From Nocardia arthritidis (GTDB taxonomy: Bacteria > Actinomycetota > Actinomycetes > Mycobacteriales > Mycobacteriaceae): a stretch of 64,000 bases of DNA. The stretch is taken from positions 8,308,001 to 8,372,000 of the forward strand of contig NZ_CP046172.1 of NCBI RefSeq assembly GCF_011801145.1, written 5' to 3'. Made by a program: the position numbers and the translations under genes. The notes below the pieces were generated by a model. That model ran no database searches, was not told where the DNA came from, and worked only from the letters and a program-made list of their open reading frames with translations. How positions within the stretch are numbered: the stretch's first letter is position 1; every line of letters begins with the position of its first letter. This document shows positions 1-64,000 of this stretch, in pieces.

Positions 1-2
1 CC

Positions 3-194
3 GGGGTGCGGGTCGTCGTGCTGCTCGCCCTCTCCGATGAGGGCGCGCCGTCGTTCGACCACGACAATGCCGCCGCCTTGGCCGCACTCGGCGTACCCGC
101 CTTCGCCTGCACCCCGGACCGCTTTCCCGAGCTGCTCGCCCTGGCCCTCGATCGCGGCGATATCACCGCATGGGCCAACGGCGCTACTCCGTGA
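3..194 (+). CDS. C-terminal end of a VWA-domain protein (partial)
   Basis: This open frame enters from the left edge and stops with TGA at 192-194, so only about the last 63 residues are visible. The segment VVLLALSD, followed by a stretch rich in Ala/Leu and ending PAFACTPD and FPELLALAL, resembles the C-terminal strand-helix part of von Willebrand factor A proteins that sit in MoxR/DUF5682/VWA cassettes of actinomycetes. The MIDAS motif would lie upstream of the window, so metal binding cannot be judged. It converges on the flotillin gene and overlaps its stop by 11 bases. The family call comes from a short tail and is moderate. Confidence 0.5.
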   Translation, partial: GVRVVVLLALSDEGAPSFDHDNAAALAALGVPAFACTPDRFPELLALALDRGDITAWANGATP

Positions 195-1647
195 GCCCGT
201 CGGCGACGTGCCCGTTGGTCTCCGCGACCTCGGCGGTCTGCTTGATCGCGGGCAGCAGCGACTCCCTGGCCAGACCGGTGAGCGCACCGGCCTGCTGAAT
301 GATCTCGGCCAGTGCCGAGGTGACGCCCTGCGCACCGTTCAAAACGGTGAACTGGCCGACGTGTTCGAACGGCGCGGCCGCGGCGGCCACGATCTCCGGC
401 AGCCGCTCGGCCACCTGCTGGGCGATCACCGCCTCCTGGTTCTGGCTCATCGCCTCGGCCCGCTGCCGGATACCGGCCGCCTCGGCCTCCATCCGCGCCC
501 GCACCGCGTCGGCCTCGGCCAGGCCCCTCGCCTTGATCGCGTCGGCCTCGGCCTGACCGTTCAGCCTGGTGGCCTCCGCCTGCGCCGATGCCCGCACCCG
601 GACCGCCTCGGCCTCCGCCTCTGCCGCCAATTTCGTCTGTGCCGCAGCGGCTTCCGCGCGCAGCCTGGTCTCCTGCGCCTGCGCCTCGGCCTGATGGATG
701 TGCGCGTCGCGGGCCGCGGTGGCCAGGGTGGTCTGCCGGTAGGCCTCGGCGTCGGCGGGCTTGCGGATATCGACCTGCAGCTGCTGTTCGGTCTGCTGCG
801 CCTGCAACTGCGCGACCCTGGTCTCCACCTCGACCACCTCCTGCCGCGCGGTGGCCTGGGCCAGCGGCCCCTGCTGCGCGGCCTTCTGGGTGGCCTGGTC
901 GACCTCGGCCTGATAGCCCGCCTTCTTGATCTCGGTGTCGCGGCGGGCCAGCGCGATCTGCGCCTGCGCCGCCTGTTCCTGTGCGATGGCGTCGCGCTCG
1001 GCGTTGGCCCTGGCGATCCTGGCCCGCTGCTCGACCTCGGCCTGATGCGGAATCGCCAGGTTGGCAATGTAATTCGATTCGCTGGCGATGGACTGGATCT
1101 GGAAGCTGTCGATCACCAGCCCGAAGGATTCCATCTCACCGGAGCAGCGGTCGCGCACCTGCTCGGAGAATTTGTCCTGATCGCTGATCATGTCCTCGAC
1201 GGTCATCGAACCGGCGATGGCGCGCAGGTGGCCGACGAAGACGTTCTGCACCTTGGTCTCCAGCTCCTGGGCCGGACGGTCCAGGAATCGCCGCGCCGCG
1301 TTGGCGATGGACCGGTAGTCGTCACCGACCTTGTACATCACCACACCGGTGAGCGCGAGGTTGATCTTCTGCTGGCTCACACACGGCACGGTGATCTGAC
1401 TTTCGTGCGCCTCCAACGAGATCCGGCGCACCTTGGTCAGACCGGGGGCGACCAGCGTGCCCCGGCCGGTGACGATGCGGAAACCCATCTGATCGCCGGC
1501 GTCGGCTGCGCCGCGCCCGGCCCGGAAACCCGAAATGATCAGTGCCTCATCAGGTTCCGCGACCCGCCAGGCCACCCGGAACAGTATGAAAAGCACCACG
1601 AGGATCGCGATGACGATCCCGACAACGACCCCGATGAGGACGTCCAC
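184..1647 (-). CDS. Flotillin-like SPFH-domain membrane protein
   Basis: The 487-residue product starts with one strong membrane segment (about residues 3-28) and continues into an SPFH/band 7 domain (about 30-200). It then forms a long Ala/Glu/Gln-rich coiled coil (about 200-410) with many EAEA-type repeats, the standard flotillin layout. Flotillins scaffold ordered membrane microdomains and face the cytosol. The gene lies 13 bases downstream of an NfeD-like gene, the usual partner of bacterial flotillins, and at the end of a run that starts with MarR and an ABC exporter. The start is the ATG at 1647, directly before the membrane segment. The length is normal for the family and I see no damage. 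Confidence 0.9.
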   Translation of the reverse strand: MDVLIGVVVGIVIAILVVLFILFRVAWRVAEPDEALIISGFRAGRGAADAGDQMGFRIVTGRGTLVAPGLTKVRRISLEAHESQITVPCVSQQKINLALTGVVMYKVGDDYRSIANAARRFLDRPAQELETKVQNVFVGHLRAIAGSMTVEDMISDQDKFSEQVRDRCSGEMESFGLVIDSFQIQSIASESNYIANLAIPHQAEVEQRARIARANAERDAIAQEQAAQAQIALARRDTEIKKAGYQAEVDQATQKAAQQGPLAQATARQEVVEVETRVAQLQAQQTEQQLQVDIRKPADAEAYRQTTLATAARDAHIHQAEAQAQETRLRAEAAAAQTKLAAEAEAEAVRVRASAQAEATRLNGQAEADAIKARGLAEADAVRARMEAEAAGIRQRAEAMSQNQEAVIAQQVAERLPEIVAAAAAPFEHVGQFTVLNGAQGVTSALAEIIQQAGALTGLARESLLPAIKQTAEVAETNGHVADGLTE

Positions 1648-1660
1648 TGTGCACCTTCTG

Positions 1661-1867
1661 TTAGACGGTTACCACTTCGACGGTGCGTCCACCCAGGCTC
1701 CCAACCACGAGAACCTGGGCGTGCTTGGGAATGACGGCTTCACTGTCGGCGGCGCGCGCCAGGAACCGCTCGGTCCCCGCACGCACCTCGATCACGACCT
1801 CACCGAGATGACCCGGCTTGATAGCCGCCGTCACCCTGGCGTACTTGCCGATCACATCCGCCGCCAC
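1661..1867 (-). CDS. Small NfeD-like OB-fold protein
   Basis: About 68 residues with alternating short strands (VIGKYARVTAAIKPG, GEVVIEV, QVLVVGSLGGRTVEVV) match the soluble C-terminal OB-fold of NfeD proteins, which accompany flotillins. I chose the GTG at 1867 because GGGGGAGG ends about five bases before it. A longer frame reaches 1957, but its extra N-terminus is Arg/Gly-rich and unlike the family. There is no membrane segment, so this is the short soluble NfeD type; the full family has several membrane helices. It is followed after 13 bases by the flotillin gene and is probably cotranscribed and coupled with it. Confidence 0.72.
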   Translation of the reverse strand: MAADVIGKYARVTAAIKPGHLGEVVIEVRAGTERFLARAADSEAVIPKHAQVLVVGSLGGRTVEVVTV

Positions 1868-1983
1868 CGACACCTCCCCCGCACCACCGCCGCTTCCGAA
1901 CCCTGTCCACCGTAGACCCGAACCGGCCCGGCGGGAACGGTCTTGATGATTCCGCAACCGTTCTCAGGTCGGCGCAACCCCGT

Positions 1984-4542
1984 TCACAGATCGGCGATCG
2001 CCGCCAGCGGTGGCGTCCTGGCCGCCCGGATACCGGGCCACAGCGCCGCGAGCACTCCGACCACACCGGACGCCAGCAGCATCAGCACCAGTTGCGTCCA
2101 CGGCACCGAGATCTGGTCCAGCCCCAGATCCCGCAGCGTGCGCAGGAATCCGACGCCGAGGCCGAGCCCGAGCACGACACCGACCACCGCACCGAAGATC
2201 GAAATCAACACCGATTCCAGGTAAATGGTCCTGCGCACCTGCACGCGCTGCATGCCGACGGCGCGCAGCATCCCGATCTCCCTGCGCCGCTCGACCACCG
2301 ACAGCGCCAGGGTGTTCACGATGCCGAGGATCGCGATCACGACGGCCAGCGCGAGCAGACCGTAGAGGATGGCGAGCATGGTGTTGATCTGCTGGCCCTG
2401 AGTTCCCTTGAACTGCTCGTGATCCTGCACCTGCACGATGCGCAGCGGGTCGGTCGCCTTCTCCAGACCGGCGCGCAGCGCGGCCATATCCGCGCCGGGT
2501 TTCGCGGTGACGAGCACGATGAAGTCGCTGCGGAATTTCTCCGGCGTCACCCGGTCGTAGACGGTCGCGGGCACCACCAGCCTGCCGAGCAGCTGGGTAT
2601 CCTTGTATATCCCGGACACCGTCAGCGAAATCTTCTCCGGCTCTTTACTGTTCAGCCCGACGTTCAGCGTGGTGAGCTGAACCTGTTGTCCCACATGCCA
2701 ATTCCGCTCGGCGGCCTCGGCCTGCGAGACCAACACATCGGTGTCGCCGAGTGTCTTCGAGCCCTGCGCGATCTCGTAGTTCAGCACCGCGTCCAGCGGT
2801 CCGTCGGCGGAGGTGGCGATCAGCGCGTCGTTGCCCACCTTCAGGTTCGTGCCCCGCATCGCGACCACATCGCGAACGCCGGGAACGGATTTCGCCGCGT
2901 CACCGGTGGTCACCGGGATGCCGAGGAAGCTGCTGGGAGGTCCGGTCAGTATGTATTCGGCCTTGACACCCTTGTCCACCAGCGCGCCGATGCTCGCCTT
3001 GGCCGAAGCGCCGAGCATGCCGATCGCCGAAACCAGCATCAGACCCAGTGTCAGCGCGAAAGCCGTTGCGGCCGTTCGGCGTCTATTGCGCACGGCATTG
3101 TTGCGGGCGATCCGGCCGATCGGCCCGAACAGTCTGCTGAGCGTGCCCAGCGAGCCGACGATGGGCCGGGACAGCGCGGGCGAGACCAGCAGTACGGCCA
3201 AAATCAGTGCCCCAGCGCCGATTCCGACGGTCTTCGCGGCACTGTCGCCCGTGGACTGCGCACCGATGTACGCGACGACGGTGCCCGCCACCGCCAGCAC
3301 CGTGCCGAATACGGTTCGCAGCCGCAGCGATTCACCGATCGATGCGAATTCCTCGCGCATCGCCTCGACCGGTGGGATCCGGGCGGCCCGGCGCGCGGGC
3401 GCGTACGCGCTGAGCACCGTCACCAGCACGCCGAGCCCGATCGAGACCAGCACGGTGCGCGGCTGCAGCGACATCGTCCCGGTCGGCAGGCCGACGTCGA
3501 ACGCGTTGAGCAGTCCGGAAAGTCCGAACGAGAGGGCGACGCCCGCACCGAGACCTATTGCGCTGCCGAGTAATCCGATGACGAACGCCTCGGCGACCAC
3601 CGAGACGCCCACCTGCGCCCTGCTCGCGCCGACCGCCCGCAGCAGCGCCAGCTCGCGCAATCGCTGCGCGACGATCATCGAGAAGGTGTTGTAGATGATG
3701 AAGGTGCCGACCACGAGCGCGATGGCGCCGAAGGCGAACAGGAAGTAGTTGACGAACTTCAGCGTCTTGCCGATCTGTGCCTCCAGATCGGCGCGCAACT
3801 GGGCGGCGTCCTGAACCTTGAAGCCGGGCAACTGTTTCGCGATCTGATCGCGCACCTGGTCCACCTTCGCCCCCGGTGCGACGGCGACATCGATGAACTG
3901 CACGTGATACGGATCGGTGAACAGCGACCGCGCCTGCGCGTCGTCGAACAGCAGCCCGATGATTCCACCGGTGTCGGAGGAGACCCGATAGATCCCGGTG
4001 ACCGTGAGCTCGAGCATACTGTTATCCCGCGATTGTTGTGGGACAACGATTTTGGCCTTGTCGCCGACCTTCAGCCCGGCGCGCTGCGCACCGCTGGCGT
4101 TGATGGCGATCTCACCGTCGTGCGTCGGCGCGACGCCCTCGACGATCCGCTCCGGTTCCGCGACGGCCCGCTCCGGCGGCAGGTAGGACTGGCCCCAGCT
4201 CGGCGCACCGCCGGTCTGCACCGGACGACCGCTCTTGTCGAGCAGGATCAGCGGCCCGCTGACCCGCGGCGCGACCGTGCGCACACCGCTGACGCCGGAG
4301 ACGAGATCGACCGCGCCGACCGGAACACCCTGTGACATCTGCTCTTCCGAGCTGACCCGAATGTCGACGCCCTTGATCTGACTGGAGAAGATGCCGTTGA
4401 AGGTGCTCTGCAGCGTGTCGGTGAAGACGAAGGATCCCGCGATGAACGCGGTGCCGAGGATGACGGAGAGCAGCGTGAGCGCGAGGCGCAGCTTGTGCGC
4501 GGCAAGGTTGCGCAGCGCGACCTTGCGCATGGGGTCGGCCAT
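1984..4542 (-). CDS. ABC transporter permease with two FtsX domains
   Basis: The 852-residue protein begins with a membrane helix (about 17-40), has a large extracytoplasmic MacB-type region, then a block of helices with an FtsX domain (about 265-385). The pattern then repeats: a helix near 490-515, a second outside domain and a final FtsX block (about 730-845). This is the fused LolC/MacB-like permease of actinomycetes, used for lipid, peptide or drug efflux, or for mechanotransmission. The start codon overlaps the stop of the ATPase gene in TAATG, so the two are translationally coupled and form one transporter. The substrate cannot be inferred. The 116 bases before the downstream NfeD gene show no terminator. 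Confidence 0.9.
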   Translation of the reverse strand: MADPMRKVALRNLAAHKLRLALTLLSVILGTAFIAGSFVFTDTLQSTFNGIFSSQIKGVDIRVSSEEQMSQGVPVGAVDLVSGVSGVRTVAPRVSGPLILLDKSGRPVQTGGAPSWGQSYLPPERAVAEPERIVEGVAPTHDGEIAINASGAQRAGLKVGDKAKIVVPQQSRDNSMLELTVTGIYRVSSDTGGIIGLLFDDAQARSLFTDPYHVQFIDVAVAPGAKVDQVRDQIAKQLPGFKVQDAAQLRADLEAQIGKTLKFVNYFLFAFGAIALVVGTFIIYNTFSMIVAQRLRELALLRAVGASRAQVGVSVVAEAFVIGLLGSAIGLGAGVALSFGLSGLLNAFDVGLPTGTMSLQPRTVLVSIGLGVLVTVLSAYAPARRAARIPPVEAMREEFASIGESLRLRTVFGTVLAVAGTVVAYIGAQSTGDSAAKTVGIGAGALILAVLLVSPALSRPIVGSLGTLSRLFGPIGRIARNNAVRNRRRTAATAFALTLGLMLVSAIGMLGASAKASIGALVDKGVKAEYILTGPPSSFLGIPVTTGDAAKSVPGVRDVVAMRGTNLKVGNDALIATSADGPLDAVLNYEIAQGSKTLGDTDVLVSQAEAAERNWHVGQQVQLTTLNVGLNSKEPEKISLTVSGIYKDTQLLGRLVVPATVYDRVTPEKFRSDFIVLVTAKPGADMAALRAGLEKATDPLRIVQVQDHEQFKGTQGQQINTMLAILYGLLALAVVIAILGIVNTLALSVVERRREIGMLRAVGMQRVQVRRTIYLESVLISIFGAVVGVVLGLGLGVGFLRTLRDLGLDQISVPWTQLVLMLLASGVVGVLAALWPGIRAARTPPLAAIADL

Positions 4543-5315
4543 TACGCCTGCTCCAGCGATTTCATCCGGTCCAGCACGGTATCGGAGGTCGGGTCGCGCA
4601 TTTCGTCGACGATGCGTCCGTCGGCGAGGAATATCACCCGGTCGGCGAAGCCCGCGGCGTGCGGCTCGTGCGTGACGATCACCACGGTCTGCTCGAATTC
4701 GTCGACGGCGGCCCGCAGGATGTTCAGCACCTCCTCCGAGGCGCGCGAATCGAGGTTGCCGGTGGGTTCATCGCCGAAGATGATCTCGGGTTTGCCCGCG
4801 AGCGCGCGGGCGCAGGCCACCCGCTGCTGTTGGCCGCCGGACAGTTCGCTGGGCCGGTGGGTGAGCCGGTCGGTGAGCCCGAGCCGCTTGAGCACGGTGT
4901 CGAGCCAGTCCTGATCGGGTTTGCGGCCCGCGATATCCAGCGGCAGCGTGATGTTCTCCAGCGCGGTGAGCGTCGGCACCAGGTTGAATGCCTGGAAGAC
5001 GAAGCCGATTCGGTCCCTGCGCAGACGGGTCATCTGTTTGTCGGAGAGGTTGGTCAGGTCGGTGTCACCGATCCGCACGATTCCGGAGCTGGCGCTGTCG
5101 AGCCCGGCCAAGCAGTGCATCAGGGTCGACTTGCCGGATCCGGACGGACCCATGATCGCCGTGAACTCTCCCTTCGCGAACTCGGTGGACACTCCGTCCA
5201 GGGCCGTCACCCGGGTGTCGCCGGAACCGTAGACCTTGCCGAGGTCGATGGCGCTCGCGGCGGCGCCGGTCGGCACCGACACAGCGGTGCCGGAACCCAA
5301 AGCTTGCGAAGTCAT
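4542..5315 (-). CDS. ABC transporter ATP-binding protein (MacB/LolD type)
   Basis: The 257-residue protein carries Walker A GPSGSGKST, a Q-loop in FVFQAFNL, signature LSGGQQQR, Walker B IIFGDEPTGNLD and H-loop VTHE, all intact. The FVFQxFNL and EPTGNLD forms are typical of the LolD/MacB subfamily that works with FtsX-type permeases. The ATG at 5315 is chosen because the upstream extension is Arg-rich and lacks any ABC signature. Its stop overlaps the permease start by one base. The MarR-family gene lies 68 bases upstream on the same strand and is the likely regulator. Confidence 0.92.
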   Translation of the reverse strand: MTSQALGSGTAVSVPTGAAASAIDLGKVYGSGDTRVTALDGVSTEFAKGEFTAIMGPSGSGKSTLMHCLAGLDSASSGIVRIGDTDLTNLSDKQMTRLRRDRIGFVFQAFNLVPTLTALENITLPLDIAGRKPDQDWLDTVLKRLGLTDRLTHRPSELSGGQQQRVACARALAGKPEIIFGDEPTGNLDSRASEEVLNILRAAVDEFEQTVVIVTHEPHAAGFADRVIFLADGRIVDEMRDPTSDTVLDRMKSLEQA

Positions 5316-5383
5316 GGTGTCCAGTGTGTAGACGATTGTCCGGCCGCGCCATCGGGGATGTCCCCTAAGTGGAGCCGGTACCT

Positions 5384-5818
5384 CTACTTGGCCGGCACCG
5401 GTTCGGCGGCGTGCAATCGCTCGATGAAGCCGTCCAGCGCCCGCGCCAATCGGCCCCGATCGGCGGCCAACGCGTCCAGCCCACTTTCCGCGATGGCCGT
5501 ATTCATCACCTGATAGGTGAGCAGTCCGCGGCGGGTCGGGAAGACCAGAACCCGGCGGCGGTCGGTGTCGTCGACCTTGCGGTGCACCAGGTTGTCGGAG
5601 ATCATCGCGTCGATCAACCTGGTCAAACTGGCGCCGACCAGCAGTGTGGCCTCGGTGAGCTGTGACATCGAGCGACCGGATCCGTCGGCGACCGCGGACA
5701 GCACATGCCAACGGCCGACCGAGGTTTCGCCGAGGCAGGTCGCGATCGCCTTGTCCAATTCCTGTGACGCCCGGCGCACCAGTCGCGCCAAGTCTTCGAG
5801 CGCGATGCTATCGTCCAC
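5384..5818 (-). CDS. MarR-family transcriptional regulator
   Basis: The 144-residue size fits MarR proteins. The winged-helix core runs from WHVLSAVAD through SMSQLTEATLL and SLTRLIDAMI to a wing with VDDTDRRRVLVFPT, where DxRRR is the hallmark wing arginine pattern. Terminal helices would form the dimer interface. It is the first gene of the minus-strand run MarR - ATPase - permease - NfeD - flotillin, and so probably controls the exporter. It is also divergent from the AmiC-like gene, with 66 bases between them, so either or both could be targets. The ligand is unknown. Confidence 0.88.
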   Translation of the reverse strand: MDDSIALEDLARLVRRASQELDKAIATCLGETSVGRWHVLSAVADGSGRSMSQLTEATLLVGASLTRLIDAMISDNLVHRKVDDTDRRRVLVFPTRRGLLTYQVMNTAIAESGLDALAADRGRLARALDGFIERLHAAEPVPAK

Positions 5819-5861
5819 CTCAGCACTATATCGACAACGCCGTATGAGAAAGCTTCAGACG

Positions 5862-5870
5862 GAAATATAC
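5862..5870. promoter_or_regulatory. GAAATATAC motif upstream of the AmiC-like gene
   Basis: The 9-mer GAAATATAC lies 15 bases before the AmiC-like start, in the AT-rich spacer shared with MarR. The same 9-mer occurs 27 bases before fmdB at 7017-7025. Two AT-rich copies in front of two genes of one pathway suggest a shared promoter or regulator element, but nine bases is short and the spacings differ. Confidence 0.3.
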
Positions 5871-5884
5871 GGTGGTGATCAGCG

Positions 5885-6955
5885 TTGGCGCCGTTCGGAT
5901 TTCGTGACACGGTAGATATCGCACTGGTGGTGCCGCTGAGTGGTCCGGCAGGCATGTTCGGGCCGTCCTGCGAGGCGTGCGCCGATCTGGCCATCGATGA
6001 CATCAATGCCGCGGGCGGCATACTCGATCGCCCGGTCCGGCTGCATCCGGTGGACGCGGGCGCACCGCTGCCGCTGCTGGCCGAGCGGATCGATCGAATG
6101 GTGAGCGCCGGAGCGATCGATGGCGTCGTCGGCTGGCATCTGTCCAACGCGCGCAAGGTGATAACGCCGCGCACCGCGGGCCGGGTGCCCTACGTGTACA
6201 CCACCTTCTACGAGGGCGGCGAGGATTCCGACGGCGTGTACATGGTGGGCGAGACACCCGATCAGCAGCTGTTCCCCGCGTTGCGCTGGCTGCGCGCCGA
6301 ACTCGGGATCCGGCGCTGGTGCGTGGTCGGCAACGATTATGTCTGGCCGCGCGAAACAGCCCGGGTGACAAAGGATTTCGTGCGGACCACGGCGGATCTC
6401 GAGGTGATCGGCGAGATCTTCCTTCCGCTCGGCGGGCGCGATTTCCGCGGCGCGCTCGACCTGATCGGCGGATCGTCGGCGCAGGGCGTGCTGCTGTTCA
6501 TGGTCGGCGCCGACTGCGCCGCCTTCAACCGCGCCTTCGCCAGGGCCGGATTCGACGACCGCCGGGTGCGCCTGAGCATGATGATCGGCGAGGACGTGCT
6601 GTACGCGGGCGGCGCCACGAGCACGCGCGGACTGTTCACCGCCTCCGGCTATTTCGAGAGCCTGGTGTCCAGCGCCGGGATGGATTTCGGGGCGCGGTAC
6701 CTGCGTGAATTCGGGCCCGCCGCACCGGCGCTGAACAATATCGGCGAATCCTGTTACGAGGGGCTGCTGCTGTTCGCCTCGCTCGCCGAGACCGCGCGCA
6801 GCCTCGACCTGCGCACCATCGAGCGCAGCGCGGCCGGGGTCAGCTACGGCGGCCCGCGCGGCGAAGTGCGGGTGCGCGGCGCGCACACCACCCAGCCGGT
6901 GTACCTGGCGGGCGCGGACGCCCTGGAGTTCGGTGTGCTGGCCGAACTCTCGTAA
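5885..6955 (+). CDS. AmiC-like cytoplasmic amide-binding sensor (type I periplasmic-binding fold)
   Basis: The 356-residue protein has the two-lobed type I periplasmic-binding fold of AmiC/UrtA: IALVVPLSGPAGMFG at the first strand, AIDDINAAGGI, a hinge region near VYTTFYEGGE, and GESCYEGLLLF near the end. It has no signal peptide or lipobox, so it should stay in the cytoplasm like Pseudomonas AmiC, which senses short amides and frees the antiterminator AmiR. No ANTAR/AmiR gene is present nearby. The start is TTG at 5885, because a TGA occurs in frame at 5876 and GGTGGTGA precedes the TTG. FmdB and the amidase follow, which supports a role in amide sensing. Confidence 0.75.
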   Translation: MAPFGFRDTVDIALVVPLSGPAGMFGPSCEACADLAIDDINAAGGILDRPVRLHPVDAGAPLPLLAERIDRMVSAGAIDGVVGWHLSNARKVITPRTAGRVPYVYTTFYEGGEDSDGVYMVGETPDQQLFPALRWLRAELGIRRWCVVGNDYVWPRETARVTKDFVRTTADLEVIGEIFLPLGGRDFRGALDLIGGSSAQGVLLFMVGADCAAFNRAFARAGFDDRRVRLSMMIGEDVLYAGGATSTRGLFTASGYFESLVSSAGMDFGARYLREFGPAAPALNNIGESCYEGLLLFASLAETARSLDLRTIERSAAGVSYGGPRGEVRVRGAHTTQPVYLAGADALEFGVLAELS

Positions 6956-7016
6956 TACGAAGTTCACCTTGCGGTTTCGCCACGGAGACGCGCGTAGCTT
7001 TGTATCGTCACCGTAC

Positions 7017-7025
7017 GAAATATAC
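7017..7025. promoter_or_regulatory. GAAATATAC motif upstream of fmdB
   Basis: This is the second copy of the 9-mer found before the AmiC-like gene. It sits in the 96-base spacer between the AmiC-like stop and fmdB, in an AT-rich patch unusual for this genome. It may belong to a promoter or operator that lets fmdB-fmdA be transcribed separately from the sensor. Confidence 0.3.
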
Positions 7026-7051
7026 CCGCTTGAAAATATTTGAGGTGCAAA

Positions 7052-7330
7052 GTGCCGACTTACCAATTCATCTGCCGCCGCGGCTGCGGCAGCTTCGAGC
7101 GCAGCTTCGCCATGGCCGCCGCACCGGCGGTCACCTCATGCCCGCAGTGCGCGGGCGCCAGCCGCCGCTGCTTCGGCGGCGCGCTCATCCAACCCGGCTC
7201 CGCCGCGAGCCGGCTGTTGGAGGCCACCAATCGCACCGCGACCGAACCCGCCGTCGTCCATTCCCTGCCGGCCGGCCGAAGCGCAACGGTCACCCGTAAC
7301 CCCTTGCACCGCAAGCTCCCTCGACCCTGA
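7052..7330 (+). CDS. fmdB: FmdB-family zinc-ribbon protein
   Basis: The 92-residue protein opens with the FmdB pattern PTYQFICRRGCGSFE and continues to SCPQCAG, giving two cysteine pairs for one zinc. FmdB proteins accompany formamidase/acetamidase genes and are thought to help regulate them or assist the enzyme; the mechanism is not settled. The start is the GTG at 7052, with GAGGTG five bases upstream. The C-terminal half is basic and low in complexity. The amidase gene begins 19 bases after the stop, so the two are very likely one transcript. Confidence 0.82.
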   Translation: MPTYQFICRRGCGSFERSFAMAAAPAVTSCPQCAGASRRCFGGALIQPGSAASRLLEATNRTATEPAVVHSLPAGRSATVTRNPLHRKLPRP

Positions 7331-7349
7331 TCCGGAAAGAGGTCACATC

Positions 7350-8603
7350 ATGCCGGAACTGCTCTACCCGCTCGACTCACGCAAGCGGTTCACCGATCAG
7401 CAACTGGTCGGCCACAACCGCTGGCATCCGGATATCCCGCCCGTCGCCACCGTGAAACCGGGCGCCGAATTCCGGGTGCATGTGCGCGAGTGGTTCGACG
7501 GCGCCATCCACAACGACGATTCCGCCGAGGACGTGCTCAACGCCCCGCTCAGCACGGTGCACTGCCTGTCGGGCCCGTTCGCCGTCGAGGGCGCGCGCCC
7601 CGGCGATCTGCTCGTCGTCGACATTCTCGATATCGGCCCCATCCCGCAAGAGGATTCGGGCCCGCTGGCCGGACAGGGCTGGGGCTATACCGGCATCTTC
7701 CCCACCGACAACGGCGGCGGTTTCCTCACCGAACATTTCCCGGACGCATACAAGGCGATCTGGGATTTCAGCGGCCACACCGCGACCTCGCGGCATATTC
7801 CCGGGGTCAGGTTCACCGGTATCACCCATCCGGGCCTGATGGGCACCGCGCCGTCGAAAGCGTTGCTGGCCAAGTGGAATACGCGCGAGGCGGCGCTGAT
7901 CGCCACCGATCCGCTGCGCGTGCCGCCGCTGGCGCTGCCGCCCGAACCGCGCGACGCCGTACTCGGCGCGCTCGCGGGCCCGGAGTACGACCGGGTCGCC
8001 GCCGAGGCGGCACGCACGGCGCCGCCGCGCGAGAACGGCGGCAATCAGGACATCAAGAACTTCACCCGTGGCAGCCGCGTGTTCTACCCGGTCTTCGTCG
8101 ACGGCGCGAACCTCTCGGTCGGCGATCTGCACTTCTCCCAGGGCGACGGCGAGATCACCTTCTGCGGCGCGATCGAGATGGGCGGATTCATCGATCTGCG
8201 GGTGGATCTGATCGAGAACGGGATGGAACTGTACGGCGTCGCCGAGAACGCGATCTTCATGCCCGGTAGCGAAGGCCCGAATTACACGGAGTACCTTGCC
8301 TTTTCGGGCACCTCGGTGACGCTCGACGGTGAACAGCGCTATCTGGATTCACAACTGTCGTTCGAGCGCGCCTGCCTGCACGCCATCGACTATCTGACCA
8401 AATTCGGCTACAGCCGGGAGCAGGCGTACCTGCTGCTCGGCGCCGCACCGATCGAGGGCCGGCTCTCCGGTGTCGTCGATATCCCGAATTCCTGTGCCAC
8501 CGTGTACATTCCGACGGCCATCTTCGACTTCCCGGTCACCCCGTCGGCATCCGGGCCGGTGCGGATCGATCCCGGCCCCGGGGCGCCGCGCGCATCCCGC
8601 TAG
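7350..8603 (+). CDS. fmdA: Formamidase/acetamidase (FmdA/AmdA family)
   Basis: The 417-residue enzyme belongs to the FmdA/AmdA family, which hydrolyses formamide or acetamide to ammonia and the acid and is unrelated to the nitrilase-type AmiE. Visible family features are NRWHPDIPP, GPFAVEGARPGDLLVVDI, PGVRFTGITHPGLMGTAPS, SVGDLHFSQGDGE and DIPNSCATVYIP near the C-terminus. The size fits the roughly 405-420 residues of the family. AAAGAGGTCA precedes the ATG. It follows fmdB and the AmiC-like sensor, so the three form an amide sensing and hydrolysis unit supplying nitrogen or carbon. The sequence alone does not tell formamide from acetamide preference. Confidence 0.92.
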   Translation: MPELLYPLDSRKRFTDQQLVGHNRWHPDIPPVATVKPGAEFRVHVREWFDGAIHNDDSAEDVLNAPLSTVHCLSGPFAVEGARPGDLLVVDILDIGPIPQEDSGPLAGQGWGYTGIFPTDNGGGFLTEHFPDAYKAIWDFSGHTATSRHIPGVRFTGITHPGLMGTAPSKALLAKWNTREAALIATDPLRVPPLALPPEPRDAVLGALAGPEYDRVAAEAARTAPPRENGGNQDIKNFTRGSRVFYPVFVDGANLSVGDLHFSQGDGEITFCGAIEMGGFIDLRVDLIENGMELYGVAENAIFMPGSEGPNYTEYLAFSGTSVTLDGEQRYLDSQLSFERACLHAIDYLTKFGYSREQAYLLLGAAPIEGRLSGVVDIPNSCATVYIPTAIFDFPVTPSASGPVRIDPGPGAPRASR

Positions 8604-8622
8604 ACACAGGGCCTGAATATGC

Positions 8623-8667
8623 GAAAGCGCCGATCCCCCTGCAGGGTTGGACGGGATCGGCGCTTTC
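8623..8667. terminator. Bidirectional hairpin terminator between fmdA and the exported-peptide gene
   Basis: A perfect 15-base stem GAAAGCGCCGATCCC (8623-8637) pairs with GGGATCGGCGCTTTC (8653-8667) around a 15-base loop. It lies between the fmdA stop and the stop of the convergent exported-protein gene, so it can end both transcripts. There is no long T-run. Confidence 0.85.
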
Positions 8668-8686
8668 GGTTCGGTCGACTGCCGGA

Positions 8687-8923
8687 TTACTTCGGCAGCG
8701 GCGTCACGCCACCGCTACCCGAGCTGAGCAGCTTGGCCAGGCCGGTGGCGAAGTTGGACGAGCCGGTCGGCGCCGGAGCCGGGTCCGCGACCTGGTTGTT
8801 GCTGACCGCGGCGGGCGCGGCCGGGGCGAGCTCGAGGCCCTGGGCCGAGGCCAGGCCGGCGCCCGCGCTGACGATGGCGGCGGCCGCGGCGGCGACCAGG
8901 CCGAACGTACGGATCTTCTGCAT
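8687..8923 (-). CDS. Small exported Ala/Pro-rich protein
   Basis: The 78-residue product has a clear Sec signal: MQKIRTFG, a hydrophobic Ala/Val core and a likely cleavage site after GLASAQG. The mature part, about 50 residues, is rich in Ala, Pro, Ser and Gly with NNQVADPAP and no recognisable domain. GGAGTAGCC lies before the ATG. It is a single-gene unit on the minus strand ended by the hairpin at 8623-8667. I do not recognise a function; it could be a small cell-envelope protein, as is common in this order. Confidence 0.7.
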   Translation of the reverse strand: MQKIRTFGLVAAAAAAIVSAGAGLASAQGLELAPAAPAAVSNNQVADPAPAPTGSSNFATGLAKLLSSGSGGVTPLPK

Positions 8924-9246
8924 GTGGCTACTCCCCTATTTCAGTGGTTCGGCGTCGAACGTGCACGCCGACGCACAAGGAGTATCACGAATTCGCAACG
9001 CTCGAATCGGGTGCGGATCCGGGCCGACTCACGCTGATAGCTAAGGATTTGCCACCAGCCTGAGCGGCGACCTGGACAATTGAACAGTAGTGCCCTATCG
9101 GATTCGACCCCGAAACCGCTGTAGTTCAACCGAAGTTTGCATCCCCGTCACACCGTGTTGATCACAGCTAACTCTCAGCCACCGTGAGATTTGGGTCACA
9201 CCAGGCACTTCTTAACAGGTAGTAAGGCCACCAGCAACCGAAATAC
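8924..9246. other. Intergenic region of about 320 bases, no gene seen
   Basis: This stretch lies between the start of the exported-peptide gene and the end of the HMG-CoA lyase gene, both on the minus strand. It must hold the promoter of the exported protein. A 62-codon minus-strand frame at 8941-9129 is Arg/Ser-rich without family features and is not called. I see no terminator hairpin, tRNA or clear repeat. Confidence 0.5.
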
Positions 9247-10161
9247 TCAATTCCGAACCACCCATTCGAAGGCCTCGGCCTTGGAACGCGCCCCTTCCAC
9301 CGTCCGCGACCTGTTGGGTTCGCCCAGCTCGGGCAGCAGCTCCTCGGTGAGCTCGACGAGCCCGGCGAGTGTGCTCGGAGTAAACCAGCCCGGCCTGGTC
9401 GCGAAAAGTATGTCCTCGCTGGCGGTATTGCCGCTCGCTCCCGGCGCGAACGGGCAGCCGCCCAAACCGCCGAGCGATCCGTCCACCATCGCCGCACCCG
9501 CCGCGATGGCGGCCAGCGTATTCGCGACACCCATTCCCCAGGTGTCGTGGCCGTGAAAGACGATGCGCCGCACCGGCGTTCGCTCACGCACCGCCGTCAC
9601 CAGCGCGATGACCTGCGCCGGATGCGCCTGGCCGAGGGTATCGGCGAGCACGATATCGGTCGCCCCGTCGGCGCGGGAGTCGTTGGCAATGGCCAGCACT
9701 CGCTCCGGATCCACCGGACCGTCGAACGGGCAGGTGAAACTCGTTGCCAGACAGAGCTGGATCGCGCCGCCCGCGGCCGTCGCCAACCGGACCGCATCGG
9801 GCATGGCGGCCAGGCTCTCCTCGGTGCTACGGCCGATATTGGCCTGGTTGTGCGCATCCGATACCGAGAAGCAGTACTGGAAATTGCGCACACCGGCCGC
9901 GGCCGCCCGCTCGACGTGCCGCGGCGTCGCCACCCACACCCAACAGCGTTGCAGCTCTTCGGGTGTCAGTTCGGCGATCAACTCCATGGTGTTGGCCATC
10001 GGCGGCACCAGATCGGGCCGCGCCATCGAGCCGATCTCCAACGCGGGCACGCCGAGCGCCAGCAGCCGCCGCACCAGCCGCACCTTGCGCTCGGTCGGCA
10101 ACACCTTGCCGGTCAATTGCAGTCCGTCGCGCAGGGTTACGTCCCGCAGCAGCGCGCTCAA
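9247..10161 (-). CDS. Hydroxymethylglutaryl-CoA lyase family protein
   Basis: The 304-residue protein has the HMGL TIM-barrel motifs: DVTLRDGLQ at the N-terminus, HGHDTWGMG with the metal histidines, and the cysteine signature GGLGGCPFAPGASGN. These enzymes cleave 3-hydroxy-3-methylglutaryl-CoA to acetyl-CoA and acetoacetate in leucine breakdown, and relatives cleave similar branched acyl-CoAs. The start is a TTG at 10161 with GGGAGGA a few bases upstream; it overlaps the stop of the 66-aa ORF as TTGA. Together with CaiB it suggests activation and cleavage of a branched or dicarboxylic acid. The exact substrate is open. Confidence 0.87.
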   Translation of the reverse strand: MSALLRDVTLRDGLQLTGKVLPTERKVRLVRRLLALGVPALEIGSMARPDLVPPMANTMELIAELTPEELQRCWVWVATPRHVERAAAAGVRNFQYCFSVSDAHNQANIGRSTEESLAAMPDAVRLATAAGGAIQLCLATSFTCPFDGPVDPERVLAIANDSRADGATDIVLADTLGQAHPAQVIALVTAVRERTPVRRIVFHGHDTWGMGVANTLAAIAAGAAMVDGSLGGLGGCPFAPGASGNTASEDILFATRPGWFTPSTLAGLVELTEELLPELGEPNRSRTVEGARSKAEAFEWVVRN

Positions 10162-10358
10162 CGGTCCTCCCTGGCCGGGCCCAGCGTCCTGCCCCGCTCG
10201 TCACCCGGCTGCGGCGGCACGCACATCACACCGCCCCACGGCTTTTCGTGGCCACCGGCCGGATTCGGGTGCACGGTGGGACGCACATGTCCTGGCGCGC
10301 GCACCTCCCAGACGCTGCGCCCGGCCGGCCTGCGCCGCTCCCTGCGATGGCGGATCAT
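10158..10358 (-). CDS. Unrecognised 66-residue ORF overlapping both neighbours
   Basis: The frame starts with ATG at 10358, overlapping the CaiB stop as ATGA, and ends with TGA at 10158, overlapping the HMG-CoA lyase TTG start as TTGA. It fills exactly the space between two enzymes. The 66-residue product is basic and Pro/Gly-rich, with MIRHRRERRR, VWEVRAPGHVRPTVHPNP, a central GGHEKPWGGVMCVPP, and a single cysteine. There is no membrane segment or signal. Because both boundaries are coupled overlaps, I think it is translated. I do not recognise a family and offer no function beyond a probable link to the CaiB/HMGL pathway. Confidence 0.6.
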   Translation of the reverse strand: MIRHRRERRRPAGRSVWEVRAPGHVRPTVHPNPAGGHEKPWGGVMCVPPQPGDERGRTLGPAREDR

Positions 10359-11566
10359 CGTGCCTCCAGCGCGTCGATCTCGTTGTCGCTCATACCGAGT
10401 AGTCCGGCCAGCACCTCGCGGGTGTGCTCGCCCAGATCCGGTCCGACATTCCGGATGGGCAGCGACTGCCCGCCGATCACCGGAACGATACCGGGAAAGC
10501 CGACCGTTTTCGGTTCCGCCGCACCGACATCCACCGAAAATTGCTGAATCATATTGCGCGCCTTGTACTGTTCGTCCGAAACGATATCCGCGGCGGTGTA
10601 AATGGGACCGCACGGAATCGCGGCGTCCTCCAGGATTTTCAGCGCTTCGTCGCGGCGGTGCCGAATCGTCCACTCGCCGATCGCGGCATCGAGAAGGTCC
10701 CGGTTGCGCCAGCGGCCCGCATTGTCCTTCAGCTCCGGATCGGCCGCCAGGTCCGGCCTGCCGATCACCTCCATATAGCGCTGGAAGATGGCATCGCCGT
10801 TGCCGCCGATGATGATGCTGGTGCCGTCGGCGCAGGGGTAGGCGTTACTCGGCGCGATACCCTCCATCCGCCCGCCGACCCGCTCCCGCTTGATGCCGTA
10901 TGCGAGATAGTCGGGCACCAGCGATTCCATCACCGACAGAATCGCCTCGTTCAAGGCGACGTCGATGATCCGCTCCCGCAACGGAATCGGCTCCGCGGCA
11001 CGCTCCCGCTGGAACAGCGCCATCACGGTGCCGAACGCCGCGTAGATACCCGCGATGGAATCACCGATGGACACCCCGGTCCGCACCGGCGGCCGATCCG
11101 GATCGCCCACCAGCTCGCGCAGTCCACCCACCGCCTCGGCCACCGCGGCGAAACCCGGCCGCTCGGCCAGCGGCCCGGTCTGGCCGTACGCGGAGATCCG
11201 GGTGAGCACCAGCCGCGGATTGGCCGCCTGCAAAACCTCCGGCCCGAGCCCCCACTTCTCCAACATCCCCGGCCGGAAGTTCTCCAGCAGCACATCGCTG
11301 CGCCGCACCAGCTCGAGCGCCACATCGCGGCCCGCCTCGGTGCGCAGATCGAGGGTGATCGACTTCTTGTTCCGGTTGACGGTGCGGTACAGCATCGAGG
11401 TGTCGCCGCCGTAGAGCCGCCAGTTGCGCAGTTCGTCGCCGACCTTCGGTCGCTCCACCTTGATCACCTCGGCGCCGAAGTCACCGAGAATGCGCCCGGC
11501 GGTGGGTGCGGCGATGTAATTGCCGAGTTCCAGGACGCGCACACCGTCCAGCGGCCGAATACTCAT
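10355..11566 (-). CDS. CaiB/BaiF-type CoA-transferase (class III)
   Basis: The 403-residue protein shows the class III CoA-transferase pattern: MSIRPLDGVRVLELGNYIAAP, GRILGDFGAEVIKVERP, NRNKKSITLDLRTEAG, LLENFRPGMLEKWGLG, and the region GVSIGDSIAG with the aspartate that forms the acyl anhydride. The family moves CoA between acids such as carnitine, formate, mesaconate or succinate derivatives. It is followed by the 66-aa ORF (ATGA overlap) and HMG-CoA lyase, and preceded after 47 bases by a dioxygenase. A plausible role is activation of an acid later cleaved by the lyase. Confidence 0.9.
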   Translation of the reverse strand: MSIRPLDGVRVLELGNYIAAPTAGRILGDFGAEVIKVERPKVGDELRNWRLYGGDTSMLYRTVNRNKKSITLDLRTEAGRDVALELVRRSDVLLENFRPGMLEKWGLGPEVLQAANPRLVLTRISAYGQTGPLAERPGFAAVAEAVGGLRELVGDPDRPPVRTGVSIGDSIAGIYAAFGTVMALFQRERAAEPIPLRERIIDVALNEAILSVMESLVPDYLAYGIKRERVGGRMEGIAPSNAYPCADGTSIIIGGNGDAIFQRYMEVIGRPDLAADPELKDNAGRWRNRDLLDAAIGEWTIRHRRDEALKILEDAAIPCGPIYTAADIVSDEQYKARNMIQQFSVDVGAAEPKTVGFPGIVPVIGGQSLPIRNVGPDLGEHTREVLAGLLGMSDNEIDALEAR

Positions 11567-11613
11567 GCGGACAAGTTTGGACCATGCGCCGTTCGGCGGT
11601 CCGGGCGCACACG

Positions 11614-12525
11614 TTACGAGGCGAGCAGCGAGATCTCCTCGACGATCGAATAGTGCTCGGCATCACCCGTGATGACCGTGCTGGCCCGGCCGTCGACACC
11701 GACCGGGATATCGCCCGCCAGGGTGATCCTGGTGAGCTTGCGCGGCTGATCGTCGTAGTCGTCGACGGCGTAATGCTGGGTGGCGCGGTTATCCCAGATC
11801 GCGACGTCGCCGGGCGCCCAATTCCAGCGGACGGTGTGCTCCAGCCTGGTCACCCGATCCTGGAACAGGCGGAACAGCGTCTGCGATTCGCCGGTGGACA
11901 GCCCGACGAAGTTCCGCACGAAATGTCCTACCAGCAGCGCCTTTTCACCGGTTTCCGGATGCACCCGCACCACCGGATGTTCGGTTTCGAAGTAGCTGGA
12001 TTCGAATTCGGCGCGGTAGGCCGATTCGTTCGGCCGGACCGGATCGACATGGGTCGCGGCATAGTCGTAGAGGTTGGTGTGCACCGCGCGCAGGCTCTCG
12101 GCCAGCTTCTTCAGCGGCTCCGGCAGCGAGTCGTATCCGGCGACGGTCGATGCCCAGGTGGTGGAGCCGCCGTAGGGCGGAAGGTGCACCGCCCGCAGGA
12201 TGGACGCCTTCGGAATCCGGTCGACGAAGGTGACGTCGGTGTGCCAACTGTTCGCCCGGCCGTGCTGGGAATCGATGGCCAGACTCTTGACCCCGTGCGA
12301 GGTGACCGTCGGATGCGGCGTGGTCGGGGTGCCGAGCAATTCGGCGAATTCGTACTGCCCGTCCTCGGTGAGGTGATCCTGTTCACGGAAGAAGATCACC
12401 CGGTGGTCGAGCAGCGCGCGCCGGATCACCGCGACGGTCGCCGCGTCCAGATCGCCACCCAGCCGGACATTGTCGACCCGGGCGCCGATATGCGCGCCGA
12501 GTTTGGTCACCGTTGCCGCCGTCAT
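11614..12525 (-). CDS. TauD/AtsK-type Fe(II)/2-oxoglutarate dioxygenase (Rv3406-like)
   Basis: The 303-residue protein reads [16 protein letters not shown] (the HxD iron motif), [50 protein letters not shown] (distal histidine) and RITLAGD. This closely follows the mycobacterial sulfate-ester dioxygenase Rv3406 as I remember it. Such enzymes oxidise alkyl sulfates to an aldehyde and free sulfate. The start is the ATG at 12525; the longer upstream frame is Arg/Trp-rich and has no family match. Placed between endonuclease IV and CaiB on the same strand, it may release sulfate while producing a carbon skeleton for the CoA enzymes, which is inference. Confidence 0.88.
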
Positions 12526-12593
12526 CTGCCGAGCACACCACCGAAACCCCAAGGTCCACCATGGTTTCGGTCGGCGTGATCGGAAGAACCGGC

Positions 12594-13364
12594 TCAGCCG
12601 ATATGTTCGCGCAGGTAGGCCAGATCCTCTGCGACGCCATCGGCCGGCGTCTCCAGTACCACCGGCGCGCCCGCAGTGCGGCACACCTCGGCGAGCAGTT
12701 GCGGATCGATGGTGCCGTCGGCGAAATTGGCGTGCCGGTCGGCGCCCGAATTGAATTCGTCGCGCGAGGAATTCAGGTGCACCAGATCGATCCGGCCGGT
12801 GATGGCCTTGATCCGATCGACGACACCGACCAGTTCCTCACCGCCCGCCCAGGCGTGACAGGTGTCGAGACAGAATCCGGCGCCGAATTCGCCGACCGCG
12901 TCCCACAGCCGGGCGATCGAATCGAAATGCCGTGCCATGGCGTGATTTCCGCCGGCGGTGTTCTCGATCAGGATGGGCACCGCGAAGCCGCCCTTCTCCT
13001 GCTGACGTTCGAACAGCTTGCGCCAGTTGACGATCCCCGCCTCGATCTCCGCATCGGACCGGACGTGCCCGCCGTGCACCACCAGACCGAACGCGCCGAG
13101 CTCGGCCGCGGCCTTGGCCTGCTGGGCCACCGCATTGCGCGAGGGCATCCGCAACCGGTTGTTCAGGCTGGCCACATTGATCTGATAGGAGGAGTGCACC
13201 ACCACATCGATCGGGCTGGCCAGAATTTCCGCGGTCCGCGGATGCGGCTCGGGTTTATCCCAGCTCTGCGGATCGACGACGAACATCTGGATGACATCGG
13301 CGCCGAGTTTCTCACCGAAGCCGATCGGATCGCTGTCGAGTCTGACATGAGCACCTATGCGCAT
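12594..13364 (-). CDS. nfo: Endonuclease IV (deoxyribonuclease IV, AP endonuclease)
   Basis: The 256-residue TIM-barrel protein has [10 protein letters not shown] at the start, [75 protein letters not shown] and VVLETPAD. These hold the histidines, glutamates and aspartates that bind three zinc ions in AP endonuclease 2 family enzymes. It cuts DNA 5' to abasic sites during base excision repair. The start is the ATG at 13364; earlier codons encode an Arg/Pro-rich stretch not found in the family. It is divergent from the kinase gene. Confidence 0.9.
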
Positions 13365-13586
13365 GCGGGCCACTCTAATGAGTGGCACCGACAACGCCGG
13401 AAAGTAAGGGGTGTTGCGTCCCGGTTGCGGTGCGAGATACATGGGTGAGATCCGCGGGCTCGGGGACCGGCGCAACTGCTATGGTTTCGATGTTTCCGTG
13501 GTCGTCGGGTCGCGATCACGCGTTTTCTTTTGCGGTACGCCTGTTCATCGGCGGGTCCCGGTGAAGCGGCGGAAAGTGGGGCAGAA

Positions 13587-15314
13587 ATGCTGGCCAGCGG
13601 CGATGTGTTCGCGGGCTATGTCATCGAACGGCAGCTCGGCCGCGGTGGCATGGGTTCGGTATACCTGGCGAAACATCCGCGGCTACCGCGGATGACCGCG
13701 CTCAAGCTGCTCAACCGGGAGATGTTCTTCGACAAGGAAATACGGGCGCGGTTCGAACGGGAGGCGGATCTGGTCGCCCAGCTCGATCACCCGAATATCG
13801 TCACGGTGTACGACCGCGGGCTCGAGGACGATCAGCTGTGGATCTCGATGCAGTACATCGACGGTATCGACGCCGGTTCGGTGGATCCGCATACGCTGCC
13901 GCCCGAACGCGCCGTGCAGATCATCAAGGAGACCGCCGACGCGCTGGACTACGCGCACGGCGTCGGGGTGCTGCACCGCGATGTCAAACCGGCGAACGTA
14001 CTGCTCGCCCGCTCCGGCGGCGGCCGAGGCGAGCGGGTGTATCTGACCGATTTCGGCATCGCCCGGCTGCGCGATGACACCGGCCACCTGACGCAGACCG
14101 GCACCTTCACCGCCACCCTGGCCTATGCCTCGCCGGAGCAGCTCACCGGCGCCACCCTCGATCACCGCTCCGATCAGTACTCGCTGGCCTGTTCGCTGTT
14201 CTGGTTGATGACCGGCAACGGGCCGTATCAGGCGACCAATCCGGCGCAGGTCATCCAGGGACATCTGCAGGCCCCGCCGCCCGCACTGAGCAATCACCGC
14301 CCCGGTCTGCCATACGCCCTGGACAATGTGCTGGCCAAGGCGATGGCCAAACGCCCGGACGACCGGTTCGCCAACTGCACCGAATTCGCTTTGGCCGCAA
14401 GGCAGGCGCTCGGGAACCGCAGCGCGCCCGCCATTCCCGTCGTCGGTCCGCGGCCGGTGACCGGGCCGCCGATTCCCAATCAGCAACCGCCGCAGACGAA
14501 TCAGCCGCATCCCGCATTCGGGCCGCAGTCCAGCGGATCGAATCCGCTTGTCGGACAGGGCGCTTACCCGCCGCCGACGCTGGTGGCCCAGCCGCACTCG
14601 ACCAGCCCATACACCAACGGGCCCACCAACTTCCAGCCCCCGGTGCATCGGCCGCCGCAGCAGTTCACACCGCCGCCGCCACCGAAGAAGTCGAACGCGG
14701 GCCTGATCATCGCCATCTGCATCGGCGTCATCGTGTTGTTGGTGTTGGTGCTCGCGTTGATCGGCGCACTGTCCGACAGCTCGAGCAATGCCAGCGACAG
14801 CGGCTCATCGAGCACGAGCTCCGTTGCGGCACAGTCCACCTCGGGCGTGAAGAGCAGCTCCGGCGCGGCCGATGCCAAAACCATCAGCGCCCAGTTCTCC
14901 CGCATGGTGCCCGCGGGCGCCGACGACGGTGTCGGCTTCGACAGCGCCCGCTGCTGGAACACCGACCCGAGCTTCAAACCGTCCACCTTCGACGGTGAGC
15001 CGAACTACGGCAGCTGGGCATGGCAGTGGATCTGCTCCGGCGGCAACAACAATGACGATCCGCTCTACCGCTTCGTCATCTACAAGTCCACCGATGACCT
15101 GCAATCCGTCCTGAAGGGCTTACCCTCCGGCGCCACCAAGAGCACCGACACCAACGGCGGCAAGACCTACACCAACTACAAGTGGACCGACAGCAAATCC
15201 CACCAGATCCTCACGGTCTTCTCCGGCGGCGACAAGGACCGAATCCTGTTCGTATGCCACGACTATTCGTCGCCGGAGGAGCTGCTCAGCTGGTGGAAGA
15301 AAGCGCCGCTGTAG
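13587..15314 (+). CDS. Transmembrane Ser/Thr protein kinase (Hanks type)
   Basis: The 575-residue protein has an intact kinase domain (about 8-275): glycine loop GRGGMGSVY, catalytic loop HRDVKPANVL near residue 130, DFG near 155, and ASPEQ in place of APE. A Pro/Gln-rich juxtamembrane linker follows, then a membrane helix (about 372-394) after KKSN. The Ser-rich outside stretch is followed by a sensor domain of about 140 residues with two cysteines near CWNTDPS and WQWICSGG. The start is the ATG at 13587. This is the PknD/PknM-like layout of mycobacteria and nocardiae, signalling across the membrane. The last 29 bases overlap the convergent GNAT gene. Confidence 0.92.
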   Translation: MLASGDVFAGYVIERQLGRGGMGSVYLAKHPRLPRMTALKLLNREMFFDKEIRARFEREADLVAQLDHPNIVTVYDRGLEDDQLWISMQYIDGIDAGSVDPHTLPPERAVQIIKETADALDYAHGVGVLHRDVKPANVLLARSGGGRGERVYLTDFGIARLRDDTGHLTQTGTFTATLAYASPEQLTGATLDHRSDQYSLACSLFWLMTGNGPYQATNPAQVIQGHLQAPPPALSNHRPGLPYALDNVLAKAMAKRPDDRFANCTEFALAARQALGNRSAPAIPVVGPRPVTGPPIPNQQPPQTNQPHPAFGPQSSGSNPLVGQGAYPPPTLVAQPHSTSPYTNGPTNFQPPVHRPPQQFTPPPPPKKSNAGLIIAICIGVIVLLVLVLALIGALSDSSSNASDSGSSSTSSVAAQSTSGVKSSSGAADAKTISAQFSRMVPAGADDGVGFDSARCWNTDPSFKPSTFDGEPNYGSWAWQWICSGGNNNDDPLYRFVIYKSTDDLQSVLKGLPSGATKSTDTNGGKTYTNYKWTDSKSHQILTVFSGGDKDRILFVCHDYSSPEELLSWWKKAPL

Positions 15315-16122
15315 GCGAGAACCCGTACCGCACGAATTCGTACGTCGGCTCGAAACCGATTGCGCGATAGATCTTGTTCGAGGTGGGGTTGGCGACGTCC
15401 GCGAACAGACAGACCTCGATATCGCCGTCGCGAAGCATCCGCCCGATATGTGCGGTGAGCGCGCTGGCATAACCGTGACCACGCGCATCGGGTGGGGTGT
15501 AGACCGGTCCGATGCGCGACCAGCCCTGCGTCGGAAGTTGATGTGCCGCAAAGCTTACCGGCTGGCCGCCGTGCTCCCAGAGCCACCAGCTACCCGCGGC
15601 GATCCGGTGCCGGATTCGCTCGGGCGTCAGCGCGGGTGGGGGCATGCCGGTCTCCGCGCGCATCGCGTCGATCCAGTCGGAGCACAGCTCCGTGTCGATA
15701 TCCGTTGCCGGACGCGGATTCCCGGCGACCGGCGGGATGCGCAAATCCCCCAGCCGGTACAGCAGGTGCGCATAGGACCAGTGGTACTGCTGGCCCGACA
15801 GCGCGCACCATCGCTGCGCGAAAAGCGTCGCGAGATCGGTGGTTCCCTCGACTCCATCGCTGTCCGGCACCGCATCGATCAGCGCTTCGGCCACCGCCGG
15901 CACACTCGCCGGGGGCAATTGGCCGAGATAGATGTGATAACCCGGCGCACGCATGGCTACGCCGACCACCTCACCGCCGGACCGCACCGACAGCAGATGC
16001 ATCGGCTCGGCCGCGTTGGCCACGGCACCGGTGATCACGGTGTGCCGCAGTGGATCTCGAAGCAGAAAAGTCTCCGCTTCGGCATGGAACTCCGCGATAT
16101 CGGTGGTGAGGAAAATGCGCAT
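15286..16122 (-). CDS. GNAT-family N-acetyltransferase
   Basis: The 278-residue protein has the GNAT acetyl-CoA motif RGHGYASALTAH and the C-terminal NPTSNKIYRAIGFEPTYEFVRY, both standard. The N-terminal half (about 1-150) is a less conserved degenerate GNAT-like domain, as in other 270-290-residue FR47-like actinobacterial acetyltransferases. The acceptor is not predictable. It overlaps the end of the kinase gene by 29 bases on the opposite strand and is preceded by a small membrane-protein gene only 12 bases upstream on the same strand, suggesting cotranscription. Confidence 0.85.
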   Translation of the reverse strand: MRIFLTTDIAEFHAEAETFLLRDPLRHTVITGAVANAAEPMHLLSVRSGGEVVGVAMRAPGYHIYLGQLPPASVPAVAEALIDAVPDSDGVEGTTDLATLFAQRWCALSGQQYHWSYAHLLYRLGDLRIPPVAGNPRPATDIDTELCSDWIDAMRAETGMPPPALTPERIRHRIAAGSWWLWEHGGQPVSFAAHQLPTQGWSRIGPVYTPPDARGHGYASALTAHIGRMLRDGDIEVCLFADVANPTSNKIYRAIGFEPTYEFVRYGFSPTAALSSTS

Positions 16123-16134
16123 CGCGAGGGGCGA

Positions 16135-16419
16135 TCAGGTGCTGCTGTGGGTCTCCGCGCGCAGTTTGAGCAGGACCAGGCCTGCGGTGCAGGCGAGAAT
16201 CAGTCCGGCGACGGTGATTTCGACGTGCAGGCCGGCCAAGCCGAGGCCGGCGCCGACGAGTCCGCCGAGGAAGATCACCCAGCCGACGATGCGCAAGATA
16301 AGCGTGGACAGCTTGCGCGCCTGCGGATTCGACACCTGAGGCTGGTTCGCGTTCGACACGGCCGATTCGGCTGTCGCGTTCGCGGCTTCCAGCGGGGTAG
16401 TCGAGTAAGCTCCCATCAT
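16135..16419 (-). CDS. Small two-helix membrane protein, unknown function
   Basis: The 94-residue protein has a polar N-terminus rich in Ala, Asn, Gln and Ser (about 1-36), then two membrane helices: LILRIVGWVIFLGGLVGAGLGLA and ITVAGLILACTAGLVLL. A short charged tail follows. A second ATG three bases downstream (MGAYS) is an equally good start. It lies 12 bases upstream of the GNAT gene. I do not recognise a family. Confidence 0.65.
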   Translation of the reverse strand: MMGAYSTTPLEAANATAESAVSNANQPQVSNPQARKLSTLILRIVGWVIFLGGLVGAGLGLAGLHVEITVAGLILACTAGLVLLKLRAETHSST

Positions 16420-16667
16420 CTACTCCTCGATGACGCCGTACAGACAAACGTCGCGGCGCGAACCGAGCAACGCGTCCCTCATCTTGGCACTGGCGTCTCA
16501 TGCGTAACTTTGATCACACACGCTACGACTAGTCCCGGTAGTTCTACTACGACACGTGCCCAAGACACGCCAACGAGATCAATTCGATATCTGAATTGTG
16601 GATGTTTAAGTCTGAATCGGGTCGGCCGACTAAGGTGAGCCCCGAAACACACGAGGAGAGTCACCCC

Positions 16668-17135
16668 ATGGAGAGCAGCAGGGCCAGGATCGTCGGTCCG
16701 GCTATAGCCGTAGGCGCGGTCTCCGCGGGTTTGATCCTCATCGGCGCCTGTGGCCTCGGCTCGCACGACACCTACGTGCCGCCGCCGCCACTGAAGAACG
16801 GCCCAGCGATGGCGGCCGCGCAGGTCAACAGCGATGCCAGTTCCACCGCGCCGAAGGTCATCATCCCGCCCTCCCCCAGCTGGCAGATGGCGCCGAATGC
16901 GCCGCGCCTCAACGCCGGGTTCACCGTGCCGCCGTCATCCACCTCGACGGAAACCACGCCGCAGCCGGGTCAGCCGACCGACAGCGACGACCCGACACTC
17001 ACCGCACCGCCCCGCCCGACCCCGACCTCGGACGAACCGCTCAGCACCACCCGGCCCCGTCCGACAACGACGACGCGACCGCCGCGACCGACCACCCATT
17101 CGGCCCCGGCCGACGATTCCGGCGACGACGGATAA
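16668..17135 (+). CDS. Pro/Thr-rich probable lipoprotein
   Basis: The 155-residue product starts at the ATG at 16668, with GAGGAGAG eight bases upstream. A hydrophobic segment GPAIAVGAVSAGLILIGAC ends in a lipobox-like IGAC, so it is probably lipidated. The mature part begins GLGSHDTYVPPPP and is dominated by Pro, Thr and Ser to the end (many TTRP/PPRP units), like a cell-wall-spanning stalk without a folded domain. A 248-base spacer separates it from the divergent membrane-protein gene. No function is recognised. Confidence 0.68.
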   Translation: MESSRARIVGPAIAVGAVSAGLILIGACGLGSHDTYVPPPPLKNGPAMAAAQVNSDASSTAPKVIIPPSPSWQMAPNAPRLNAGFTVPPSSTSTETTPQPGQPTDSDDPTLTAPPRPTPTSDEPLSTTRPRPTTTTRPPRPTTHSAPADDSGDDG

Positions 17136-17141
17136 GCAAAA

Positions 17142-17174
17142 GGCGGTGCGGGCCAACAACTCTCCCGCACCGCC
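17142..17174 (-). terminator. Rho-independent terminator at the end of the acyl-CoA dehydrogenase pair
   Basis: GGCGGTGCGGG (17142-17152) pairs perfectly with CCCGCACCGCC (17164-17174), an 11-base stem with an 11-base loop. Read on the minus strand, the hairpin is followed by TTTTGC, so it can terminate the acyl-CoA dehydrogenase transcript. It may also block the plus-strand lipoprotein transcript. Confidence 0.82.
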
Positions 17175-17180
17175 CGCCGC

Positions 17181-18302
17181 TCACAGTTCGGGCAGCGAAT
17201 AATCCCCCACCCGGTCGCCGAGCACCCGCAGATGCTCCAACGCACCGCCGAGGGTGTGCTCGATCGCGGTGAGCCTGGCCACGTAATGACCGACCGGGTA
17301 TTCGGCCGTCACGCCGATACCGCCGTGCATCTGGATCGCCTCCTGCCCGATATGCCGTGCGGCACGGCTGATCTGGAGGCGGGCCCGGGACGAGACCACC
17401 GCGTCGGCGCTGCCGTCCGCCAGCGTGGCCGTCGCGTACAGGCTCATGCTGCGCGCGAGCTCGAGCGACACATACATGTTCGCGGCCCGCTGGGTGAGGG
17501 TCTGGAACTTCGACAGCGTGACGCCGAATTGCTTGCGGGTCTTCAGATATTCGGAGGTCAGCCGCAGCGCCTCCTCCATCGCGCCCACCGCCTCGGCGGC
17601 CAGGCTCGCCTGGGCCAGCGCCTCGACGGCCGCCAGCTGCGCGCTCGCATCGGTCGCGGCGCCCAGCAATTCGGCAGGCGCACCGGTGAATTCGAGCTGC
17701 GCGCCGCGCTGACCGTCGAGGGTGCGGTACGGCTTGCGGGTCGCGGCCGCCGCGTCGACCAGGAACAGGCCGGTTCCGCCGCCGGGCAGCAGCGCGCTCA
17801 CCACCAGTTTGTCGGCGCAGTCGCCGTGCGGCACCGGATTCTTCACGCCGGTGAGCGTGTACGAATCACCCTGCGCCACAGCGGCTGTCGTGATATCGGT
17901 GGCAGGCCAGCGCAGCCCCGGCTCGGCATGCGCGAAGGCGAGCAGCAGATTGCCCGCCGCCACCTCGGGCAGAATCGCCTGCCGCTGTTCGGCGCTGCCC
18001 GCCGCGGCGATCAGGCCGCCGGGGACCAGCACGGCATCCAGGATCGGTTCGGGCGCCAGCCTGCGGCCGACCTCGGCCAGCACGACCATGGTCTCCACCG
18101 GTCCCGCGCCGACACCACCGTCCGCCTCGGCGAAACTCAGCCCGAGCACGCCGAGTTCGGCCAGCTGCTGCCAAACTTCACGGCTCCAACCCAGTTCGGT
18201 GTCGGTGACCTTCAGCCTGGTCTCCGGATCGTAATTGCGGGCCAGCAGTTCGCGCACCGTGTCGCGCAGCATGACCTGTTCTTCGGTGAGTTCGAAATCC
18301 AT
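17181..18302 (-). CDS. Acyl-CoA dehydrogenase family protein (second of a pair)
   Basis: The 373-residue protein opens with MDFELTEEQVMLRDTVRELL and contains the C-terminal core RKQFGVTLSKFQTL, ISRAARHIGQEAIQMHGGIGVTAEYPVGHYVARL, typical of FAD-dependent acyl-CoA dehydrogenases. The middle is more divergent than in housekeeping members; the usual substrate-loop motif is replaced by AFAHAEPG. It starts ten bases after the stop of another acyl-CoA dehydrogenase. In mycobacterial steroid catabolism such adjacent pairs form alpha2beta2 enzymes in which each subunit supplies part of the active site, so a heteromer is likely here but unproven. A terminator follows directly. Confidence 0.88.
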   Translation of the reverse strand: MDFELTEEQVMLRDTVRELLARNYDPETRLKVTDTELGWSREVWQQLAELGVLGLSFAEADGGVGAGPVETMVVLAEVGRRLAPEPILDAVLVPGGLIAAAGSAEQRQAILPEVAAGNLLLAFAHAEPGLRWPATDITTAAVAQGDSYTLTGVKNPVPHGDCADKLVVSALLPGGGTGLFLVDAAAATRKPYRTLDGQRGAQLEFTGAPAELLGAATDASAQLAAVEALAQASLAAEAVGAMEEALRLTSEYLKTRKQFGVTLSKFQTLTQRAANMYVSLELARSMSLYATATLADGSADAVVSSRARLQISRAARHIGQEAIQMHGGIGVTAEYPVGHYVARLTAIEHTLGGALEHLRVLGDRVGDYSLPEL

Positions 18303-18311
18303 TGTCGTGCC

Positions 18312-19484
<1,173 letters not shown>

Positions 19485-19684
19485 ACACGACTCCCAGTGT
19501 GTCTCGTACGTCCGAGTCCAACCTACCCCTCGGTAATTTGTCACTGTCGCGAGGATCACACAGGTGACGACATCCGGGTGTGGCCAACTCGAGACCTCGC
19601 ACGGGCGAAAAGTCGGGCGACCTGGTAGCTTCTCGGCAGGCATGGGTCGGCGGCCCCATGGGTGTTCGGTAGCAAGGAGTTACG

Positions 19685-20560
19685 GTGAACGGCAGGACCA
19701 TCGCGCACGTCGTGACGGCGGTTACTTCTCTCGGCATCGGCGCGGTTCTGACACTCTCCGGCACGGCCGCGGCCGAACCGGCCCCGCCGACACCACTGGA
19801 AAAAGGCCTGACCAAGCTGGCCGAGGACGCGGGACTCGATCCCGGTAAGCAGGCCGGCGTCGCCGCGCTCAACCAGTACACCAAGCTGGTCGATATCGCC
19901 GCGCTGCAGAACATCGGCTCGGCCTTCGCGCCGTTCGCTTACGCCGCACCGACTTTCGGCTGCGGCAGCAACGGACCGATCACCACCACCATCGCGGCCG
20001 TCACCACCACCGGACCGAATCTGGACGAGGGTTCGGCCCCCGTGCCCGGCACGCTGCGTTTCAGCGCCGCCCCCTCGACTCCCGGGCTGCCGATCTCGTC
20101 CGGACTCGTCGTCGGCTGGGTCAACCTGAGCACCGGCGCCAGCGGCATCGACCCGCTCGACGATGTCACCCAATACAACCTGCCGTCGCTGTCCAAAACG
20201 GTGAACAGCGGCCCCGGCACCGTGCTCGCCTCGATGTGGGGCACCATCAACTACCCCGGCACGCTCTGCGTGATGACCCCGACCGTCGGCACCTTCTTCG
20301 TTCCGGACCTGCCGGTCGAGGTCGTGCCCGCGCCCAGCGCACCGCCGATCGATCCGGACACCAAGAAGCCGCTCGTCCTACCCGGACCCGACGTCCACAT
20401 CCCGGGCACGCCGACGCCGTCCGCGGCGCCGGCCCAGCCCGCCCCGGCCGCGGCGCAGCCGGAACCGCAGGCCGCCCAGCCCGCACCCGCCGCCGCGCCG
20501 AGCCCGAGCAAGGCGCCGTCCGCACCGCCCGCCAGCCTGGTGGGTCAGGCGGGCAACTGA
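19685..20560 (+). CDS. Exported protein with Ala/Pro-rich tail
   Basis: The 291-residue product starts at a GTG with AAGGAG six bases upstream. A signal peptide (about 1-29) ends near SGTAAAEP. The mature domain (about 30-215) has CGSNGP and TLCVMTP, a possible disulfide pair, and several beta-like stretches. It ends in roughly 60 residues of PAP/AQP repeats, a likely cell-wall spacer. I do not recognise the folded part; similar exported proteins of unknown function are common in Nocardia. Its 3' end overlaps the convergent epoxide hydrolase by 16 bases. Confidence 0.72.
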   Translation: MNGRTIAHVVTAVTSLGIGAVLTLSGTAAAEPAPPTPLEKGLTKLAEDAGLDPGKQAGVAALNQYTKLVDIAALQNIGSAFAPFAYAAPTFGCGSNGPITTTIAAVTTTGPNLDEGSAPVPGTLRFSAAPSTPGLPISSGLVVGWVNLSTGASGIDPLDDVTQYNLPSLSKTVNSGPGTVLASMWGTINYPGTLCVMTPTVGTFFVPDLPVEVVPAPSAPPIDPDTKKPLVLPGPDVHIPGTPTPSAAPAQPAPAAAQPEPQAAQPAPAAAPSPSKAPSAPPASLVGQAGN

Positions 20561-21693
20561 GCCACCTTCGCGAAGAAGGTGCGGATATCGGCGGCGTGCG
20601 CGTCGGGAAGTTCCATCGCCACAAAGTGATTGCCGGTATTGCCGGTCGGCCAGTGCGCGATGATGTTGTCCCGCTCGGCAAGTCGGCGCATCAGCGGTGA
20701 GCCGCCCCCGTACACGCCCACCGGAACCAGTTTTTGGCCTGCGGGCCAAGCGAATCCGTCGGGGCCGAGGCCGTTGTACATCGGCCAGGACGAGGTCGCC
20801 GCGGTATTGGTGAACCAGTAGATGCTGATATTCGTCAGCAGCTGGTCGCGGTCGTAAGCGTCCTCGAGATCGGCTGCCAGCGGCGCGAATTCGTTGAATT
20901 TGTGCACCAGCCAGGCCAGCAGGCCGACCGGTGAATCGGTCCAGCCGTGCCCGAAGGTCTGCGGGGCCTGACGCAGCAGCACGTGATGGTTCACCCCGGT
21001 CATCCACTGCTGCATGAGATCCCATTCGGCGCGTTCCTCCGGGGTCATCGTCGGCACGTCGGCCGCCGTCGGCATGCCGATGCCCGCGTCGATATGCACG
21101 CCCACGATCCGGTCCGGCGCGGCGATCGCCATCTCCTGGACCACGTACGCGCCGAGATCGCCGCCCTGCACGCCGTACCTGCGGTAGCCGAGGCGGTCCA
21201 TGAGTTGAATCCACATCTCGGCGACCTTGCGCGGGTTCATGCCGAGCTCCCGTGGCCCGGTGGAAAAGCCGAACCCGGGGACCGACGGGATGACGACGTG
21301 GAACGCCTGGCCTTCCACCCCGTGTGCACGCGGATTCGCAAGCAGATCAATGGATTTGGTGAATTCAACGAAGGAGTTCGGCCAGCCGTGCGTGAGAATC
21401 AGCGGCAGCGCGTCCGGCTCCGCGGACCGCACGTGCACGAAATGCACGTCGAGGCCGCCGATTTCGGTCAGGAACTGCGGAAGTTCGTTCAACGCCGCTT
21501 CCTTTGCGCGCCAATCGAATTCGGTGCGCCAGTACTCGGCGAGCTCGCGCAGACAGTCCACCGGGACGCCGCGGTCCCAGCCCTGCCCCGGCAGTTGCGC
21601 CGACCAGCGGGCGCGGGCCAGCCGGTCGCGCAGATCGTCGATATCGGCCTGCGGGATCTCGATGCGGAAGGGGCGGATCGCTGTGTTCGTCAT
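20545..21693 (-). CDS. Epoxide hydrolase (EHN-type alpha/beta hydrolase)
   Basis: The 382-residue protein has the epoxide hydrolase N-terminal domain (about 5-110, with IPQADIDDLRDRLARARW) and an alpha/beta hydrolase core. Visible are the oxyanion motif LTHGWPNS, the nucleophile elbow VQGGDLGAYV with the catalytic Asp, IYWFTNTAATS, and the histidine in GNHFVAMELPD. The start is the ATG at 21693. It is divergent from a WYL regulator with a palindrome in the 63-base gap, so that regulator probably controls it. Likely role: opening epoxides of xenobiotics or lipids. Confidence 0.88.
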   Translation of the reverse strand: MTNTAIRPFRIEIPQADIDDLRDRLARARWSAQLPGQGWDRGVPVDCLRELAEYWRTEFDWRAKEAALNELPQFLTEIGGLDVHFVHVRSAEPDALPLILTHGWPNSFVEFTKSIDLLANPRAHGVEGQAFHVVIPSVPGFGFSTGPRELGMNPRKVAEMWIQLMDRLGYRRYGVQGGDLGAYVVQEMAIAAPDRIVGVHIDAGIGMPTAADVPTMTPEERAEWDLMQQWMTGVNHHVLLRQAPQTFGHGWTDSPVGLLAWLVHKFNEFAPLAADLEDAYDRDQLLTNISIYWFTNTAATSSWPMYNGLGPDGFAWPAGQKLVPVGVYGGGSPLMRRLAERDNIIAHWPTGNTGNHFVAMELPDAHAADIRTFFAKVAQLPA

Positions 21694-21715
21694 GGTTACC
21701 ACCGTAAAAACCATG

Positions 21716-21734
21716 TAGGACCATTCATGTCCTA
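21716..21734. promoter_or_regulatory. Palindromic operator candidate for the WYL regulator
   Basis: TAGGAC (21716-21721) and GTCCTA (21729-21734) form a perfect 6-base inverted repeat with a 7-base spacer. It sits midway in the 63-base divergent gap between the epoxide hydrolase and the WYL regulator. One dimeric regulator bound here could act on both promoters. Confidence 0.5.
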
Positions 21735-21756
21735 GTTTTCTGAAATTCTGTGACGC

Positions 21757-22740
21757 ATGAACGGAACACCCGCTCGACTGCTGCACCTGCTCTCGCTACT
21801 CCAGACCCCGCGCGAATGGCCGGGCAGCGAACTGGCCGAACGGCTCGGCGTCACCGACCGCACCGTCCGGCGCGATATCGATCGGCTCCGTGAACTCGGC
21901 TATCCGGTCGAGGCGACAATGGGTGCCGCGGGCGGCTACCGGCTCGTCGCGGGCACCGCCATGCCGCCGCTGCTGGTCGACGACGAGGAGGCCGTCGCCA
22001 TCGCGGCCGGGTTGCGGATGGCGGCCGGTTCGGCGATCGCCGGGATCGAGGAAGCCTCGGTGCGGGCGTTGACGAAACTGGAGCAGGTGCTGCCGACGAA
22101 GCTGCGGCGGCGGGTCCGGGTGCTCGGCGCGGCGACGGTCGCGGCCGGATCGGATGGTTCCGTCGTCGATCCCGAGGTGTTGGTCGCCTTGGCGGCGACC
22201 GTAACCAACAGGGAGCGAGCGCGTTTCGGATATCTGTCGGGCTCGGGAGCCGAAAGTCGGCGCAATGTGGAGCCGGTTGGGCTGGTCTGCGCTCGAAGAC
22301 GTTGGTATCTGGTGTGTTTCGATATCGACCGGCAGGATTGGCGGGCATTTCGGGTCGACCGGATTTCGGGGGTGCAGGCTACCGGTGCGCGCTTCGTTCC
22401 CCGGGAGTTGCCCGCGGCGGACGCGGCGGCGTTTGTCAGTGGGGCACGCAATGATTGGGGAACGAAAATGGTGCGTGTTCGGGTATTCATTCACGCGCCG
22501 GTCGGGCAGGTTGCGGGACGGTTGGGTGACCGGGAAGGGGATATTGTCGCGGTCGATGACGGGATTTGTTTGTTGGATGGTCGGCGGGACGATTCGATGG
22601 AGTGGTTGGCTCATCGGTTGATCGGGTTGGGGGTTGGGTTCGAGGTGGTGGGGCCCGGGGAGCTTATTGCGGAGTTGCGGAAGATTCGGGGGCGGGTCGA
22701 TTCGGCGATTTCCGGTCGCGGCGATAACAAGAACTTGTGA
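21757..22740 (+). CDS. YafY-type HTH/WYL-domain transcriptional regulator
   Basis: The 327-residue protein has an N-terminal DeoR-like winged helix (about 1-60: SELAERLGVTDRTVRRDIDRLRELGYPVEA) and GAAGGYRL, then a WYL domain (about 130-230) with RRWYLVCFDIDRQDWRAFRVDRI, and a WCX-like C-terminus. WYL proteins sense a ligand, often nucleic acid or nucleotide, and regulate a neighbouring operon. From about 22260 to the stop the codons shift toward G/T endings (many TTG, GGG, GTG), unlike the first half and the neighbours. The stop overlaps the first possible GTG of the next gene. Confidence 0.88.
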   Translation: MNGTPARLLHLLSLLQTPREWPGSELAERLGVTDRTVRRDIDRLRELGYPVEATMGAAGGYRLVAGTAMPPLLVDDEEAVAIAAGLRMAAGSAIAGIEEASVRALTKLEQVLPTKLRRRVRVLGAATVAAGSDGSVVDPEVLVALAATVTNRERARFGYLSGSGAESRRNVEPVGLVCARRRWYLVCFDIDRQDWRAFRVDRISGVQATGARFVPRELPAADAAAFVSGARNDWGTKMVRVRVFIHAPVGQVAGRLGDREGDIVAVDDGICLLDGRRDDSMEWLAHRLIGLGVGFEVVGPGELIAELRKIRGRVDSAISGRGDNKNL

Positions 22741-22775
22741 TTGACCAAGAGGGGGCTCACGGTGACATTCAACTG

Positions 22776-23327
22776 ATGACGTTCAATGCGCTGTCACCAC
22801 GCGCGGCGGCACGGCCGATTCGAATCGGAATCGCCCTGGCGTCACTGGGATTGGCCGCCGGATGTGGATCCGGCACGCACTCCGATTCCGCGCCTGCCAC
22901 ATCGACGACGAGCACGTCGCTCGCGCCCGCCCCTACCGAATCAATGCCCGATATGTCAGCGAACGCCCCTGGCTACAAGACCGGCTACGGCATCACCTTC
23001 AAGTCTCCGAGCGGAAAGTTCATGTGCGGCATCGTCGACGATCATGTGGGCTGCAACGGACGGTTCCCGCAGAACGTCCCGTTGGCCCATAGTTGCGGGG
23101 GCCGGATGAGCAGACCCAATACGATCTCCGTATCGCGCGGAGCCAAGGCCGAATTCGTCAACGCCTGTTCGCCTGCGGCCGGTGACGATTCGAAGGTCCT
23201 GCCCTACAACATCGTCCTGCGCGTCGCCCACACGCAGTGCGTGATTCACGAACAGACCGGCGTCAGCTGCGACACCGGCGATGGGCACGGATTCACCGTG
23301 TCCGATACCGCGTACACGTTGAAGTAA
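22776..23327 (+). CDS. Probable lipoprotein with six cysteines in the mature domain
   Basis: With the ATG at 22776 the product is 183 residues and has a standard lipoprotein signal: RPIRIGIALASLGLAAGC with lipobox LAAGC. A Ser/Thr linker is followed by a compact domain (about 65-183) containing KSPSGKFMCGI, DHVGCNG, AHSCGG, NACSP, HTQCVIHEQTGVSCDTGDGHGF, which gives six cysteines, probably paired. An alternative GTG at 22737 overlaps the WYL stop as GTGA and would add 13 residues. Similar proteins in mycobacteria are envelope lipoproteins of unknown role. Confidence 0.72.
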   Translation: MTFNALSPRAAARPIRIGIALASLGLAAGCGSGTHSDSAPATSTTSTSLAPAPTESMPDMSANAPGYKTGYGITFKSPSGKFMCGIVDDHVGCNGRFPQNVPLAHSCGGRMSRPNTISVSRGAKAEFVNACSPAAGDDSKVLPYNIVLRVAHTQCVIHEQTGVSCDTGDGHGFTVSDTAYTLK

Positions 23328-23475
23328 GGGACAACTATCACCGCAAACCTTTTCGCCGTCACCGTCGACTGTCCGGACCCGATCCGGCTGGCTCGGTTCT
23401 AGCCCCACCGAAGAACCCAACTGACCCAGCGGGAATCCGGTCGACCGCACCGACGCGCGCTGTCAGGATGACGGT

Positions 23476-23865
23476 ATGACGAGTTTGGGGGCCGTATTCC
23501 GTCCACAGAATCCGCCGGAACTGCTGCGCGAGGTCGTGCAGGTGGCGGATTCGACGGGCCTGGAACTGGTCGAGAAGGGCCGGGCCGCAAGCGAATACCG
23601 CGGAGAGTTCTCGTTCGTCGTCCAACTGTTGACCGCCACCGGCCCCGACGCGACCGACCGCGTGACGACCGAATTGCGGCGGATGGGTCATGACACCATC
23701 GATGGTCTCAGCGCCGTCGGTGATGCGCACGCGGTCGCCGATGCGGTCGCCCGGTGGGTGCAGGCGGGTGCCGATACCGTGGTCCTCGAACCGACGCCGG
23801 ACGAACCGGACCCGGCCGGATTCGTTCGGTTCGCCGGCGAGCAGGTTCGGCCGCTCATCGCATAA
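23476..23865 (+). pseudogene. LLM-class flavin-dependent oxidoreductase with internal deletion
   Basis: The 129-residue reading joins the two ends of a normally ~290-residue luciferase-like monooxygenase. Residues 1-31 match the N-terminal strand and helix (GAVFRPQNPPELLREVV). From about residue 33 the sequence is the C-terminal part (GRAASEYR, FVVQLLTATGPDA, AVADAVARWVQAGADTVVLEPTPDEPDPAGFVRF). The roughly 170 central residues that form most of the barrel and the F420/FMN site are missing, with the frame kept. The junction lies near 23568-23575. It cannot be an active enzyme as written. It is followed after 17 bases by the HD-methyltransferase gene. Confidence 0.75.
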
Positions 23866-23882
23866 CCTCGGGAGGGGAACCC

Positions 23883-25196
23883 ATGACCTATCGCACCTTC
23901 GGCACCGACTGGCAGCGCCAATTGCCAAAGGACACAGCGGAGATCGTTACCCAGGCACTGGCCTTCGCGGAACGCGCGCACGGCGCGCAAACCCGGCCCG
24001 CCGGTGAACCGTATGTGGAGCATCTGCGCGAGGCGGTCGCGGTGCTGGTGGACGGCGTAGGCCGGACCGAACCGGACCTGCTGGTGGCGGCGGTCCTGCA
24101 CGACGTGGTCGAGGACACCCCGGTGACCCTGGCCGAGGTCCGCGCCGAATTCGGCGATGCCCCAGCGGAACTCGTGTACTGGGTGACGCGCGATCCGGCG
24201 CAGGAGAAGTCCGCCTATCTGAAGCGGTTCGCCGCCGCGCCCGATGACGCGGTGCTGGTCAAACTGGCCGACCGGCTGAGCAATGTCCAACGCCTGCACA
24301 CCCATCCGCGCCCGGCCAAGCGTGCCGCGTATTTCGCCGAAACGGTGGAGTTCATCCTGCCGCTCGCGGCGCGGCACCCATGGTTCGCCGACTGGTTCGC
24401 GCAGTGGCGCACCGCGATGGAAGCCCGCTTGGCCCAAGCTGATTCGTTCGGAGAAGCGGCCGCCGCGTATGCCAAGGCGCGGCCGTCGTACCCGAATGAG
24501 GCCGTCCGATGGCTGATCCCGCCGAAGGCCGGTCTGGTGCTGGATCTCGGCGCGGGGACCGGCCAGCTGACGCGCGCGGTGCTGGCGGCCGGATTCGATG
24601 TGGTCGCGGTCGAACCGTCGGCGGGTATGCGCGCGGAACTCCGGCGCGCGCACCCGAACGTACCGATCCATGCCGGTACCGCCGAACGAATTCCGCTGCC
24701 GGACAACGCGGTAGATGCCGTCGTGGTCGGACAGGCCTGGCACTGGGTGGATGTCGCCGTCGCGGTTCCGGAGATCGCCCGGATCCTGCGCCCCGGTGGA
24801 CAACTCGGCCTGGTCTGGAACATCCGCGACGAGCGCCACGATTGGGTCGCCGAACTGGGCCGGATCATGCACCGAGGCATAGAACAGGACATGGGCAGCG
24901 AAAACCCCCGCGTCGGTGCGCCTTTCACACCGATCGAACGACGCGACTTCGAATGGACCTACCACCTGTCCCGCGCCGACCTACTCGACCTGGTGGCCTC
25001 GCGCAGCTACGTCATCACCATGGAACCCCAACAGCGCGAACAGGTCCTGGCCGAGGTAACGGAACTCCTGCACACCCACCCAGACCTGAAAGGCCGGGAC
25101 ACGCTGGAACTCCCCTACCGCACCCGCTGCTCGCGCACCGTCACAGATCTTTCCGTGGATCGACCTGAACCGGCGTCGCCCCGGTGCGCCAGGTGA
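23883..25196 (+). CDS. HD-domain (MESH1/SpoT-like) hydrolase fused to a SAM methyltransferase
   Basis: The 437-residue protein starts at the ATG at 23883, with GGGAGGGGAA before it. Residues about 1-180 are an HD phosphohydrolase of the (p)ppGpp-hydrolase type: ERAHGAQTRPAGEPYVEH, LHDVVEDTP and KLADRLSN keep the metal-binding His, His-Asp and Asp residues. Residues about 185-410 are a class I methyltransferase: SFGEAAAAYAKARPSYP, LDLGAGTGQLT, VAVEPSAGM, GQAWHW. An in-frame ATG at residue 179, without a good ribosome site, could restart the methyltransferase alone. Each half looks intact. I know both as separate proteins, not as this fusion. The tail overlaps the convergent SnoaL gene by 56 bases. 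Confidence 0.8.
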   Translation: MTYRTFGTDWQRQLPKDTAEIVTQALAFAERAHGAQTRPAGEPYVEHLREAVAVLVDGVGRTEPDLLVAAVLHDVVEDTPVTLAEVRAEFGDAPAELVYWVTRDPAQEKSAYLKRFAAAPDDAVLVKLADRLSNVQRLHTHPRPAKRAAYFAETVEFILPLAARHPWFADWFAQWRTAMEARLAQADSFGEAAAAYAKARPSYPNEAVRWLIPPKAGLVLDLGAGTGQLTRAVLAAGFDVVAVEPSAGMRAELRRAHPNVPIHAGTAERIPLPDNAVDAVVVGQAWHWVDVAVAVPEIARILRPGGQLGLVWNIRDERHDWVAELGRIMHRGIEQDMGSENPRVGAPFTPIERRDFEWTYHLSRADLLDLVASRSYVITMEPQQREQVLAEVTELLHTHPDLKGRDTLELPYRTRCSRTVTDLSVDRPEPASPRCAR

Positions 25197-25617
25197 TCCG
25201 GAGCGACAGCTCGCGCAGTCGCCAGCCTTCGCCGGTGCGCACGGCCTGTCCCTCGAATACTCCGCCCGCCATGAAGTGTGATTCGAGCGCGACAGCGTCG
25301 GTGTAATCCTCGGTCCAGAGGTGCATCGCGGTCATGTTGGCACGCAATCGCGCCGTGTCACCGTCGATTTCGATGAGCTGATCGGTGATCGCATGATGGG
25401 TCGCCCGGAAGAGGGTAAAAGCCCGGCTCTGGCGCTCGGTGATCTCCGCCCGGCCCACCAGCGCGTCGCCGAGCGGATTCACCAACCTGCCGTCGACGGC
25501 GAACGTCGCGTCCACCAACTCCCGATCCAATTTCTTGTCGTCGATCGCACCGTAGTACCGGCTGAGCAGTTCACCGATCTGCGCGCGATCGACCAAATCC
25601 GTTGCGGTTACTGTCAT
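25141..25617 (-). CDS. SnoaL/NTF2-like family protein
   Basis: The 158-residue protein has the SnoaL-like cone fold pattern: ELLSRYYGAIDDKKLDRELVDATF near the N-terminus, ATHHAITDQLIEIDGDTARLRANMTAMHLW, then FEGQAVRTGEGWRLRELSLRITWRTG. Members include ketosteroid isomerase-like and polyketide cyclase-like enzymes and many of unknown function. The start is the ATG at 25617. Its 3' end overlaps the end of the HD-methyltransferase gene by 56 bases on the opposite strand, more than usual for this window. Confidence 0.8.
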   Translation of the reverse strand: MTVTATDLVDRAQIGELLSRYYGAIDDKKLDRELVDATFAVDGRLVNPLGDALVGRAEITERQSRAFTLFRATHHAITDQLIEIDGDTARLRANMTAMHLWTEDYTDAVALESHFMAGGVFEGQAVRTGEGWRLRELSLRITWRTGATPVQVDPRKDL

Positions 25618-25673
25618 GTCGACCAAGATCGGGCACCGGACTTGCATGGCGCTTGCGTCGCGGTTGCTCCGGG

Positions 25674-26639
25674 CTACTCGACGCGAAACCCGTTGACCCG
25701 GGCCAGGATCCGTTCCGCCTCGGCCGCGATCGAATGCACGATCTCGTCCGCGTGCGCCACCGCGGTGATCAGACCGAGCGCCTGACCCGCCCAGATCGGC
25801 ATGGCGTCCGGGTCCTCCCGGTCGATGGCCGCGCGCAGCTCGGCGAGTGTCGCGGTGTCGGCGCGGAGTTCGTCCTCGCGGTGTTGCCAGCGGTCGATGA
25901 CGGTGTTACGCAGGGTGCGGGCGGGATAGCGATCGGGCCACGCGGAGCCGCGGGCGATATCGAGGACGGTGTTGCGTTCGGTGTCGGCGCCGTGCGCGTC
26001 GAGCAGCGCCTTGGTCACCTCGGCGGTCACCACCGCCTCGAAGCTGGCCTCGAACCGGGTGCCGATGACCGCCCCCGCGGCGCCGAGCGCGAGCACGGCG
26101 GCCAGACCGCGCCCGTCGGCGATCCCGCCCGCGGCGAGCACCGGAACACCGGCGGCGAGATCGACCACCGACGGCACGAAGGACAGGGTGCCGATGGCTT
26201 TGCGGCCGACATGCCCGCCCGCGTCGCCGCCCTGCGCGACGAGCAGATCCGCGCCGACGTCGAGCGCGCGCCTGGCCTCGTCCAGGTCGGTGACCTGGAT
26301 GATCAGCTTCGCACCCGCAGCGTGGACGGCCTCGGCGTACGGGCTCGGATCGCCGAAGGACAGCATGATGGCGGTGGGCCGGGACTCGAGGGCCGTCGCC
26401 ACCGTCGGCATATCCAGCCCCCACGTGAGAAAGCCCACACCCCAAGGCTTTTCGGTGTTGATCAAACCGAGTTCGTGTTCCAGGAAGTCCCGGTCGGCGC
26501 TGGTGCCCGCGCCGATCATGCCGAGACCGCCCGCCTCGGCGACGGCACTGGCCAGCGCGCCGCCCGCGACGCCGCCCATCGGGGCGCAGGCGATCGGGTG
26601 CCGCAGCGCGAGCAATTCGGTGAAGTCCGTTCGCAACAT
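25674..26639 (-). CDS. Nitronate monooxygenase family protein
   Basis: The 321-residue TIM-barrel flavoprotein has HPIACAPMGGVAGGALASAVAEAGGLGMIG, VAQGGDAGGHVG, PVLAAGGIADGRGLAAVLALGAAGAVIGTRF and the tail DEIVHSIAAEAERIL. GGDAGGH supplies the histidine used in nitronate oxidation and GGI/GTRF bind the FMN phosphate. The start is the ATG at 26639, directly before RTDFTELL. It probably detoxifies propionate 3-nitronate or nitroalkanes. It is upstream of the SnoaL gene on the same strand with a 56-base gap. Confidence 0.87.
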   Translation of the reverse strand: MLRTDFTELLALRHPIACAPMGGVAGGALASAVAEAGGLGMIGAGTSADRDFLEHELGLINTEKPWGVGFLTWGLDMPTVATALESRPTAIMLSFGDPSPYAEAVHAAGAKLIIQVTDLDEARRALDVGADLLVAQGGDAGGHVGRKAIGTLSFVPSVVDLAAGVPVLAAGGIADGRGLAAVLALGAAGAVIGTRFEASFEAVVTAEVTKALLDAHGADTERNTVLDIARGSAWPDRYPARTLRNTVIDRWQHREDELRADTATLAELRAAIDREDPDAMPIWAGQALGLITAVAHADEIVHSIAAEAERILARVNGFRVE

Positions 26640-26695
26640 CCATCGAGCATAGGAGGTGCGCAACCCGACCCGTCGGTAACAGAATCGGAAATTAC

Positions 26696-27460
26696 ATGAA
26701 GTCCCCTGTTACACACACTCTTTGGCAAGATCCGGGGATGCTCTACTTCGACGGCGCTCGCGGCCGTATGCACTATCGGCGCTGGCCGGTCGAGAACAAC
26801 CTGGCAGTCGTGGTTCTCCTGCCCGGTCTCGGCCAGCACAGCAGCCACTATCACCGGTTCGCGCGCACGCTCACCGGTGCCGAAATCGAAATGTGGGCCC
26901 TGGATACTGCGGGCCATGGACTGAGCGAGGGCGATCCGAACAATCCGGGCACCCTCGCCGAACTGGTGGCCGACGCGCTACATCTGGTGGAACTGGCCCG
27001 GCTGGCGAATCCGGGCCGCCCGCTGATCCTGATGGGTCATTCGCTGGGCGCGGTCACCGCGCTCGGACTGCTCGGCGCCGCCGTCCCGGATCGGGCGAGC
27101 GCGACGGATCTACGCGCGGTGGAGGGCAAGTATCCGGTGCACCCGAGCATCCCGCCGGATACGGTCGCGGGGCTGGTGCTGTCCGGCGTGCCGAAGCGCG
27201 CGCTCGGCGGCGGTGTCCCCGGGGCGCCCGGCACGCCGCTGCCGCGCAGCCTGCCGATCCTGGCGGTGCACGGCGCGGAGGACCGTCGCGCACCGATTGA
27301 TGCGATGAAGGTCTGGACTCGGCGGCATGATTGGGTAAGTTTTCTGGAGTACGCCGACGCCGGGCACGATCTGCTGCACGAACCGGTGCATGCGCGGGTC
27401 GCCGCCGACATCGCGGAGTGGATGCGGGGCACGGTCGTGGGGTTGGCTCGACACCCGTGA
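26696..27460 (+). CDS. Alpha/beta hydrolase, monoacylglycerol-lipase-like
   Basis: The 254-residue protein follows the lysophospholipase/monoglyceride lipase pattern: RMHYRRWPVE, LLPGLGQHSSHYHRFA, ALDTAGHGLSEG, nucleophile elbow LMGHSLGAV, acid region AVHGAEDRRAP and catalytic histidine in YADAGHDLLHEP. The lid region has a small insert around GKYPVHPS. The ATG at 26696 follows GGAA at reasonable spacing; an ATG at 26738 (MLYFDGARG) is an alternative and fits the domain edge better. It probably acts on glycerides or other short esters in the cytosol. Confidence 0.83.
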   Translation: MKSPVTHTLWQDPGMLYFDGARGRMHYRRWPVENNLAVVVLLPGLGQHSSHYHRFARTLTGAEIEMWALDTAGHGLSEGDPNNPGTLAELVADALHLVELARLANPGRPLILMGHSLGAVTALGLLGAAVPDRASATDLRAVEGKYPVHPSIPPDTVAGLVLSGVPKRALGGGVPGAPGTPLPRSLPILAVHGAEDRRAPIDAMKVWTRRHDWVSFLEYADAGHDLLHEPVHARVAADIAEWMRGTVVGLARHP

Positions 27461-27492
27461 ACTGAGCACGAATCGGAGAAGGGGGACGGCAG

Positions 27493-27867
27493 GTGCAGAC
27501 GAACGATGTTGCCGCACTGAACAAGGCGGTCGACGATGGCCAGCTGTGGATCGACGGCGTGCTGGTCGCCGATGGTGCGCACGAGCGCTGCGCCACCCGC
27601 TACGAACAGCTCGCGGATCGGGTCGAGGCCCAGATCCGCGTGCTGAGCGGGGCGACATCCCTACCCGGTTTCGGCGGTTTCGCCTCGGGTGACGCGCTGC
27701 GCGGCGGCTTCGAATCGAAGGCTGACAGCGCGATAACGCATCTGCGCGATTACGCCGATGCCGCGCGGGCGCTGGCCCAGACGTTCCGCGCGGCGGCGGC
27801 CGCGTACGACCGGGCCGACGGTCAGCTGGCGAGCGCGGTCAAGGCGACGGGAGCCGACAATGCGTAA
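27493..27867 (+). CDS. ESX-associated small helical protein with YxxxD motif (EspC/WXG100-like)
   Basis: The 124-residue, almost wholly helical protein starts at a GTG preceded by GGGGGA. It lacks a Sec signal but has YDRAD near residues 107-111, which fits the YxxxD type VII secretion signal after a helical hairpin. A short Gly-rich turn (SLPGFGGFASGDALRGGF) separates the helices. It overlaps the next gene by eight bases. With the PPE-like and EspG genes downstream it forms a typical ESX substrate pair plus chaperone. The family call rests on context, size and the YxxxD motif. Confidence 0.7.
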   Translation: MQTNDVAALNKAVDDGQLWIDGVLVADGAHERCATRYEQLADRVEAQIRVLSGATSLPGFGGFASGDALRGGFESKADSAITHLRDYADAARALAQTFRAAAAAYDRADGQLASAVKATGADNA

Positions 27868-29166
27868 ATTGCCGCGCACCAAGGAGCGGGGAACGAACCA
27901 GTTCGTGGATCCGGAGTACGCGCCGACCGTCGAGGAGTTCGACAACCTGTCGCACGCGGAGATCCACAAGAAGGTGCAGCTGATGGATCCGTCGGTGCTC
28001 ACCGCGGGTCAGCAGGCCTGGCACGGATCCGCCACCGGGCTGGCCGAGGCGGTGACGGACGCGCACACCGAGATCCGGTCGGCGATCGCCGACGGCTGGC
28101 GCGGGGCCGCCGCGGAGAAGGCGGTTGCCGCCGTGCGTTCGTTCGAGGAGAGCGGCCAGCGACTTGCCGATGTGATGGCGACGGTCGCGCAGCGGCTCGG
28201 CCAGGCGGGCGATGCCGCGGAGGCGCTGCGTGCCGCGGTGCCGCAGCCGCACTCGGCCCGCCCGGATCTGTCGGCGGCCCTGCTGAATCCGTCCGCGGCG
28301 ACGGCCAACGCGGGCATCCAGAAGTCCGCCGAGAGCGCCCGCCAGGATGTGGTGCGGGCGATGGACACCATCTACGCGTCGGCGTTCATCCCGACCGGCA
28401 CCGGGGTGCCCGCTTTCGCGGACGAGACGCTGAGCCCGGCGGGCCAGCCGTCGACCGGCGAGAAGCGCACGATCGCGGAAAATCCCGCGACGCAAACGGT
28501 TTCGCTGATCTCCGGCACACAGCCCGGCGAAACGCCGGTGGTCGCCGCACCCGAACCGCAGGCCGATCGGCCCGCGACGGTTACCGCGACACAACCCACC
28601 GCGACCACCGAAACCACCCCGCGTCAGCCGCTTCGGCGATCGATCCGGCGCGCCCGGCAGCCGCCGACCCGGCGACCGTTCCGGCCACGGCCCGAACCGC
28701 GCCCTCCACCTCGACGGTTCCCACCACCGTCGCCATGACCGAAACCGTTGCCCCACAACCGGTTTCATCCACCGGACCGAGCGCCGCGACGCCCACCGAA
28801 GCGCAACCGGCATTCACCGCGACCCGCGCCACGAGCACCTCTGCCGACGAGAAGCGCAAACGCGATGAGCGGCAACGGGATTCGGATTCCAACTCGACCA
28901 CCGATACGGTCACCGGTGTCGGCGCGGGCGCCGTCGGCGGCCTGATGGGCGGCGCGTTCGCCGCCTCAGAGGCACCGCCACGTTCCGGCCCGAGCGTCGC
29001 CGCCACCGCGGCGCGGGCCGCCCGCGCGGAGGACGAGGACGACGAACTGCACTGGATCGACGACGATCTCGACTATCTCGAACCCGCCGACGAGAGCACC
29101 GAACTGATCGGCGCGCTGGATCCCACCACGCCGCCGGTGCTAGGTGAGTGGACCGAACTGGAGTGA
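27860..29166 (+). pseudogene. PPE-like ESX substrate, frame broken once near 28620
   Basis: From the ATG at 27860 the frame encodes a PPE/WXG-like helical domain (about 20-190: FVDPEYAPTVEEFDNL, MDPSVLTAGQQAWHGSA, DGWRGAAAEKA) and a Thr/Pro/Ala linker. Near 28617-28620, a CCCC run, it turns into an Arg/Pro-rich string and stops at 28738. The next frame reads from 28621 without a stop as further Thr/Ala linker, then GVGAGAVGGLMGGAF, an acidic DDELHWIDDDLDYLEP segment and TTPPVLGEWTELE, ending at 29166. Adding one C restores a single 435-residue protein. Either the gene carries a one-base deletion or the read has an error. The EspG start overlaps the final stop. Confidence 0.78.
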
Positions 29167-29918
29167 ACTGGACCTTCACCCCGGATCAGTTCGCGCTGGC
29201 CTGGGCCCGCACCGATGGCGACCGCATCCCGTATCCGCTCGCCGTCCGGCGGTCCGCACGCGACACCGCCGAGCGCGAGGCACAACTGCCCGAACTCAAC
29301 GCGTGGTGCGACGAAGTGGTCGACGCGGATGTCGAAGCCGCGCTACGGGTTCTCGCCAAACCGACCGTATGCGTCGAGGTATTCGGCGAGCGCGGCGCCG
29401 AATCGGAGGTGCGCCCCGTCCGCGTGCTCGGTGCGGCGGCGGGCAATATCGCGGTGGTCGCCGCCCAGCGCCCCGGCACCGAGCCCGATCGCGGCGGCGA
29501 GGTGCGGCTGTATGTCGGCGGCGCGAAAACCCTTCCGGCCCGGGTTGTTTCGACGCTGCCGGAGAATGTGCCCGGCGGCACCGAACGGTTGACCGCGCCG
29601 CTGGCGAAGGTCAACGAGGACAGCCGCGACCTGGTGACGGTTCCGGTGTCCGGGCCGACGGTTTCGGCGCGCATCCGCAGGCTGCTCAAACAGCCGCGCG
29701 ACGGGATCGGGCAGCTGGTGGTCTCGGTGCGCCGCGATGACGAACTGCGCCCGTTCGGCGTGCTGTGCTGGATCGATGTGGCGGGCGACGGCCGCTACGC
29801 GGTGCGCACCGGCGCCGACGTCGACGTCACCCCGGTCGGCGCGGAGGCGTTCACCGCCGTGCTGCGGCCGATGGTGACGGCGGCGGCGCGCAGCGTCCAA
29901 TACGCCGAGCAGTGGTAA
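29163..29918 (+). CDS. EspG-family ESX secretion chaperone
   Basis: The 251-residue protein starts at the GTG at 29163, overlapping the previous stop as GTGA; a GTG at 29148 is possible but poorly spaced. It has the EspG pattern: WTFTPDQFALAWARTDGDRIPYPLAV, alternating strands with VCVEVFGERG, AAAGNIAVVAAQRPG, and the C-terminal RRLLKQPRDGIGQLVVSVRRD. EspG proteins bind the tip of PE/PPE-type dimers in the cytosol and keep them soluble until type VII secretion. Its position after a YxxxD protein and a PPE-like protein supports that role. No ESX core gene (eccC, eccD) is in the window. Confidence 0.82.
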   Translation: MNWTFTPDQFALAWARTDGDRIPYPLAVRRSARDTAEREAQLPELNAWCDEVVDADVEAALRVLAKPTVCVEVFGERGAESEVRPVRVLGAAAGNIAVVAAQRPGTEPDRGGEVRLYVGGAKTLPARVVSTLPENVPGGTERLTAPLAKVNEDSRDLVTVPVSGPTVSARIRRLLKQPRDGIGQLVVSVRRDDELRPFGVLCWIDVAGDGRYAVRTGADVDVTPVGAEAFTAVLRPMVTAAARSVQYAEQW

Positions 29919-29960
29919 TTCGCGAACCCCAAACCCACTGATCGCCGTTACGGTGGACGC

Positions 29961-30488
29961 GTGCCCCTATATGAGTTCGAAGGCAAACGCCCGCAAGTGG
30001 ATCCGACCGCATTCATCGCGCCCAACGCGACGCTGATCGGCGATGTCCGCGTCGAGGCGGGCGCGTCCGTCTGGTATGGCGCGGTGCTGCGCGCGGATCT
30101 GGCCCCCATCATCATCCGGGAAAGGGCGAACGTGCAGGACAATTCGGTGCTGCACGTGCCGCCGGACGGCCCGATCGAGATCGGTGCCGGCGCCACCGTC
30201 GCGCACAGCGTCGTCGTGCACGGCGCCACCGTCGGCCCGGAATCCATTGTGGGGAACGGAAGTACGGTGCTCGACGGGGCGAAGATCGGCGCGGGCAGCA
30301 TGCTCGCCGCGCATTCGCTCGTGCAGCCGGGTGCGGTGATCCCCGATGGCGTGCTGGCGGCGGGCTCCCCCGCGACCGTGAAAAAGACGTTGGAGCCGGG
30401 CAGTTCGGCGCTGCGCTGGGTGCAGACCAACACCGATTTCTATGCCGCACTCGCGCAGCGGCACCGCACGGGCCTCATCGAGCTTTAA
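29961..30488 (+). CDS. Gamma-carbonic-anhydrase-like hexapeptide-repeat protein
   Basis: The 175-residue left-handed beta-helix protein has FIAPNATLIGDV, ASVWYGAVLRAD, NVQDNSVLHV, GATVAHSVVVHGATVG and SMLAAHSLVQPGAVIPDG. The three zinc-ligand histidines expected for gamma carbonic anhydrases are present (in VLHV, VAHS and VVHG). The family motif IGMGA reads VGNGS here. It probably hydrates CO2 or is a structural relative. It starts at a GTG and converges on the phosphoribosyltransferase with a 4-base overlap. Confidence 0.88.
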   Translation: MPLYEFEGKRPQVDPTAFIAPNATLIGDVRVEAGASVWYGAVLRADLAPIIIRERANVQDNSVLHVPPDGPIEIGAGATVAHSVVVHGATVGPESIVGNGSTVLDGAKIGAGSMLAAHSLVQPGAVIPDGVLAAGSPATVKKTLEPGSSALRWVQTNTDFYAALAQRHRTGLIEL

Positions 30489-31108
30489 GCGAGCAGCGCG
30501 CGCACCTCGTCGTCGTCGAGTTGGTGAAAGTCGCGATACGCCATGCCGACTCCGCCGAGCGAGCGCGGCACCAGCGGGCAGACCAATTCGTCCGCCTCCA
30601 CCGAAACCCGTTGCAGCGCTTCGGCCGACGAGACCGGCACCGCGACTACCAACCGTTGCGGCCGCTGTGCCCGCGCGACCCGGCAGGCCACCGAGACGGT
30701 CGCGCCGGTCGCCATGCCGTCGTCGACGATCACCGTGGTGCGGCCGGCGATGGAGAGGGGTTTGGCATCGCCGCGCAGCACCTCCCGCCGCCGCTCGAGC
30801 TCCAGCATTTCGGCCTGTTCGATCTCGGCGAATTCCTCCGGCGTTACGTCGATGTGCGCCAACACATCCGGGTTGAGCACCTGGACCCCGCCCTCACCGA
30901 TCGCGCCCATCGCGAGCTCCGGCTGCCACGGCACACCGAGCTTGCGCACCAGCAGGATGTCGAGATCGCCGCCGATCACTTCGCGCACCCCGGCCGCCAC
31001 CGGAACCCCGCCGCGCGGTAATCCGAGCACCAGCGGAATCGCCGCGCGCAGGTGTTCGAGTTCACTACCAAGCGCACGCCCGGCGGACACCCGATCGGTG
31101 TAGATCAT
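30485..31108 (-). CDS. Phosphoribosyltransferase family protein
   Basis: The 207-residue protein has the type I PRT fold: LGLPRGGVPVAAGVREVI, the PRPP loop TVIVDDGMATGATV and LVVAVPVSS, with LVPRSLGGVGMAYRDFHQL at the C-terminus. This branch (often next to, or fused with, dienelactone hydrolase or erythromycin esterase domains) has no assigned substrate. The start at 31108 (MIYTDRVSAG) places the first helix as expected. It is a single gene between convergent and divergent neighbours. Confidence 0.85.
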   Translation of the reverse strand: MIYTDRVSAGRALGSELEHLRAAIPLVLGLPRGGVPVAAGVREVIGGDLDILLVRKLGVPWQPELAMGAIGEGGVQVLNPDVLAHIDVTPEEFAEIEQAEMLELERRREVLRGDAKPLSIAGRTTVIVDDGMATGATVSVACRVARAQRPQRLVVAVPVSSAEALQRVSVEADELVCPLVPRSLGGVGMAYRDFHQLDDDEVRALLA

Positions 31109-31246
31109 CCATTCGAACGCTACTCCGCCGAGCTGCCGCTGATCGCGAATCGGGGCAATGCGTGGACCGGCTCTCGAGTTGCCTAGGTCTCATCGCGTTG
31201 GGCCGGTGACCGGGCCGACCACGACCAGGCAGTAAACTCCTGGTCA

Positions 31247-33022
31247 ATGAGTACCAATGAGGTCGACAGCGTTCCTGGCGACGAGAACCAGGAGACGTCC
31301 GGCCCCTCCTTCGCCGATCTCGGGATCGATGACCGCATCCTCGCGGCCATCGCCGATGTCGGCTACGAATCGCCGTCGCCGATTCAGGCCGCCACCATTC
31401 CGCCGCTGCTGGAGGGCCACGATGTGGTCGGGCTCGCGCAGACCGGCACCGGCAAAACCGCGGCATTCGCCATCCCGATCCTGATGGGAATCCAGGCGTC
31501 GGGTAAATCCCCCCGCGCCCTCGTGCTCGCGCCGACCCGCGAACTCGCGATCCAGGTCGCCGAGGCGTTCGGCCGCTATGCCGCACATCTGCCCGGCATC
31601 CATGTGCTGCCGATCTACGGCGGCCAGAGCTACGGTGTGCAGCTTTCGGGTCTGCGCCGCGGCGCGCAGGTGGTGGTCGGCACGCCCGGTCGCGTCATCG
31701 ACCATCTGGAGAAGGGCACGCTCGACCTCTCGCAGCTGCAGTACCTGGTGCTCGACGAGGCCGACGAGATGCTGAAGATGGGGTTCCAGGAGGATGTCGA
31801 GCGCATCCTCGCCGACACCCCGGCGGATAAGCAGGTCGCCCTGTTCTCGGCGACGATGCCGTCGGCCATCCGCAAGATCTCCAAGCAGTACCTGCGCGAG
31901 CCGGTGGAGATCACGGTCAAGGCCAAGACCGCCACCAACACCAACATCACCCAGCGCTGGGTGCAGGTGTCGCATCAGCGCAAACTCGACGCGCTCACCC
32001 GGATACTCGAGGTCGAGTCGTTCGAGGCGATGATCATCTTCGTGCGCACCAAGCAGGCCACCGAGGAGTTGGCCGAAAAGCTTCGGGCGCGCGGTTTCTC
32101 GGCGGCCGCCATCAACGGCGATATCGCGCAGGCGCAGCGGGAGCGGACCATCGGCCAGCTGAAGGCGGGCGCGCTGGACATCCTGGTGGCCACCGATGTC
32201 GCCGCCCGCGGTCTCGATGTGGACCGCATCTCGCATGTGGTGAACTACGACATCCCGCACGACACCGAGTCATACGTGCATCGGATCGGGCGTACGGGCC
32301 GGGCCGGGCGCAGCGGCGAGGCGCTGCTGTTCGTCGCGCCGCGGGAGCGGCACCTGCTCAAGTCGATCGAGCGGGCCACCCGGCATCCGCTCACCGAAAT
32401 GCAGCTGCCGAGCGTCGAGGACGTCAACGCGCAGCGGGTGACCAAATTCGGCGACACCATCACCGAGAATCTGGCATCGGCGAATGTCGCGCTGTTCCGC
32501 AAGCTGATCGAGGACTACGAGCGCGAACACAACATTCCGCTGGTGGATATCGCGGCGGCGCTCGCGGTCGGATCGTACGACGGCGACAACTTCTTCATGG
32601 AGCCGGAACCGGAACCGGAACGCCGGGAACGGGTTCCGCGGGAGCGTCCGGCCCGCCGCTTCGAGGACGAGGAGCGGTCGCATCACCGCGGCACCGGCGC
32701 GGAGCTGGCGACCTACCGGATCAGCGTCGGCAAGCGGCACCGCGTGGTGCCCGGCGCGATCGTCGGCGCCATCGCCAACGAGGGCGGGCTGCGCCGCAGC
32801 GACTTCGGGCATATCAGCATCCGGCCCGACCACAGTCTGGTCGAACTGCCCGCGCATCTGCCGGCGGAAACGCTGGAAGCATTGCGCCGCACCAGGATCA
32901 GCGGTGTACTGATTCAGCTGCAACTCGATCAGGGACCGCCCCAGCACCGCACGCTCAGCCGCGGCCCGCGCCGCGACCGCGACAGCGTCAAGCGATTCGA
33001 ACGGCGCAAGCCACGCTCTTGA
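31247..33022 (+). CDS. deaD: DEAD-box RNA helicase (DeaD/CsdA type)
   Basis: The 591-residue protein has all helicase motifs: the Q motif region ending SPIQ, I AQTGTGKT, Ia PTRELA, Ib TPGR, II DEAD, III SAT, IV IIFVRTK, V TDVAARGLD and VI HRIGRTGRAGR. A C-terminal DbpA-type RNA-binding domain (about 480-560: YRISVGKRHRVVPGAIVGAIANEGGLR) and a basic Arg-rich tail follow. It unwinds RNA in ribosome assembly and cold or stress response. In mycobacteria deaD (Rv1253) sits near a large ATPase gene (Rv1251c) and kgd (Rv1248c), as recalled; the same genes occur here. Confidence 0.95.
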   Translation: MSTNEVDSVPGDENQETSGPSFADLGIDDRILAAIADVGYESPSPIQAATIPPLLEGHDVVGLAQTGTGKTAAFAIPILMGIQASGKSPRALVLAPTRELAIQVAEAFGRYAAHLPGIHVLPIYGGQSYGVQLSGLRRGAQVVVGTPGRVIDHLEKGTLDLSQLQYLVLDEADEMLKMGFQEDVERILADTPADKQVALFSATMPSAIRKISKQYLREPVEITVKAKTATNTNITQRWVQVSHQRKLDALTRILEVESFEAMIIFVRTKQATEELAEKLRARGFSAAAINGDIAQAQRERTIGQLKAGALDILVATDVAARGLDVDRISHVVNYDIPHDTESYVHRIGRTGRAGRSGEALLFVAPRERHLLKSIERATRHPLTEMQLPSVEDVNAQRVTKFGDTITENLASANVALFRKLIEDYEREHNIPLVDIAAALAVGSYDGDNFFMEPEPEPERRERVPRERPARRFEDEERSHHRGTGAELATYRISVGKRHRVVPGAIVGAIANEGGLRRSDFGHISIRPDHSLVELPAHLPAETLEALRRTRISGVLIQLQLDQGPPQHRTLSRGPRRDRDSVKRFERRKPRS

Positions 33023-33106
33023 GCCGGGCAGGGTACGGCCCCTGCGGCGACGCTAGCTAAGGTGTTGCCGTCCGGTGTACCCGCGGGACGCACAGGAGGG
33101 GCGCGT

Positions 33107-36100
33107 TTGTTCGTGTTCGGTGATCGTGTCGTCTGCACCGCCGTTGATCTCGTGCGCGCGGCGCGCTGTGAATTCGCGATGCTGCGCGCCCTCGATCGCC
33201 GGATCGGCACGCTATCGGAGGTGGCCGAGCCGGTCACCGACACCGAACCCGTGGGCGCATTCGATGATTCGCACGCGCGCAGGCTCGCCGATCTGCGGGA
33301 CCGGTTCGGCGGCGCGCTGGTCGATGTGCGGCTGCACGCGGAGTTGCCCGACGATCCGGCGGCCAGGATCGCCGCGCTGCGAACCGCGCACACCGAAACC
33401 GTCACGGCGTTGCGGGCGGGGGTGCATGTGGTGCACCGCGCCACCTTCTTCGACGGAAGGTTCGCCAGCACCTGCGATTTCCTGGTCCGGGCCGGGCATC
33501 GGGTGCGCTACACCGTGCAGGGCACCCACCGGGGCGGGCCCGATACCGTCGGCGCCGCACTTGAACTCGCCGCCTGCGCCGACGCGCTGGACGGCAGCGG
33601 CGCGCTCACCGCGCCGGTGGTCCGGTTGTTCACCGGCGAGCAGTGCACGGATTACCCACTGAGCGAACTGCTTCCGATCTACGGTGCGCGCAGGCGCAGG
33701 CTGGAGCGGATCCTCGACGAGAAACTCGGTGAGCTGCTGCCCGCGCAGTGGGGCGATCAACGCTATCTCGCATGCGGACGATGCCCGGACTGCACCGCGG
33801 CCATCGCGGGGGCCCGCGACCTGTTCCTGGTGGCCGGAATGGCGAACACCACGCGGGCGCGGCTGCGCGAGGCCGGTGTGCACACCATCGACCGGCTGGC
33901 CGTCACCCAGGCGAACGTGCGGGGTGTGTCCCCGCGCGCCCTCGCCACGCTGCGCCGCCAGGCCGAAATCCAGCTGCGCCGCGAGGTTTCCGGACAGCCG
34001 ACGCATACGCTGGTCGATGCGATCGCGCTGGGCGCGCTGCCGCCGCCGTCACCCGGGGATCTCGCGCTGACCATCGCGGACGGCGTTGTCGAGCTCGGCA
34101 ATTCGGATGCGGTGCTGCTCTCGTTCCGGGACGCCGAACTCGGGCGCGGCCTCACCGAGCTGCTGGAACTGGTCGCCGAGGAACGGCTGCGGCATCCGGA
34201 TCTGCATATCTACCACTACACCTCGCGGGTGCGCGCGGATCTGCTGCGGCATACCGCCGCGTGCGGGGTCGGCGAGGAGAGCGCGGGTGAACTGCTGCGG
34301 GCCGGTGTGCTGGTCGACCTGTATCCGATCGTGCGCAACGCGATGCTGGTCGGCGAACGCTCGTACGAACTGCCCGGACTACGCGGCCTCCTACCGGATT
34401 CGGTTGCGGCGGAACGGGATTGCGTCACCGTGCTGCGGCTGCGGGATTGGCTGCTGGACCGCGCCGCCGAACAGCATCCGGTGCTGCCCGCGCCGACGCT
34501 GGCGCCGATCGGCTCCTGGTGTCTGGTGCCGGGACCCGAGGAGCCCGGCCCGCACGACCTGGCCGATCCGCTGGCCGGGCCGTCATCCATCGCGGCGGCG
34601 CTCACCGAATTCGTCAACACCCTGGCCGATTCGCCCCCGCACCACCCCGCGGCCATGATGGCCGCGGCGCTGGGCTATCACCGCCGCGAGCGCCAGCCGC
34701 TGTGGTGGGCGCATACCGACCGGCTCAGTCATCCGGTGGACGAATGGGCCGACGCGCCCGGTGTGCTCGTCGCCGAATGGGGCACCGTGGATACGAAATG
34801 GCATCGCAGCCCATCGGCGGGCAGGAGCGGAGCGACCCGGGAATCGACACAGCGGCCGACCATGCGCCGATATCTCACCCTGACCGGGCGGATCGGCAGC
34901 GGCGGCGCGAACTCGGTATTAGCGCCCGGCACAACGGTTTACACGTTCTACGACCATCCGGTGGCCGCGGGTATGGTCGCCGCGATCGGCAAGCGGGCCA
35001 CCGCGAGCGCGACGGTGCTCGGCTGCTCGGTGGACGCCGACTTCGATGACACGGTCCGCCTGGAGGAACTGCTGCCCGAGGGCTGTGAACCATACGACGA
35101 ACTGCCGATCGCCATCGCGCCGGGACTGCCCGCCTGGGACGAAAGCACCGAGGACGCGGTCGAATACGCGGCGCAACAGCTGCTCGTCGCGCTGCCGCGG
35201 ATCCCGTACGGCGCCCTCTTCGACATCCTGTGCCTGCGCAGACCCCGGATGCGCCGGGCGCTTTCGCTACCGGAGGTGCACGGCGACCACGCGGCGGCCA
35301 TCACCGCCGCCGTCCGCGATCTGGACGATTCCTATATCGCCGTACAGGGTCCGTCGGGCACCGGTAAGACCTCCACCGTCGCCCGGGTGCTGGAACGCCT
35401 GGTCACCATGCACCGGTGGCGGATCGGCGTTGTCGCGCAGGCGCATTCGACGGTGGAGCAGCTGCTCGACGCGGTGGTGCGGGTCGGCGTGCTACCGGAA
35501 CTGGTCGCCAAGAAGGACGTTCAGGCGGTGAAACCGGAGTGGGCCGTCATCGATGCGGCGCGCTATCCGCGATTCCTGGACAACTCCGTCAACGGATGCG
35601 TGATCGGCGGCCTGCCAACGGATTTCGCGAACGACGCGATCGTGCCCGCGGGCAGGCTGGATCTGCTGGTAATCGCCGACGCGGGCGGTTTCCCGCTGGC
35701 CGATACCGCCGCGGTCGCGGTGAGCACCCGGAATCTGTTGCTGCTCGGCGATCTCGCGCCGGCCACCGCGCGGGCCACTCATCCGGAGCCCGTCGGCATG
35801 TCGGTGCTGAACTGGCTGGTCCAGGGACGCGCGACGCTGCCTGCCGAGCGCGGCTATTTCCTGGACCGCACCTGGCGCATGCATCCGGCGGTATGCGGGC
35901 CGATCTCCCGGCTCTGCTACGACAATCGGCTGCGCTCCAACGAAACCGTCACGCTGGCACGCAATCTCGAGGGTGTCGAGCCGGGAATCGAAACCGTCCT
36001 CGTCGAACATCACGGCAATGCCACCGAATCCGATGCCGAGGCCCGTGAGGTGGTGCGCCGGGTGCGCGCCATGCTCGGTGCCGCGTGGACCATCGGCGCG

Positions 36101-36451
36101 GTCACCAGGCGGCTGCATCCGCACGATATCTTCGTGGTCGCCCCATACGGCGCTCAGGTCGGCCGGATTCGAACGCTGTTGGCGCGGGCCAAGATCGAGG
36201 ATGTGCTCGTCGGCACCGCGGACCGGTTCCGCGGCCGGGAGGCGGCCGTCGTACTGCTCTCGATGACGACATCCAGTCCGGCCGACGCCCCATACGGTAT
36301 GCCGTTCCTGTTGTCGCGCACGCTGATTCAGGCCGCGCTGTGCCGGGCCATGTGGAAGGCGATCATCATCCGCTCACCGCTGCTCACCGAATACCTGCCG
36401 CCGGACACCGGCGAATTGGCCGATCTAGCGGGTTTCCTCACCTTGAGCTAG
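33107..36451 (+). CDS. TM0106/UPF1-like nuclease-helicase protein with altered active sites
   Basis: The 1114-residue protein starts at the TTG at 33107, six bases after AGGAGGG, giving MFVFGDRVVC as expected. The N-terminal part is a RecB/Cas4-like nuclease domain with a CGRCPDC cluster (Cys 223, 226, 229) and helix-hairpin-helix-like repeats. The C-terminal part (from about 690) is an SF1 helicase with Walker A GPSGTGKT (748-755), DRTWRMHP and DRFRGREAAVV. However the nuclease (D/E)xK position reads QGTH, Walker B DEAG reads ADAG (857-860), GDPxQL reads GDLAPA, and motif VI SRAR reads CRAM (1079). It resembles mycobacterial Rv1251c in size and place. Probably a structural or regulatory pseudo-enzyme, or one with changed chemistry. 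Confidence 0.78.
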   Translation: MFVFGDRVVCTAVDLVRAARCEFAMLRALDRRIGTLSEVAEPVTDTEPVGAFDDSHARRLADLRDRFGGALVDVRLHAELPDDPAARIAALRTAHTETVTALRAGVHVVHRATFFDGRFASTCDFLVRAGHRVRYTVQGTHRGGPDTVGAALELAACADALDGSGALTAPVVRLFTGEQCTDYPLSELLPIYGARRRRLERILDEKLGELLPAQWGDQRYLACGRCPDCTAAIAGARDLFLVAGMANTTRARLREAGVHTIDRLAVTQANVRGVSPRALATLRRQAEIQLRREVSGQPTHTLVDAIALGALPPPSPGDLALTIADGVVELGNSDAVLLSFRDAELGRGLTELLELVAEERLRHPDLHIYHYTSRVRADLLRHTAACGVGEESAGELLRAGVLVDLYPIVRNAMLVGERSYELPGLRGLLPDSVAAERDCVTVLRLRDWLLDRAAEQHPVLPAPTLAPIGSWCLVPGPEEPGPHDLADPLAGPSSIAAALTEFVNTLADSPPHHPAAMMAAALGYHRRERQPLWWAHTDRLSHPVDEWADAPGVLVAEWGTVDTKWHRSPSAGRSGATRESTQRPTMRRYLTLTGRIGSGGANSVLAPGTTVYTFYDHPVAAGMVAAIGKRATASATVLGCSVDADFDDTVRLEELLPEGCEPYDELPIAIAPGLPAWDESTEDAVEYAAQQLLVALPRIPYGALFDILCLRRPRMRRALSLPEVHGDHAAAITAAVRDLDDSYIAVQGPSGTGKTSTVARVLERLVTMHRWRIGVVAQAHSTVEQLLDAVVRVGVLPELVAKKDVQAVKPEWAVIDAARYPRFLDNSVNGCVIGGLPTDFANDAIVPAGRLDLLVIADAGGFPLADTAAVAVSTRNLLLLGDLAPATARATHPEPVGMSVLNWLVQGRATLPAERGYFLDRTWRMHPAVCGPISRLCYDNRLRSNETVTLARNLEGVEPGIETVLVEHHGNATESDAEAREVVRRVRAMLGAAWTIGAVTRRLHPHDIFVVAPYGAQVGRIRTLLARAKIEDVLVGTADRFRGREAAVVLLSMTTSSPADAPYGMPFLLSRTLIQAALCRAMWKAIIIRSPLLTEYLPPDTGELADLAGFLTLS

Positions 36452-36501
36452 AGCATCGCGAAGCGATTCGATGGGGGGCGGCGGTCGGGTGACGGGTGGG
36501 C

Positions 36502-37680
36502 CTAGCCGAAGCATTTGCCTTCGCCGCGGTAGGTCGGCACCGTGGTGCGCGTACCGTCGGCGTCCACCAGATGCACCCGGTCGAAGCGTTCGCACAGTTC
36601 ACCGGCCTTGGCGTGGCGGAACCACACCCGGTCCCCGATCCGCGTCTCGGCGGCGCCGGACAGCGGTGTCTGCACCTCGCCCGCGCCCTCGGTGCCGATC
36701 AGCTTCAATCCGGTGGGCCACACCGGTTTCGGCACCCGCGACGGTCCGGCCGGGCCGGAGGCGATATAGCCGCCCGCGAATACGGTCGCGATCGACGGCG
36801 TCGGTTTGCGCAGCACCGGGGTCGCGAAAAACAGTGCGGGCCTTGGGGTGAAGGCCCGATAGTGATCGAAAAGCGTTGGCACGTAAAGTCCGGAGCCCGC
36901 GGTCACCTCGGTGACGTCCGGATCGGCGATGCTCACCTCGATGGATCCGGTGCCGCCGCTGTTGACGATCTCCAGCTTGCCGACCTCGGCGCGCACCGCG
37001 TCGAGCACAGTGCGGCGGCGCTTGCCGATTTCGGCGGCGGAGGCCCGCTTCACCAGCCGCACCGCGATATTGCTGTCGGGCAGTCCGGCGATCTGCGCCT
37101 CATAGGTCATCACGCCGACCACGTCGAAACCGCGTCGCCGAGCCGCCGAGGCCAACGCCGCCGCCTGTTCCGGAGTGCGGATCGGCGAGCGGCGGACGCC
37201 GAGGTGCAGCGGACCGATCCGCAGCGAGGCGTCCACGTCGAGGCAGATCCGCGGCCGCACCAGCTCGCTGCCGACCGCGGCCCGGATGAATTCCAGCTGC
37301 GCGATGTCGTCGACCATGAGGGTGATCGACTGCCGCAGCGTGTCGTCGGCGGCCAGTTCGGCGAGCCCGGACCGGTCGACCGTCGGATACCCGAGCAGGA
37401 CGTCGCGCGCGCCGAGTCCGACCAGCCAGATCGCCTCGGCCAGCGAATAGGACATGATGCCCGCGAAACCGCCCGCCGCCGTCAGGCCGGTGCCGAGTAC
37501 CTCCTCCAGCACCGCGCGGCAGCGCACCGATTTGCTCGCGACCCGCACCGGAACCCCGTTGGCGCGGCGGATCAGGTCCGCGGCATTGGCGCGCAACGCG
37601 CCGAGGTCCAGCGCGGCCAGCGGCGGATCCAACTCGGCGGTGGCCGCGTGCAGACCCGCAATGGGCGACGTGACTGTCAC
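36502..37680 (-). CDS. PLP-dependent amino-acid deaminase/aldolase (alanine-racemase-like barrel)
   Basis: The 392-residue protein has a fold type III PLP barrel: PPLAALDLGALRANAADLI, VRVASKSVRC with Lys50 as the Schiff-base lysine, AGGFAGIMSYSLAEA, LDVDASLRIGPLHLGVRRSP and VNSGGTGSIEV for the phosphate. The C-terminal beta domain contains GDRVWFRHAKAGELCERF. This is the D-threonine aldolase / D-serine dehydratase-like branch, where the His/Cys near the end bind a metal. The start is the GTG at 37680 with a weak ribosome site. The substrate, probably a D-3-hydroxy amino acid, is inferred from the family only. Confidence 0.82.
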   Translation of the reverse strand: MTVTSPIAGLHAATAELDPPLAALDLGALRANAADLIRRANGVPVRVASKSVRCRAVLEEVLGTGLTAAGGFAGIMSYSLAEAIWLVGLGARDVLLGYPTVDRSGLAELAADDTLRQSITLMVDDIAQLEFIRAAVGSELVRPRICLDVDASLRIGPLHLGVRRSPIRTPEQAAALASAARRRGFDVVGVMTYEAQIAGLPDSNIAVRLVKRASAAEIGKRRRTVLDAVRAEVGKLEIVNSGGTGSIEVSIADPDVTEVTAGSGLYVPTLFDHYRAFTPRPALFFATPVLRKPTPSIATVFAGGYIASGPAGPSRVPKPVWPTGLKLIGTEGAGEVQTPLSGAAETRIGDRVWFRHAKAGELCERFDRVHLVDADGTRTTVPTYRGEGKCFG

Positions 37681-37731
37681 CCGAACAACTCAACCACCAA
37701 ACTGGTCATACGTCCAGCATGGCGCGTGGGT

Positions 37732-38322
37732 TCAGACCTCGACGGCCTTCGTCGCGAGGCTGCTCACCAGGTCGTCCAGGACGACCAGCATGGTTTCGTC
37801 GTTGCAGTCGGCCAACCACCGCAGCACCGTGCCCTGCAGCACGGAAACCGTGTAGGTCGCGATGGCGTCCACCGGCTCCAGCCACTGCGCACCGGAGCGA
37901 TCCGCGCACAGCTGCAGGAATGAGGCCACCTCGGAGTCCATATGCCGGAACGCCGCGGCCGCCGACGGGTCCGCGACACAGTCGGTATGGACCTCCCAGT
38001 GCTTGCGCAGCGTATGCACTGTCTCCTCGTAGGCCCGGATCTGCTTGTTCGGGGTGGCCTTGACCAGCGGCCAGTATGCACTGACCCCGGCATGCAGCAG
38101 CACCCGCAGCGCTCGAACTCCGGTGATATCGAGCGAGGCCGCGGCCTTCTCGATCGCATCGCAGATGGTCGGCCGTAACCGCGCCTCCGCTATATCTCCA
38201 CTCGCACTCAACGACGACTCCCTCGGCGAAAGAATTCCCGCACCCTCGTCGGCGCGACCTCGCGGGTCGCGCGTGATGGTTCCCTGCTTGGAAATCCCCA
38301 GGCTGCCCGGTCCAACATTCAT
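37732..38322 (-). CDS. TetR-like regulator with weakly conserved DNA-binding helices
   Basis: The 196-residue product starts at the ATG at 38322 (a TTG directly before it is an alternative). Residues about 1-45 look disordered. From ICDAIEKAAASLDITGVRALRVLLHAGVS to NKQIRAYEETV the spacing matches the TetR_N domain exactly, though the usual YxHFxxK turn reads AYWPLVKATPNK. The C-terminal helices (LEPVDAIATYTVSVLQGTVLRWLAD) look like a TetR ligand domain. It ends 51 bases before the start of the PLP enzyme gene on the same strand and is divergent from PtpB. DNA binding is uncertain because of the altered recognition helix region. Confidence 0.58.
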   Translation of the reverse strand: MNVGPGSLGISKQGTITRDPRGRADEGAGILSPRESSLSASGDIAEARLRPTICDAIEKAAASLDITGVRALRVLLHAGVSAYWPLVKATPNKQIRAYEETVHTLRKHWEVHTDCVADPSAAAAFRHMDSEVASFLQLCADRSGAQWLEPVDAIATYTVSVLQGTVLRWLADCNDETMLVVLDDLVSSLATKAVEV

Positions 38323-38632
38323 CAATGGTAGAAGGTTTTCAAGGTTTAAGAACAGGTTCAGTGGGTAATTCCAGACTGGAAGAATGTTTTGTTACCCAAA
38401 CGGAACACCTCCGCGACCAACCGGTTGCGGCCGTAATCCGCTTCCTGGGCGTCGATCTCGACCCTGCCCGGCCGAGACACAGACCATTGACGACTCTACG
38501 GACGAACCCCCGCGCCGAGGCGAACCTGTGGGGCATCACACAGGCGAACCGCACGAACCGGACATCTGGCCGTGCGTTGTTCGATCCGCGAACGACACCA
38601 TCGCGATACCGCGGAATGGATAGCCTGGATCG
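38323..38632. other. AT-richer divergent intergenic region before ptpB
   Basis: About 310 bases between the TetR-like gene and PtpB. The left third is clearly richer in A/T than its surroundings and holds the nested inverted repeats at 38362-38398. A plus-strand frame of 103 codons crosses the region but has no family features and a poor start context, so it is not called. Promoters for both divergent genes must lie here. Confidence 0.5.
38362..38398. promoter_or_regulatory. Nested inverted repeats, operator candidate
   Basis: TGGGTAA (38362-38368) and TTACCCA (38392-38398) are perfect inverted arms. Between them lies a second perfect palindrome, TTCCAG-A-CTGGAA (38369-38381). The element sits about 40 bases upstream of the TetR-like start in the divergent region, a fitting place for an autoregulatory site. 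Confidence 0.45.
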
Positions 38633-39379
38633 GTGACTCTCTCGCCGCCCGCCGATCAGTTCTATCTCTCCGGAACATTCAACTTCCGCGACACCGGCGG
38701 CCTGCGCACCGTCGACGGCGCCCGCGTGCGCTCCGGCGTGCTGCTGCGCTCGGCCCAGTTGACCGGACTCGACCACCGCGGCCATGCGGCGCTGCGCGAA
38801 CTCCGCGTCAGCGATGTGCACGACCTGCGCGGCATCAGCGAGATCGAATACCACGGCGCGGACAACCTGCCCGACGAGGTCCGGCTGCACGTCACCCCGT
38901 TCGATCCGCGGATGGGTAAGGAGCCACCGCACGAGGCGCAGACCGAATCGGCACTGGCGCACATGCACCAGGTCTACCGGATGTTCCCGCTCATGGCGGA
39001 GGCGAACGCGGCCATCGTGACGCTCGCCGAATCGCTCGTCCGCGGCGACGGCGCGGTGCTCGTGCACTGCGCGGCGGGCAAGGACCGCACCGGCTGGTCG
39101 GTGGCCACCATCCTGCGCGCCGTCGGCGTGAGCGAGGCGGACATCCTGGCCGACTTCCTGCTCAGCAATGCCGCGGTCCCCTCACTGCGCGCCATGCTCA
39201 CCCCCAAACTGTCCGCGGGCGAACAGCTTTCGGAGGACATCCTGGGCGTGCGCGAGGAATACCTCGCCATCGCGACCGCGTCGGCGATGGACGCGCACGG
39301 GCATATCGACACCTACCTGGAGGCCATCGGCCTGACCGTCGAGGTGCGCGAGCACCTGAAGAACCGGCTACTGGAGTGA
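38633..39379 (+). CDS. ptpB: PtpB-like tyrosine/lipid phosphatase
   Basis: The 248-residue protein has FNFRDTGGLRT near the N-terminus and the P-loop HCAAGKDRTG (His145 to Gly154), the HCxxGKDR(T/A) form of the PtpB family, which acts on phosphotyrosine and phosphoinositides. The start is the GTG at 38633. There is no signal peptide; the mycobacterial PtpB is nevertheless secreted, so export cannot be excluded. It converges on the truncated ligase with a 12-base overlap. Confidence 0.88.
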   Translation: MTLSPPADQFYLSGTFNFRDTGGLRTVDGARVRSGVLLRSAQLTGLDHRGHAALRELRVSDVHDLRGISEIEYHGADNLPDEVRLHVTPFDPRMGKEPPHEAQTESALAHMHQVYRMFPLMAEANAAIVTLAESLVRGDGAVLVHCAAGKDRTGWSVATILRAVGVSEADILADFLLSNAAVPSLRAMLTPKLSAGEQLSEDILGVREEYLAIATASAMDAHGHIDTYLEAIGLTVEVREHLKNRLLE

Positions 39380-40624
39380 CCCCACCCGGCGCACCAGCCC
39401 GTCCGGATCGATGATGACCTGGGCGCCGGTATGGAACCAGGTTCCGGTGAAACCGGCCTCGGTGGCCATCGGATCGTTCCAATAGCGGCGGCTGACATTC
39501 GGTCCGCGACAGAGCAATTCGCCGTGACCCAGCTCGGCCCGCGGCCCGCACAGCGCCAATTCGGTTCCGCCGAAGGGGAATCCGAGCGCCGATCCGAGAC
39601 CGTGGCCCGTGCTGTGGTCCACCGCGAGTCCGATACCGCAGGTTTCGGTCGCACCCCAGATCGACCACTGGTGGGCGGCCGGGAAGATATCGCGCAGCGC
39701 CGCCGCCAATTCCATGGAATCGGTTGGCGCGGCGGCCCGTTCGGATCGGTGACCGGCCGTGCTCACCCGGGCGACGCCGTCGGTGCACAGCCCGTCGGTG
39801 CGCAGCGCGGACAGTTCCGGCAGCAGCCGCGCGAAAATGCGCGGGGTCGCCGAAACCATATCGATCCGTTCGGCCACAAGGGTTTCCGCGAGCCGGTCGG
39901 TATCCGGCGCGAGCACGACGGTGCCGCCGACCGCGAACGTCGACAGCATCTGATCGACGCAACCGCTGGCATGGGCCAGCGGCAGCAGCACCAGATTGCG
40001 CAGACCATCTGTCGGCAGATCCAGCGTGCCGACCACGGAACGTATTGCGGACAGCAGGTTTTCGTTCGTCAGCTCGACACCCTTCGGCGCGGCCGCGTCG
40101 CCGGTGTAGCACAGCAGCGCCAGATCGTTCAGCGCGGCGCCGTCATCGATGAAGGCCGCACCGTCCGGCAGTTCGAAATCGGCGCACCGGGAAGCGGATC
40201 CGGTCCGGCCCAGCACGAAATCCGCTCTGCTGTCCAGGATCACCTGTTCGGCGACCACGTCGGGCAGGGCGTCATCCACCAGCACGGGCACCGCACCGCT
40301 CAGCAGCGCGCCGAGAAAGGCCCGCACCCAGCGCACGCCCGCGGGCATCCGGATGGCCACCCGATCGCCGTAACCGATGCCGTGCTCCTGCAGTCCGCCC
40401 GCGATCCGCGACGCGGAGTGCCACAATTCGCGATAGGTGAGCCGGACGCCGCCGGACTCCACCACCGCCTCCCTGCCGCCGAACGCGTGCACCTGCAGGT
40501 CGAGCAGTTCGGTGAGCGCGGGTGTCAGGTTGCCGTAGCGCAGCACCCCGTCCGCGCCGCGGGCCAGCGGCGGATCGATGGCGTGCGGATGGGATAGGGG
40601 GTATTCGACCAGTAGCTGCGACAT
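39368..40624 (-). CDS. ANL-family acyl-CoA/AMP ligase lacking the C-terminal domain
   Basis: The 418-residue protein follows the adenylate-forming N-domain: REAVVESGGVRLTYRELW, GYGDRVAIRMPAGVRWVRAFLGALLSGAVPV, IWGATETCGIG and GELLCRGPNVSRRYWNDP up to GTWFHTGAQVIIDPDGLVRRVG, then stops. The usual ~100-residue C-terminal domain with the catalytic lysine is missing, and the ATP loop TSGTTGxPKG reads TGDAAAPKG. The stop lies inside the 3' end of ptpB on the other strand, so no lost domain can be read further on. It is either a decayed ligase or a binding protein. A crotonase gene precedes it by 90 bases. Confidence 0.75.
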   Translation of the reverse strand: MSQLLVEYPLSHPHAIDPPLARGADGVLRYGNLTPALTELLDLQVHAFGGREAVVESGGVRLTYRELWHSASRIAGGLQEHGIGYGDRVAIRMPAGVRWVRAFLGALLSGAVPVLVDDALPDVVAEQVILDSRADFVLGRTGSASRCADFELPDGAAFIDDGAALNDLALLCYTGDAAAPKGVELTNENLLSAIRSVVGTLDLPTDGLRNLVLLPLAHASGCVDQMLSTFAVGGTVVLAPDTDRLAETLVAERIDMVSATPRIFARLLPELSALRTDGLCTDGVARVSTAGHRSERAAAPTDSMELAAALRDIFPAAHQWSIWGATETCGIGLAVDHSTGHGLGSALGFPFGGTELALCGPRAELGHGELLCRGPNVSRRYWNDPMATEAGFTGTWFHTGAQVIIDPDGLVRRVGSLQ

Positions 40625-40714
40625 CCGTCCTCCGCGATCGAGCCGGCAGGCATTGCCGACTATATGACCGAAGTCACACCGATGCGCGAATAGGCGATGA
40701 ACGTGTCCTGCTTG

Positions 40715-41509
40715 TCACCGGCCGGTATAGCTGGCCTTCCCCGGACCGACCTCGAGGAAGCTGCGCACCGCGCCCTTCAGGTCATCGGTATCGAACAGCT
40801 GGCCCGACACCTCCGGCGTCACCGAATCCGCGTGTGCGACACCGCCGGACCGCCACGCCTCGATGATCCGCTTGGTCGCCGCATGCGCCCGGGTCGGGCC
40901 GTCGGCCAGTCGGCGCGTGAGATTCCTTGCCGCGCTTTCGATGTCCTCGTGCACCGCGTTGACGACACCCCAATCGGCCATGGTCGCGGCGTCGTAGAGG
41001 TCGCCGGTCATCACGAATTCGCGGGCCCGGCCCGAACCCGCGCGCTCGGCGAGCCGCTGCGGTCCGCCCATCGACGGCGTCAGGCCGACGACGGTCTCCA
41101 CCAGACCGAATTTCGCCCGCGGCGCGGCCAGGATGATGTCGCAGGCCAGCGCGATCTCGAAGGCGGCGGTCAAGGTCAGCCCGTGCGCGGCGAATACGAC
41201 GGGGCACGGCAGCGCCTCCAGCGGATGGATGATCCGCGCGAACAGGGTGCGCCACAGGTCGGCGCCCTGGTCCGGGGTCAGGCCGTCGAAGACGTGCACG
41301 TCGACGCCGCCGGACACCACCTTGCCCTCGGCGCGCAGCAGCAGGGCGCGCGGCGGACGCGCGGTCAGCTCGGTCAGGTCCGCGGTCAACGCGTCGAGCA
41401 CGGCCTTGTCGAAGAGGTTGAGCGGCGGATGCGCGAGCGTCAGCGTCGCGACCTCCGCACCGCCCGATGTGGTCGTCCGTTCCAGCCGGGTGGGCTTGGT
41501 GTCGTTCAT
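40715..41509 (-). CDS. Enoyl-CoA hydratase/isomerase (crotonase) family protein
   Basis: The 264-residue protein starts at the ATG at 41509. It has the crotonase pattern LTLAHPPLNLFDKAVLDAL, GGVDVHVFDG (oxyanion region), CPVVFAAHGLTLTAAFEIALACDIILAAPRAKFGLVETVVGLTPSMGG and LYDAATMADWGVVNAV. The FGLVET segment supplies the glutamate of hydratases. It is upstream of the truncated ligase on the same strand and divergent from the hydroquinone-reductase-like gene across 39 bases. Probable role: fatty-acid or aromatic-acid degradation. Confidence 0.88.
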   Translation of the reverse strand: MNDTKPTRLERTTTSGGAEVATLTLAHPPLNLFDKAVLDALTADLTELTARPPRALLLRAEGKVVSGGVDVHVFDGLTPDQGADLWRTLFARIIHPLEALPCPVVFAAHGLTLTAAFEIALACDIILAAPRAKFGLVETVVGLTPSMGGPQRLAERAGSGRAREFVMTGDLYDAATMADWGVVNAVHEDIESAARNLTRRLADGPTRAHAATKRIIEAWRSGGVAHADSVTPEVSGQLFDTDDLKGAVRSFLEVGPGKASYTGR

Positions 41510-41548
41510 GTCCGGCAGCTTAAGCGCCGAATCTGAAACACTGAGACG

Positions 41549-42553
41549 GTGACCACACAGGCCTCGTACGTCGAACCCGGTGAGTTCAAGCGCGACACCA
41601 ACTACATCACCACCCGGATCACCGCCGACGGACGCGATGGCTACCCCGTCGAGCCGGACCGGTACCGCCTGGTGGCCGCGCGCGCCTGCCCGTGGGCGAA
41701 TCGCACGCTGATCGTGCGTCGCCTGCTCGGCCTGGAGCAGGTGCTCTCGCTCGGACTGTGCGGCCCGACCCACGACAAGCTCAGCTGGACCTTCGATCTG
41801 GATCCCGGCGGGGTCGATCCGGTGCTCGGCATCCCCCGGCTGCGGGACGCGTATCTGAAGCGCTTCCCCGACTATCCGCGCGGGATCACCGTGCCCGCGA
41901 TCGTCGACGTGCCCAGCGGCGAGGTGGTCACCAACGACTACGCGCGGATCACCCTGGATTTCGCCACCGAATGGACCGCCTACCACCGGCCGGGTGCGCC
42001 GCGGCTGTATCCGGAGGAGTCGCGCGCGGAGATCGACGCGGTCAACGACGTGGTGTTCCGCGATGTCAACAACGGCGTCTACCGCTGCGGGTTCGCCGGA
42101 TCCCAGCGGGCGTACGAGGCGGCATACGACCGGCTGTTCGCCCGCCTCGACTGGCTCTCGGATCGCCTTGCCGCCCAACGGTTCCTGGTCGGCGACACGA
42201 TCACCGAGGCCGATGTGCGGCTGTTCACCACGCTGGTCCGCTTCGACCCGGTGTATCACGGGCATTTCAAGACCAACCGGTGCAAGCTCACCGAGCTGCC
42301 GGTGCTGTGGGCATACGCCCGCGACCTGTTCCAGACGCCGGGATTCGGCGACACGATCGATTTCGGACAGATCAAGACGCACTACTACGTCGTGCACGCC
42401 GACATCAACCCGACCGGCGTGGTGCCCAAGGGTCCGGACCTGTCGAACTGGCTCACCCCGCACGGCCGGGAAGCGCTGGGCGGCAGGCCGTTCGGCGACG
42501 GAACCGCGCCGCCACCGCCGCCGCTCAGCGAACGGGTACCCGCACTGCCGTAG
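41549..42553 (+). CDS. Glutathionyl-hydroquinone-reductase-like protein (Xi-class GST, YqjG/ECM4)
   Basis: The 334-residue protein has the Xi-class cysteine motif CPWANR near residue 50, HDKLSWTFD, TVPAIVDVPSGEVVTNDYARI, then the helical GST domain with DVNNGVYRCGFAGSQRAYE, LFARLDWLSDRLAAQRFLVGDTITEADVRLFTTLVRFDPVY, and HYYVVHADINPTG. These enzymes remove glutathione from S-glutathionyl hydroquinones. Actinomycetes use mycothiol, so the natural thiol here may be mycothiol, which is inference. The start is the GTG at 41549. Confidence 0.88.
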   Translation: MTTQASYVEPGEFKRDTNYITTRITADGRDGYPVEPDRYRLVAARACPWANRTLIVRRLLGLEQVLSLGLCGPTHDKLSWTFDLDPGGVDPVLGIPRLRDAYLKRFPDYPRGITVPAIVDVPSGEVVTNDYARITLDFATEWTAYHRPGAPRLYPEESRAEIDAVNDVVFRDVNNGVYRCGFAGSQRAYEAAYDRLFARLDWLSDRLAAQRFLVGDTITEADVRLFTTLVRFDPVYHGHFKTNRCKLTELPVLWAYARDLFQTPGFGDTIDFGQIKTHYYVVHADINPTGVVPKGPDLSNWLTPHGREALGGRPFGDGTAPPPPPLSERVPALP

Positions 42554-42593
42554 AGTTCTGATCAGCGTTGACGCAGAAAAAGGGGTGTTGCCG

Positions 42594-43310
42594 ATGAGCA
42601 GCGGCGCGTTCGAGAAAACCGTGGTCGCGTTGTTGGAGAACGGGTCACGGTTGCAGGCGCCCGCGGTCGCCAAATACGTCGACCGGCTGCGGCGCTCGCA
42701 TCCCGCCGAACGCCCGGCGCAGATCGTGGAACGGCTGGAGAAGCAGTACCTGCTCGCGGTCACCGGCAGCGGCAGCGCGGTCGGCGCGACCGCGGCGGTG
42801 CCCGGGGTCGGCACCATCACCTCGCTGGCCGCGGTCGGTGCGGAAACCGCATTCTTCCTGGAGGCATCGGCACTGTTCACGCTGGCGGTGGCGGCGGTGC
42901 ACGGCGTCTCGCCGGAGGACCGGGCACAGCGCCGGGCCCTGGTGCTCGCGGTGGTGCTCGGCGATACCGGAATGGAGATAGTCGAGAAGACCGTCGGGCA
43001 TTCGGCGAAGAACTGGGGCACGCTGCTGGCCACCCGGATTCCGGGGCTCTCCGGCATGAACGATTCGCTGATGAAGCGGTTCATCGTGCGCTTCCTCACC
43101 AAGCGGATGGCGCTCACCGCGGGCAAGATCATCCCGGCCGGAATCGGCGCGGTGATCGGCGGCGTCGGCAACCGCGCGCTCGGCAGGACGACGATTGCGA
43201 ACGCGCGCAAGGCATTCGGCCCCGCGCCCGTGGTGTGGCCCGCCGACCGGCACCTGATCATCGACGCCGATCCGCTGCCCGCCATCGACGCCAACGGCGC
43301 CGACCGATGA
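42594..43310 (+). CDS. EcsC-like protein, unknown function
   Basis: The 238-residue protein has an N-terminal helical part (KTVVALLENGSRLQAPAVAKYVDRL) and a Gly/Ala-rich hydrophobic core (VGATAAVPGVGTITSLAAVGAETAFFLEASALFTLAVAAVHG), then KIIPAGIGAVIGGVGNRALG, resembling the EcsC family. No catalytic motif is visible. Its stop overlaps the ABC ATPase start as ATGA, and that gene overlaps the permease the same way, so three genes form one coupled operon. EcsC of Bacillus is likewise encoded with an ABC transporter (EcsAB). Confidence 0.72.
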   Translation: MSSGAFEKTVVALLENGSRLQAPAVAKYVDRLRRSHPAERPAQIVERLEKQYLLAVTGSGSAVGATAAVPGVGTITSLAAVGAETAFFLEASALFTLAVAAVHGVSPEDRAQRRALVLAVVLGDTGMEIVEKTVGHSAKNWGTLLATRIPGLSGMNDSLMKRFIVRFLTKRMALTAGKIIPAGIGAVIGGVGNRALGRTTIANARKAFGPAPVVWPADRHLIIDADPLPAIDANGADR

Positions 43311-44224
43311 GCACCCGGCGCCCCGCCATCACCGTCCGCGGCCTGACCAAGCGTTTCGCGACCGCGTCGGCGGTGGAGAACATCGGCTTCACCGTGCCCG
43401 AGGGCACCACCGCCGCACTCGTCGGGCCCGTCGGCTCCGGTAAGACGACCGTGCTGCGCCTGCTGCTCGGACTGATCGAACCCACTTCCGGCACAACGAC
43501 TCTCGACGGCACCGCGCACGGCATGCTGACGCCGCGCGGTCTGCATCCGGCCCGCACCGCGAGCGATCACCTGCGGGTGTACGCGGCGGCGGCCGGGATT
43601 CCGGACGAGCGCGTCGAGCAGGTGCTCGGCCAGGTCGGGCTCGGCGAGGTGGCCGATACCAAGGCGAGCGCGCTTTCGCCCGGTGAACAGACCCGCGTGG
43701 CGCTGGCCACCGCGCTGCTCGGCGACCCGCGACTGCTGCTGCTCGACGAGCCCACCGCCGGACTGGATCCCGCCGAGCGCGGCCAGTTGCAGGATCTGCT
43801 GCGCAGGCATACCGCCCGCGGCGGCACCGTCCTGCTCACCAGCGAAAGCCTCGCCGCGGTGCTGCCCGGCGCGGATCAACTCATCGTGTTGAGCGCGGGA
43901 TCGATTGTCTACCAGGGCACTCCGGCCCGGCTGCGGCGCGGTCATCCGGACCGGCTCGTCGTCACGGCGTCGACGCCGATCGCGCTGGCCACCATGCTCG
44001 CCGCCCGCGGCTACACCGACGCGGTCATGCGGCCGGACGGCAGGCTCGCGGTGGCCGAGGCGACGGCGGCGCAGATCGAGGACGCCGCCGCGGCCGCCGG
44101 GGTCAGGATCGACGGCATCGTCGCCGATCAGATCCATCCGGACCGGGTGCTCGCCGCGCTGACCAAACCCGCGCATCCGCCGGTGGTTTCCGGCCTCGCG
44201 ACGCCCTACGGTATTCCCCGATGA
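43307..44224 (+). CDS. ABC-2 type transporter ATP-binding protein, H-loop histidine absent
   Basis: The 305-residue protein has Walker A GPVGSGKTT, the ALHP-like region GLHPARTASDHLRVYAAAAGIP typical of actinobacterial ABC-2 ATPases, signature LSPGEQ and Walker B LLLLDEPTAGLD. The switch histidine after the next strand, normally SSH, reads TSES here, so the H-loop is lost. A C-terminal regulatory stretch (about 215-290) follows. It starts within the EcsC stop (ATGA) and ends within the permease start (ATGA). It likely drives export by the next gene product with altered hydrolysis. Confidence 0.87.
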   Translation: MSTRRPAITVRGLTKRFATASAVENIGFTVPEGTTAALVGPVGSGKTTVLRLLLGLIEPTSGTTTLDGTAHGMLTPRGLHPARTASDHLRVYAAAAGIPDERVEQVLGQVGLGEVADTKASALSPGEQTRVALATALLGDPRLLLLDEPTAGLDPAERGQLQDLLRRHTARGGTVLLTSESLAAVLPGADQLIVLSAGSIVYQGTPARLRRGHPDRLVVTASTPIALATMLAARGYTDAVMRPDGRLAVAEATAAQIEDAAAAAGVRIDGIVADQIHPDRVLAALTKPAHPPVVSGLATPYGIPR

Positions 44225-45003
44225 TCGAGATAATCCCGGCCGAGCTGCTGCCCGCCGTCAACTCCGAGATCCGCAAGGTCACAACGCTGCGCAGATATCA
44301 GCTGCTGGCCGCGGCGCTGGTGGTCGTCGCGATCGTCGCGGGTTCCGGATTCGCGCTGATGTCCGGCAACGCCGATCCGAAGGGGCAGCCCGCCACCGGC
44401 GCCGCGACGATCGGGCTGTATCTGGCGATGGCGGCGACCATCGTGGCCGCCGGGGTGTTCGGCGCGCTCGGCGCGGGCGAGGAGTACCGGTACCGGACCA
44501 TGCCCGCCACCGTGCTGTTCACGCCGAACCGGGATCGCATCGCCATCGCCAAGTTCGCGGTCGCCGCCGGATTCGCGGTGGCCACCGCGGCGCTGGTCGA
44601 GGTGATCGGCGCGGGCTGCACGCTCGGCTTCGGGCGCGGCAAATTCGATATCGGGCTGAAGTTCTTCGCGGCGCTCGGCGGCGGGCTGGTCGCCGCGCTG
44701 TGCTGGGCGGTGCTCGGCACGGCGCTCGGGCTGCTGCTGCGCTCTGCGGCGGGTGCGGCGGCCGCGCTGCTCGGCTGGTTCATCGTCATCGAGCCGCTGA
44801 TCTGGTTGATCACGAATACGTTGGGGATACCGGGATTCGCGACGCTGTTGCCGGGTTCGGCGACCGTCAGCACCGTCGTGGTCGGGTCGTTCGCCAAGAG
44901 CCACTTTCTCGCGCCCGCACCGGCGGCGGTCGTCGTGCTGGTGCTGTGGACCTCGGCGCTCGGCGTCGCCGCATGGTGGTATCTGCGCCGTCGCGAGGTC
45001 TGA
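44221..45003 (+). CDS. ABC-2 type transporter permease
   Basis: The 260-residue protein starts with EIRKVTTLRRYQLL, the amphipathic entry helix of ABC-2 permeases, followed by about six membrane helices: LLAAALVVVAIVAGSGF, ATIGLYLAMAATIVAAGVFGALG, FAVAAGFAVATAALVEVIGAG, a long paired helix around LGGGLVAALCWAVLGTALGLLL, AAALLGWFIVIEPLIWLI, and AAVVVLVLWTSALGVAAWW. GEEYRYRTMPATVL between helices is typical. It is coupled to the ATPase by ATGA. The substrate is unknown. Confidence 0.87.
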   Translation: MIEIIPAELLPAVNSEIRKVTTLRRYQLLAAALVVVAIVAGSGFALMSGNADPKGQPATGAATIGLYLAMAATIVAAGVFGALGAGEEYRYRTMPATVLFTPNRDRIAIAKFAVAAGFAVATAALVEVIGAGCTLGFGRGKFDIGLKFFAALGGGLVAALCWAVLGTALGLLLRSAAGAAAALLGWFIVIEPLIWLITNTLGIPGFATLLPGSATVSTVVVGSFAKSHFLAPAPAAVVVLVLWTSALGVAAWWYLRRREV

Positions 45004-45051
45004 GCTGCGGCGGTGGGCGACTGTCGGTAGGCGTCGCTATGGTCGATTGGT

Positions 45052-48000
45052 GTGAGTGTGCAGGGGGCTGATCGACCGGGGTGGATCCGGCGGCTGTGGA
45101 CCGAAAGCCGGTCGCACAGCGTAGTTCTCGTTGGTATCGCATTCGTGGTGCTCGGCGGCGCGCTCGTCGATATCGCGGGCCCGCTGCTGAGCAAACATGC
45201 GATCGATGCGGCCGGAGTCGGCGATACGCATGCGATCGGGGTGGTCGCGGCGCTGCTCCTGGGGTCGGCTGTCTTCCGGTATATCGTCTCGTCCGGGCGG
45301 CGCGCGCTGGCCGGGCAGCTCTCGCTGGACGTCCAGCATTCGCTGCGCGTCCAATTGCTCACTGCGCTACAGCGTTTGGACGGTCCGGGCCAGGACGGGA
45401 TCCGCACCGGACAGGTCGTCTCGCGCTCGATCACCGATCTGCAGCTCGTACAGGGCCTGCTGGCCATGGTGCCGCTGTCGACCAACGCGCTGCTGCAATT
45501 CGTGCTCGCCGCGGCGGTGATGTTCTGGCTGTCACCGCCGTTGGCGCTGGCCGCGCTGCTGGTGGTGCCCGCGATGGCGGTGGTGGTGTACCGGATCCGG
45601 CCCCGGCTCTACGCGGCGACCTGGTCGGCCCAGCAGCGCGCGGCCGACCTGGCCCAGCACGTCGAGGAGACGGTCACCGGCGTCCGGGTGGTGAAGGGTT
45701 TCGGACAGGAGGCCAGGATGGTCGACATCCTGGAGCGGCACGCGCGCACCCTGTATGCCGAACGACTGCGCGCCGCCCGCATCGATTCCCGATTCGCGCC
45801 GGCGATCGCGGCGATCCCGCAGGTCGGCCTGGTGCTGGTGATCGGGCTCGGTGGCTGGCTCGCGCTACACGGCCATATCGGGATCGGCACCTTCCTCGCC
45901 TTCGCCGCCTACGTCTCCACCATGACGTTCACCGCGCGCACCATGTCGGCGGTGGTCATCATCGCCCAGTTGACCAGGGCCGCGGCCGATCGCGTCTTCG
46001 AGATCATCGACACCGCACCCACCATCACCGATCCCCCTGCGCCGCAACCGATTCCGGAGGGTCCGCTCGGCATCGAATTCGCGGCGCTCACCTTCGGATT
46101 CGATCCGGACCGGCCGGTGCTGCGCGAATTCGACCTCACCGTGCGCCCGGGCGAGACGGTGGCCGTCATCGGGCCCGCCGGATCCGGTAAGAGCACGCTC
46201 GCGCTGTTGCTGCCGCGCTTCTATGCGCCCGATTCCGGGCACATACGCCTGTTCAACGCAGCCGGGCGGAGCCCGTCCGAAGACCCGCGCACGGCCGGAG
46301 CGAATGCGAAGGTACGCCTTTTCGGCGGCGAAAAGTCCACTGCCGCAGTGGATATCGCCGACGTATCGGCCGCCGACCTGCGCGGGGCGGTCGGCGTCGT
46401 CTTCGACGATCCATTCCTGCTCTCCGACACCATCGCCGCCAATATCGCGCTCGGCAGGCCCGAGGCCACCGAGCCGGAGATCCGGCAGGCCGCCAAACTC
46501 GCCGCCGCCGACGATTTCATCGGCGAACTGCCCGACGGCTACGACACCGTGGTCGGCGAGCGCGGGCTCACCCTCTCCGGCGGTCAGCGGCAGCGGATCG
46601 CGCTGGCCAGGGCCCTGCTCGCCCGGCCGCGCGTCCTGGTGCTCGACGACGCCACCTCCGCGGTCGACGCGGTGACCGAGGCCGCCATCTTCGACACGTT
46701 GCCCGATAACGGCGGCCGCACCACGATCATCCTGGCGCACCGCGAATCCACACTGTCCCATGCCGATCGGGTGATCCGGCTGCCCGCGCCGTCCTTGCCC
46801 GCCGGATCCGTTGCGGTGCAAGAGATCTCCAACGGAATCGGCGGGCTCGGCACGGCCGGCGGCCTCGACGCGGCCGAATCACCGGAACTGCGCCGCGATC
46901 TGGCACGTCTGCCACCGGCGACCGAGGAACCCGGTATCGACGGCGCATCATTGCGCGAACCCGACCCCGGCTTCCGGTTCCCGCGCCTGCTGCGCCCGGT
47001 GTTGCTGGTCGTGGCCGCGGTGATCGGGCTGATGGCCCTGGACGCGGTGCTCGGCGTCACTTTCCCGGCGCTGGTGCGCTACGCCATCGATCACGGTGTG
47101 ACCGGCCATGATTCGAGCGCGCTCGGGCTGGCCGCGGCCATCGGCGCCGGACTGGCCGTGCTCGGCGGTATCGCCGGTGCGGCCAATATCCTGCTCACCG
47201 CCCGCACCGGCGAGCGCGTGCTCTTCGGCCTGCGGGTGCGCAGTTACGCGCACCTGCAACGGCTCGGGCTGGACTACTACGAACGCGAACTGTCCGGCCG
47301 CATCATGACCAGGATGACCACCGACGTGGACGCGCTGTCCACATTCGTACAGAACGGCGTCGCGACCTCGCTCGTCTCGGTGATCACCCTGGTGGGCATC
47401 CTGATCGCGCTGCTGCTCGTCGATGTCGGGCTGGCCACCGTCGTGCTGCTCGCGCTGCCGCCGCTGGTGGTCGCGACGCTGATCTTCCGCCGGGTCTCCG
47501 CGCGCGCGTATTCGATCTCCCGCGAACGGGTTTCGACCGTCAACGCGGACTTCCAGGAGAATGTCGCGGGCCTGCGCGCCGTCCAGGCAAACCGCTACGA
47601 ACCGGCCGCCGCGCGCCGCTTCACCGAATACTCGACCCGCTATCGCGACAGCAGGTTTCGCGCGCAGCTGGCCATCGCGCTGTACTTCGGATTCGTCGCG
47701 GCCTGGGGCGATCTGGCGCTCGCCGCGGTGGTGTGGTTCGGGGCGCGGGAGGTCGCGCACGGCACGACCAGTCCGGGCACGCTGGTCGCGTTCATGCTCT
47801 ATCTCGAGCTGCTGTTCGCCCCGATCGTGCAGCTCTCGCAGACCTTCGACGGCTATCAGCAGGCCGCGGTCGGGCTGCGCCGGATCGGCGAATTGCTGCG
47901 CACCCCGTCCACCATCGCCGCCGACCCACCCGACGCGGTAGCCATCGACGGCCCGCTGCACGGCGCGGTCGACCTCGACGGCGTGCACTTCCACTACCCG

Positions 48001-48762
48001 GGCACCACGCTGCCCGCCCTCGACGGCATCGATCTGCATCTCGCGCCCGGTGAAACGCTCGCCCTGGTCGGCGCGACCGGCGCAGGCAAGTCCACCATCG
48101 TCAAGTTATTGGCACGTCTGTACGATCTGCCCGCCGATTCCCCGGCGCCGGTCCGGGTCGACGGCATCGACATCCGGCGCTACCGACTCGCCGACTACCG
48201 GTCGCGACTAGGCATCGTCCCCCAGGAAGCGCACCTGTTCACCGGCGACGTCGCGAGCAATATCGCCTTCGGCAGACCCGATGCCACCGAGGCCGAGATC
48301 ACAGCCGCCGCGGCGGCCGTCGGCGCGGCGGACATGATCGCGGCGCTGCCCGGCGGGATGCGTCATCCGGTCGGCGAGCGCGGCCGCGGACTGTCCGCTG
48401 GTCAGCGCCAGCTCATCGCGCTGGCCCGCGCCGAATTGGTCGATCCCGATCTGCTGCTGCTCGACGAGGCCACCGCGACCCTCGACCCGGCTACCGAGGA
48501 CGCGGTGCTGGTAGCGAGCCGGTCGCTGGCGCGCGGGCGCAGCACGGTCGTCGTCGCGCATCGCCTCGCGACGGCGGCGCGGGCCGATCGGATCGCGGTG
48601 GTCGATCACGGCCGGATCTCGGAAACCGGCACACATATCGAACTGCTGGCCGCCCGTGGGCCGTATGCCCGACTGTGGGCGGCGGCACAGCATACCGAAG
48701 GAATATTCTCGGTAACGGACGAGTCGTCATCGATGGAGTCGGGTCTGTCCGGTGGTCCGTAG
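45052..48762 (+). CDS. Fused double ABC exporter (TMD-NBD-TMD-NBD)
   Basis: The 1236-residue protein carries two complete exporter halves. Half 1: membrane domain about 20-320, NBD about 345-590 with GPAGSGKST, LSGGQRQR and Walker B LVLDDATSAVD. Half 2: membrane domain about 640-940, NBD about 960-1220 with GATGAGKST, VPQEAHLF, LSAGQRQL and LLLLDEATATLD. In NBD1 the catalytic Glu is Asp and the Q-loop reads FDDPFL; in NBD2 the signature is LSAGQ. This is the pattern of one consensus and one degenerate ATP site, as in TM287/288. It corresponds to mycobacterial Rv1272c/Rv1273c joined in one chain, as recalled. NBD1 also has an insert of about 30 residues (SPSEDPRTAGANAK) after GHIRLF. The start is a GTG. 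Confidence 0.9.
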   Translation: MSVQGADRPGWIRRLWTESRSHSVVLVGIAFVVLGGALVDIAGPLLSKHAIDAAGVGDTHAIGVVAALLLGSAVFRYIVSSGRRALAGQLSLDVQHSLRVQLLTALQRLDGPGQDGIRTGQVVSRSITDLQLVQGLLAMVPLSTNALLQFVLAAAVMFWLSPPLALAALLVVPAMAVVVYRIRPRLYAATWSAQQRAADLAQHVEETVTGVRVVKGFGQEARMVDILERHARTLYAERLRAARIDSRFAPAIAAIPQVGLVLVIGLGGWLALHGHIGIGTFLAFAAYVSTMTFTARTMSAVVIIAQLTRAAADRVFEIIDTAPTITDPPAPQPIPEGPLGIEFAALTFGFDPDRPVLREFDLTVRPGETVAVIGPAGSGKSTLALLLPRFYAPDSGHIRLFNAAGRSPSEDPRTAGANAKVRLFGGEKSTAAVDIADVSAADLRGAVGVVFDDPFLLSDTIAANIALGRPEATEPEIRQAAKLAAADDFIGELPDGYDTVVGERGLTLSGGQRQRIALARALLARPRVLVLDDATSAVDAVTEAAIFDTLPDNGGRTTIILAHRESTLSHADRVIRLPAPSLPAGSVAVQEISNGIGGLGTAGGLDAAESPELRRDLARLPPATEEPGIDGASLREPDPGFRFPRLLRPVLLVVAAVIGLMALDAVLGVTFPALVRYAIDHGVTGHDSSALGLAAAIGAGLAVLGGIAGAANILLTARTGERVLFGLRVRSYAHLQRLGLDYYERELSGRIMTRMTTDVDALSTFVQNGVATSLVSVITLVGILIALLLVDVGLATVVLLALPPLVVATLIFRRVSARAYSISRERVSTVNADFQENVAGLRAVQANRYEPAAARRFTEYSTRYRDSRFRAQLAIALYFGFVAAWGDLALAAVVWFGAREVAHGTTSPGTLVAFMLYLELLFAPIVQLSQTFDGYQQAAVGLRRIGELLRTPSTIAADPPDAVAIDGPLHGAVDLDGVHFHYPGTTLPALDGIDLHLAPGETLALVGATGAGKSTIVKLLARLYDLPADSPAPVRVDGIDIRRYRLADYRSRLGIVPQEAHLFTGDVASNIAFGRPDATEAEITAAAAAVGAADMIAALPGGMRHPVGERGRGLSAGQRQLIALARAELVDPDLLLLDEATATLDPATEDAVLVASRSLARGRSTVVVAHRLATAARADRIAVVDHGRISETGTHIELLAARGPYARLWAAAQHTEGIFSVTDESSSMESGLSGGP

Positions 48763-48885
48763 ATCCGCCGATTTGCTGCTGGGCCTATCCTCAGATAGGG
48801 CGCATCGGCGCGCATCCGCTGATCCCCGTGCCGGGCACGTCACAAACGTCGCAGCGCGAAGAACGAAATGAGGCGAACACCTGCT

Positions 48886-51800
48886 GTGAGCAGCTCAACT
48901 TCCCAGTTCGGACAGAACCAGTGGCTAGTCGACGAGATGTATCAGAAGTTCAAACAGGATCCATCTTCGGTCGACGAAAGCTGGCACGAGTTTCTGGCCG
49001 ACTACACCCCTGAAGCGACGAGTGATTCTGGTAACAGCCAGACCGCTCCCGCCGCACCCGCGCAGGTGGCCACCCCGGCACCGGCTCCCGCGCCCGCGGC
49101 CCCCGCTCCGGCAGCTGCCCCCTCGGCAGTAGCCGCCCCGGCTCCCGCGCCCGCCCCGGCACCGACTGCGACACCCACCGCGCGTACCCCGCAGACCACG
49201 CCCGCGCCGACCTCGAACGCGGCGCCGACCTCCGGCGCGCCCAAGACCGAGGCCGCCGACGAGGCGAAGGTGCTGCGCGGCCAGGCCGCCGCGGTGGTCA
49301 AGAACATGTCCGCCTCGCTCGCCATCCCGACCGCCACCTCCGTGCGCGCCATCCCGGCGAAGCTGATGATCGACAACCGCCTGGTCATCAACAATCACCT
49401 GGCCCGCACCCGCGGCGGCAAGATCTCCTTCACCCACCTGCTCGGCTACGCGATCGTGCAGGCGGTCAAGAAGTTCCCGAATATGAACCGGCACTTCCAG
49501 GAGATCGACGGCAAGCCGAACGCGATCACCCCGGCGCACACGAACCTGGGTCTCGCGATCGATCTGCAGGCCAAGGACGGCAGCCGGTCGCTGGCCGTCG
49601 CGGCCATCAAGGGTTGCGAGACAATGACCTTCGGGCAGTTCCACACCGCCTACGAGGACGTCGTCCGCCGCGCCCGCGACGGCAAGCTCACCATCGAGGA
49701 CTTCTCCGGCGTCACCATCTCGCTCACCAACCCGGGCACCATCGGCACCGTGCACTCGGTGCCGCGGCTGATGTCGGGCCAGGGTTGCATCGTCGGCGCG
49801 GGCGCGATGGAGTACCCGGCCGAATTCCAGGGCATGAGCGACGAGCGCATCGCCGAAATCGGTGTCGGCAAGCTGATGACGCTCACCTCCACCTACGACC
49901 ACCGCATCATCCAGGGTGCGGAGTCCGGTGATTTCCTGCGCACCATCCACCAGCTGCTCATCGCCGACGAGTTCTACGACGAGATCTTCCACGGCCTCGG
50001 CGTGCCCTACGAACCGGTCCGCTGGCGCAAGGACATTCGCGAGCGCGGCGTCGACAAGAGCTCGCGGGTGCTCGAACTCATCGCGTCCTACCGCAACCGC
50101 GGCCACCTGATGGCCGACACCGATCCGCTGCGGTTGGTGAAGGACAAGTTCCGCAGCCACCCGGATCTGGACGTCACCCAGCACGGCCTGACCCTGTGGG
50201 ATCTGGACCGCGAATTCAACGTCGCGGGCTTCCACGGCCAGGAGCGGATGAAGCTGCGCGATGTGCTGTCCATCCTGCGCGACGCGTACTGCCGCCACGT
50301 CGGTGTCGAGTACACGCACATCCTCGATCCCGAGCAGCTGCAGTGGATTCAGGAGCGGGTGGAGCAGAAGCACGCCAAACCGACTGTCGCGCAACAGAAA
50401 TACATTCTGAACCGGCTGAACGCGGCGGAGGCCTTCGAAACCTTCCTGCAGACCAAGTACGTCGGGCAGAAGCGCTTCTCGCTGGAGGGCGCCGAGGCCG
50501 TCATCCCGATGATGGACGCGGTCATCGACCAGTCGGCCGAGCACCGGCTCGACGAGGTCATCATCGGCATGCCGCACCGCGGCCGCCTGAACGTGCTGGC
50601 CAATATCGTCGGCAAGCCCTACTCGAAGATCTTCACCGAGTTCGAGGGCAATATGAACCCGGCGGCCACCCACGGCTCCGGCGACGTGAAGTACCACCTC
50701 GGCGCGCACGGCACCTACCTGCAGATGTTCGGCGACAACGAGATCGAGGTCTCGCTCACCGCGAACCCGTCGCACCTCGAGGCGGTCGACCCGGTGCTCG
50801 AGGGTCTCGTCCGCGCCAAGCAGGATCTGCTCGACAAGGGTGACGGCCCCGAGGGCTTCTCGGTCATGCCGCTGATGCTGCACGGCGATGCCGCGTTCGC
50901 GGGTCAGGGCGTTGTCGCCGAGACGCTGAACATGTCGGGTCTGCGCGGCTACCGGGTCGGCGGCACCATCCACATCGTGGTGAACAACCAGATCGGCTTC
51001 ACCACCTCGCCGGAGAACAGCCGCTCCACCGAATACTCGACGGATATCGCCAAGTTCATCGGCGCGCCGATCTTCCACGTCAACGGCGACGACCCGGAGG
51101 CGTGCGACTGGGTCGCCCGCATCGCGGTCGACTTCCGGCAGAAGTTCCGCAAGGACGTCGTCATCGACATGATCTGCTACCGCCGCCGCGGTCACAACGA
51201 GGGCGACGACCCGTCGATGACCCAGCCGTACATGTACGACGTCATCGACACCAAGCGCTCGGTCCGCAAGGCGTACACCGAGAGCCTGATCGGTCGTGGT
51301 GACATCTCGCTCAAGGAGGCCGAGGACGCGCTGCGCGACTACCAGGGCCAGCTGGAGCGGGTGTTCAACGAGGTTCGCGAGCTGGAGAAGTACCCGCCGG
51401 AGCCGAGCGAATCGGTCGAGGACGACCAGCAGGTCCCGGCGACCGTCGTCACCGCCGTCGACAAGGCGGTGCTGCAGCGCATCGGCGACGCCTTCCTCAA
51501 TGTGCCGGACGGCTTCAACGTGCATCCGCGCGTCAAGCCAGTGCTGGAGAAGCGGCGCGAGATGGCGTACGAGGGCAAGGTCGACTGGGCCTTCGCCGAA
51601 CTGCTCGCCTTCGGCACCCTGATCGACGAGGGTCGCGCGGTGCGCCTGACCGGTCAGGACTCGCGGCGCGGCACGTTCACCCAGCGGCACGCGGTGATCA
51701 TCGACCGCAAGACCGCCGAGGAATACACCCCGCTGCACAACATCGGCAGCGCGAACCCGGGTTGGTTCGCGGTGCACGATTCGGCGCTGAGCGAATACGC

Positions 51801-52632
51801 CGCCGTCGGTTTCGAATACGGCTACTCACTCGGCAACCCGGACGCACTCGTGTTGTGGGAGGCGCAGTTCGGTGACTTCGTCAACGGCGCGCAGTCCATC
51901 ATCGACGAGTTCATCTCCTCCGGTGAGGCCAAGTGGGGTCAGCTCTCCGAGGTCGTGCTGCTGCTGCCGCACGGTCACGAGGGTCAGGGCCCGGACCACA
52001 CCTCCGGCCGCATCGAGCGATTCCTGCAGCTGTGTGCCGAGGGTTCGATGACGGTCGCGGTGCCGTCCACTCCGGCGAACTACTTCCACCTGCTGCGCAG
52101 GCATGCGCTGGACGGTATCCGCCGTCCGCTCATCGTCTTCACCCCGAAGTCGATGCTGCGCAACAAGGCCGTCGTCTCGGATCTGAAGGATTTCACCGAG
52201 TCGAAGTTCCGTTCGGTGTTCGACGAGCCCGCCTACGAACAGGGCATCGGCGACCGCAACAAGGTCAAGCGCATCCTGCTCACCAGCGGCAAGCTGTACT
52301 ACGAGCTGGCCGCCGAGAAGGCGAAGCAGAAGCGTGAGGATGTCGCGATCGTGCGCATCGAGCAGCTGTACCCGCTGCCGAAGTTCCGGTTGAACGAGGC
52401 GCTGGCCGGCTACCCGAACGCCACCGATATCGCCTGGGTCCAGGAGGAACCGGCCAACCAGGGCGCCTGGCCCTTCTTCGGCCTCAACCTCCCGGAAATC
52501 CTCCCGGACCGCTTCACCAAACTGCGCCGCATCTCCCGCCGCGCCATGTCGGCCCCCTCCTCGGGCTCCGGCAAGGTGCACGCGGTGGAGCAGCAGGAAA
52601 TCATCGACGAGGCCTTCGAACCGACCGCCTAG
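48886..52632 (+). CDS. kgd: Multifunctional 2-oxoglutarate decarboxylase/dehydrogenase (Kgd/SucA)
   Basis: The 1248-residue enzyme has the actinobacterial Kgd layout: a short N-terminal helix ([16 protein letters not shown]), an Ala/Pro linker (about 50-125), an E2-type acyltransferase domain (about 130-370, with [18 protein letters not shown]), then the ThDP-dependent E1 part with [41 protein letters not shown] and [15 protein letters not shown]. It converts 2-oxoglutarate to succinyl-CoA or succinic semialdehyde in the TCA cycle and is controlled by GarA in relatives. I chose the GTG at 48886 (MSSSTSQFG); an ATG at 48868 is possible but adds residues not seen in relatives. A strong terminator follows. 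Confidence 0.96.
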
Positions 52633-52646
52633 TCGCACAACCCCTG

Positions 52647-52700
52647 ACGCCGGGCCGAATCCGTTCTGCTGGAACGCGATTCGACCCGGCGTTTTCGTTT
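52647..52700 (+). terminator. Rho-independent terminator after kgd
   Basis: ACGCCGGGCCGAATC (52647-52661) pairs with GATTCGACCCGGCGT (52678-52692) with one mismatch, and is followed by TTTTCGTTT. The hairpin starts 14 bases after the kgd stop and also lies just beyond the stop of the convergent PNPOx-like gene. Confidence 0.9.
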
Positions 52701-52710
52701 GTGTGCGCCG

Positions 52711-53229
52711 CTATCCGAAGCGCCAGTGGGTGGCGCCGTGGGGTTCGGTGAGGGCGAGGGCGGCGGCGGTTTGTGGGGTGAAGCGGTAGAGGTGCCAGGG
52801 GGCGGGGCCTGCGCTTGGGGCGCTGTAGGGGGCGGTGATGGCGTCGCCGGCGCGTTCGGCGGGCCAGCCGAGGCGGCGGTAGGTCGCGGTGACCTGGTCG
52901 AGTTCGTCGGGGTCGACGGTGCGATGCGCTTCGCCCTCGAGGACGAGGTCTACGTCCGGGAAGCGGAATGACAAGGTGCACTGCGGGTTCGCGGCCAGAT
53001 CACGCGACTTGCGAGTGCCGGGACCACTGGTGAAATACAGGTGCGCACCATGCAGGGCGACCCCGATACCCGCCGAATGCGGCCGCCCGCCCGCACCGAC
53101 CGTGCCGAGGAATTGCGGCGTCTCGGGCAGGCCGACACCCGCCTCGATGGCCTTCACTACGCGGCTCCACGGAAGCTCCGCATCACCGTAGATATTGAGA
53201 TCGCGGGCCGAGATCGGTTCGGGCAACAT
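52711..53229 (-). CDS. Pyridoxamine 5'-phosphate oxidase-like flavin/F420-binding protein
   Basis: The 172-residue split-barrel protein has PQFLGTVGAGGRPHSAGIGVALHGAHLYFTSGPGTRKSRDLAANPQCTLSF, the flavin phosphate-binding pattern of the PNPOx-like/FDOR group, and VDLVLEGEAHRT. I chose the ATG at 53229 because AGGAGG lies five bases upstream; the ATG three bases earlier is too close to it. Such proteins reduce or bind flavin, F420 or haem-related ligands. It is divergent from the AbiEi/DUF559 gene. Confidence 0.83.
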   Translation of the reverse strand: MLPEPISARDLNIYGDAELPWSRVVKAIEAGVGLPETPQFLGTVGAGGRPHSAGIGVALHGAHLYFTSGPGTRKSRDLAANPQCTLSFRFPDVDLVLEGEAHRTVDPDELDQVTATYRRLGWPAERAGDAITAPYSAPSAGPAPWHLYRFTPQTAAALALTEPHGATHWRFG

Positions 53230-53338
53230 CATTTCCTCCTCCGAGAGTTCCTGTACCAGTGCAGACGCCGCGCACCGAGCGAATTCATCGTGGCCGACTA
53301 CGTGTTCCCGCACCCTGTCTTCGAACCGTGCACACGAC

Positions 53339-53349
53339 GTACGGGGTGT
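53339..53349. repeat. Left copy of an 11-base direct repeat flanking the DUF559 gene
   Basis: GTACGGGGTGT occurs here and again at 54475-54485, in the same orientation, on either side of the AbiEi/DUF559 gene. Similarity continues imperfectly for about 15 more bases on the right of each copy (TTGG and CGAG elements). Confidence 0.45.
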
Positions 53350-53410
53350 TTGGCTTGGAGACGAGGGGATGGGAGCACGAGGAGCGGGGAGCTGGACGGC
53401 TGTTCAGTAG

Positions 53411-53437
53411 TTGTGCACAGGGGCCGAGTTATGCACA
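53411..53437. promoter_or_regulatory. Two DnaA-box-like 9-mers upstream of the DUF559 gene
   Basis: TTGTGCACA (53411-53419) and TTATGCACA (53429-53437) lie in the same orientation 18 bases apart, each one mismatch from TTGTCCACA/TTATCCACA. They are 31 bases before the GTG start. They could be DnaA-responsive or a conserved leader of this gene family. Confidence 0.3.
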
Positions 53438-53467
53438 TTTGGCGATGGTGGGGTGGATTGAGGGGCG

Positions 53468-54436
53468 GTGACCAGTGACGATCTGGAGGTGGACATTCCG
53501 ATACCAGTTTCTCGGCGGGCTGCGCTCGCGAGCGGATTCACTGATTACGAGCTGCGCGGAAGGAGCTGGCAGCGGGTGCGGCGCGGTCATTACATCGATG
53601 CGGCGCGTGCACAAGGGTTGGATCGCATTCAGCGACATCTGGTTGCTGTCCATGCCGCGATGGCAGAAGCGAGTTCGGATGCGTTCGCCTCCCATATCTC
53701 GGCTGCCGTGGCACACGAACTCACGGTTTGGTCGATATCGATGAGCCGCGTTCACGTCACCCGGAATCGTGACTCCGGCGGGCGGGTCCGGCGTCAGATG
53801 GTGGTGCACACCGGGCGGATCGCACCGGACGAGTACGTGGAGATCGGTGGCATCCGAGCGACCTCGGTCGCCCGTACCGTGATCGACATCGCCCGCACTG
53901 AACCGTTCGAACAGGCTGTCGTGGTGGGTGATTCAGCGCTACAAGCGGGTAAGACCACTCGGGACGAGCTGATGGTTCAGCTCGAACGAGCCAGCCATCG
54001 AGTCGGTGCGCCGGCGGCCAGGCGGGTGCTGAGCTTTCTCGACGGTCGCGCGGAAAGTGTCGGGGAGTCGAGAAGCCGTGTCGCTCTGCGCTATTCCGGC
54101 TTACCGATGCCCGAATCTCAGGCGTGGATCATCAATCCGGACGAAGGCCCCATCGCGCGGGTCGATTTTCTCTGGCCCGACCTCGGGATCGTCGGTGAAT
54201 TCGATGGAATGGTCAAGTACCACAAGGAGTTACGCGGAGACATAACCGCCGAGCAGGTGGTGGTCGACGAGAAACGTCGCGAAGACGCGCTCCGCGCGCT
54301 CGGTTGGTTCGTGGTGCGTTGGACCTGGTCCGATCTCGCTCAGCCGGAACCGCTTCTCGCCCGAATCCGAGCTGCGGCCGAAATCTCCCGCACCACATTG
54401 CGACTGGGCGCATGGCAGCCGACACTATGCTGCTGA
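53468..54436 (+). CDS. AbiEi-like/DUF559-type protein with Vsr-like nuclease fold
   Basis: The 322-residue protein has an N-terminal winged-helix-like part (VSRRAALASGFTDYELRGRSWQRVRRGHYID) as in AbiEi antitoxins, a middle with GGIRATSVARTVIDIAR, and a C-terminal PD-(D/E)xK-like segment: ARVDFLWPDLGIVGEFDG, then DEKRREDALRALGWFVVRWTWSDL. Asp, Glu and Lys at these places fit a Vsr/DUF559 nuclease core. No toxin partner (AbiEii) is adjacent. GC and codon bias are weaker than in the neighbours, and short repeats flank it, suggesting acquisition. Such orphan copies are frequent in nocardial and mycobacterial genomes. Confidence 0.72.
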   Translation: MTSDDLEVDIPIPVSRRAALASGFTDYELRGRSWQRVRRGHYIDAARAQGLDRIQRHLVAVHAAMAEASSDAFASHISAAVAHELTVWSISMSRVHVTRNRDSGGRVRRQMVVHTGRIAPDEYVEIGGIRATSVARTVIDIARTEPFEQAVVVGDSALQAGKTTRDELMVQLERASHRVGAPAARRVLSFLDGRAESVGESRSRVALRYSGLPMPESQAWIINPDEGPIARVDFLWPDLGIVGEFDGMVKYHKELRGDITAEQVVVDEKRREDALRALGWFVVRWTWSDLAQPEPLLARIRAAAEISRTTLRLGAWQPTLCC

Positions 54437-54466
54437 TACGACGCCGCACCCCGTCCCCTGTCCACG

Positions 54467-54484
54467 CACCCCGTGTACGGGGTG
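54467..54484. terminator. Palindrome between convergent DUF559 and TetR genes
   Basis: CACCCCGT (54467-54474) and ACGGGGTG (54477-54484) form a perfect 8-base stem with a 2-base centre, 30 bases after the DUF559 stop and 33 before the end of the TetR gene. It contains most of the right 11-base direct repeat (54475-54485). It may act as a bidirectional terminator; there is no T-run. Confidence 0.45.
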
Positions 54485-54485
54485 T
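54475..54485. repeat. Right copy of the 11-base direct repeat flanking the DUF559 gene
   Basis: GTACGGGGTGT, identical to 53339-53349. On this side it forms one arm of a palindrome, while the left copy does not. Confidence 0.45.
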
Positions 54486-54516
54486 GGGGTTGACACGAGA
54501 GGTGCGACGCCGAACC

Positions 54517-55149
54517 TCACCCCCGCAATGCGGCAGCCAGCTCCGGATTCAACGAAAGAGCAAGGGCCAGTAGGGATTCGACCAGCAGGTCGATCAGCGA
54601 GGCGCGGGGAATCGGCTCACTGCGGAGCCAGGTGAGCGTGGTTTCCTCGACGAAGGCGATCCAGCCGCGCATGGCCAGCTTCAGGCGGGGCTGGTCGGCG
54701 GAGGCGGATACGGGCGCCTCGGTGAGGATGATGCCGATGATGGTGTCGCGGGTCTGATCCACCAAGCCGAGCAGTTCGGGACTGGTGCTGGCCGGTCCGC
54801 GCAGCAGCGCCGTGTACGGGGCGCGGTTCTCGCCGACGTAGTCGACGTAGCGGGCGATGGAGTCGCGCAGCATCTCCGGTATCGGCAGGCTCCGGTCCGG
54901 CGCGATCCGTTCCAGCAGCTGCCCGTTGGCGTGCTGGACGATGGCGAGCTGGAAATCCTGTTTGGTCGGGAAGTAGTGGAACAGCAGCCCGCGGGAGATA
55001 CCTGCCTGTTCGGCGATTTCGCTGATAGAGATGTCTTCCAGCGCGCGATCGCCGAGCATTTCGACGCCGAGGGTGATCAGCTGCAGCCGGCGTTCTTCCG
55101 GGCTCAACCGAACCCGTCTGCCGTTTTCTCCAGCACCACGCCCACTCAT
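54517..55149 (-). CDS. TetR-family regulator of the monooxygenase cluster
   Basis: The 210-residue protein has a standard TetR_N domain: RRLQLITLGVEMLGDRALEDISISEIAEQAGISRGLLFHYFPTKQDFQLAIV, followed by a helical ligand domain. The start is the ATG at 55149; a GTG at 55170 would add MFSKLVG. It is divergent from the FAD monooxygenase with a 69-base gap that holds an inverted repeat, so it very likely represses that cluster and itself. In the mycobacterial mymA locus the neighbouring regulator is of the AraC type instead, as recalled. Confidence 0.9.
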   Translation of the reverse strand: MSGRGAGENGRRVRLSPEERRLQLITLGVEMLGDRALEDISISEIAEQAGISRGLLFHYFPTKQDFQLAIVQHANGQLLERIAPDRSLPIPEMLRDSIARYVDYVGENRAPYTALLRGPASTSPELLGLVDQTRDTIIGIILTEAPVSASADQPRLKLAMRGWIAFVEETTLTWLRSEPIPRASLIDLLVESLLALALSLNPELAAALRG

Positions 55150-55163
55150 GCCGACAAGCTTAC

Positions 55164-55196
55164 TGAACACGAGTCAATACTGTTGACCACTGCTCA
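55164..55196. promoter_or_regulatory. TetR operator candidate
   Basis: TGAACACGAGTCAA (55164-55177) and TTGACCACTGCTCA (55183-55196) are inverted arms matching at 10 of 14 positions around a 5-base centre. The element lies in the divergent gap between TetR and the monooxygenase and covers the likely promoters of both. Confidence 0.55.
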
Positions 55197-55218
55197 ATAA
55201 GCCCGTACCCTCGGGTAC

Positions 55219-56757
55219 ATGAGTCGCAAGGTTACAGACAATGCTGTCGGCAACCGCCCGACCCGTCATGCCAAGACGATCATCATCGGCAGCGGTTTCG
55301 CGGGTTTGGGTCTGGCCATCCGACTGGCTCAGCAGGGCCGCACCGACTTCCTGGTGCTGGAGCGCGGCAGCGAGGTCGGCGGCACGTGGCGCGACAATAC
55401 CTACCCGGGTGCGGCGTGCGATGTGCCCTCACATCTGTACTCGTACTCGTTCGCGTTGAACCCGAACTGGTCACGCTCGTTCTCCAAGCAGGGCGAGATC
55501 CAGGAGTACATCCGCGGTGTCGCCAAGCGCCACCGGGTGCTGGACAAGCACATCTTCGACTGCGACGTCACCGCGGCGCGCTGGAACGATGCCGCCGCGC
55601 ACTGGGAGATCGAATCCAGCCAGGGCAGCTTCACCGCCGAAACAGTTATCTCCGCGGTCGGCGCGCTGTGCGAGCCCGCGCTCCCGGATATCAAGGGCAT
55701 CAACGCCTTCGAGGGCCAGATCTGCCACTCGGCGCGCTGGAATCACGACGCCGACCTGACCGGCAAGCGGGTCGCCATCATCGGCACCGGCGCGTCGGCC
55801 ATTCAGATCGTCCCGTCCATCGCGCCGAAGGTCGCCCACCTGGACGTCTACCAGCGGACGGCGCCATGGCTGCTGCCGCGCATGGACCGCCCGTACCTGC
55901 TGCCCGAGCGGCTCGCGTTCAAGTATCTGCCCGGCGTGCAACGACTTTCGCGCGCGGCGATCTACGCGATAAGGGAAACCCAGGTGGTGGGCCTCGCGAA
56001 ATTCCCGCCGCTGATGCAGGCCTTCGAACTGGTCGCCAAGGCGAAATTGCGCGCCGAGATCCACGATCCGGAATTGCGCGCGAAGGTCACCCCGAACTTC
56101 CGCATCGGCTGCAAGCGGATGCTGATCTCCAACGACTACTACCCGGCGCTGAGCCGCGACAATGTCGACGTGGTCACCGACGGCATCCGCGAGATCCGCG
56201 CCCACTCGGTGGTCACCAAGGACGGCACCGAACGCGATATCGACGCGCTGATCGTGGCCACCGGCTTCCATGTCACCGATTCGCCGACGTACAACACCAT
56301 CTCCGGGCGCGACGGCCGCACCCTGGCCGAGGTTTTCGACGAAATCGGCCAGCAGGGTTACAAGGGTTCGGCGATCAACAACTTCCCGAATATGTTCTTC
56401 CTGCTCGGCCCGAATGTGGGCCTCGGCCACACCTCGATGATCTACATGATCGAGTCGCAGATCAACTACATCGCCGACGCGCTGGCCACCGTCGACCGGA
56501 TGGGCCTGTGCACGGTGGAGGTACGCCGCGAGGTGCAGGACACCTACAACCGGGACCTGCGGCGCAAAATGGCCAACAGCGTCTGGATGAACGGCGGCTG
56601 CTCCAGCTGGTACCTCGACAAGCACGGCAACAACACGACGCTCTGGCCGGATTTCACCTTCGAATTCCGTAGGCTGACCAAGAAATTCGACGTGACCGCC
56701 TATGACACGACCACCGTCGCGTCTCGACCCGATTTGAAAGTGGTGGCAGCACAGTGA
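55219..56757 (+). CDS. Baeyer-Villiger-type flavin monooxygenase (MymA/EthA-like)
   Basis: The 512-residue protein has an FAD Rossmann motif IIGSGFAGLGLA, EVGGTWRDNTYPGAACDVPSHLYSYSF, the Baeyer-Villiger fingerprint FEGQICHSARW (FxGxxxHxxxW), an NADPH Rossmann motif IIGTGASAIQ and the ATGF strand IVATGFHV. It inserts oxygen into ketones or oxidises thioether or thioamide groups. It heads the unit monooxygenase - SDR - esterase - FadD15, whose first genes match the mycobacterial mymA locus (Rv3083-Rv3085) in kind. The stop overlaps the SDR start as GTGA. Confidence 0.92.
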   Translation: MSRKVTDNAVGNRPTRHAKTIIIGSGFAGLGLAIRLAQQGRTDFLVLERGSEVGGTWRDNTYPGAACDVPSHLYSYSFALNPNWSRSFSKQGEIQEYIRGVAKRHRVLDKHIFDCDVTAARWNDAAAHWEIESSQGSFTAETVISAVGALCEPALPDIKGINAFEGQICHSARWNHDADLTGKRVAIIGTGASAIQIVPSIAPKVAHLDVYQRTAPWLLPRMDRPYLLPERLAFKYLPGVQRLSRAAIYAIRETQVVGLAKFPPLMQAFELVAKAKLRAEIHDPELRAKVTPNFRIGCKRMLISNDYYPALSRDNVDVVTDGIREIRAHSVVTKDGTERDIDALIVATGFHVTDSPTYNTISGRDGRTLAEVFDEIGQQGYKGSAINNFPNMFFLLGPNVGLGHTSMIYMIESQINYIADALATVDRMGLCTVEVRREVQDTYNRDLRRKMANSVWMNGGCSSWYLDKHGNNTTLWPDFTFEFRRLTKKFDVTAYDTTTVASRPDLKVVAAQ

Positions 56758-57587
56758 GCAAGGACGCTTACTTCAGGGGCAAAGTCTGTGTGATCACCGG
56801 TGCCGGGTCCGGCATCGGTCGCGCGCTGGCCGAGAATCTTGCCCGCCGCGGCGCCAAACTGGCGCTCTCGGATATCGATACGGAGGGCCTCGCCGAAACC
56901 GTGCGGCGCTGCGAAAAGTTCGGCGCCGAGGTGAAATCCGATCGGCTCAATGTTGCTGAACGTGAGGCCGTGCTGCTCTACGCGGACGAGGTCAAAAAGC
57001 ATTTCGGCGTTGTGCACCAGATCTACAACAACGCCGGTATCGCCCACTACGGCGACGTGATGAAGTCCTCGTTCAAGGACGTCGAGCGGATCATGGACGT
57101 CGACTTCTGGGGAGTCGTCAACGGCACCAAGGCTTTTCTGCCGTACCTGGTGGAATCCGGCGCCGGGCATGTGGTGAACGTGTCCAGCTTGTTCGGGATC
57201 ATCGCCATTCCGGGTCAGTCCGCGTACAACGCGGCGAAGTTCGCGGTGCGCGGCTTCACCGAGGCGCTGCGCCAGGAGATGCTGGTCGAGAAGGCGCCGG
57301 TGAAGGTCACCTGTGTGCATCCGGGCGGTATCAAGACCGCGGTCGCGCGCAACTCCACGGTGGTCGAGGGCGTCGATCAGCGAAGCGCGGCAGCGCTTTT
57401 CGACAAGTATCTGGCGATCCACACCCCCGAGATGGCGGCCGAGACCATCACCGAGGGCGTCCGCAAGGGGCACGGCCGGGTGCTGATCGGCTGGGAGGCC
57501 CGGCTGCTCGACGCGCTCGTGCGCACCACCGGGGCCGGGTATCACCGGCTCGTCGCCTTCACCACCCGGGGTTTCTTACCTCGGTAA
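56754..57587 (+). CDS. Short-chain dehydrogenase/reductase (SadH-like)
   Basis: The 277-residue SDR has the cofactor motif TGAGSGIG (about 15-22), SDIDTEGL, NNAG, the catalytic Ser in NVSSLFG and YNAAK. The C-terminal GRVLIGWEARLLDALVRTTGAGYHRL is a membrane-associating tail seen in the mycobacterial SadH-like group. The GTG start overlaps the monooxygenase stop (GTGA). It probably interconverts an alcohol and ketone that the monooxygenase uses. Confidence 0.9.
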   Translation: MSKDAYFRGKVCVITGAGSGIGRALAENLARRGAKLALSDIDTEGLAETVRRCEKFGAEVKSDRLNVAEREAVLLYADEVKKHFGVVHQIYNNAGIAHYGDVMKSSFKDVERIMDVDFWGVVNGTKAFLPYLVESGAGHVVNVSSLFGIIAIPGQSAYNAAKFAVRGFTEALRQEMLVEKAPVKVTCVHPGGIKTAVARNSTVVEGVDQRSAAALFDKYLAIHTPEMAAETITEGVRKGHGRVLIGWEARLLDALVRTTGAGYHRLVAFTTRGFLPR

Positions 57588-57605
57588 TCGATCGAAAGAA
57601 AACCC

Positions 57606-58529
57606 ATGCGCGACATCGCCCTTCCTTTGCCGGTCGCCAAGGCGGTGCTGCGTCCGATCTACGGGGTGACGCTGAACAAGCGGCTCCCGTGGCGGACGCA
57701 GCGCCTGCTGCTCGAATTGAGTTCGCGCGCACAGCCCGTGCCGAGCGGGACCGTCGTGCACAAGCTCCGGCTCGGCGGCAGACCCGCCGAACGGCTCACC
57801 GCGGGGTCCGGCATCCCGGACGCCGCGATCCTCTACCTGCACGGCGGCGGATATGCGGTGGGTTCACCACTGACGCACCGCTCGATGACCGCCCGGTTGG
57901 CGCGCGAAACCGATTGCGCCGTATACGCTCTCGACTATCGACTGGCCCCGGAGCATCCGTTCCCGGCCGCGCTGGACGATGCCGAGGCGGCCTTCGCCGA
58001 ACTCGTCGCCATCGGCTATCCACCGGAACGCATTGCCATCGCCGGTGATTCGGCGGGCGGCGGGTTGTCGCTGGCCACCGCGCAGCGCCTGATCGCCGAG
58101 CACGATCAAACGCCGGCCGCGCTCGGCTTGATCGCGCCGTGGACCGACCCGAACGAAATCCCGTCGGGTGAGCGCGATCTGGTGATCAACAAGGGCTGGT
58201 CACGGGCCTGCGCCGCCGCCTACCTCGGCGAAAATCCCAGCACCGCAGCGGGTTACGCGCCGCTGCACGGCAGGCTGGCCGGACTCCCACCGACGTATGT
58301 GCAGGTGGACGTCAGCGAGCTGCTGCACGGCCAGTGCGTCACCTTCGTCGCGGCGCTGCGGGCGGCCGGAGTTCCCGTGACCTTCACCGAGAGCCGCGGC
58401 CTGTGGCATGTCGCGCAGATCCAGGCGGCGCTGGTGACCGGGGCCGCGGCGGCGCTGAGCGAGCTCGCCGAATTCCTCCGGGACGCCGTCCACCCCGTGA
58501 ACAGGAGGTCCGACCAGGCGGCCCGGTGA
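57606..58529 (+). CDS. HSL-family esterase/lipase (LipR-like)
   Basis: The 307-residue alpha/beta hydrolase has the hormone-sensitive-lipase motif LYLHGGGYAVGS (oxyanion), LDYRLAPEHPFPAALDDAEAAF, the nucleophile elbow GDSAGGG and, near the C-terminus, DVSELLHGQ and GLWHVAQ, which hold the catalytic acid and histidine. It begins 18 bases after the SDR stop. It could hydrolyse the esters made by a Baeyer-Villiger enzyme; this pairing is common in ketone degradation. GAAAGAAAA precedes the ATG, a weak ribosome site. Confidence 0.88.
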   Translation: MRDIALPLPVAKAVLRPIYGVTLNKRLPWRTQRLLLELSSRAQPVPSGTVVHKLRLGGRPAERLTAGSGIPDAAILYLHGGGYAVGSPLTHRSMTARLARETDCAVYALDYRLAPEHPFPAALDDAEAAFAELVAIGYPPERIAIAGDSAGGGLSLATAQRLIAEHDQTPAALGLIAPWTDPNEIPSGERDLVINKGWSRACAAAYLGENPSTAAGYAPLHGRLAGLPPTYVQVDVSELLHGQCVTFVAALRAAGVPVTFTESRGLWHVAQIQAALVTGAAAALSELAEFLRDAVHPVNRRSDQAAR

Positions 58530-58582
58530 TAGGTGTCGTAGATTACTGATGGGTAAACCATACGTGGAAGGGCACCGCACCG

Positions 58583-60373
58583 ATGCGAGAGTTCGAAGTT
58601 CCGGCTTCTTACACCATCCCCGAAGACGCCAACATGTCCGACGGTGCCTTCCGGCACGCCGAGCAGACCCCGGGGCTGGTCGTGTTCAACAAGCCCGACG
58701 GCAAGGGCGGCTGGACCGATATCACCGCCAAGGAGTTCGCGGCAACGGTCACCGGTGTGGCCAAGGGTTTCATCGCGGCCGGGATCGAGCTCGGTGACCG
58801 GGTCGCCATCCTGGCGCCCACCCAGTACGAGTGGGTCGTGCTGGACTTCGCCATCTGGGCCGCGGGCGGCTGCACCGTCGCGATCTACGACAGCTCATCG
58901 GCCGAGCAGGCCAAGTGGATCCTGCAGGACTCCGCGACCAAACTGCTGATCGTCGAGAACGCCAAGCACCGCGCCACCATCTCCGAGATCGAGGGCGACC
59001 TGCCCGCGCTGCGCGAGACGCTCCTGCTGGAGAAGGGCGCCATCGCGGACCTGACCGCCCGCGGCGCCGACCTCGACGACCAGGTCGTGCACGACCGCCG
59101 CGCCCAGGTGAAGGCGGCATCGCCCGCCACCCTCATCTACACCTCGGGCACCACCGGCCGTCCGAAGGGCGTGATGCTCTCGCACGCCAACATGTACGCG
59201 GAATCGGCCGCGGACCGCTCGGCCATGTCGGAATTCCTGCGGCCCGGCAACAAGTCGCTGCTGTTCCTGCCGCTGGCGCACGTCTTCGCCCGCGCCGTCG
59301 CGCTCGCCGCCTTCGACGCCGGTGTCACCGTCGCGCACAGCGCCGACTGGTCGACGCTGGTCGAGCAGTTCGGCGCGTACAAGCCGGACTTCATCCTCTC
59401 GGTGCCCCGGGTATTCGAGAAGGTCTTCAACGCCGCGAAGCAGAAGGCGCACGACGGCGGCAAGGGCAAGATCTTCGACGCGGCGGCCGACACCGCCGTC
59501 GCCTACAGCGAGGCGCTGCAGTCCGGCGGTCCCGGCCTGGTGCTCAAGCTCAAGCACGCGCTGTTCGACCGGTTGGTCTTCGGCAAGCTGCGTGAGGCGC
59601 TGGGCGGGCGCTGCCTGTCCGCGGTGTCCGGCGGTGGGCCGCTCGGCGCGCGGCTGGGTCACTTCTTCCGCGGCGCGGGCGTCACCATCTACGAGGGCTA
59701 CGGCCTGACCGAGAGCACCGCCGCGTTCTCGGTGAACACCCCCAAGCACATTCGGGTCGGCACCGTCGGCCGCCCGCTGCCCGGTCACGCCGCCGCGGTC
59801 GCCGAGGACGGCGAGCTGCTGCTGCGCGGCCCGGTGGTGTTCAACGGCTACTGGGGCAATGCGGAGGCCACCGAGGACGCGTTCGTCGACGGCTGGTTCA
59901 AGACCGGCGATTTGGGCGCCATCGATGACGAGGGCTTCATCACCATCACCGGCCGCAAAAAGGAGATCATCGTCACCGCGGGCGGTAAGAACGTCTCCCC
60001 CGGCATGCTGGAGGACGATCTGCGCACCGCCCCGCTGATCAGCCAGGTCATGGTGGTCGGCGACGGGGAGCCGTTCATCGCCGCGCTCATCACCCTCGAC
60101 CCGGAGGCGCTGCCCGGCTGGAAGGAACGCAACAACGTCGCGGCCGATACCCCCATCGAGCAGGTGATCGAGAACCCGGCGCTGGTCGCGGAGATCAATG
60201 CCGCGGTCGCCGAGGCGAACAAGAAGGTTTCGCATGCCGAGGCGATCAAGAAGATCCGCATCCTGCCGGTCGATTGGACGCAGGAGACCGGTGAGCTGAC
60301 GCCGAAGATGTCGCTCAAGCGCGCGGTGGTCATGAAGAAGTACGCCGACGAGGTCGCCAAGATCTACAGCTGA
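58583..60373 (+). CDS. fadD15: Long-chain fatty-acid-CoA ligase (FadD15-like)
   Basis: The 596-residue ANL enzyme is complete: ATP loop YTSGTTGRPKGVMLSH, GYGLTEST, GWFKTGDLG, GRKKEIIVTAGGKNVSP and the C-terminal ELTPKMSLKR with the catalytic lysine region. Length and these motifs fit the FadD15/AACS group that loads long fatty acids onto CoA. It follows the esterase by 53 bases and may share its transcript or have its own promoter. A strong hairpin follows the stop. Confidence 0.93.
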   Translation: MREFEVPASYTIPEDANMSDGAFRHAEQTPGLVVFNKPDGKGGWTDITAKEFAATVTGVAKGFIAAGIELGDRVAILAPTQYEWVVLDFAIWAAGGCTVAIYDSSSAEQAKWILQDSATKLLIVENAKHRATISEIEGDLPALRETLLLEKGAIADLTARGADLDDQVVHDRRAQVKAASPATLIYTSGTTGRPKGVMLSHANMYAESAADRSAMSEFLRPGNKSLLFLPLAHVFARAVALAAFDAGVTVAHSADWSTLVEQFGAYKPDFILSVPRVFEKVFNAAKQKAHDGGKGKIFDAAADTAVAYSEALQSGGPGLVLKLKHALFDRLVFGKLREALGGRCLSAVSGGGPLGARLGHFFRGAGVTIYEGYGLTESTAAFSVNTPKHIRVGTVGRPLPGHAAAVAEDGELLLRGPVVFNGYWGNAEATEDAFVDGWFKTGDLGAIDDEGFITITGRKKEIIVTAGGKNVSPGMLEDDLRTAPLISQVMVVGDGEPFIAALITLDPEALPGWKERNNVAADTPIEQVIENPALVAEINAAVAEANKKVSHAEAIKKIRILPVDWTQETGELTPKMSLKRAVVMKKYADEVAKIYS

Positions 60374-60387
60374 GTTCGCTTGCGGCA

Positions 60388-60421
60388 CAACGGCCCGTCC
60401 CCGATCGGGGGCGGGCCGTTG
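60388..60421. terminator. Hairpin terminator between fadD15 and the IclR gene
   Basis: CAACGGCCCG (60388-60397) pairs perfectly with CGGGCCGTTG (60412-60421), and the inside (CCCCGATCGGGG) is itself palindromic, giving a nearly continuous long stem. It lies between the convergent fadD15 and IclR stops. There is no T-run. Confidence 0.8.
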
Positions 60422-60427
60422 ACGTCG

Positions 60428-61168
60428 CTACGGCAGCACCGGCCACTTGGCCGAGCCGAGTTCGCGGGAGATGGTCCGCGCGGTGGCGCGCACCGCGTCG
60501 ACGATATCGGGGGCGGCGGGCCAGTCGGCTGTCGGCAGCACAACGCCGACCGCGCCGACGGCCGTGCCGGTGCGATCGAATATCGCTCCCGCGATGGAGG
60601 ATTCGCCGAGGACCGCTTCGTCCCGCTCGTAGGCGAGGCCGGATTCCCGTACCGCGGTGAGACATTCGGCGAGCACCTCGGACGCGATGATCGTCTCCCC
60701 CGTCATGCTGCGCAGCGGGCCCGGGGCGGCAGGCGGGTGAAAGGCCAGCACCGCTTTGCCCAAAGCGCTTGCGTGCGCGGGTATTTCGATGCCGAGCTCG
60801 GGCATCTGGCGGCTGCCGTCCTGGCGCGGCTCGTGGTGGATGATCACCACGTCGTCACCGAACAGCACGCCGACCCGCACGGCGAGACCGGTGCGGCGCG
60901 CCAATTCGTGTGCCCAGGTGAGTGATCGGGCACGCAGGTCGAGCGTGTCCAGGTAGACATTGCCGAGCCGCAGCACCGCAGGCCCGAGCTGATAGCGCCC
61001 GCCGCCGCGTTCCTGGACCACCACACCGTGCGCGGCCAACGTCCGGACGATGCCGTGCACCGTCGTCGCGGGCAGCCCGAGTTCGGCGGCCAATTCCGAC
61101 AGCGTCATGCGCCGCGCGCCCTGCAGCGCGAACAGGATCCGCACCGCCCGATCCACCGACTGGATCAC
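60428..61168 (-). CDS. IclR-family regulator of the dihydroxyacetone kinase operon
   Basis: The 246-residue protein has a winged helix (SVDRAVRILFAL, MTLSELAAELGLPATTVHGIVRTLAAHGVV) and the IclR effector domain (about 75-240: LAVRVGVLFGDDVVIIHHE, PAHASALGKAVLAF, SGLAYERDEAVLGESSIAGAIFD). The start is a GTG at 61168 with AGGAGG upstream. It is divergent from dhaK, and the gap has a regular array of inverted half-sites, so it very likely controls dhaKLM. The effector may be dihydroxyacetone or glycerol-derived, which is inference. Confidence 0.9.
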   Translation of the reverse strand: MIQSVDRAVRILFALQGARRMTLSELAAELGLPATTVHGIVRTLAAHGVVVQERGGGRYQLGPAVLRLGNVYLDTLDLRARSLTWAHELARRTGLAVRVGVLFGDDVVIIHHEPRQDGSRQMPELGIEIPAHASALGKAVLAFHPPAAPGPLRSMTGETIIASEVLAECLTAVRESGLAYERDEAVLGESSIAGAIFDRTGTAVGAVGVVLPTADWPAAPDIVDAVRATARTISRELGSAKWPVLP

Positions 61169-61212
61169 GCGGCCTCCTTCCCGAGGACTTGTGACCTAAG
61201 CAACACCAACGT

Positions 61213-61251
61213 ATTCTACGAATGAGATTCGACATTATCGAATGACATTCG
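61213..61251. promoter_or_regulatory. Array of ATTC/GAAT inverted half-sites (IclR operator candidate)
   Basis: The stretch holds three overlapping palindromes: ATTC-TAC-GAAT (61213-61223), CGAAT-GAG-ATTCG (61219-61231) and CGAAT-GAC-ATTCG (61239-61251). The last two 13-mers have centres 20 bases apart, two DNA turns. ATTCGA and TCGAAT also pair across 61227-61243. The array is 32 bases before the dhaK start and 44 bases from the IclR start. Confidence 0.7.
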
Positions 61252-61283
61252 AAAACATCTTGGGCCGAGCGAGGACACCGACG

Positions 61284-62285
61284 ATGAAGAAACTGATCAA
61301 CGATCCCGCCGAGGTGGTGGACGACGCGCTCGCCGGGATGGCGGCCGCCCATCCGGAGCTGCGGATCGACGAGAAGAACCGGCTCGTCCTGCGCGCCGAA
61401 CCGCCGAAACCGGGCAAGGTCGGACTGGTGTCCGGCGGCGGCTCCGGACACGAACCGCTGCACGGCGGCTTCGTCGGGCCCGGCATGCTCGACGCCGCCT
61501 GCGCCGGTGAGGTTTTCACCTCGCCGGTGCCGGACCAGATCGTCGCCGCCACCACCGCCGTCGACGCGGGCGCGGGGGTGCTGCACATCGTGAAGAACTA
61601 CACCGGCGACGTGATGAACTTCGATATGGCCGCCGAGCTCGCCGCCGCCGAAACCGGCGGCGAGGTGGTCGCCGTCGTGGTGAACGACGATGTCGCCGTA
61701 CAGGACAGCCTCTACACCGCCGGGCGGCGCGGCGTCGGCGGCACCGTGCTGGTGGAGAAGATCGCGGGCGCCGCGGCCGAACAGGGGCGTTCGCTCGCCG
61801 AGGTCGCCGCGGTGGCGCGCACCGTCAACGAGAACTCGCGCAGCATGGGTATGGCGCTCACCTCGTGCACCGTCCCGGCCGCCGGTAAACCCACCTTCCA
61901 ACTCGGCGACGGCGAAATGGAGATCGGCGTCGGCATACACGGCGAGCCGGGGCGCGAGCGGGTGCCGCTCGCGCCCGCCCGCGCGGTCGCGGAAATGCTG
62001 GTCGCGCCGATTCTGTCGGATCTGCCGTTCCGCCAGGGGGATTCAGTGATCTGCTTCGTGAACGGGATGGGCGGCACCCCCCTGATCGAGCTGTACGTGA
62101 TGTACAACGAGGTCGCCCGTCTGCTGCGCGGGCACGGCATCGAGGTGGCGCGCTCGCTCGTCGGCCCGTACATCACCTCGCTGGAGATGGCGGGCTGTTC
62201 GGTGACGCTTACCAAGATCGACGACGAACTGCTGCGGCTCTGGGACGCGCCGGTCCGCACGCCCGCGCTGCGCTGGGGGGTGTGA
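61284..62285 (+). CDS. dhaK: Dihydroxyacetone kinase subunit DhaK
   Basis: The 333-residue protein starts at the ATG at 61284 (MKKLINDP, the standard DhaK beginning); an ATG at 61242 lies inside the operator array and adds unrelated residues. Motifs: [37 protein letters not shown] and GIHGEPG, whose histidine binds dihydroxyacetone covalently as a hemiaminal. It presents the substrate to DhaL, which holds ADP as a bound cofactor in the PTS-dependent system. GCGAGGAC precedes the start. The stop is followed at once by dhaL. Confidence 0.94.
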
Positions 62286-62287
62286 CC

Positions 62288-62908
62288 ATGACCGTTATCG
62301 ATCCTGTCGCCTGGGTTCGCGAATTCGCCGCGCTGATCGACGAAAATGCCGACACGCTAACCGAATTGGATGCCGCCATCGGCGACGCCGACCACGGGAG
62401 CAATATGCGGCGCGGCACCGCGGCGGTGGTGGCGGCCTTCGCCGAGGCCGAACCCGATTCCGCGGCAGCGGCACTCAAGCAGACCAGCATGGTGCTGATC
62501 CGCAGTGTCGGCGGGGCGAGCGGACCGCTCTACGGCACCTTCTTCCTCCGGTTCGCCGCCGCGGTCGGCCAGGACGGCGTCGACGCGTCGACCTTCGCGA
62601 AGGCGTTCCGGGCCGGACTCGACGGCGTCGTCGCCCGCGGCAAGGCCGAGGCGGGCGACAAGACGATGTTCGACGCGCTCGCCCCCGCCGCCGATGCGTT
62701 CGACGAAAAGCTCGCCGCGGGAGGCGAATTCGCCGACGCACTGGATGCGGCGCTGGCCGCGGCCGAGGCCGGCCGGGATGCGACCATCCCGCTGCAGGCC
62801 CGCAAGGGACGCGCCTCCTATTTGGGTGAACGCAGTGTCGGCCACCAGGATCCCGGCGCGACCAGCGCGGCCCTTCTGGTGCGCGCCGCACGGCGGGCGC
62901 TGCGATGA
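62288..62908 (+). CDS. dhaL: Dihydroxyacetone kinase subunit DhaL
   Basis: The 206-residue protein has [14 protein letters not shown] with the Mg-binding aspartates, [24 protein letters not shown] and [20 protein letters not shown], all typical of DhaL, which transfers phosphate from ADP-bound state to dihydroxyacetone. I chose the ATG at 62288, spaced well from GGGGGG; a GTG at 62282 would overlap the dhaK stop as GTGA and add two residues. Its stop overlaps the dhaM start in ATGA. Confidence 0.93.
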
Positions 62909-64000
62909 TCGGCATCGTCGTCGTCTCGCACAGCCGTCCGCTGGCGCGCGCCGCCGTCGCGCTGGCCACCGAAATGCAGGGTGAACGGCCGGTGCGGGTG
63001 GAAATCGCGGCCGGACTCGACGAAGAGACCCTCGGCACCGACGCCGTCGCGGTCGCGGAGGCGATCGCCGCCGCCGACTCCGGCGACGGCGTACTACTGC
63101 TGATGGATCTGGGCAGCGCGGTACTGTCCGCCGAACTCGCCATCGATCTGCTGGAATCACCGCACGAGGTGAAGCTTTGCGCGGCACCGATTGTCGAGGG
63201 GCTGGTGGCGGCCGTGGTCACCGCGGGCAGCGGGGCCTCGCTCGACGAGGTCGCGGCCGAGGCGGAGAATGCGTTGCTGGGCAAGCGGTCTCAGCTCGGC
63301 ATGGACGGGCAGGCACAACCGGCTACAGACGCCACGCCCGAACACGACACACACCCTCGGCCCAGTGAAAAGGCGAGCGGCCAGCCGCAGCCAGCCGCAG
63401 ACGCCACGCCCGAACACGACACACACCCTCGGCCCAGTGAAAAGGCGAGCGGCCAGCCGCGGCCGGCCGCAGACATCACGCCGGGACAGGACACACACCT
63501 CCGGCCCGGTGACGAGCCGGGCGAGCACCATCCGATCGTCACGAATTCTGGTGCACAGCACGATAATTCGATCCAGCGAACCACCATCGTCGTGCGCAAC
63601 GAGCACGGGCTGCACGCACGTCCCGCAGCACGACTGGTAGCCGCGTTGCGCGGCATCGACACAGACGTCCGGTTGCGCAACCTGACCACCGGCGCTGGAC
63701 CGGTCTCCGGCCGCAGCCTCACCAGAATCGCCGCACTCGGCGTGCTCACCGGACACCAAATCGAGGTCAGCGCAACCGGTACCGACGCGGCAACCGCGAT
63801 CGACCGGATACGCGCACTCGCCGACCGCTGGTTCGACGAAGAACCCACCGAGGCCGAGCGCAACGCCTCGCACACCAGGTCAACCGAGTCAGCCCGTCCC
63901 GCAACAGAATCGCCCGACGCCGCATCCGGGTCACTCCACGCAGCCGACTCCGCCGCCGGTCCATCCGATGCCGCACCAACGGATTACGAGCCGGGCCAGT
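62905..64000 (+). CDS. dhaM: DhaM phosphotransfer protein, EIIA-HPr fusion, cut by window end
   Basis: The frame starts with ATG at 62905, overlapping the dhaL stop, and is open to the end of the window (365 codons). Residues 1-130 are an EIIA-mannose-like domain: VVVSHSRPLA with His9 as the phosphorylated residue and LLLMDLGSAVLSAELA. Residues 134-210 are a polar linker with three 24-residue repeats. Residues 214-310 are an HPr domain: NEHGLHARPAARLV with the active histidine and GRSLTRIAALGV. A second disordered Ser/Ala stretch begins at about 315, so an enzyme-I-like domain may follow outside the window, as in long DhaM proteins. It re-phosphorylates DhaL-bound ADP with PEP-derived phosphate. 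Confidence 0.92.
   Translation, partial: MIGIVVVSHSRPLARAAVALATEMQGERPVRVEIAAGLDEETLGTDAVAVAEAIAAADSGDGVLLLMDLGSAVLSAELAIDLLESPHEVKLCAAPIVEGLVAAVVTAGSGASLDEVAAEAENALLGKRSQLGMDGQAQPATDATPEHDTHPRPSEKASGQPQPAADATPEHDTHPRPSEKASGQPRPAADITPGQDTHLRPGDEPGEHHPIVTNSGAQHDNSIQRTTIVVRNEHGLHARPAARLVAALRGIDTDVRLRNLTTGAGPVSGRSLTRIAALGVLTGHQIEVSATGTDAATAIDRIRALADRWFDEEPTEAERNASHTRSTESARPATESPDAASGSLHAADSAAGPSDAAPTDYEPGQ
63307..63522 (+). repeat. Three tandem 72-base repeats in the dhaM linker
   Basis: Units of exactly 72 bases (24 codons) start at 63307, 63379 and 63451. Units 1 and 2 encode almost the same sequence (DATPEHDTHPRPSEKAS in both, after GQxQPAxD); unit 3 is degenerate (DITPGQDTHLRPGDEPG). The frame is preserved. 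The repeats lie between the EIIA and HPr domains. Confidence 0.9.

Follow-up and report, generated by a model that had tools for sequence, protein, structure and literature searches.

Stem-lineage loss of three active sites in a TM0106-type helicase–nuclease protein that is retained throughout Nocardia

The gene and its surroundings

In this study, we revisited a gene in a 64,000-nucleotide stretch of the Nocardia arthritidis chromosome (contig NZ_CP046172.1; the whole stretch is referred to here as the window). A preliminary description had placed its product among proteins that join a RecB-like nuclease to a UPF1/DNA2-like helicase. The gene and its surroundings are as follows.

33107..36451, forward strand: gene of 1114 codons; its product, the predicted pseudoenzyme, is orthologous to the TM0106-type RecB/RNase_H_2/DNA2-like helicase protein
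33094..33099, forward strand: AGGAGG Shine-Dalgarno sequence, common to most of the Nocardia upstream sequences compared
33058..33063, forward strand: TAAGGT, putative -10-like element (TAnnnT), read by eye
31247..33022, forward strand: deaD, directly upstream neighbour in this Nocardia clade, a derived gene order
36502..37680, reverse strand: alanine-racemase-like gene, convergent neighbour

The reading frame is uninterrupted, as had been described, and begins with a TTG codon at 33107 that is preceded by the AGGAGG block. This block is also found upstream of the gene in both compared loci of the other basal Nocardia clade (L083 and L118), and similar TACAGT/TAAGGT elements precede, as judged by eye, the Nocardia orthologues as well as several intact orthologues outside Nocardia; scanning the intergenic region with a sigma-70 consensus gave no match. 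The alanine-racemase-like gene adjoins the intact orthologue too in 6 of the 14 outgroup loci examined, and because this convergent neighbour is common to intact outgroup loci, the genes are positional orthologues. The tree and the conserved neighbour thus both assign the protein to the TM0106-type three-domain group, which bears out the proposed family placement.

It had further been suggested that the gene corresponds to Rv1251c of mycobacteria and that its place beside deaD points to a scaffold for DeaD. The tree confirms the mycobacterial gene as an orthologue, and in Mycobacterium (L177) deaD lies about 1 kb from the intact orthologue. As a functional clue, however, the position is weak: direct adjacency is limited to one large Nocardia clade, while in the other basal clade deaD is divergent and kilobases away and the protein is equally dead. 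The deaD adjacency is a later rearrangement inside Nocardia. A partnership with DeaD would fit the direct linkage in the large clade and the asteroides-group loci, where the two genes stay paired despite the racemase neighbour being on the opposite side, but it is very unlikely given the other basal clade and the Shine-Dalgarno sequence and putative -10-like element that the gene has of its own. Excerpts of the literature on Rv1251c mention it only as a member of a STRING set and of an expression cluster; searches for a TM0106 nuclease or a bifunctional RecB family nuclease found no literature, and a search for a Nocardia helicase pseudoenzyme found nothing related.

Three active sites and where they were lost

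The ancestral architecture of this actinobacterial protein comprises three enzymes, namely a RecB-like Cys4 nuclease, an RNase_H_2/DEDD-type exonuclease and a DNA2/UPF1-like helicase. In the window protein the corresponding parts read as follows (all on the forward strand).

33107..33997: RecB-like nuclease domain that has lost its active site (boundary approximate, by alignment)
33164..33181: RCEFAM, with the first cysteine of the Cys4 set
33518-33529: QGTH, altered nuclease site; the DTK of intact orthologues has become GTH (33521-33529)
33731..33793: residues 209-229 with cysteines 2-4, ending in CGRCPDC; of the 48 positions that became invariant in Nocardia, 7 lie here
33773-33793: CGRCPDC, cysteines kept
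34019..34540: former RNase_H_2/DEDD exonuclease domain (boundary approximate)
34070-34087: TIADGV in place of DFEGDP; first DEDD Asp lost
34316-34318: Asp of VDLYP in the DEDD domain, kept
35348..35371: Walker A GPSGTGKT, intact
35675..35686: ADAG, former Walker B (D/E)EAG (by alignment to intact orthologues)
35747..35764: GDLAPA, former motif III GDPQQL (by alignment to intact orthologues)
35867..35887: motif IV RTWRMHP, Arg kept
36341..36352: motif VI CRAM, SRA changed to CRA, Arg kept

All of the motifs quoted in the preliminary description (QGTH, CGRCPDC, GPSGTGKT, ADAG, GDLAPA and CRAM) lie where it had placed them; the third dead active site, that of the DEDD exonuclease, was missing from it. 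The QxxxY of the nuclease domain is likewise lost in the window protein. Among family models, AAA_12 (DNA2/UPF1-like SF1 helicase) was matched with 63.2 bits against a cut-off of 27; TIGR03491, the NCBIfam model of the TM0106 RecB-like nuclease, stayed below its cut-off (38.8 vs 97.45 bits), its best stretch being residues 223-274 with the cysteines included. PF13482 RNase_H_2, which we take to be the YprB/MrfB family, has no match in the window protein and matches the intact orthologue P0121 with 60 bits. PADLOC matches are confined to the helicase part.

The losses of the ADAG and QGTH type are shared throughout the genus. In each of the 150 Nocardia genomes both the Asp and the Glu of Walker B are lost, and none keeps the D, K, Q or Y of the nuclease site (with gaps in 7, 63, 5 and 5 genomes, respectively). 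The first Asp of the exonuclease survives in at most 2 of 150 genomes, and the alignment has the Glu of its DFE mostly lost. Likewise, the 217 unique Nocardia sequences, which include partial loci and the frame-broken copy of the named draft genome of N. brevicatena NBRC 12119 (L122), have without exception lost DxK in the nuclease, the first Asp of the DEDD site and both acidic residues of Walker B. All four cysteines, of which those of CGRCPDC had correctly been described as kept, occupy the places expected of a Cys4 nuclease fold in 144 of the 145 copies that cover them, the cluster itself being putative; one lineage (G028) has lost three of the four. In three copies (G423, G389 and G333) BLAST alignment to the window protein begins only at residues 47, 133 and 491, and so their N-terminal part has diverged far.

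The helicase motifs require a more differentiated view. Motif VI had been listed among the losses for its change from SRAR to CRAM; the change is present, but the arginine is kept, as is that of motif IV, in 150/150 genomes. Walker A had been described as kept, which holds for the window but not genus-wide, since its K is found in 132/150 genomes, K and T/S together in 113, and the motif is degraded in 37. These remnants, together with an Asp fixed at the catalytic Glu position of Walker B in all 150 genomes, could indicate an ATPase that is altered rather than dead, with slow or different chemistry. In this helicase fold, however, the acid before the Walker B Glu coordinates Mg, and it is replaced by A, V or P in 150/150 genomes; the Gln of motif III is kept in none (two gaps). 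With Walker A degraded in a part of the genus as well, we consider an altered ATPase unlikely on the residues present.

Outside Nocardia the picture is the opposite. All 171 non-Nocardia sequences that cover the N-terminus, most of them mycobacterial, keep all twelve scored residues; the alignment retained 399 of 414 sequences after removal of identical ones and those below 850 aa, and up to 120 of its 182 non-Nocardia rows were collected in a single search that used a mycobacterial sequence as query. In the tree, 97 Nocardia sequences form a single clade (support 0.999) whose sister is the intact L144, and the Nocardia stem branch is long, 0.459 for the gene vs 0.067 for deaD. Identity of the Nocardia protein to 30 aligned intact members is 36-49%. 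The ancestral protein had all three sites intact and, since all Nocardia copies examined are dead and 171/171 outside are intact, the sites were destroyed on the Nocardia stem. It had been supposed that the dead state is shared with mycobacteria and may be ancient. Such sharing is contradicted by the mycobacterial rows of the alignments, which are intact (Rv1251c itself lies outside the set), and on these sequences the dead state is therefore as old as the sampled genus Nocardia and not older. In one mycobacterial genome (G086) the copy is broken by stops. Intact orthologues in close relatives, which the preliminary description would have read as a sign of recent decay, do exist outside the genus, but as no Nocardia copy examined is intact they do not indicate it.

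Retention and selection

The gene was found in 150/150 Nocardia genomes, with a frame of at least 1000 aa open in 145 and the remaining five reaching a contig end. Each genome has a single homologue at E<=1e-30, none with more than 59% identity to the intact sister, which rules out a second intact copy replacing the dead one. In the other TM0106-type protein of the same genome (L031) no helicase domain was seen, and it gave no BLAST match with the window protein or P0121 at the limit used.

Purifying selection on the Nocardia gene is about as strong as on intact orthologues. Between disjoint pairs (51/52 for the whole protein, some of which may be strains of the same species) the median dN/dS was 0.223 in Nocardia vs 0.235 in the intact group; a separate estimate gave a median of 0.157 from the 46 of 60 overlapping Nocardia pairs within the dS limits. 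By domain, the disjoint-pair medians for Nocardia vs intact were 0.110 vs 0.182 in RecA2, 0.156 vs 0.222 in the linker and 0.145 vs 0.136 in RecA1, whereas some relaxation is seen in the RNase-H-like part (0.325 vs 0.242). This relaxation, the broken N. brevicatena copy and the erosion in Nocardia of 141 of 264 outgroup-invariant positions, about half, might be taken for slow decay of a pseudogene whose frame is open by chance. Such a course is extremely unlikely in view of the universal retention, median values far below 1 in every domain and a RecA2 that is tighter than in intact orthologues; recent decay is ruled out by the retention and the dN/dS. The earlier view of a maintained pseudo-enzyme thus stands, and judging from the sequences the Nocardia protein is almost certainly a pseudoenzyme under selection that has lost its catalytic residues.

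Whether catalytic residues were lost preferentially is less clear. They were lost at 9 of 10 positions, vs 132 of 254 other invariant positions (Fisher p 0.022), a weak indication, as the ten positions were chosen by us and many structural positions eroded too. Conversely, 48 positions became newly invariant in Nocardia, and 7 of them fall in residues 209-229 beside cysteines 2-4, a stretch with a gain of invariance (permutation p 0.0065; p 0.09 for invariance as such), although several 21-column windows from 196-216 to 209-229 tie at seven and the gain may come in part from lower within-genus diversity.

A possible catalysis-free role and its precedents

As every Nocardia genome examined keeps the dead gene under selection, its product probably now serves a role that does not depend on catalysis. 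We suggest that it could be a nucleic-acid-binding clamp or scaffold subunit, whose working surface would be made up of the RecA2 half together with the conserved Cys4 segment, which probably forms a 4Fe-4S staple. A bound nucleotide might be sensed without turnover through the arginines of motifs IV and VI and, in most lineages, Walker A. The ATP-binding scaffold proposed earlier is accordingly possible for most members but not for all: nucleotide binding cannot be essential everywhere, because Walker A is degraded in 37/150 genomes. The statement as a whole, from stem loss of three sites through maintenance to a catalysis-free clamp or scaffold subunit, appears to us evenly balanced; the clamp or subunit mechanism is possible but somewhat doubtful.

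The dead form is more universal in Nocardia than the intact form is elsewhere, which occurs in only 53-57 of 141 sampled other genomes of the same family and in other taxa is plasmid-borne too. Tentatively, loss of catalysis may have turned a patchy accessory enzyme into a genus-wide obligatory core protein, in which the Cys4 segment, probably of the 4Fe-4S kind, and its adjoining surface would do the new work, clamping or sensing nucleic acid with neither nuclease nor motor activity. The patchy distribution also resembles that of an accessory or defence gene, whose dead version could act as an antagonist or decoy that occupies DNA ends or binds and blocks active homologues or phage factors; this seems quite unlikely, as none of the 150 Nocardia genomes has a second homologue at E<=1e-30 and the PADLOC matches lie in the helicase part only.

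The loss of three active sites on one stem branch is an unusually clean natural experiment and a tractable bacterial case for non-cutting, non-unwinding roles of helicase–nuclease proteins. Since four sequences from two non-Nocardia genera show the reverse pattern, with cysteines lost and catalytic residues kept, it also lets one ask whether the Cys4 element acts apart from the nuclease. Annotators should be warned, because databases call several Nocardia members bifunctional nuclease/helicase.

With intact TM0106-type proteins, named in databases 'TM0106 family RecB-like putative nuclease' or 'bifunctional RecB family nuclease/DEAD/DEAH box helicase', the Nocardia protein shares positional orthology, domain order and Cys4, but it is without all three active sites and falls below the TIGR03491 cut-off. 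In the iron-sulphur nucleases AddB, Cas4 and DNA2, Cys4 likewise frames a RecB fold with the DxK active site kept; here the cysteines are kept but not DxK.

The closest analogy for the proposed role is RecC of RecBCD, likewise a dead relative of an active helicase–nuclease with a non-catalytic role, whose inactivated nuclease-like domain, according to an excerpt of the published account, forms a hoop for ssDNA (PMC1185551). By the same logic, a dead relative would guide DNA for an active partner. The Nocardia protein is, however, of a different lineage, has also lost a DEDD domain and has no known partner. It is not Nocardia's RecC, as a separate recC lies at G000:C1:6095094-6098294, and TIGR01450, the RecC model, is not among its family-model matches. 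In an obligate complex like that of RecC with RecB and RecD, the dead subunit would have as its partner an active helicase or nuclease whose gene lies elsewhere. Such a pairing would accord with this precedent, with universal retention and with RecA2 being most strongly constrained; we nevertheless regard it as rather unlikely, since no active partner is conservedly linked, deaD adjacency being clade-specific, and 13 of 13 Nocardia genomes searched have a RecC of their own. The likeness to the DEDDh exonuclease MrfB/YprB (PMC11194089) is that intact orthologues match Pfam RNase_H_2, whereas the Nocardia protein has lost the first D, and mostly the E, of DFE. Finally, Utp25, in the excerpted account a helicase-like protein described as a pseudohelicase, resembles the present case in this respect but is a eukaryotic ribosome assembly factor (PMC9539457).

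The gene and its intact relatives

We show here that three sites of a large RecB-like nuclease/helicase protein are inactivated as judged by their residues, that this state is fixed throughout the genus Nocardia and that the gene is under purifying selection. In the window it is represented by:

33107-36451, + strand, open reading frame with a product of 1114 residues

Its TTG start lies behind AGGAGG, a block present in most of the other printed Nocardia upstream sequences, including both of those from the other basal clade. In a Pfam search of the protein only the C-terminal helicase domain scored above the cut-off; TIGR03491 remained below it, with the cysteine segment as best stretch, and DNA2, UPF1 and SMUBP-2 headed the sequence matches in the PDB. 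The same genome encodes a second TM0106-type protein (L031, G000:C1:100522-102057), which is without a helicase domain, scores 283 bits to TIGR03491 and by eye reads NHK at the expected DxK place.

Intact orthologues consist of three modules, of which the preliminary description had recognized two and overlooked one: a RecB-like nuclease (H, D, DTK, QxxxY and Cys4), an RNase_H_2 exonuclease (DFE, VDLYP, YNxxD) and an SF1 helicase ((D/E)EAG, GDPQQLPQ, FQG, SRA). The motif roles are those generally assigned in these families, and P0121 from Mycobacterium crocinum served as the intact reference. Four orthologues from genera g73 and g76 (L159, L161, L162 and L163) have lost all four cysteines and keep the nuclease, exonuclease and helicase residues, a mirror image of the situation in Nocardia. 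Plasmid records from Rhodococcus, Arthrobacter and several proteobacteria carry intact-form homologues as well (e.g. NZ_CP130484.1 13697-17164); 152 such records matched, 52 with at least 80% query coverage.

Extent and age of the inactivation

In an alignment of 399 unique sequences (217 Nocardia and 182 others), no Nocardia row retains the nuclease D or K, the first Asp of the DEDD site or either of the Walker B acids. All twelve scored residues are kept in the 171/171 non-Nocardia sequences that cover the N-terminus; the remaining 11 are partial, and the Walker B pair is kept in 182/182. The altered catalytic centres described earlier for the window protein are thus real, and a recount using one gene copy from each of 150 Nocardia genomes extends them to the genus. 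The Walker B Asp is replaced by A, V or P in all 150 (138, 9 and 3, respectively) and the Glu by Asp, also in 150/150. The nuclease Asp (7 gaps), Lys (63 gaps, reflecting variable loop length), Gln and Tyr (5 gaps each) are each kept in 0/150, the histidine of the first nuclease motif in five and the first DEDD Asp in two, one of these a truncated copy. Both the motif IV and the motif VI Arg are kept in 150/150. At the Walker A Lys position 132 genomes have Lys and 18 Arg; the Thr/Ser is kept in 131/150, and together with Lys in 113/150. The four cysteines are kept in 144 of the 145 copies covering them, the exception (G028) having lost three. Low-complexity inserts, often of tens to more than 100 residues, occupy the former DxK loop in the N. 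asteroides group and relatives (many of P0079, P0081-P0106 and others up to P0120).

The inactivation is absent from the aligned mycobacterial sequences, which are intact, and the proposal that mycobacteria (Rv1251c) share the dead state was therefore not upheld. Intact orthologues were found in close relatives outside Nocardia, such as L144 of genus g68, and in none of the 217 Nocardia rows. In a FastTree phylogeny of 163 sequences the 97 from Nocardia form a single clade (0.999) with a stem length of 0.45 and L144 as sister. With IQ-TREE on 22 taxa, the Nocardia stem measures 0.459 for the gene vs 0.067 for deaD of the same genomes, and the Nocardia-to-Mycobacterium distances relative to those of other genera are 1.79x for the gene vs 1.25x for deaD. 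Both basal Nocardia clades carry the dead form, which makes the inactivation older than the most recent ancestor that the sampled Nocardia share.

Retention, selection and neighbourhood

Every one of the 150 Nocardia genomes has the gene and yields a single match to the intact sister at E<=1e-30; the frame reaches at least 1000 aa in 145, and in the remaining five it extends to the end of the contig. In the draft of Nocardia brevicatena NBRC 12119 (L122, about 5900-9124) the frame is broken, either truly or by sequencing error. Counted by hand from a listing of 141 genomes sampled from the rest of the family, a full-length match is present in 53, including three with one internal stop; two further genomes carry the gene as two fragments, one has a distant copy (G191) and one a broken copy. 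The latter, a Mycobacterium copy with stops (G086, C1:917681-919227), is a true pseudogene and a contrast case. In sister genus g68, G251 is the sole carrier among four genomes in the family sample. The dead version is therefore more universal than the intact one.

By Nei-Gojobori on disjoint pairs (51/52 Nocardia, 15 intact), the whole-gene median dN/dS is 0.223 in Nocardia vs 0.235 in intact orthologues, and the maintained pseudoenzyme of the preliminary description is borne out by these values and by the gene's universal presence.

Median dN/dS by domain (Nocardia; intact orthologues)
RecB-like: 0.304; 0.327
RNase-H-like: 0.325; 0.242
Linker: 0.156; 0.222
RecA1: 0.145; 0.136
RecA2: 0.110; 0.182

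Overlapping pairs gave 0.157 for the gene (46/60 pairs) and 0.082 for deaD (22 pairs) in Nocardia, and 0.231 (57 pairs) and 0.200 (31 pairs) in mycobacteria and other genera with the intact form. Constraint on the gene is thus weaker than on deaD and on a par with that on intact orthologues.

The suggested link to DeaD is weak: deaD is immediately upstream and codirectional in the window's clade, but divergent, as in Mycobacterium L177, in one basal Nocardia clade. An inversion of the deaD block best accounts for the codirectional order. In asteroides-group loci deaD and the gene remain paired, with the racemase on the opposite side. The convergent racemase-like neighbour of the window gene also lies beside the intact gene in 6/14 outgroup loci (L178, L179, L180, L181, L183 and L184); in four of these six, the stretch also includes deaD, at a distance of about 5-7 kb and on the strand opposite to the gene. 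Mycobacterium L177 has a divergent deaD at ~1 kb and no racemase; in the other seven loci neither is near the intact gene. PPE-like and EspG-family genes lie near deaD (window 27758-29918), and between the two Nocardia clades their order relative to the gene shifts along with deaD. Read by eye, TAnnnT elements such as TACAGT and TAAGGT recur upstream of the gene in Nocardia and several outgroups, which only suggests that it may have its own promoter.

Residual conservation and a possible role

Nocardia conserves 123 of the 264 outgroup-invariant positions at >=90% and falls below this level at the other 141, loss being commoner at chemistry-bearing positions (9/10 vs 132/254, p 0.022), a modest effect. 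A further 48 positions, variable outside, are newly invariant in Nocardia. Their densest 21-column windows (7 each) run from 196-216 through 209-229, the last including cysteines 2-4; the permutation p for this gain of invariance is 0.0065, and 0.09 for invariance as such.

The product may be a non-catalytic nucleic-acid clamp or subunit, in which the Cys4 segment and RecA2 would form the working surface and nucleotide binding could act as an optional switch. A separate RecC is present in 13/13 Nocardia genomes searched, and we do not claim RecC membership for the window protein. RecC offers the closest logic to the proposed clamp, its nuclease-like domain having, in the account given in PMC1185551, lost catalysis and been turned into a hoop for ssDNA.
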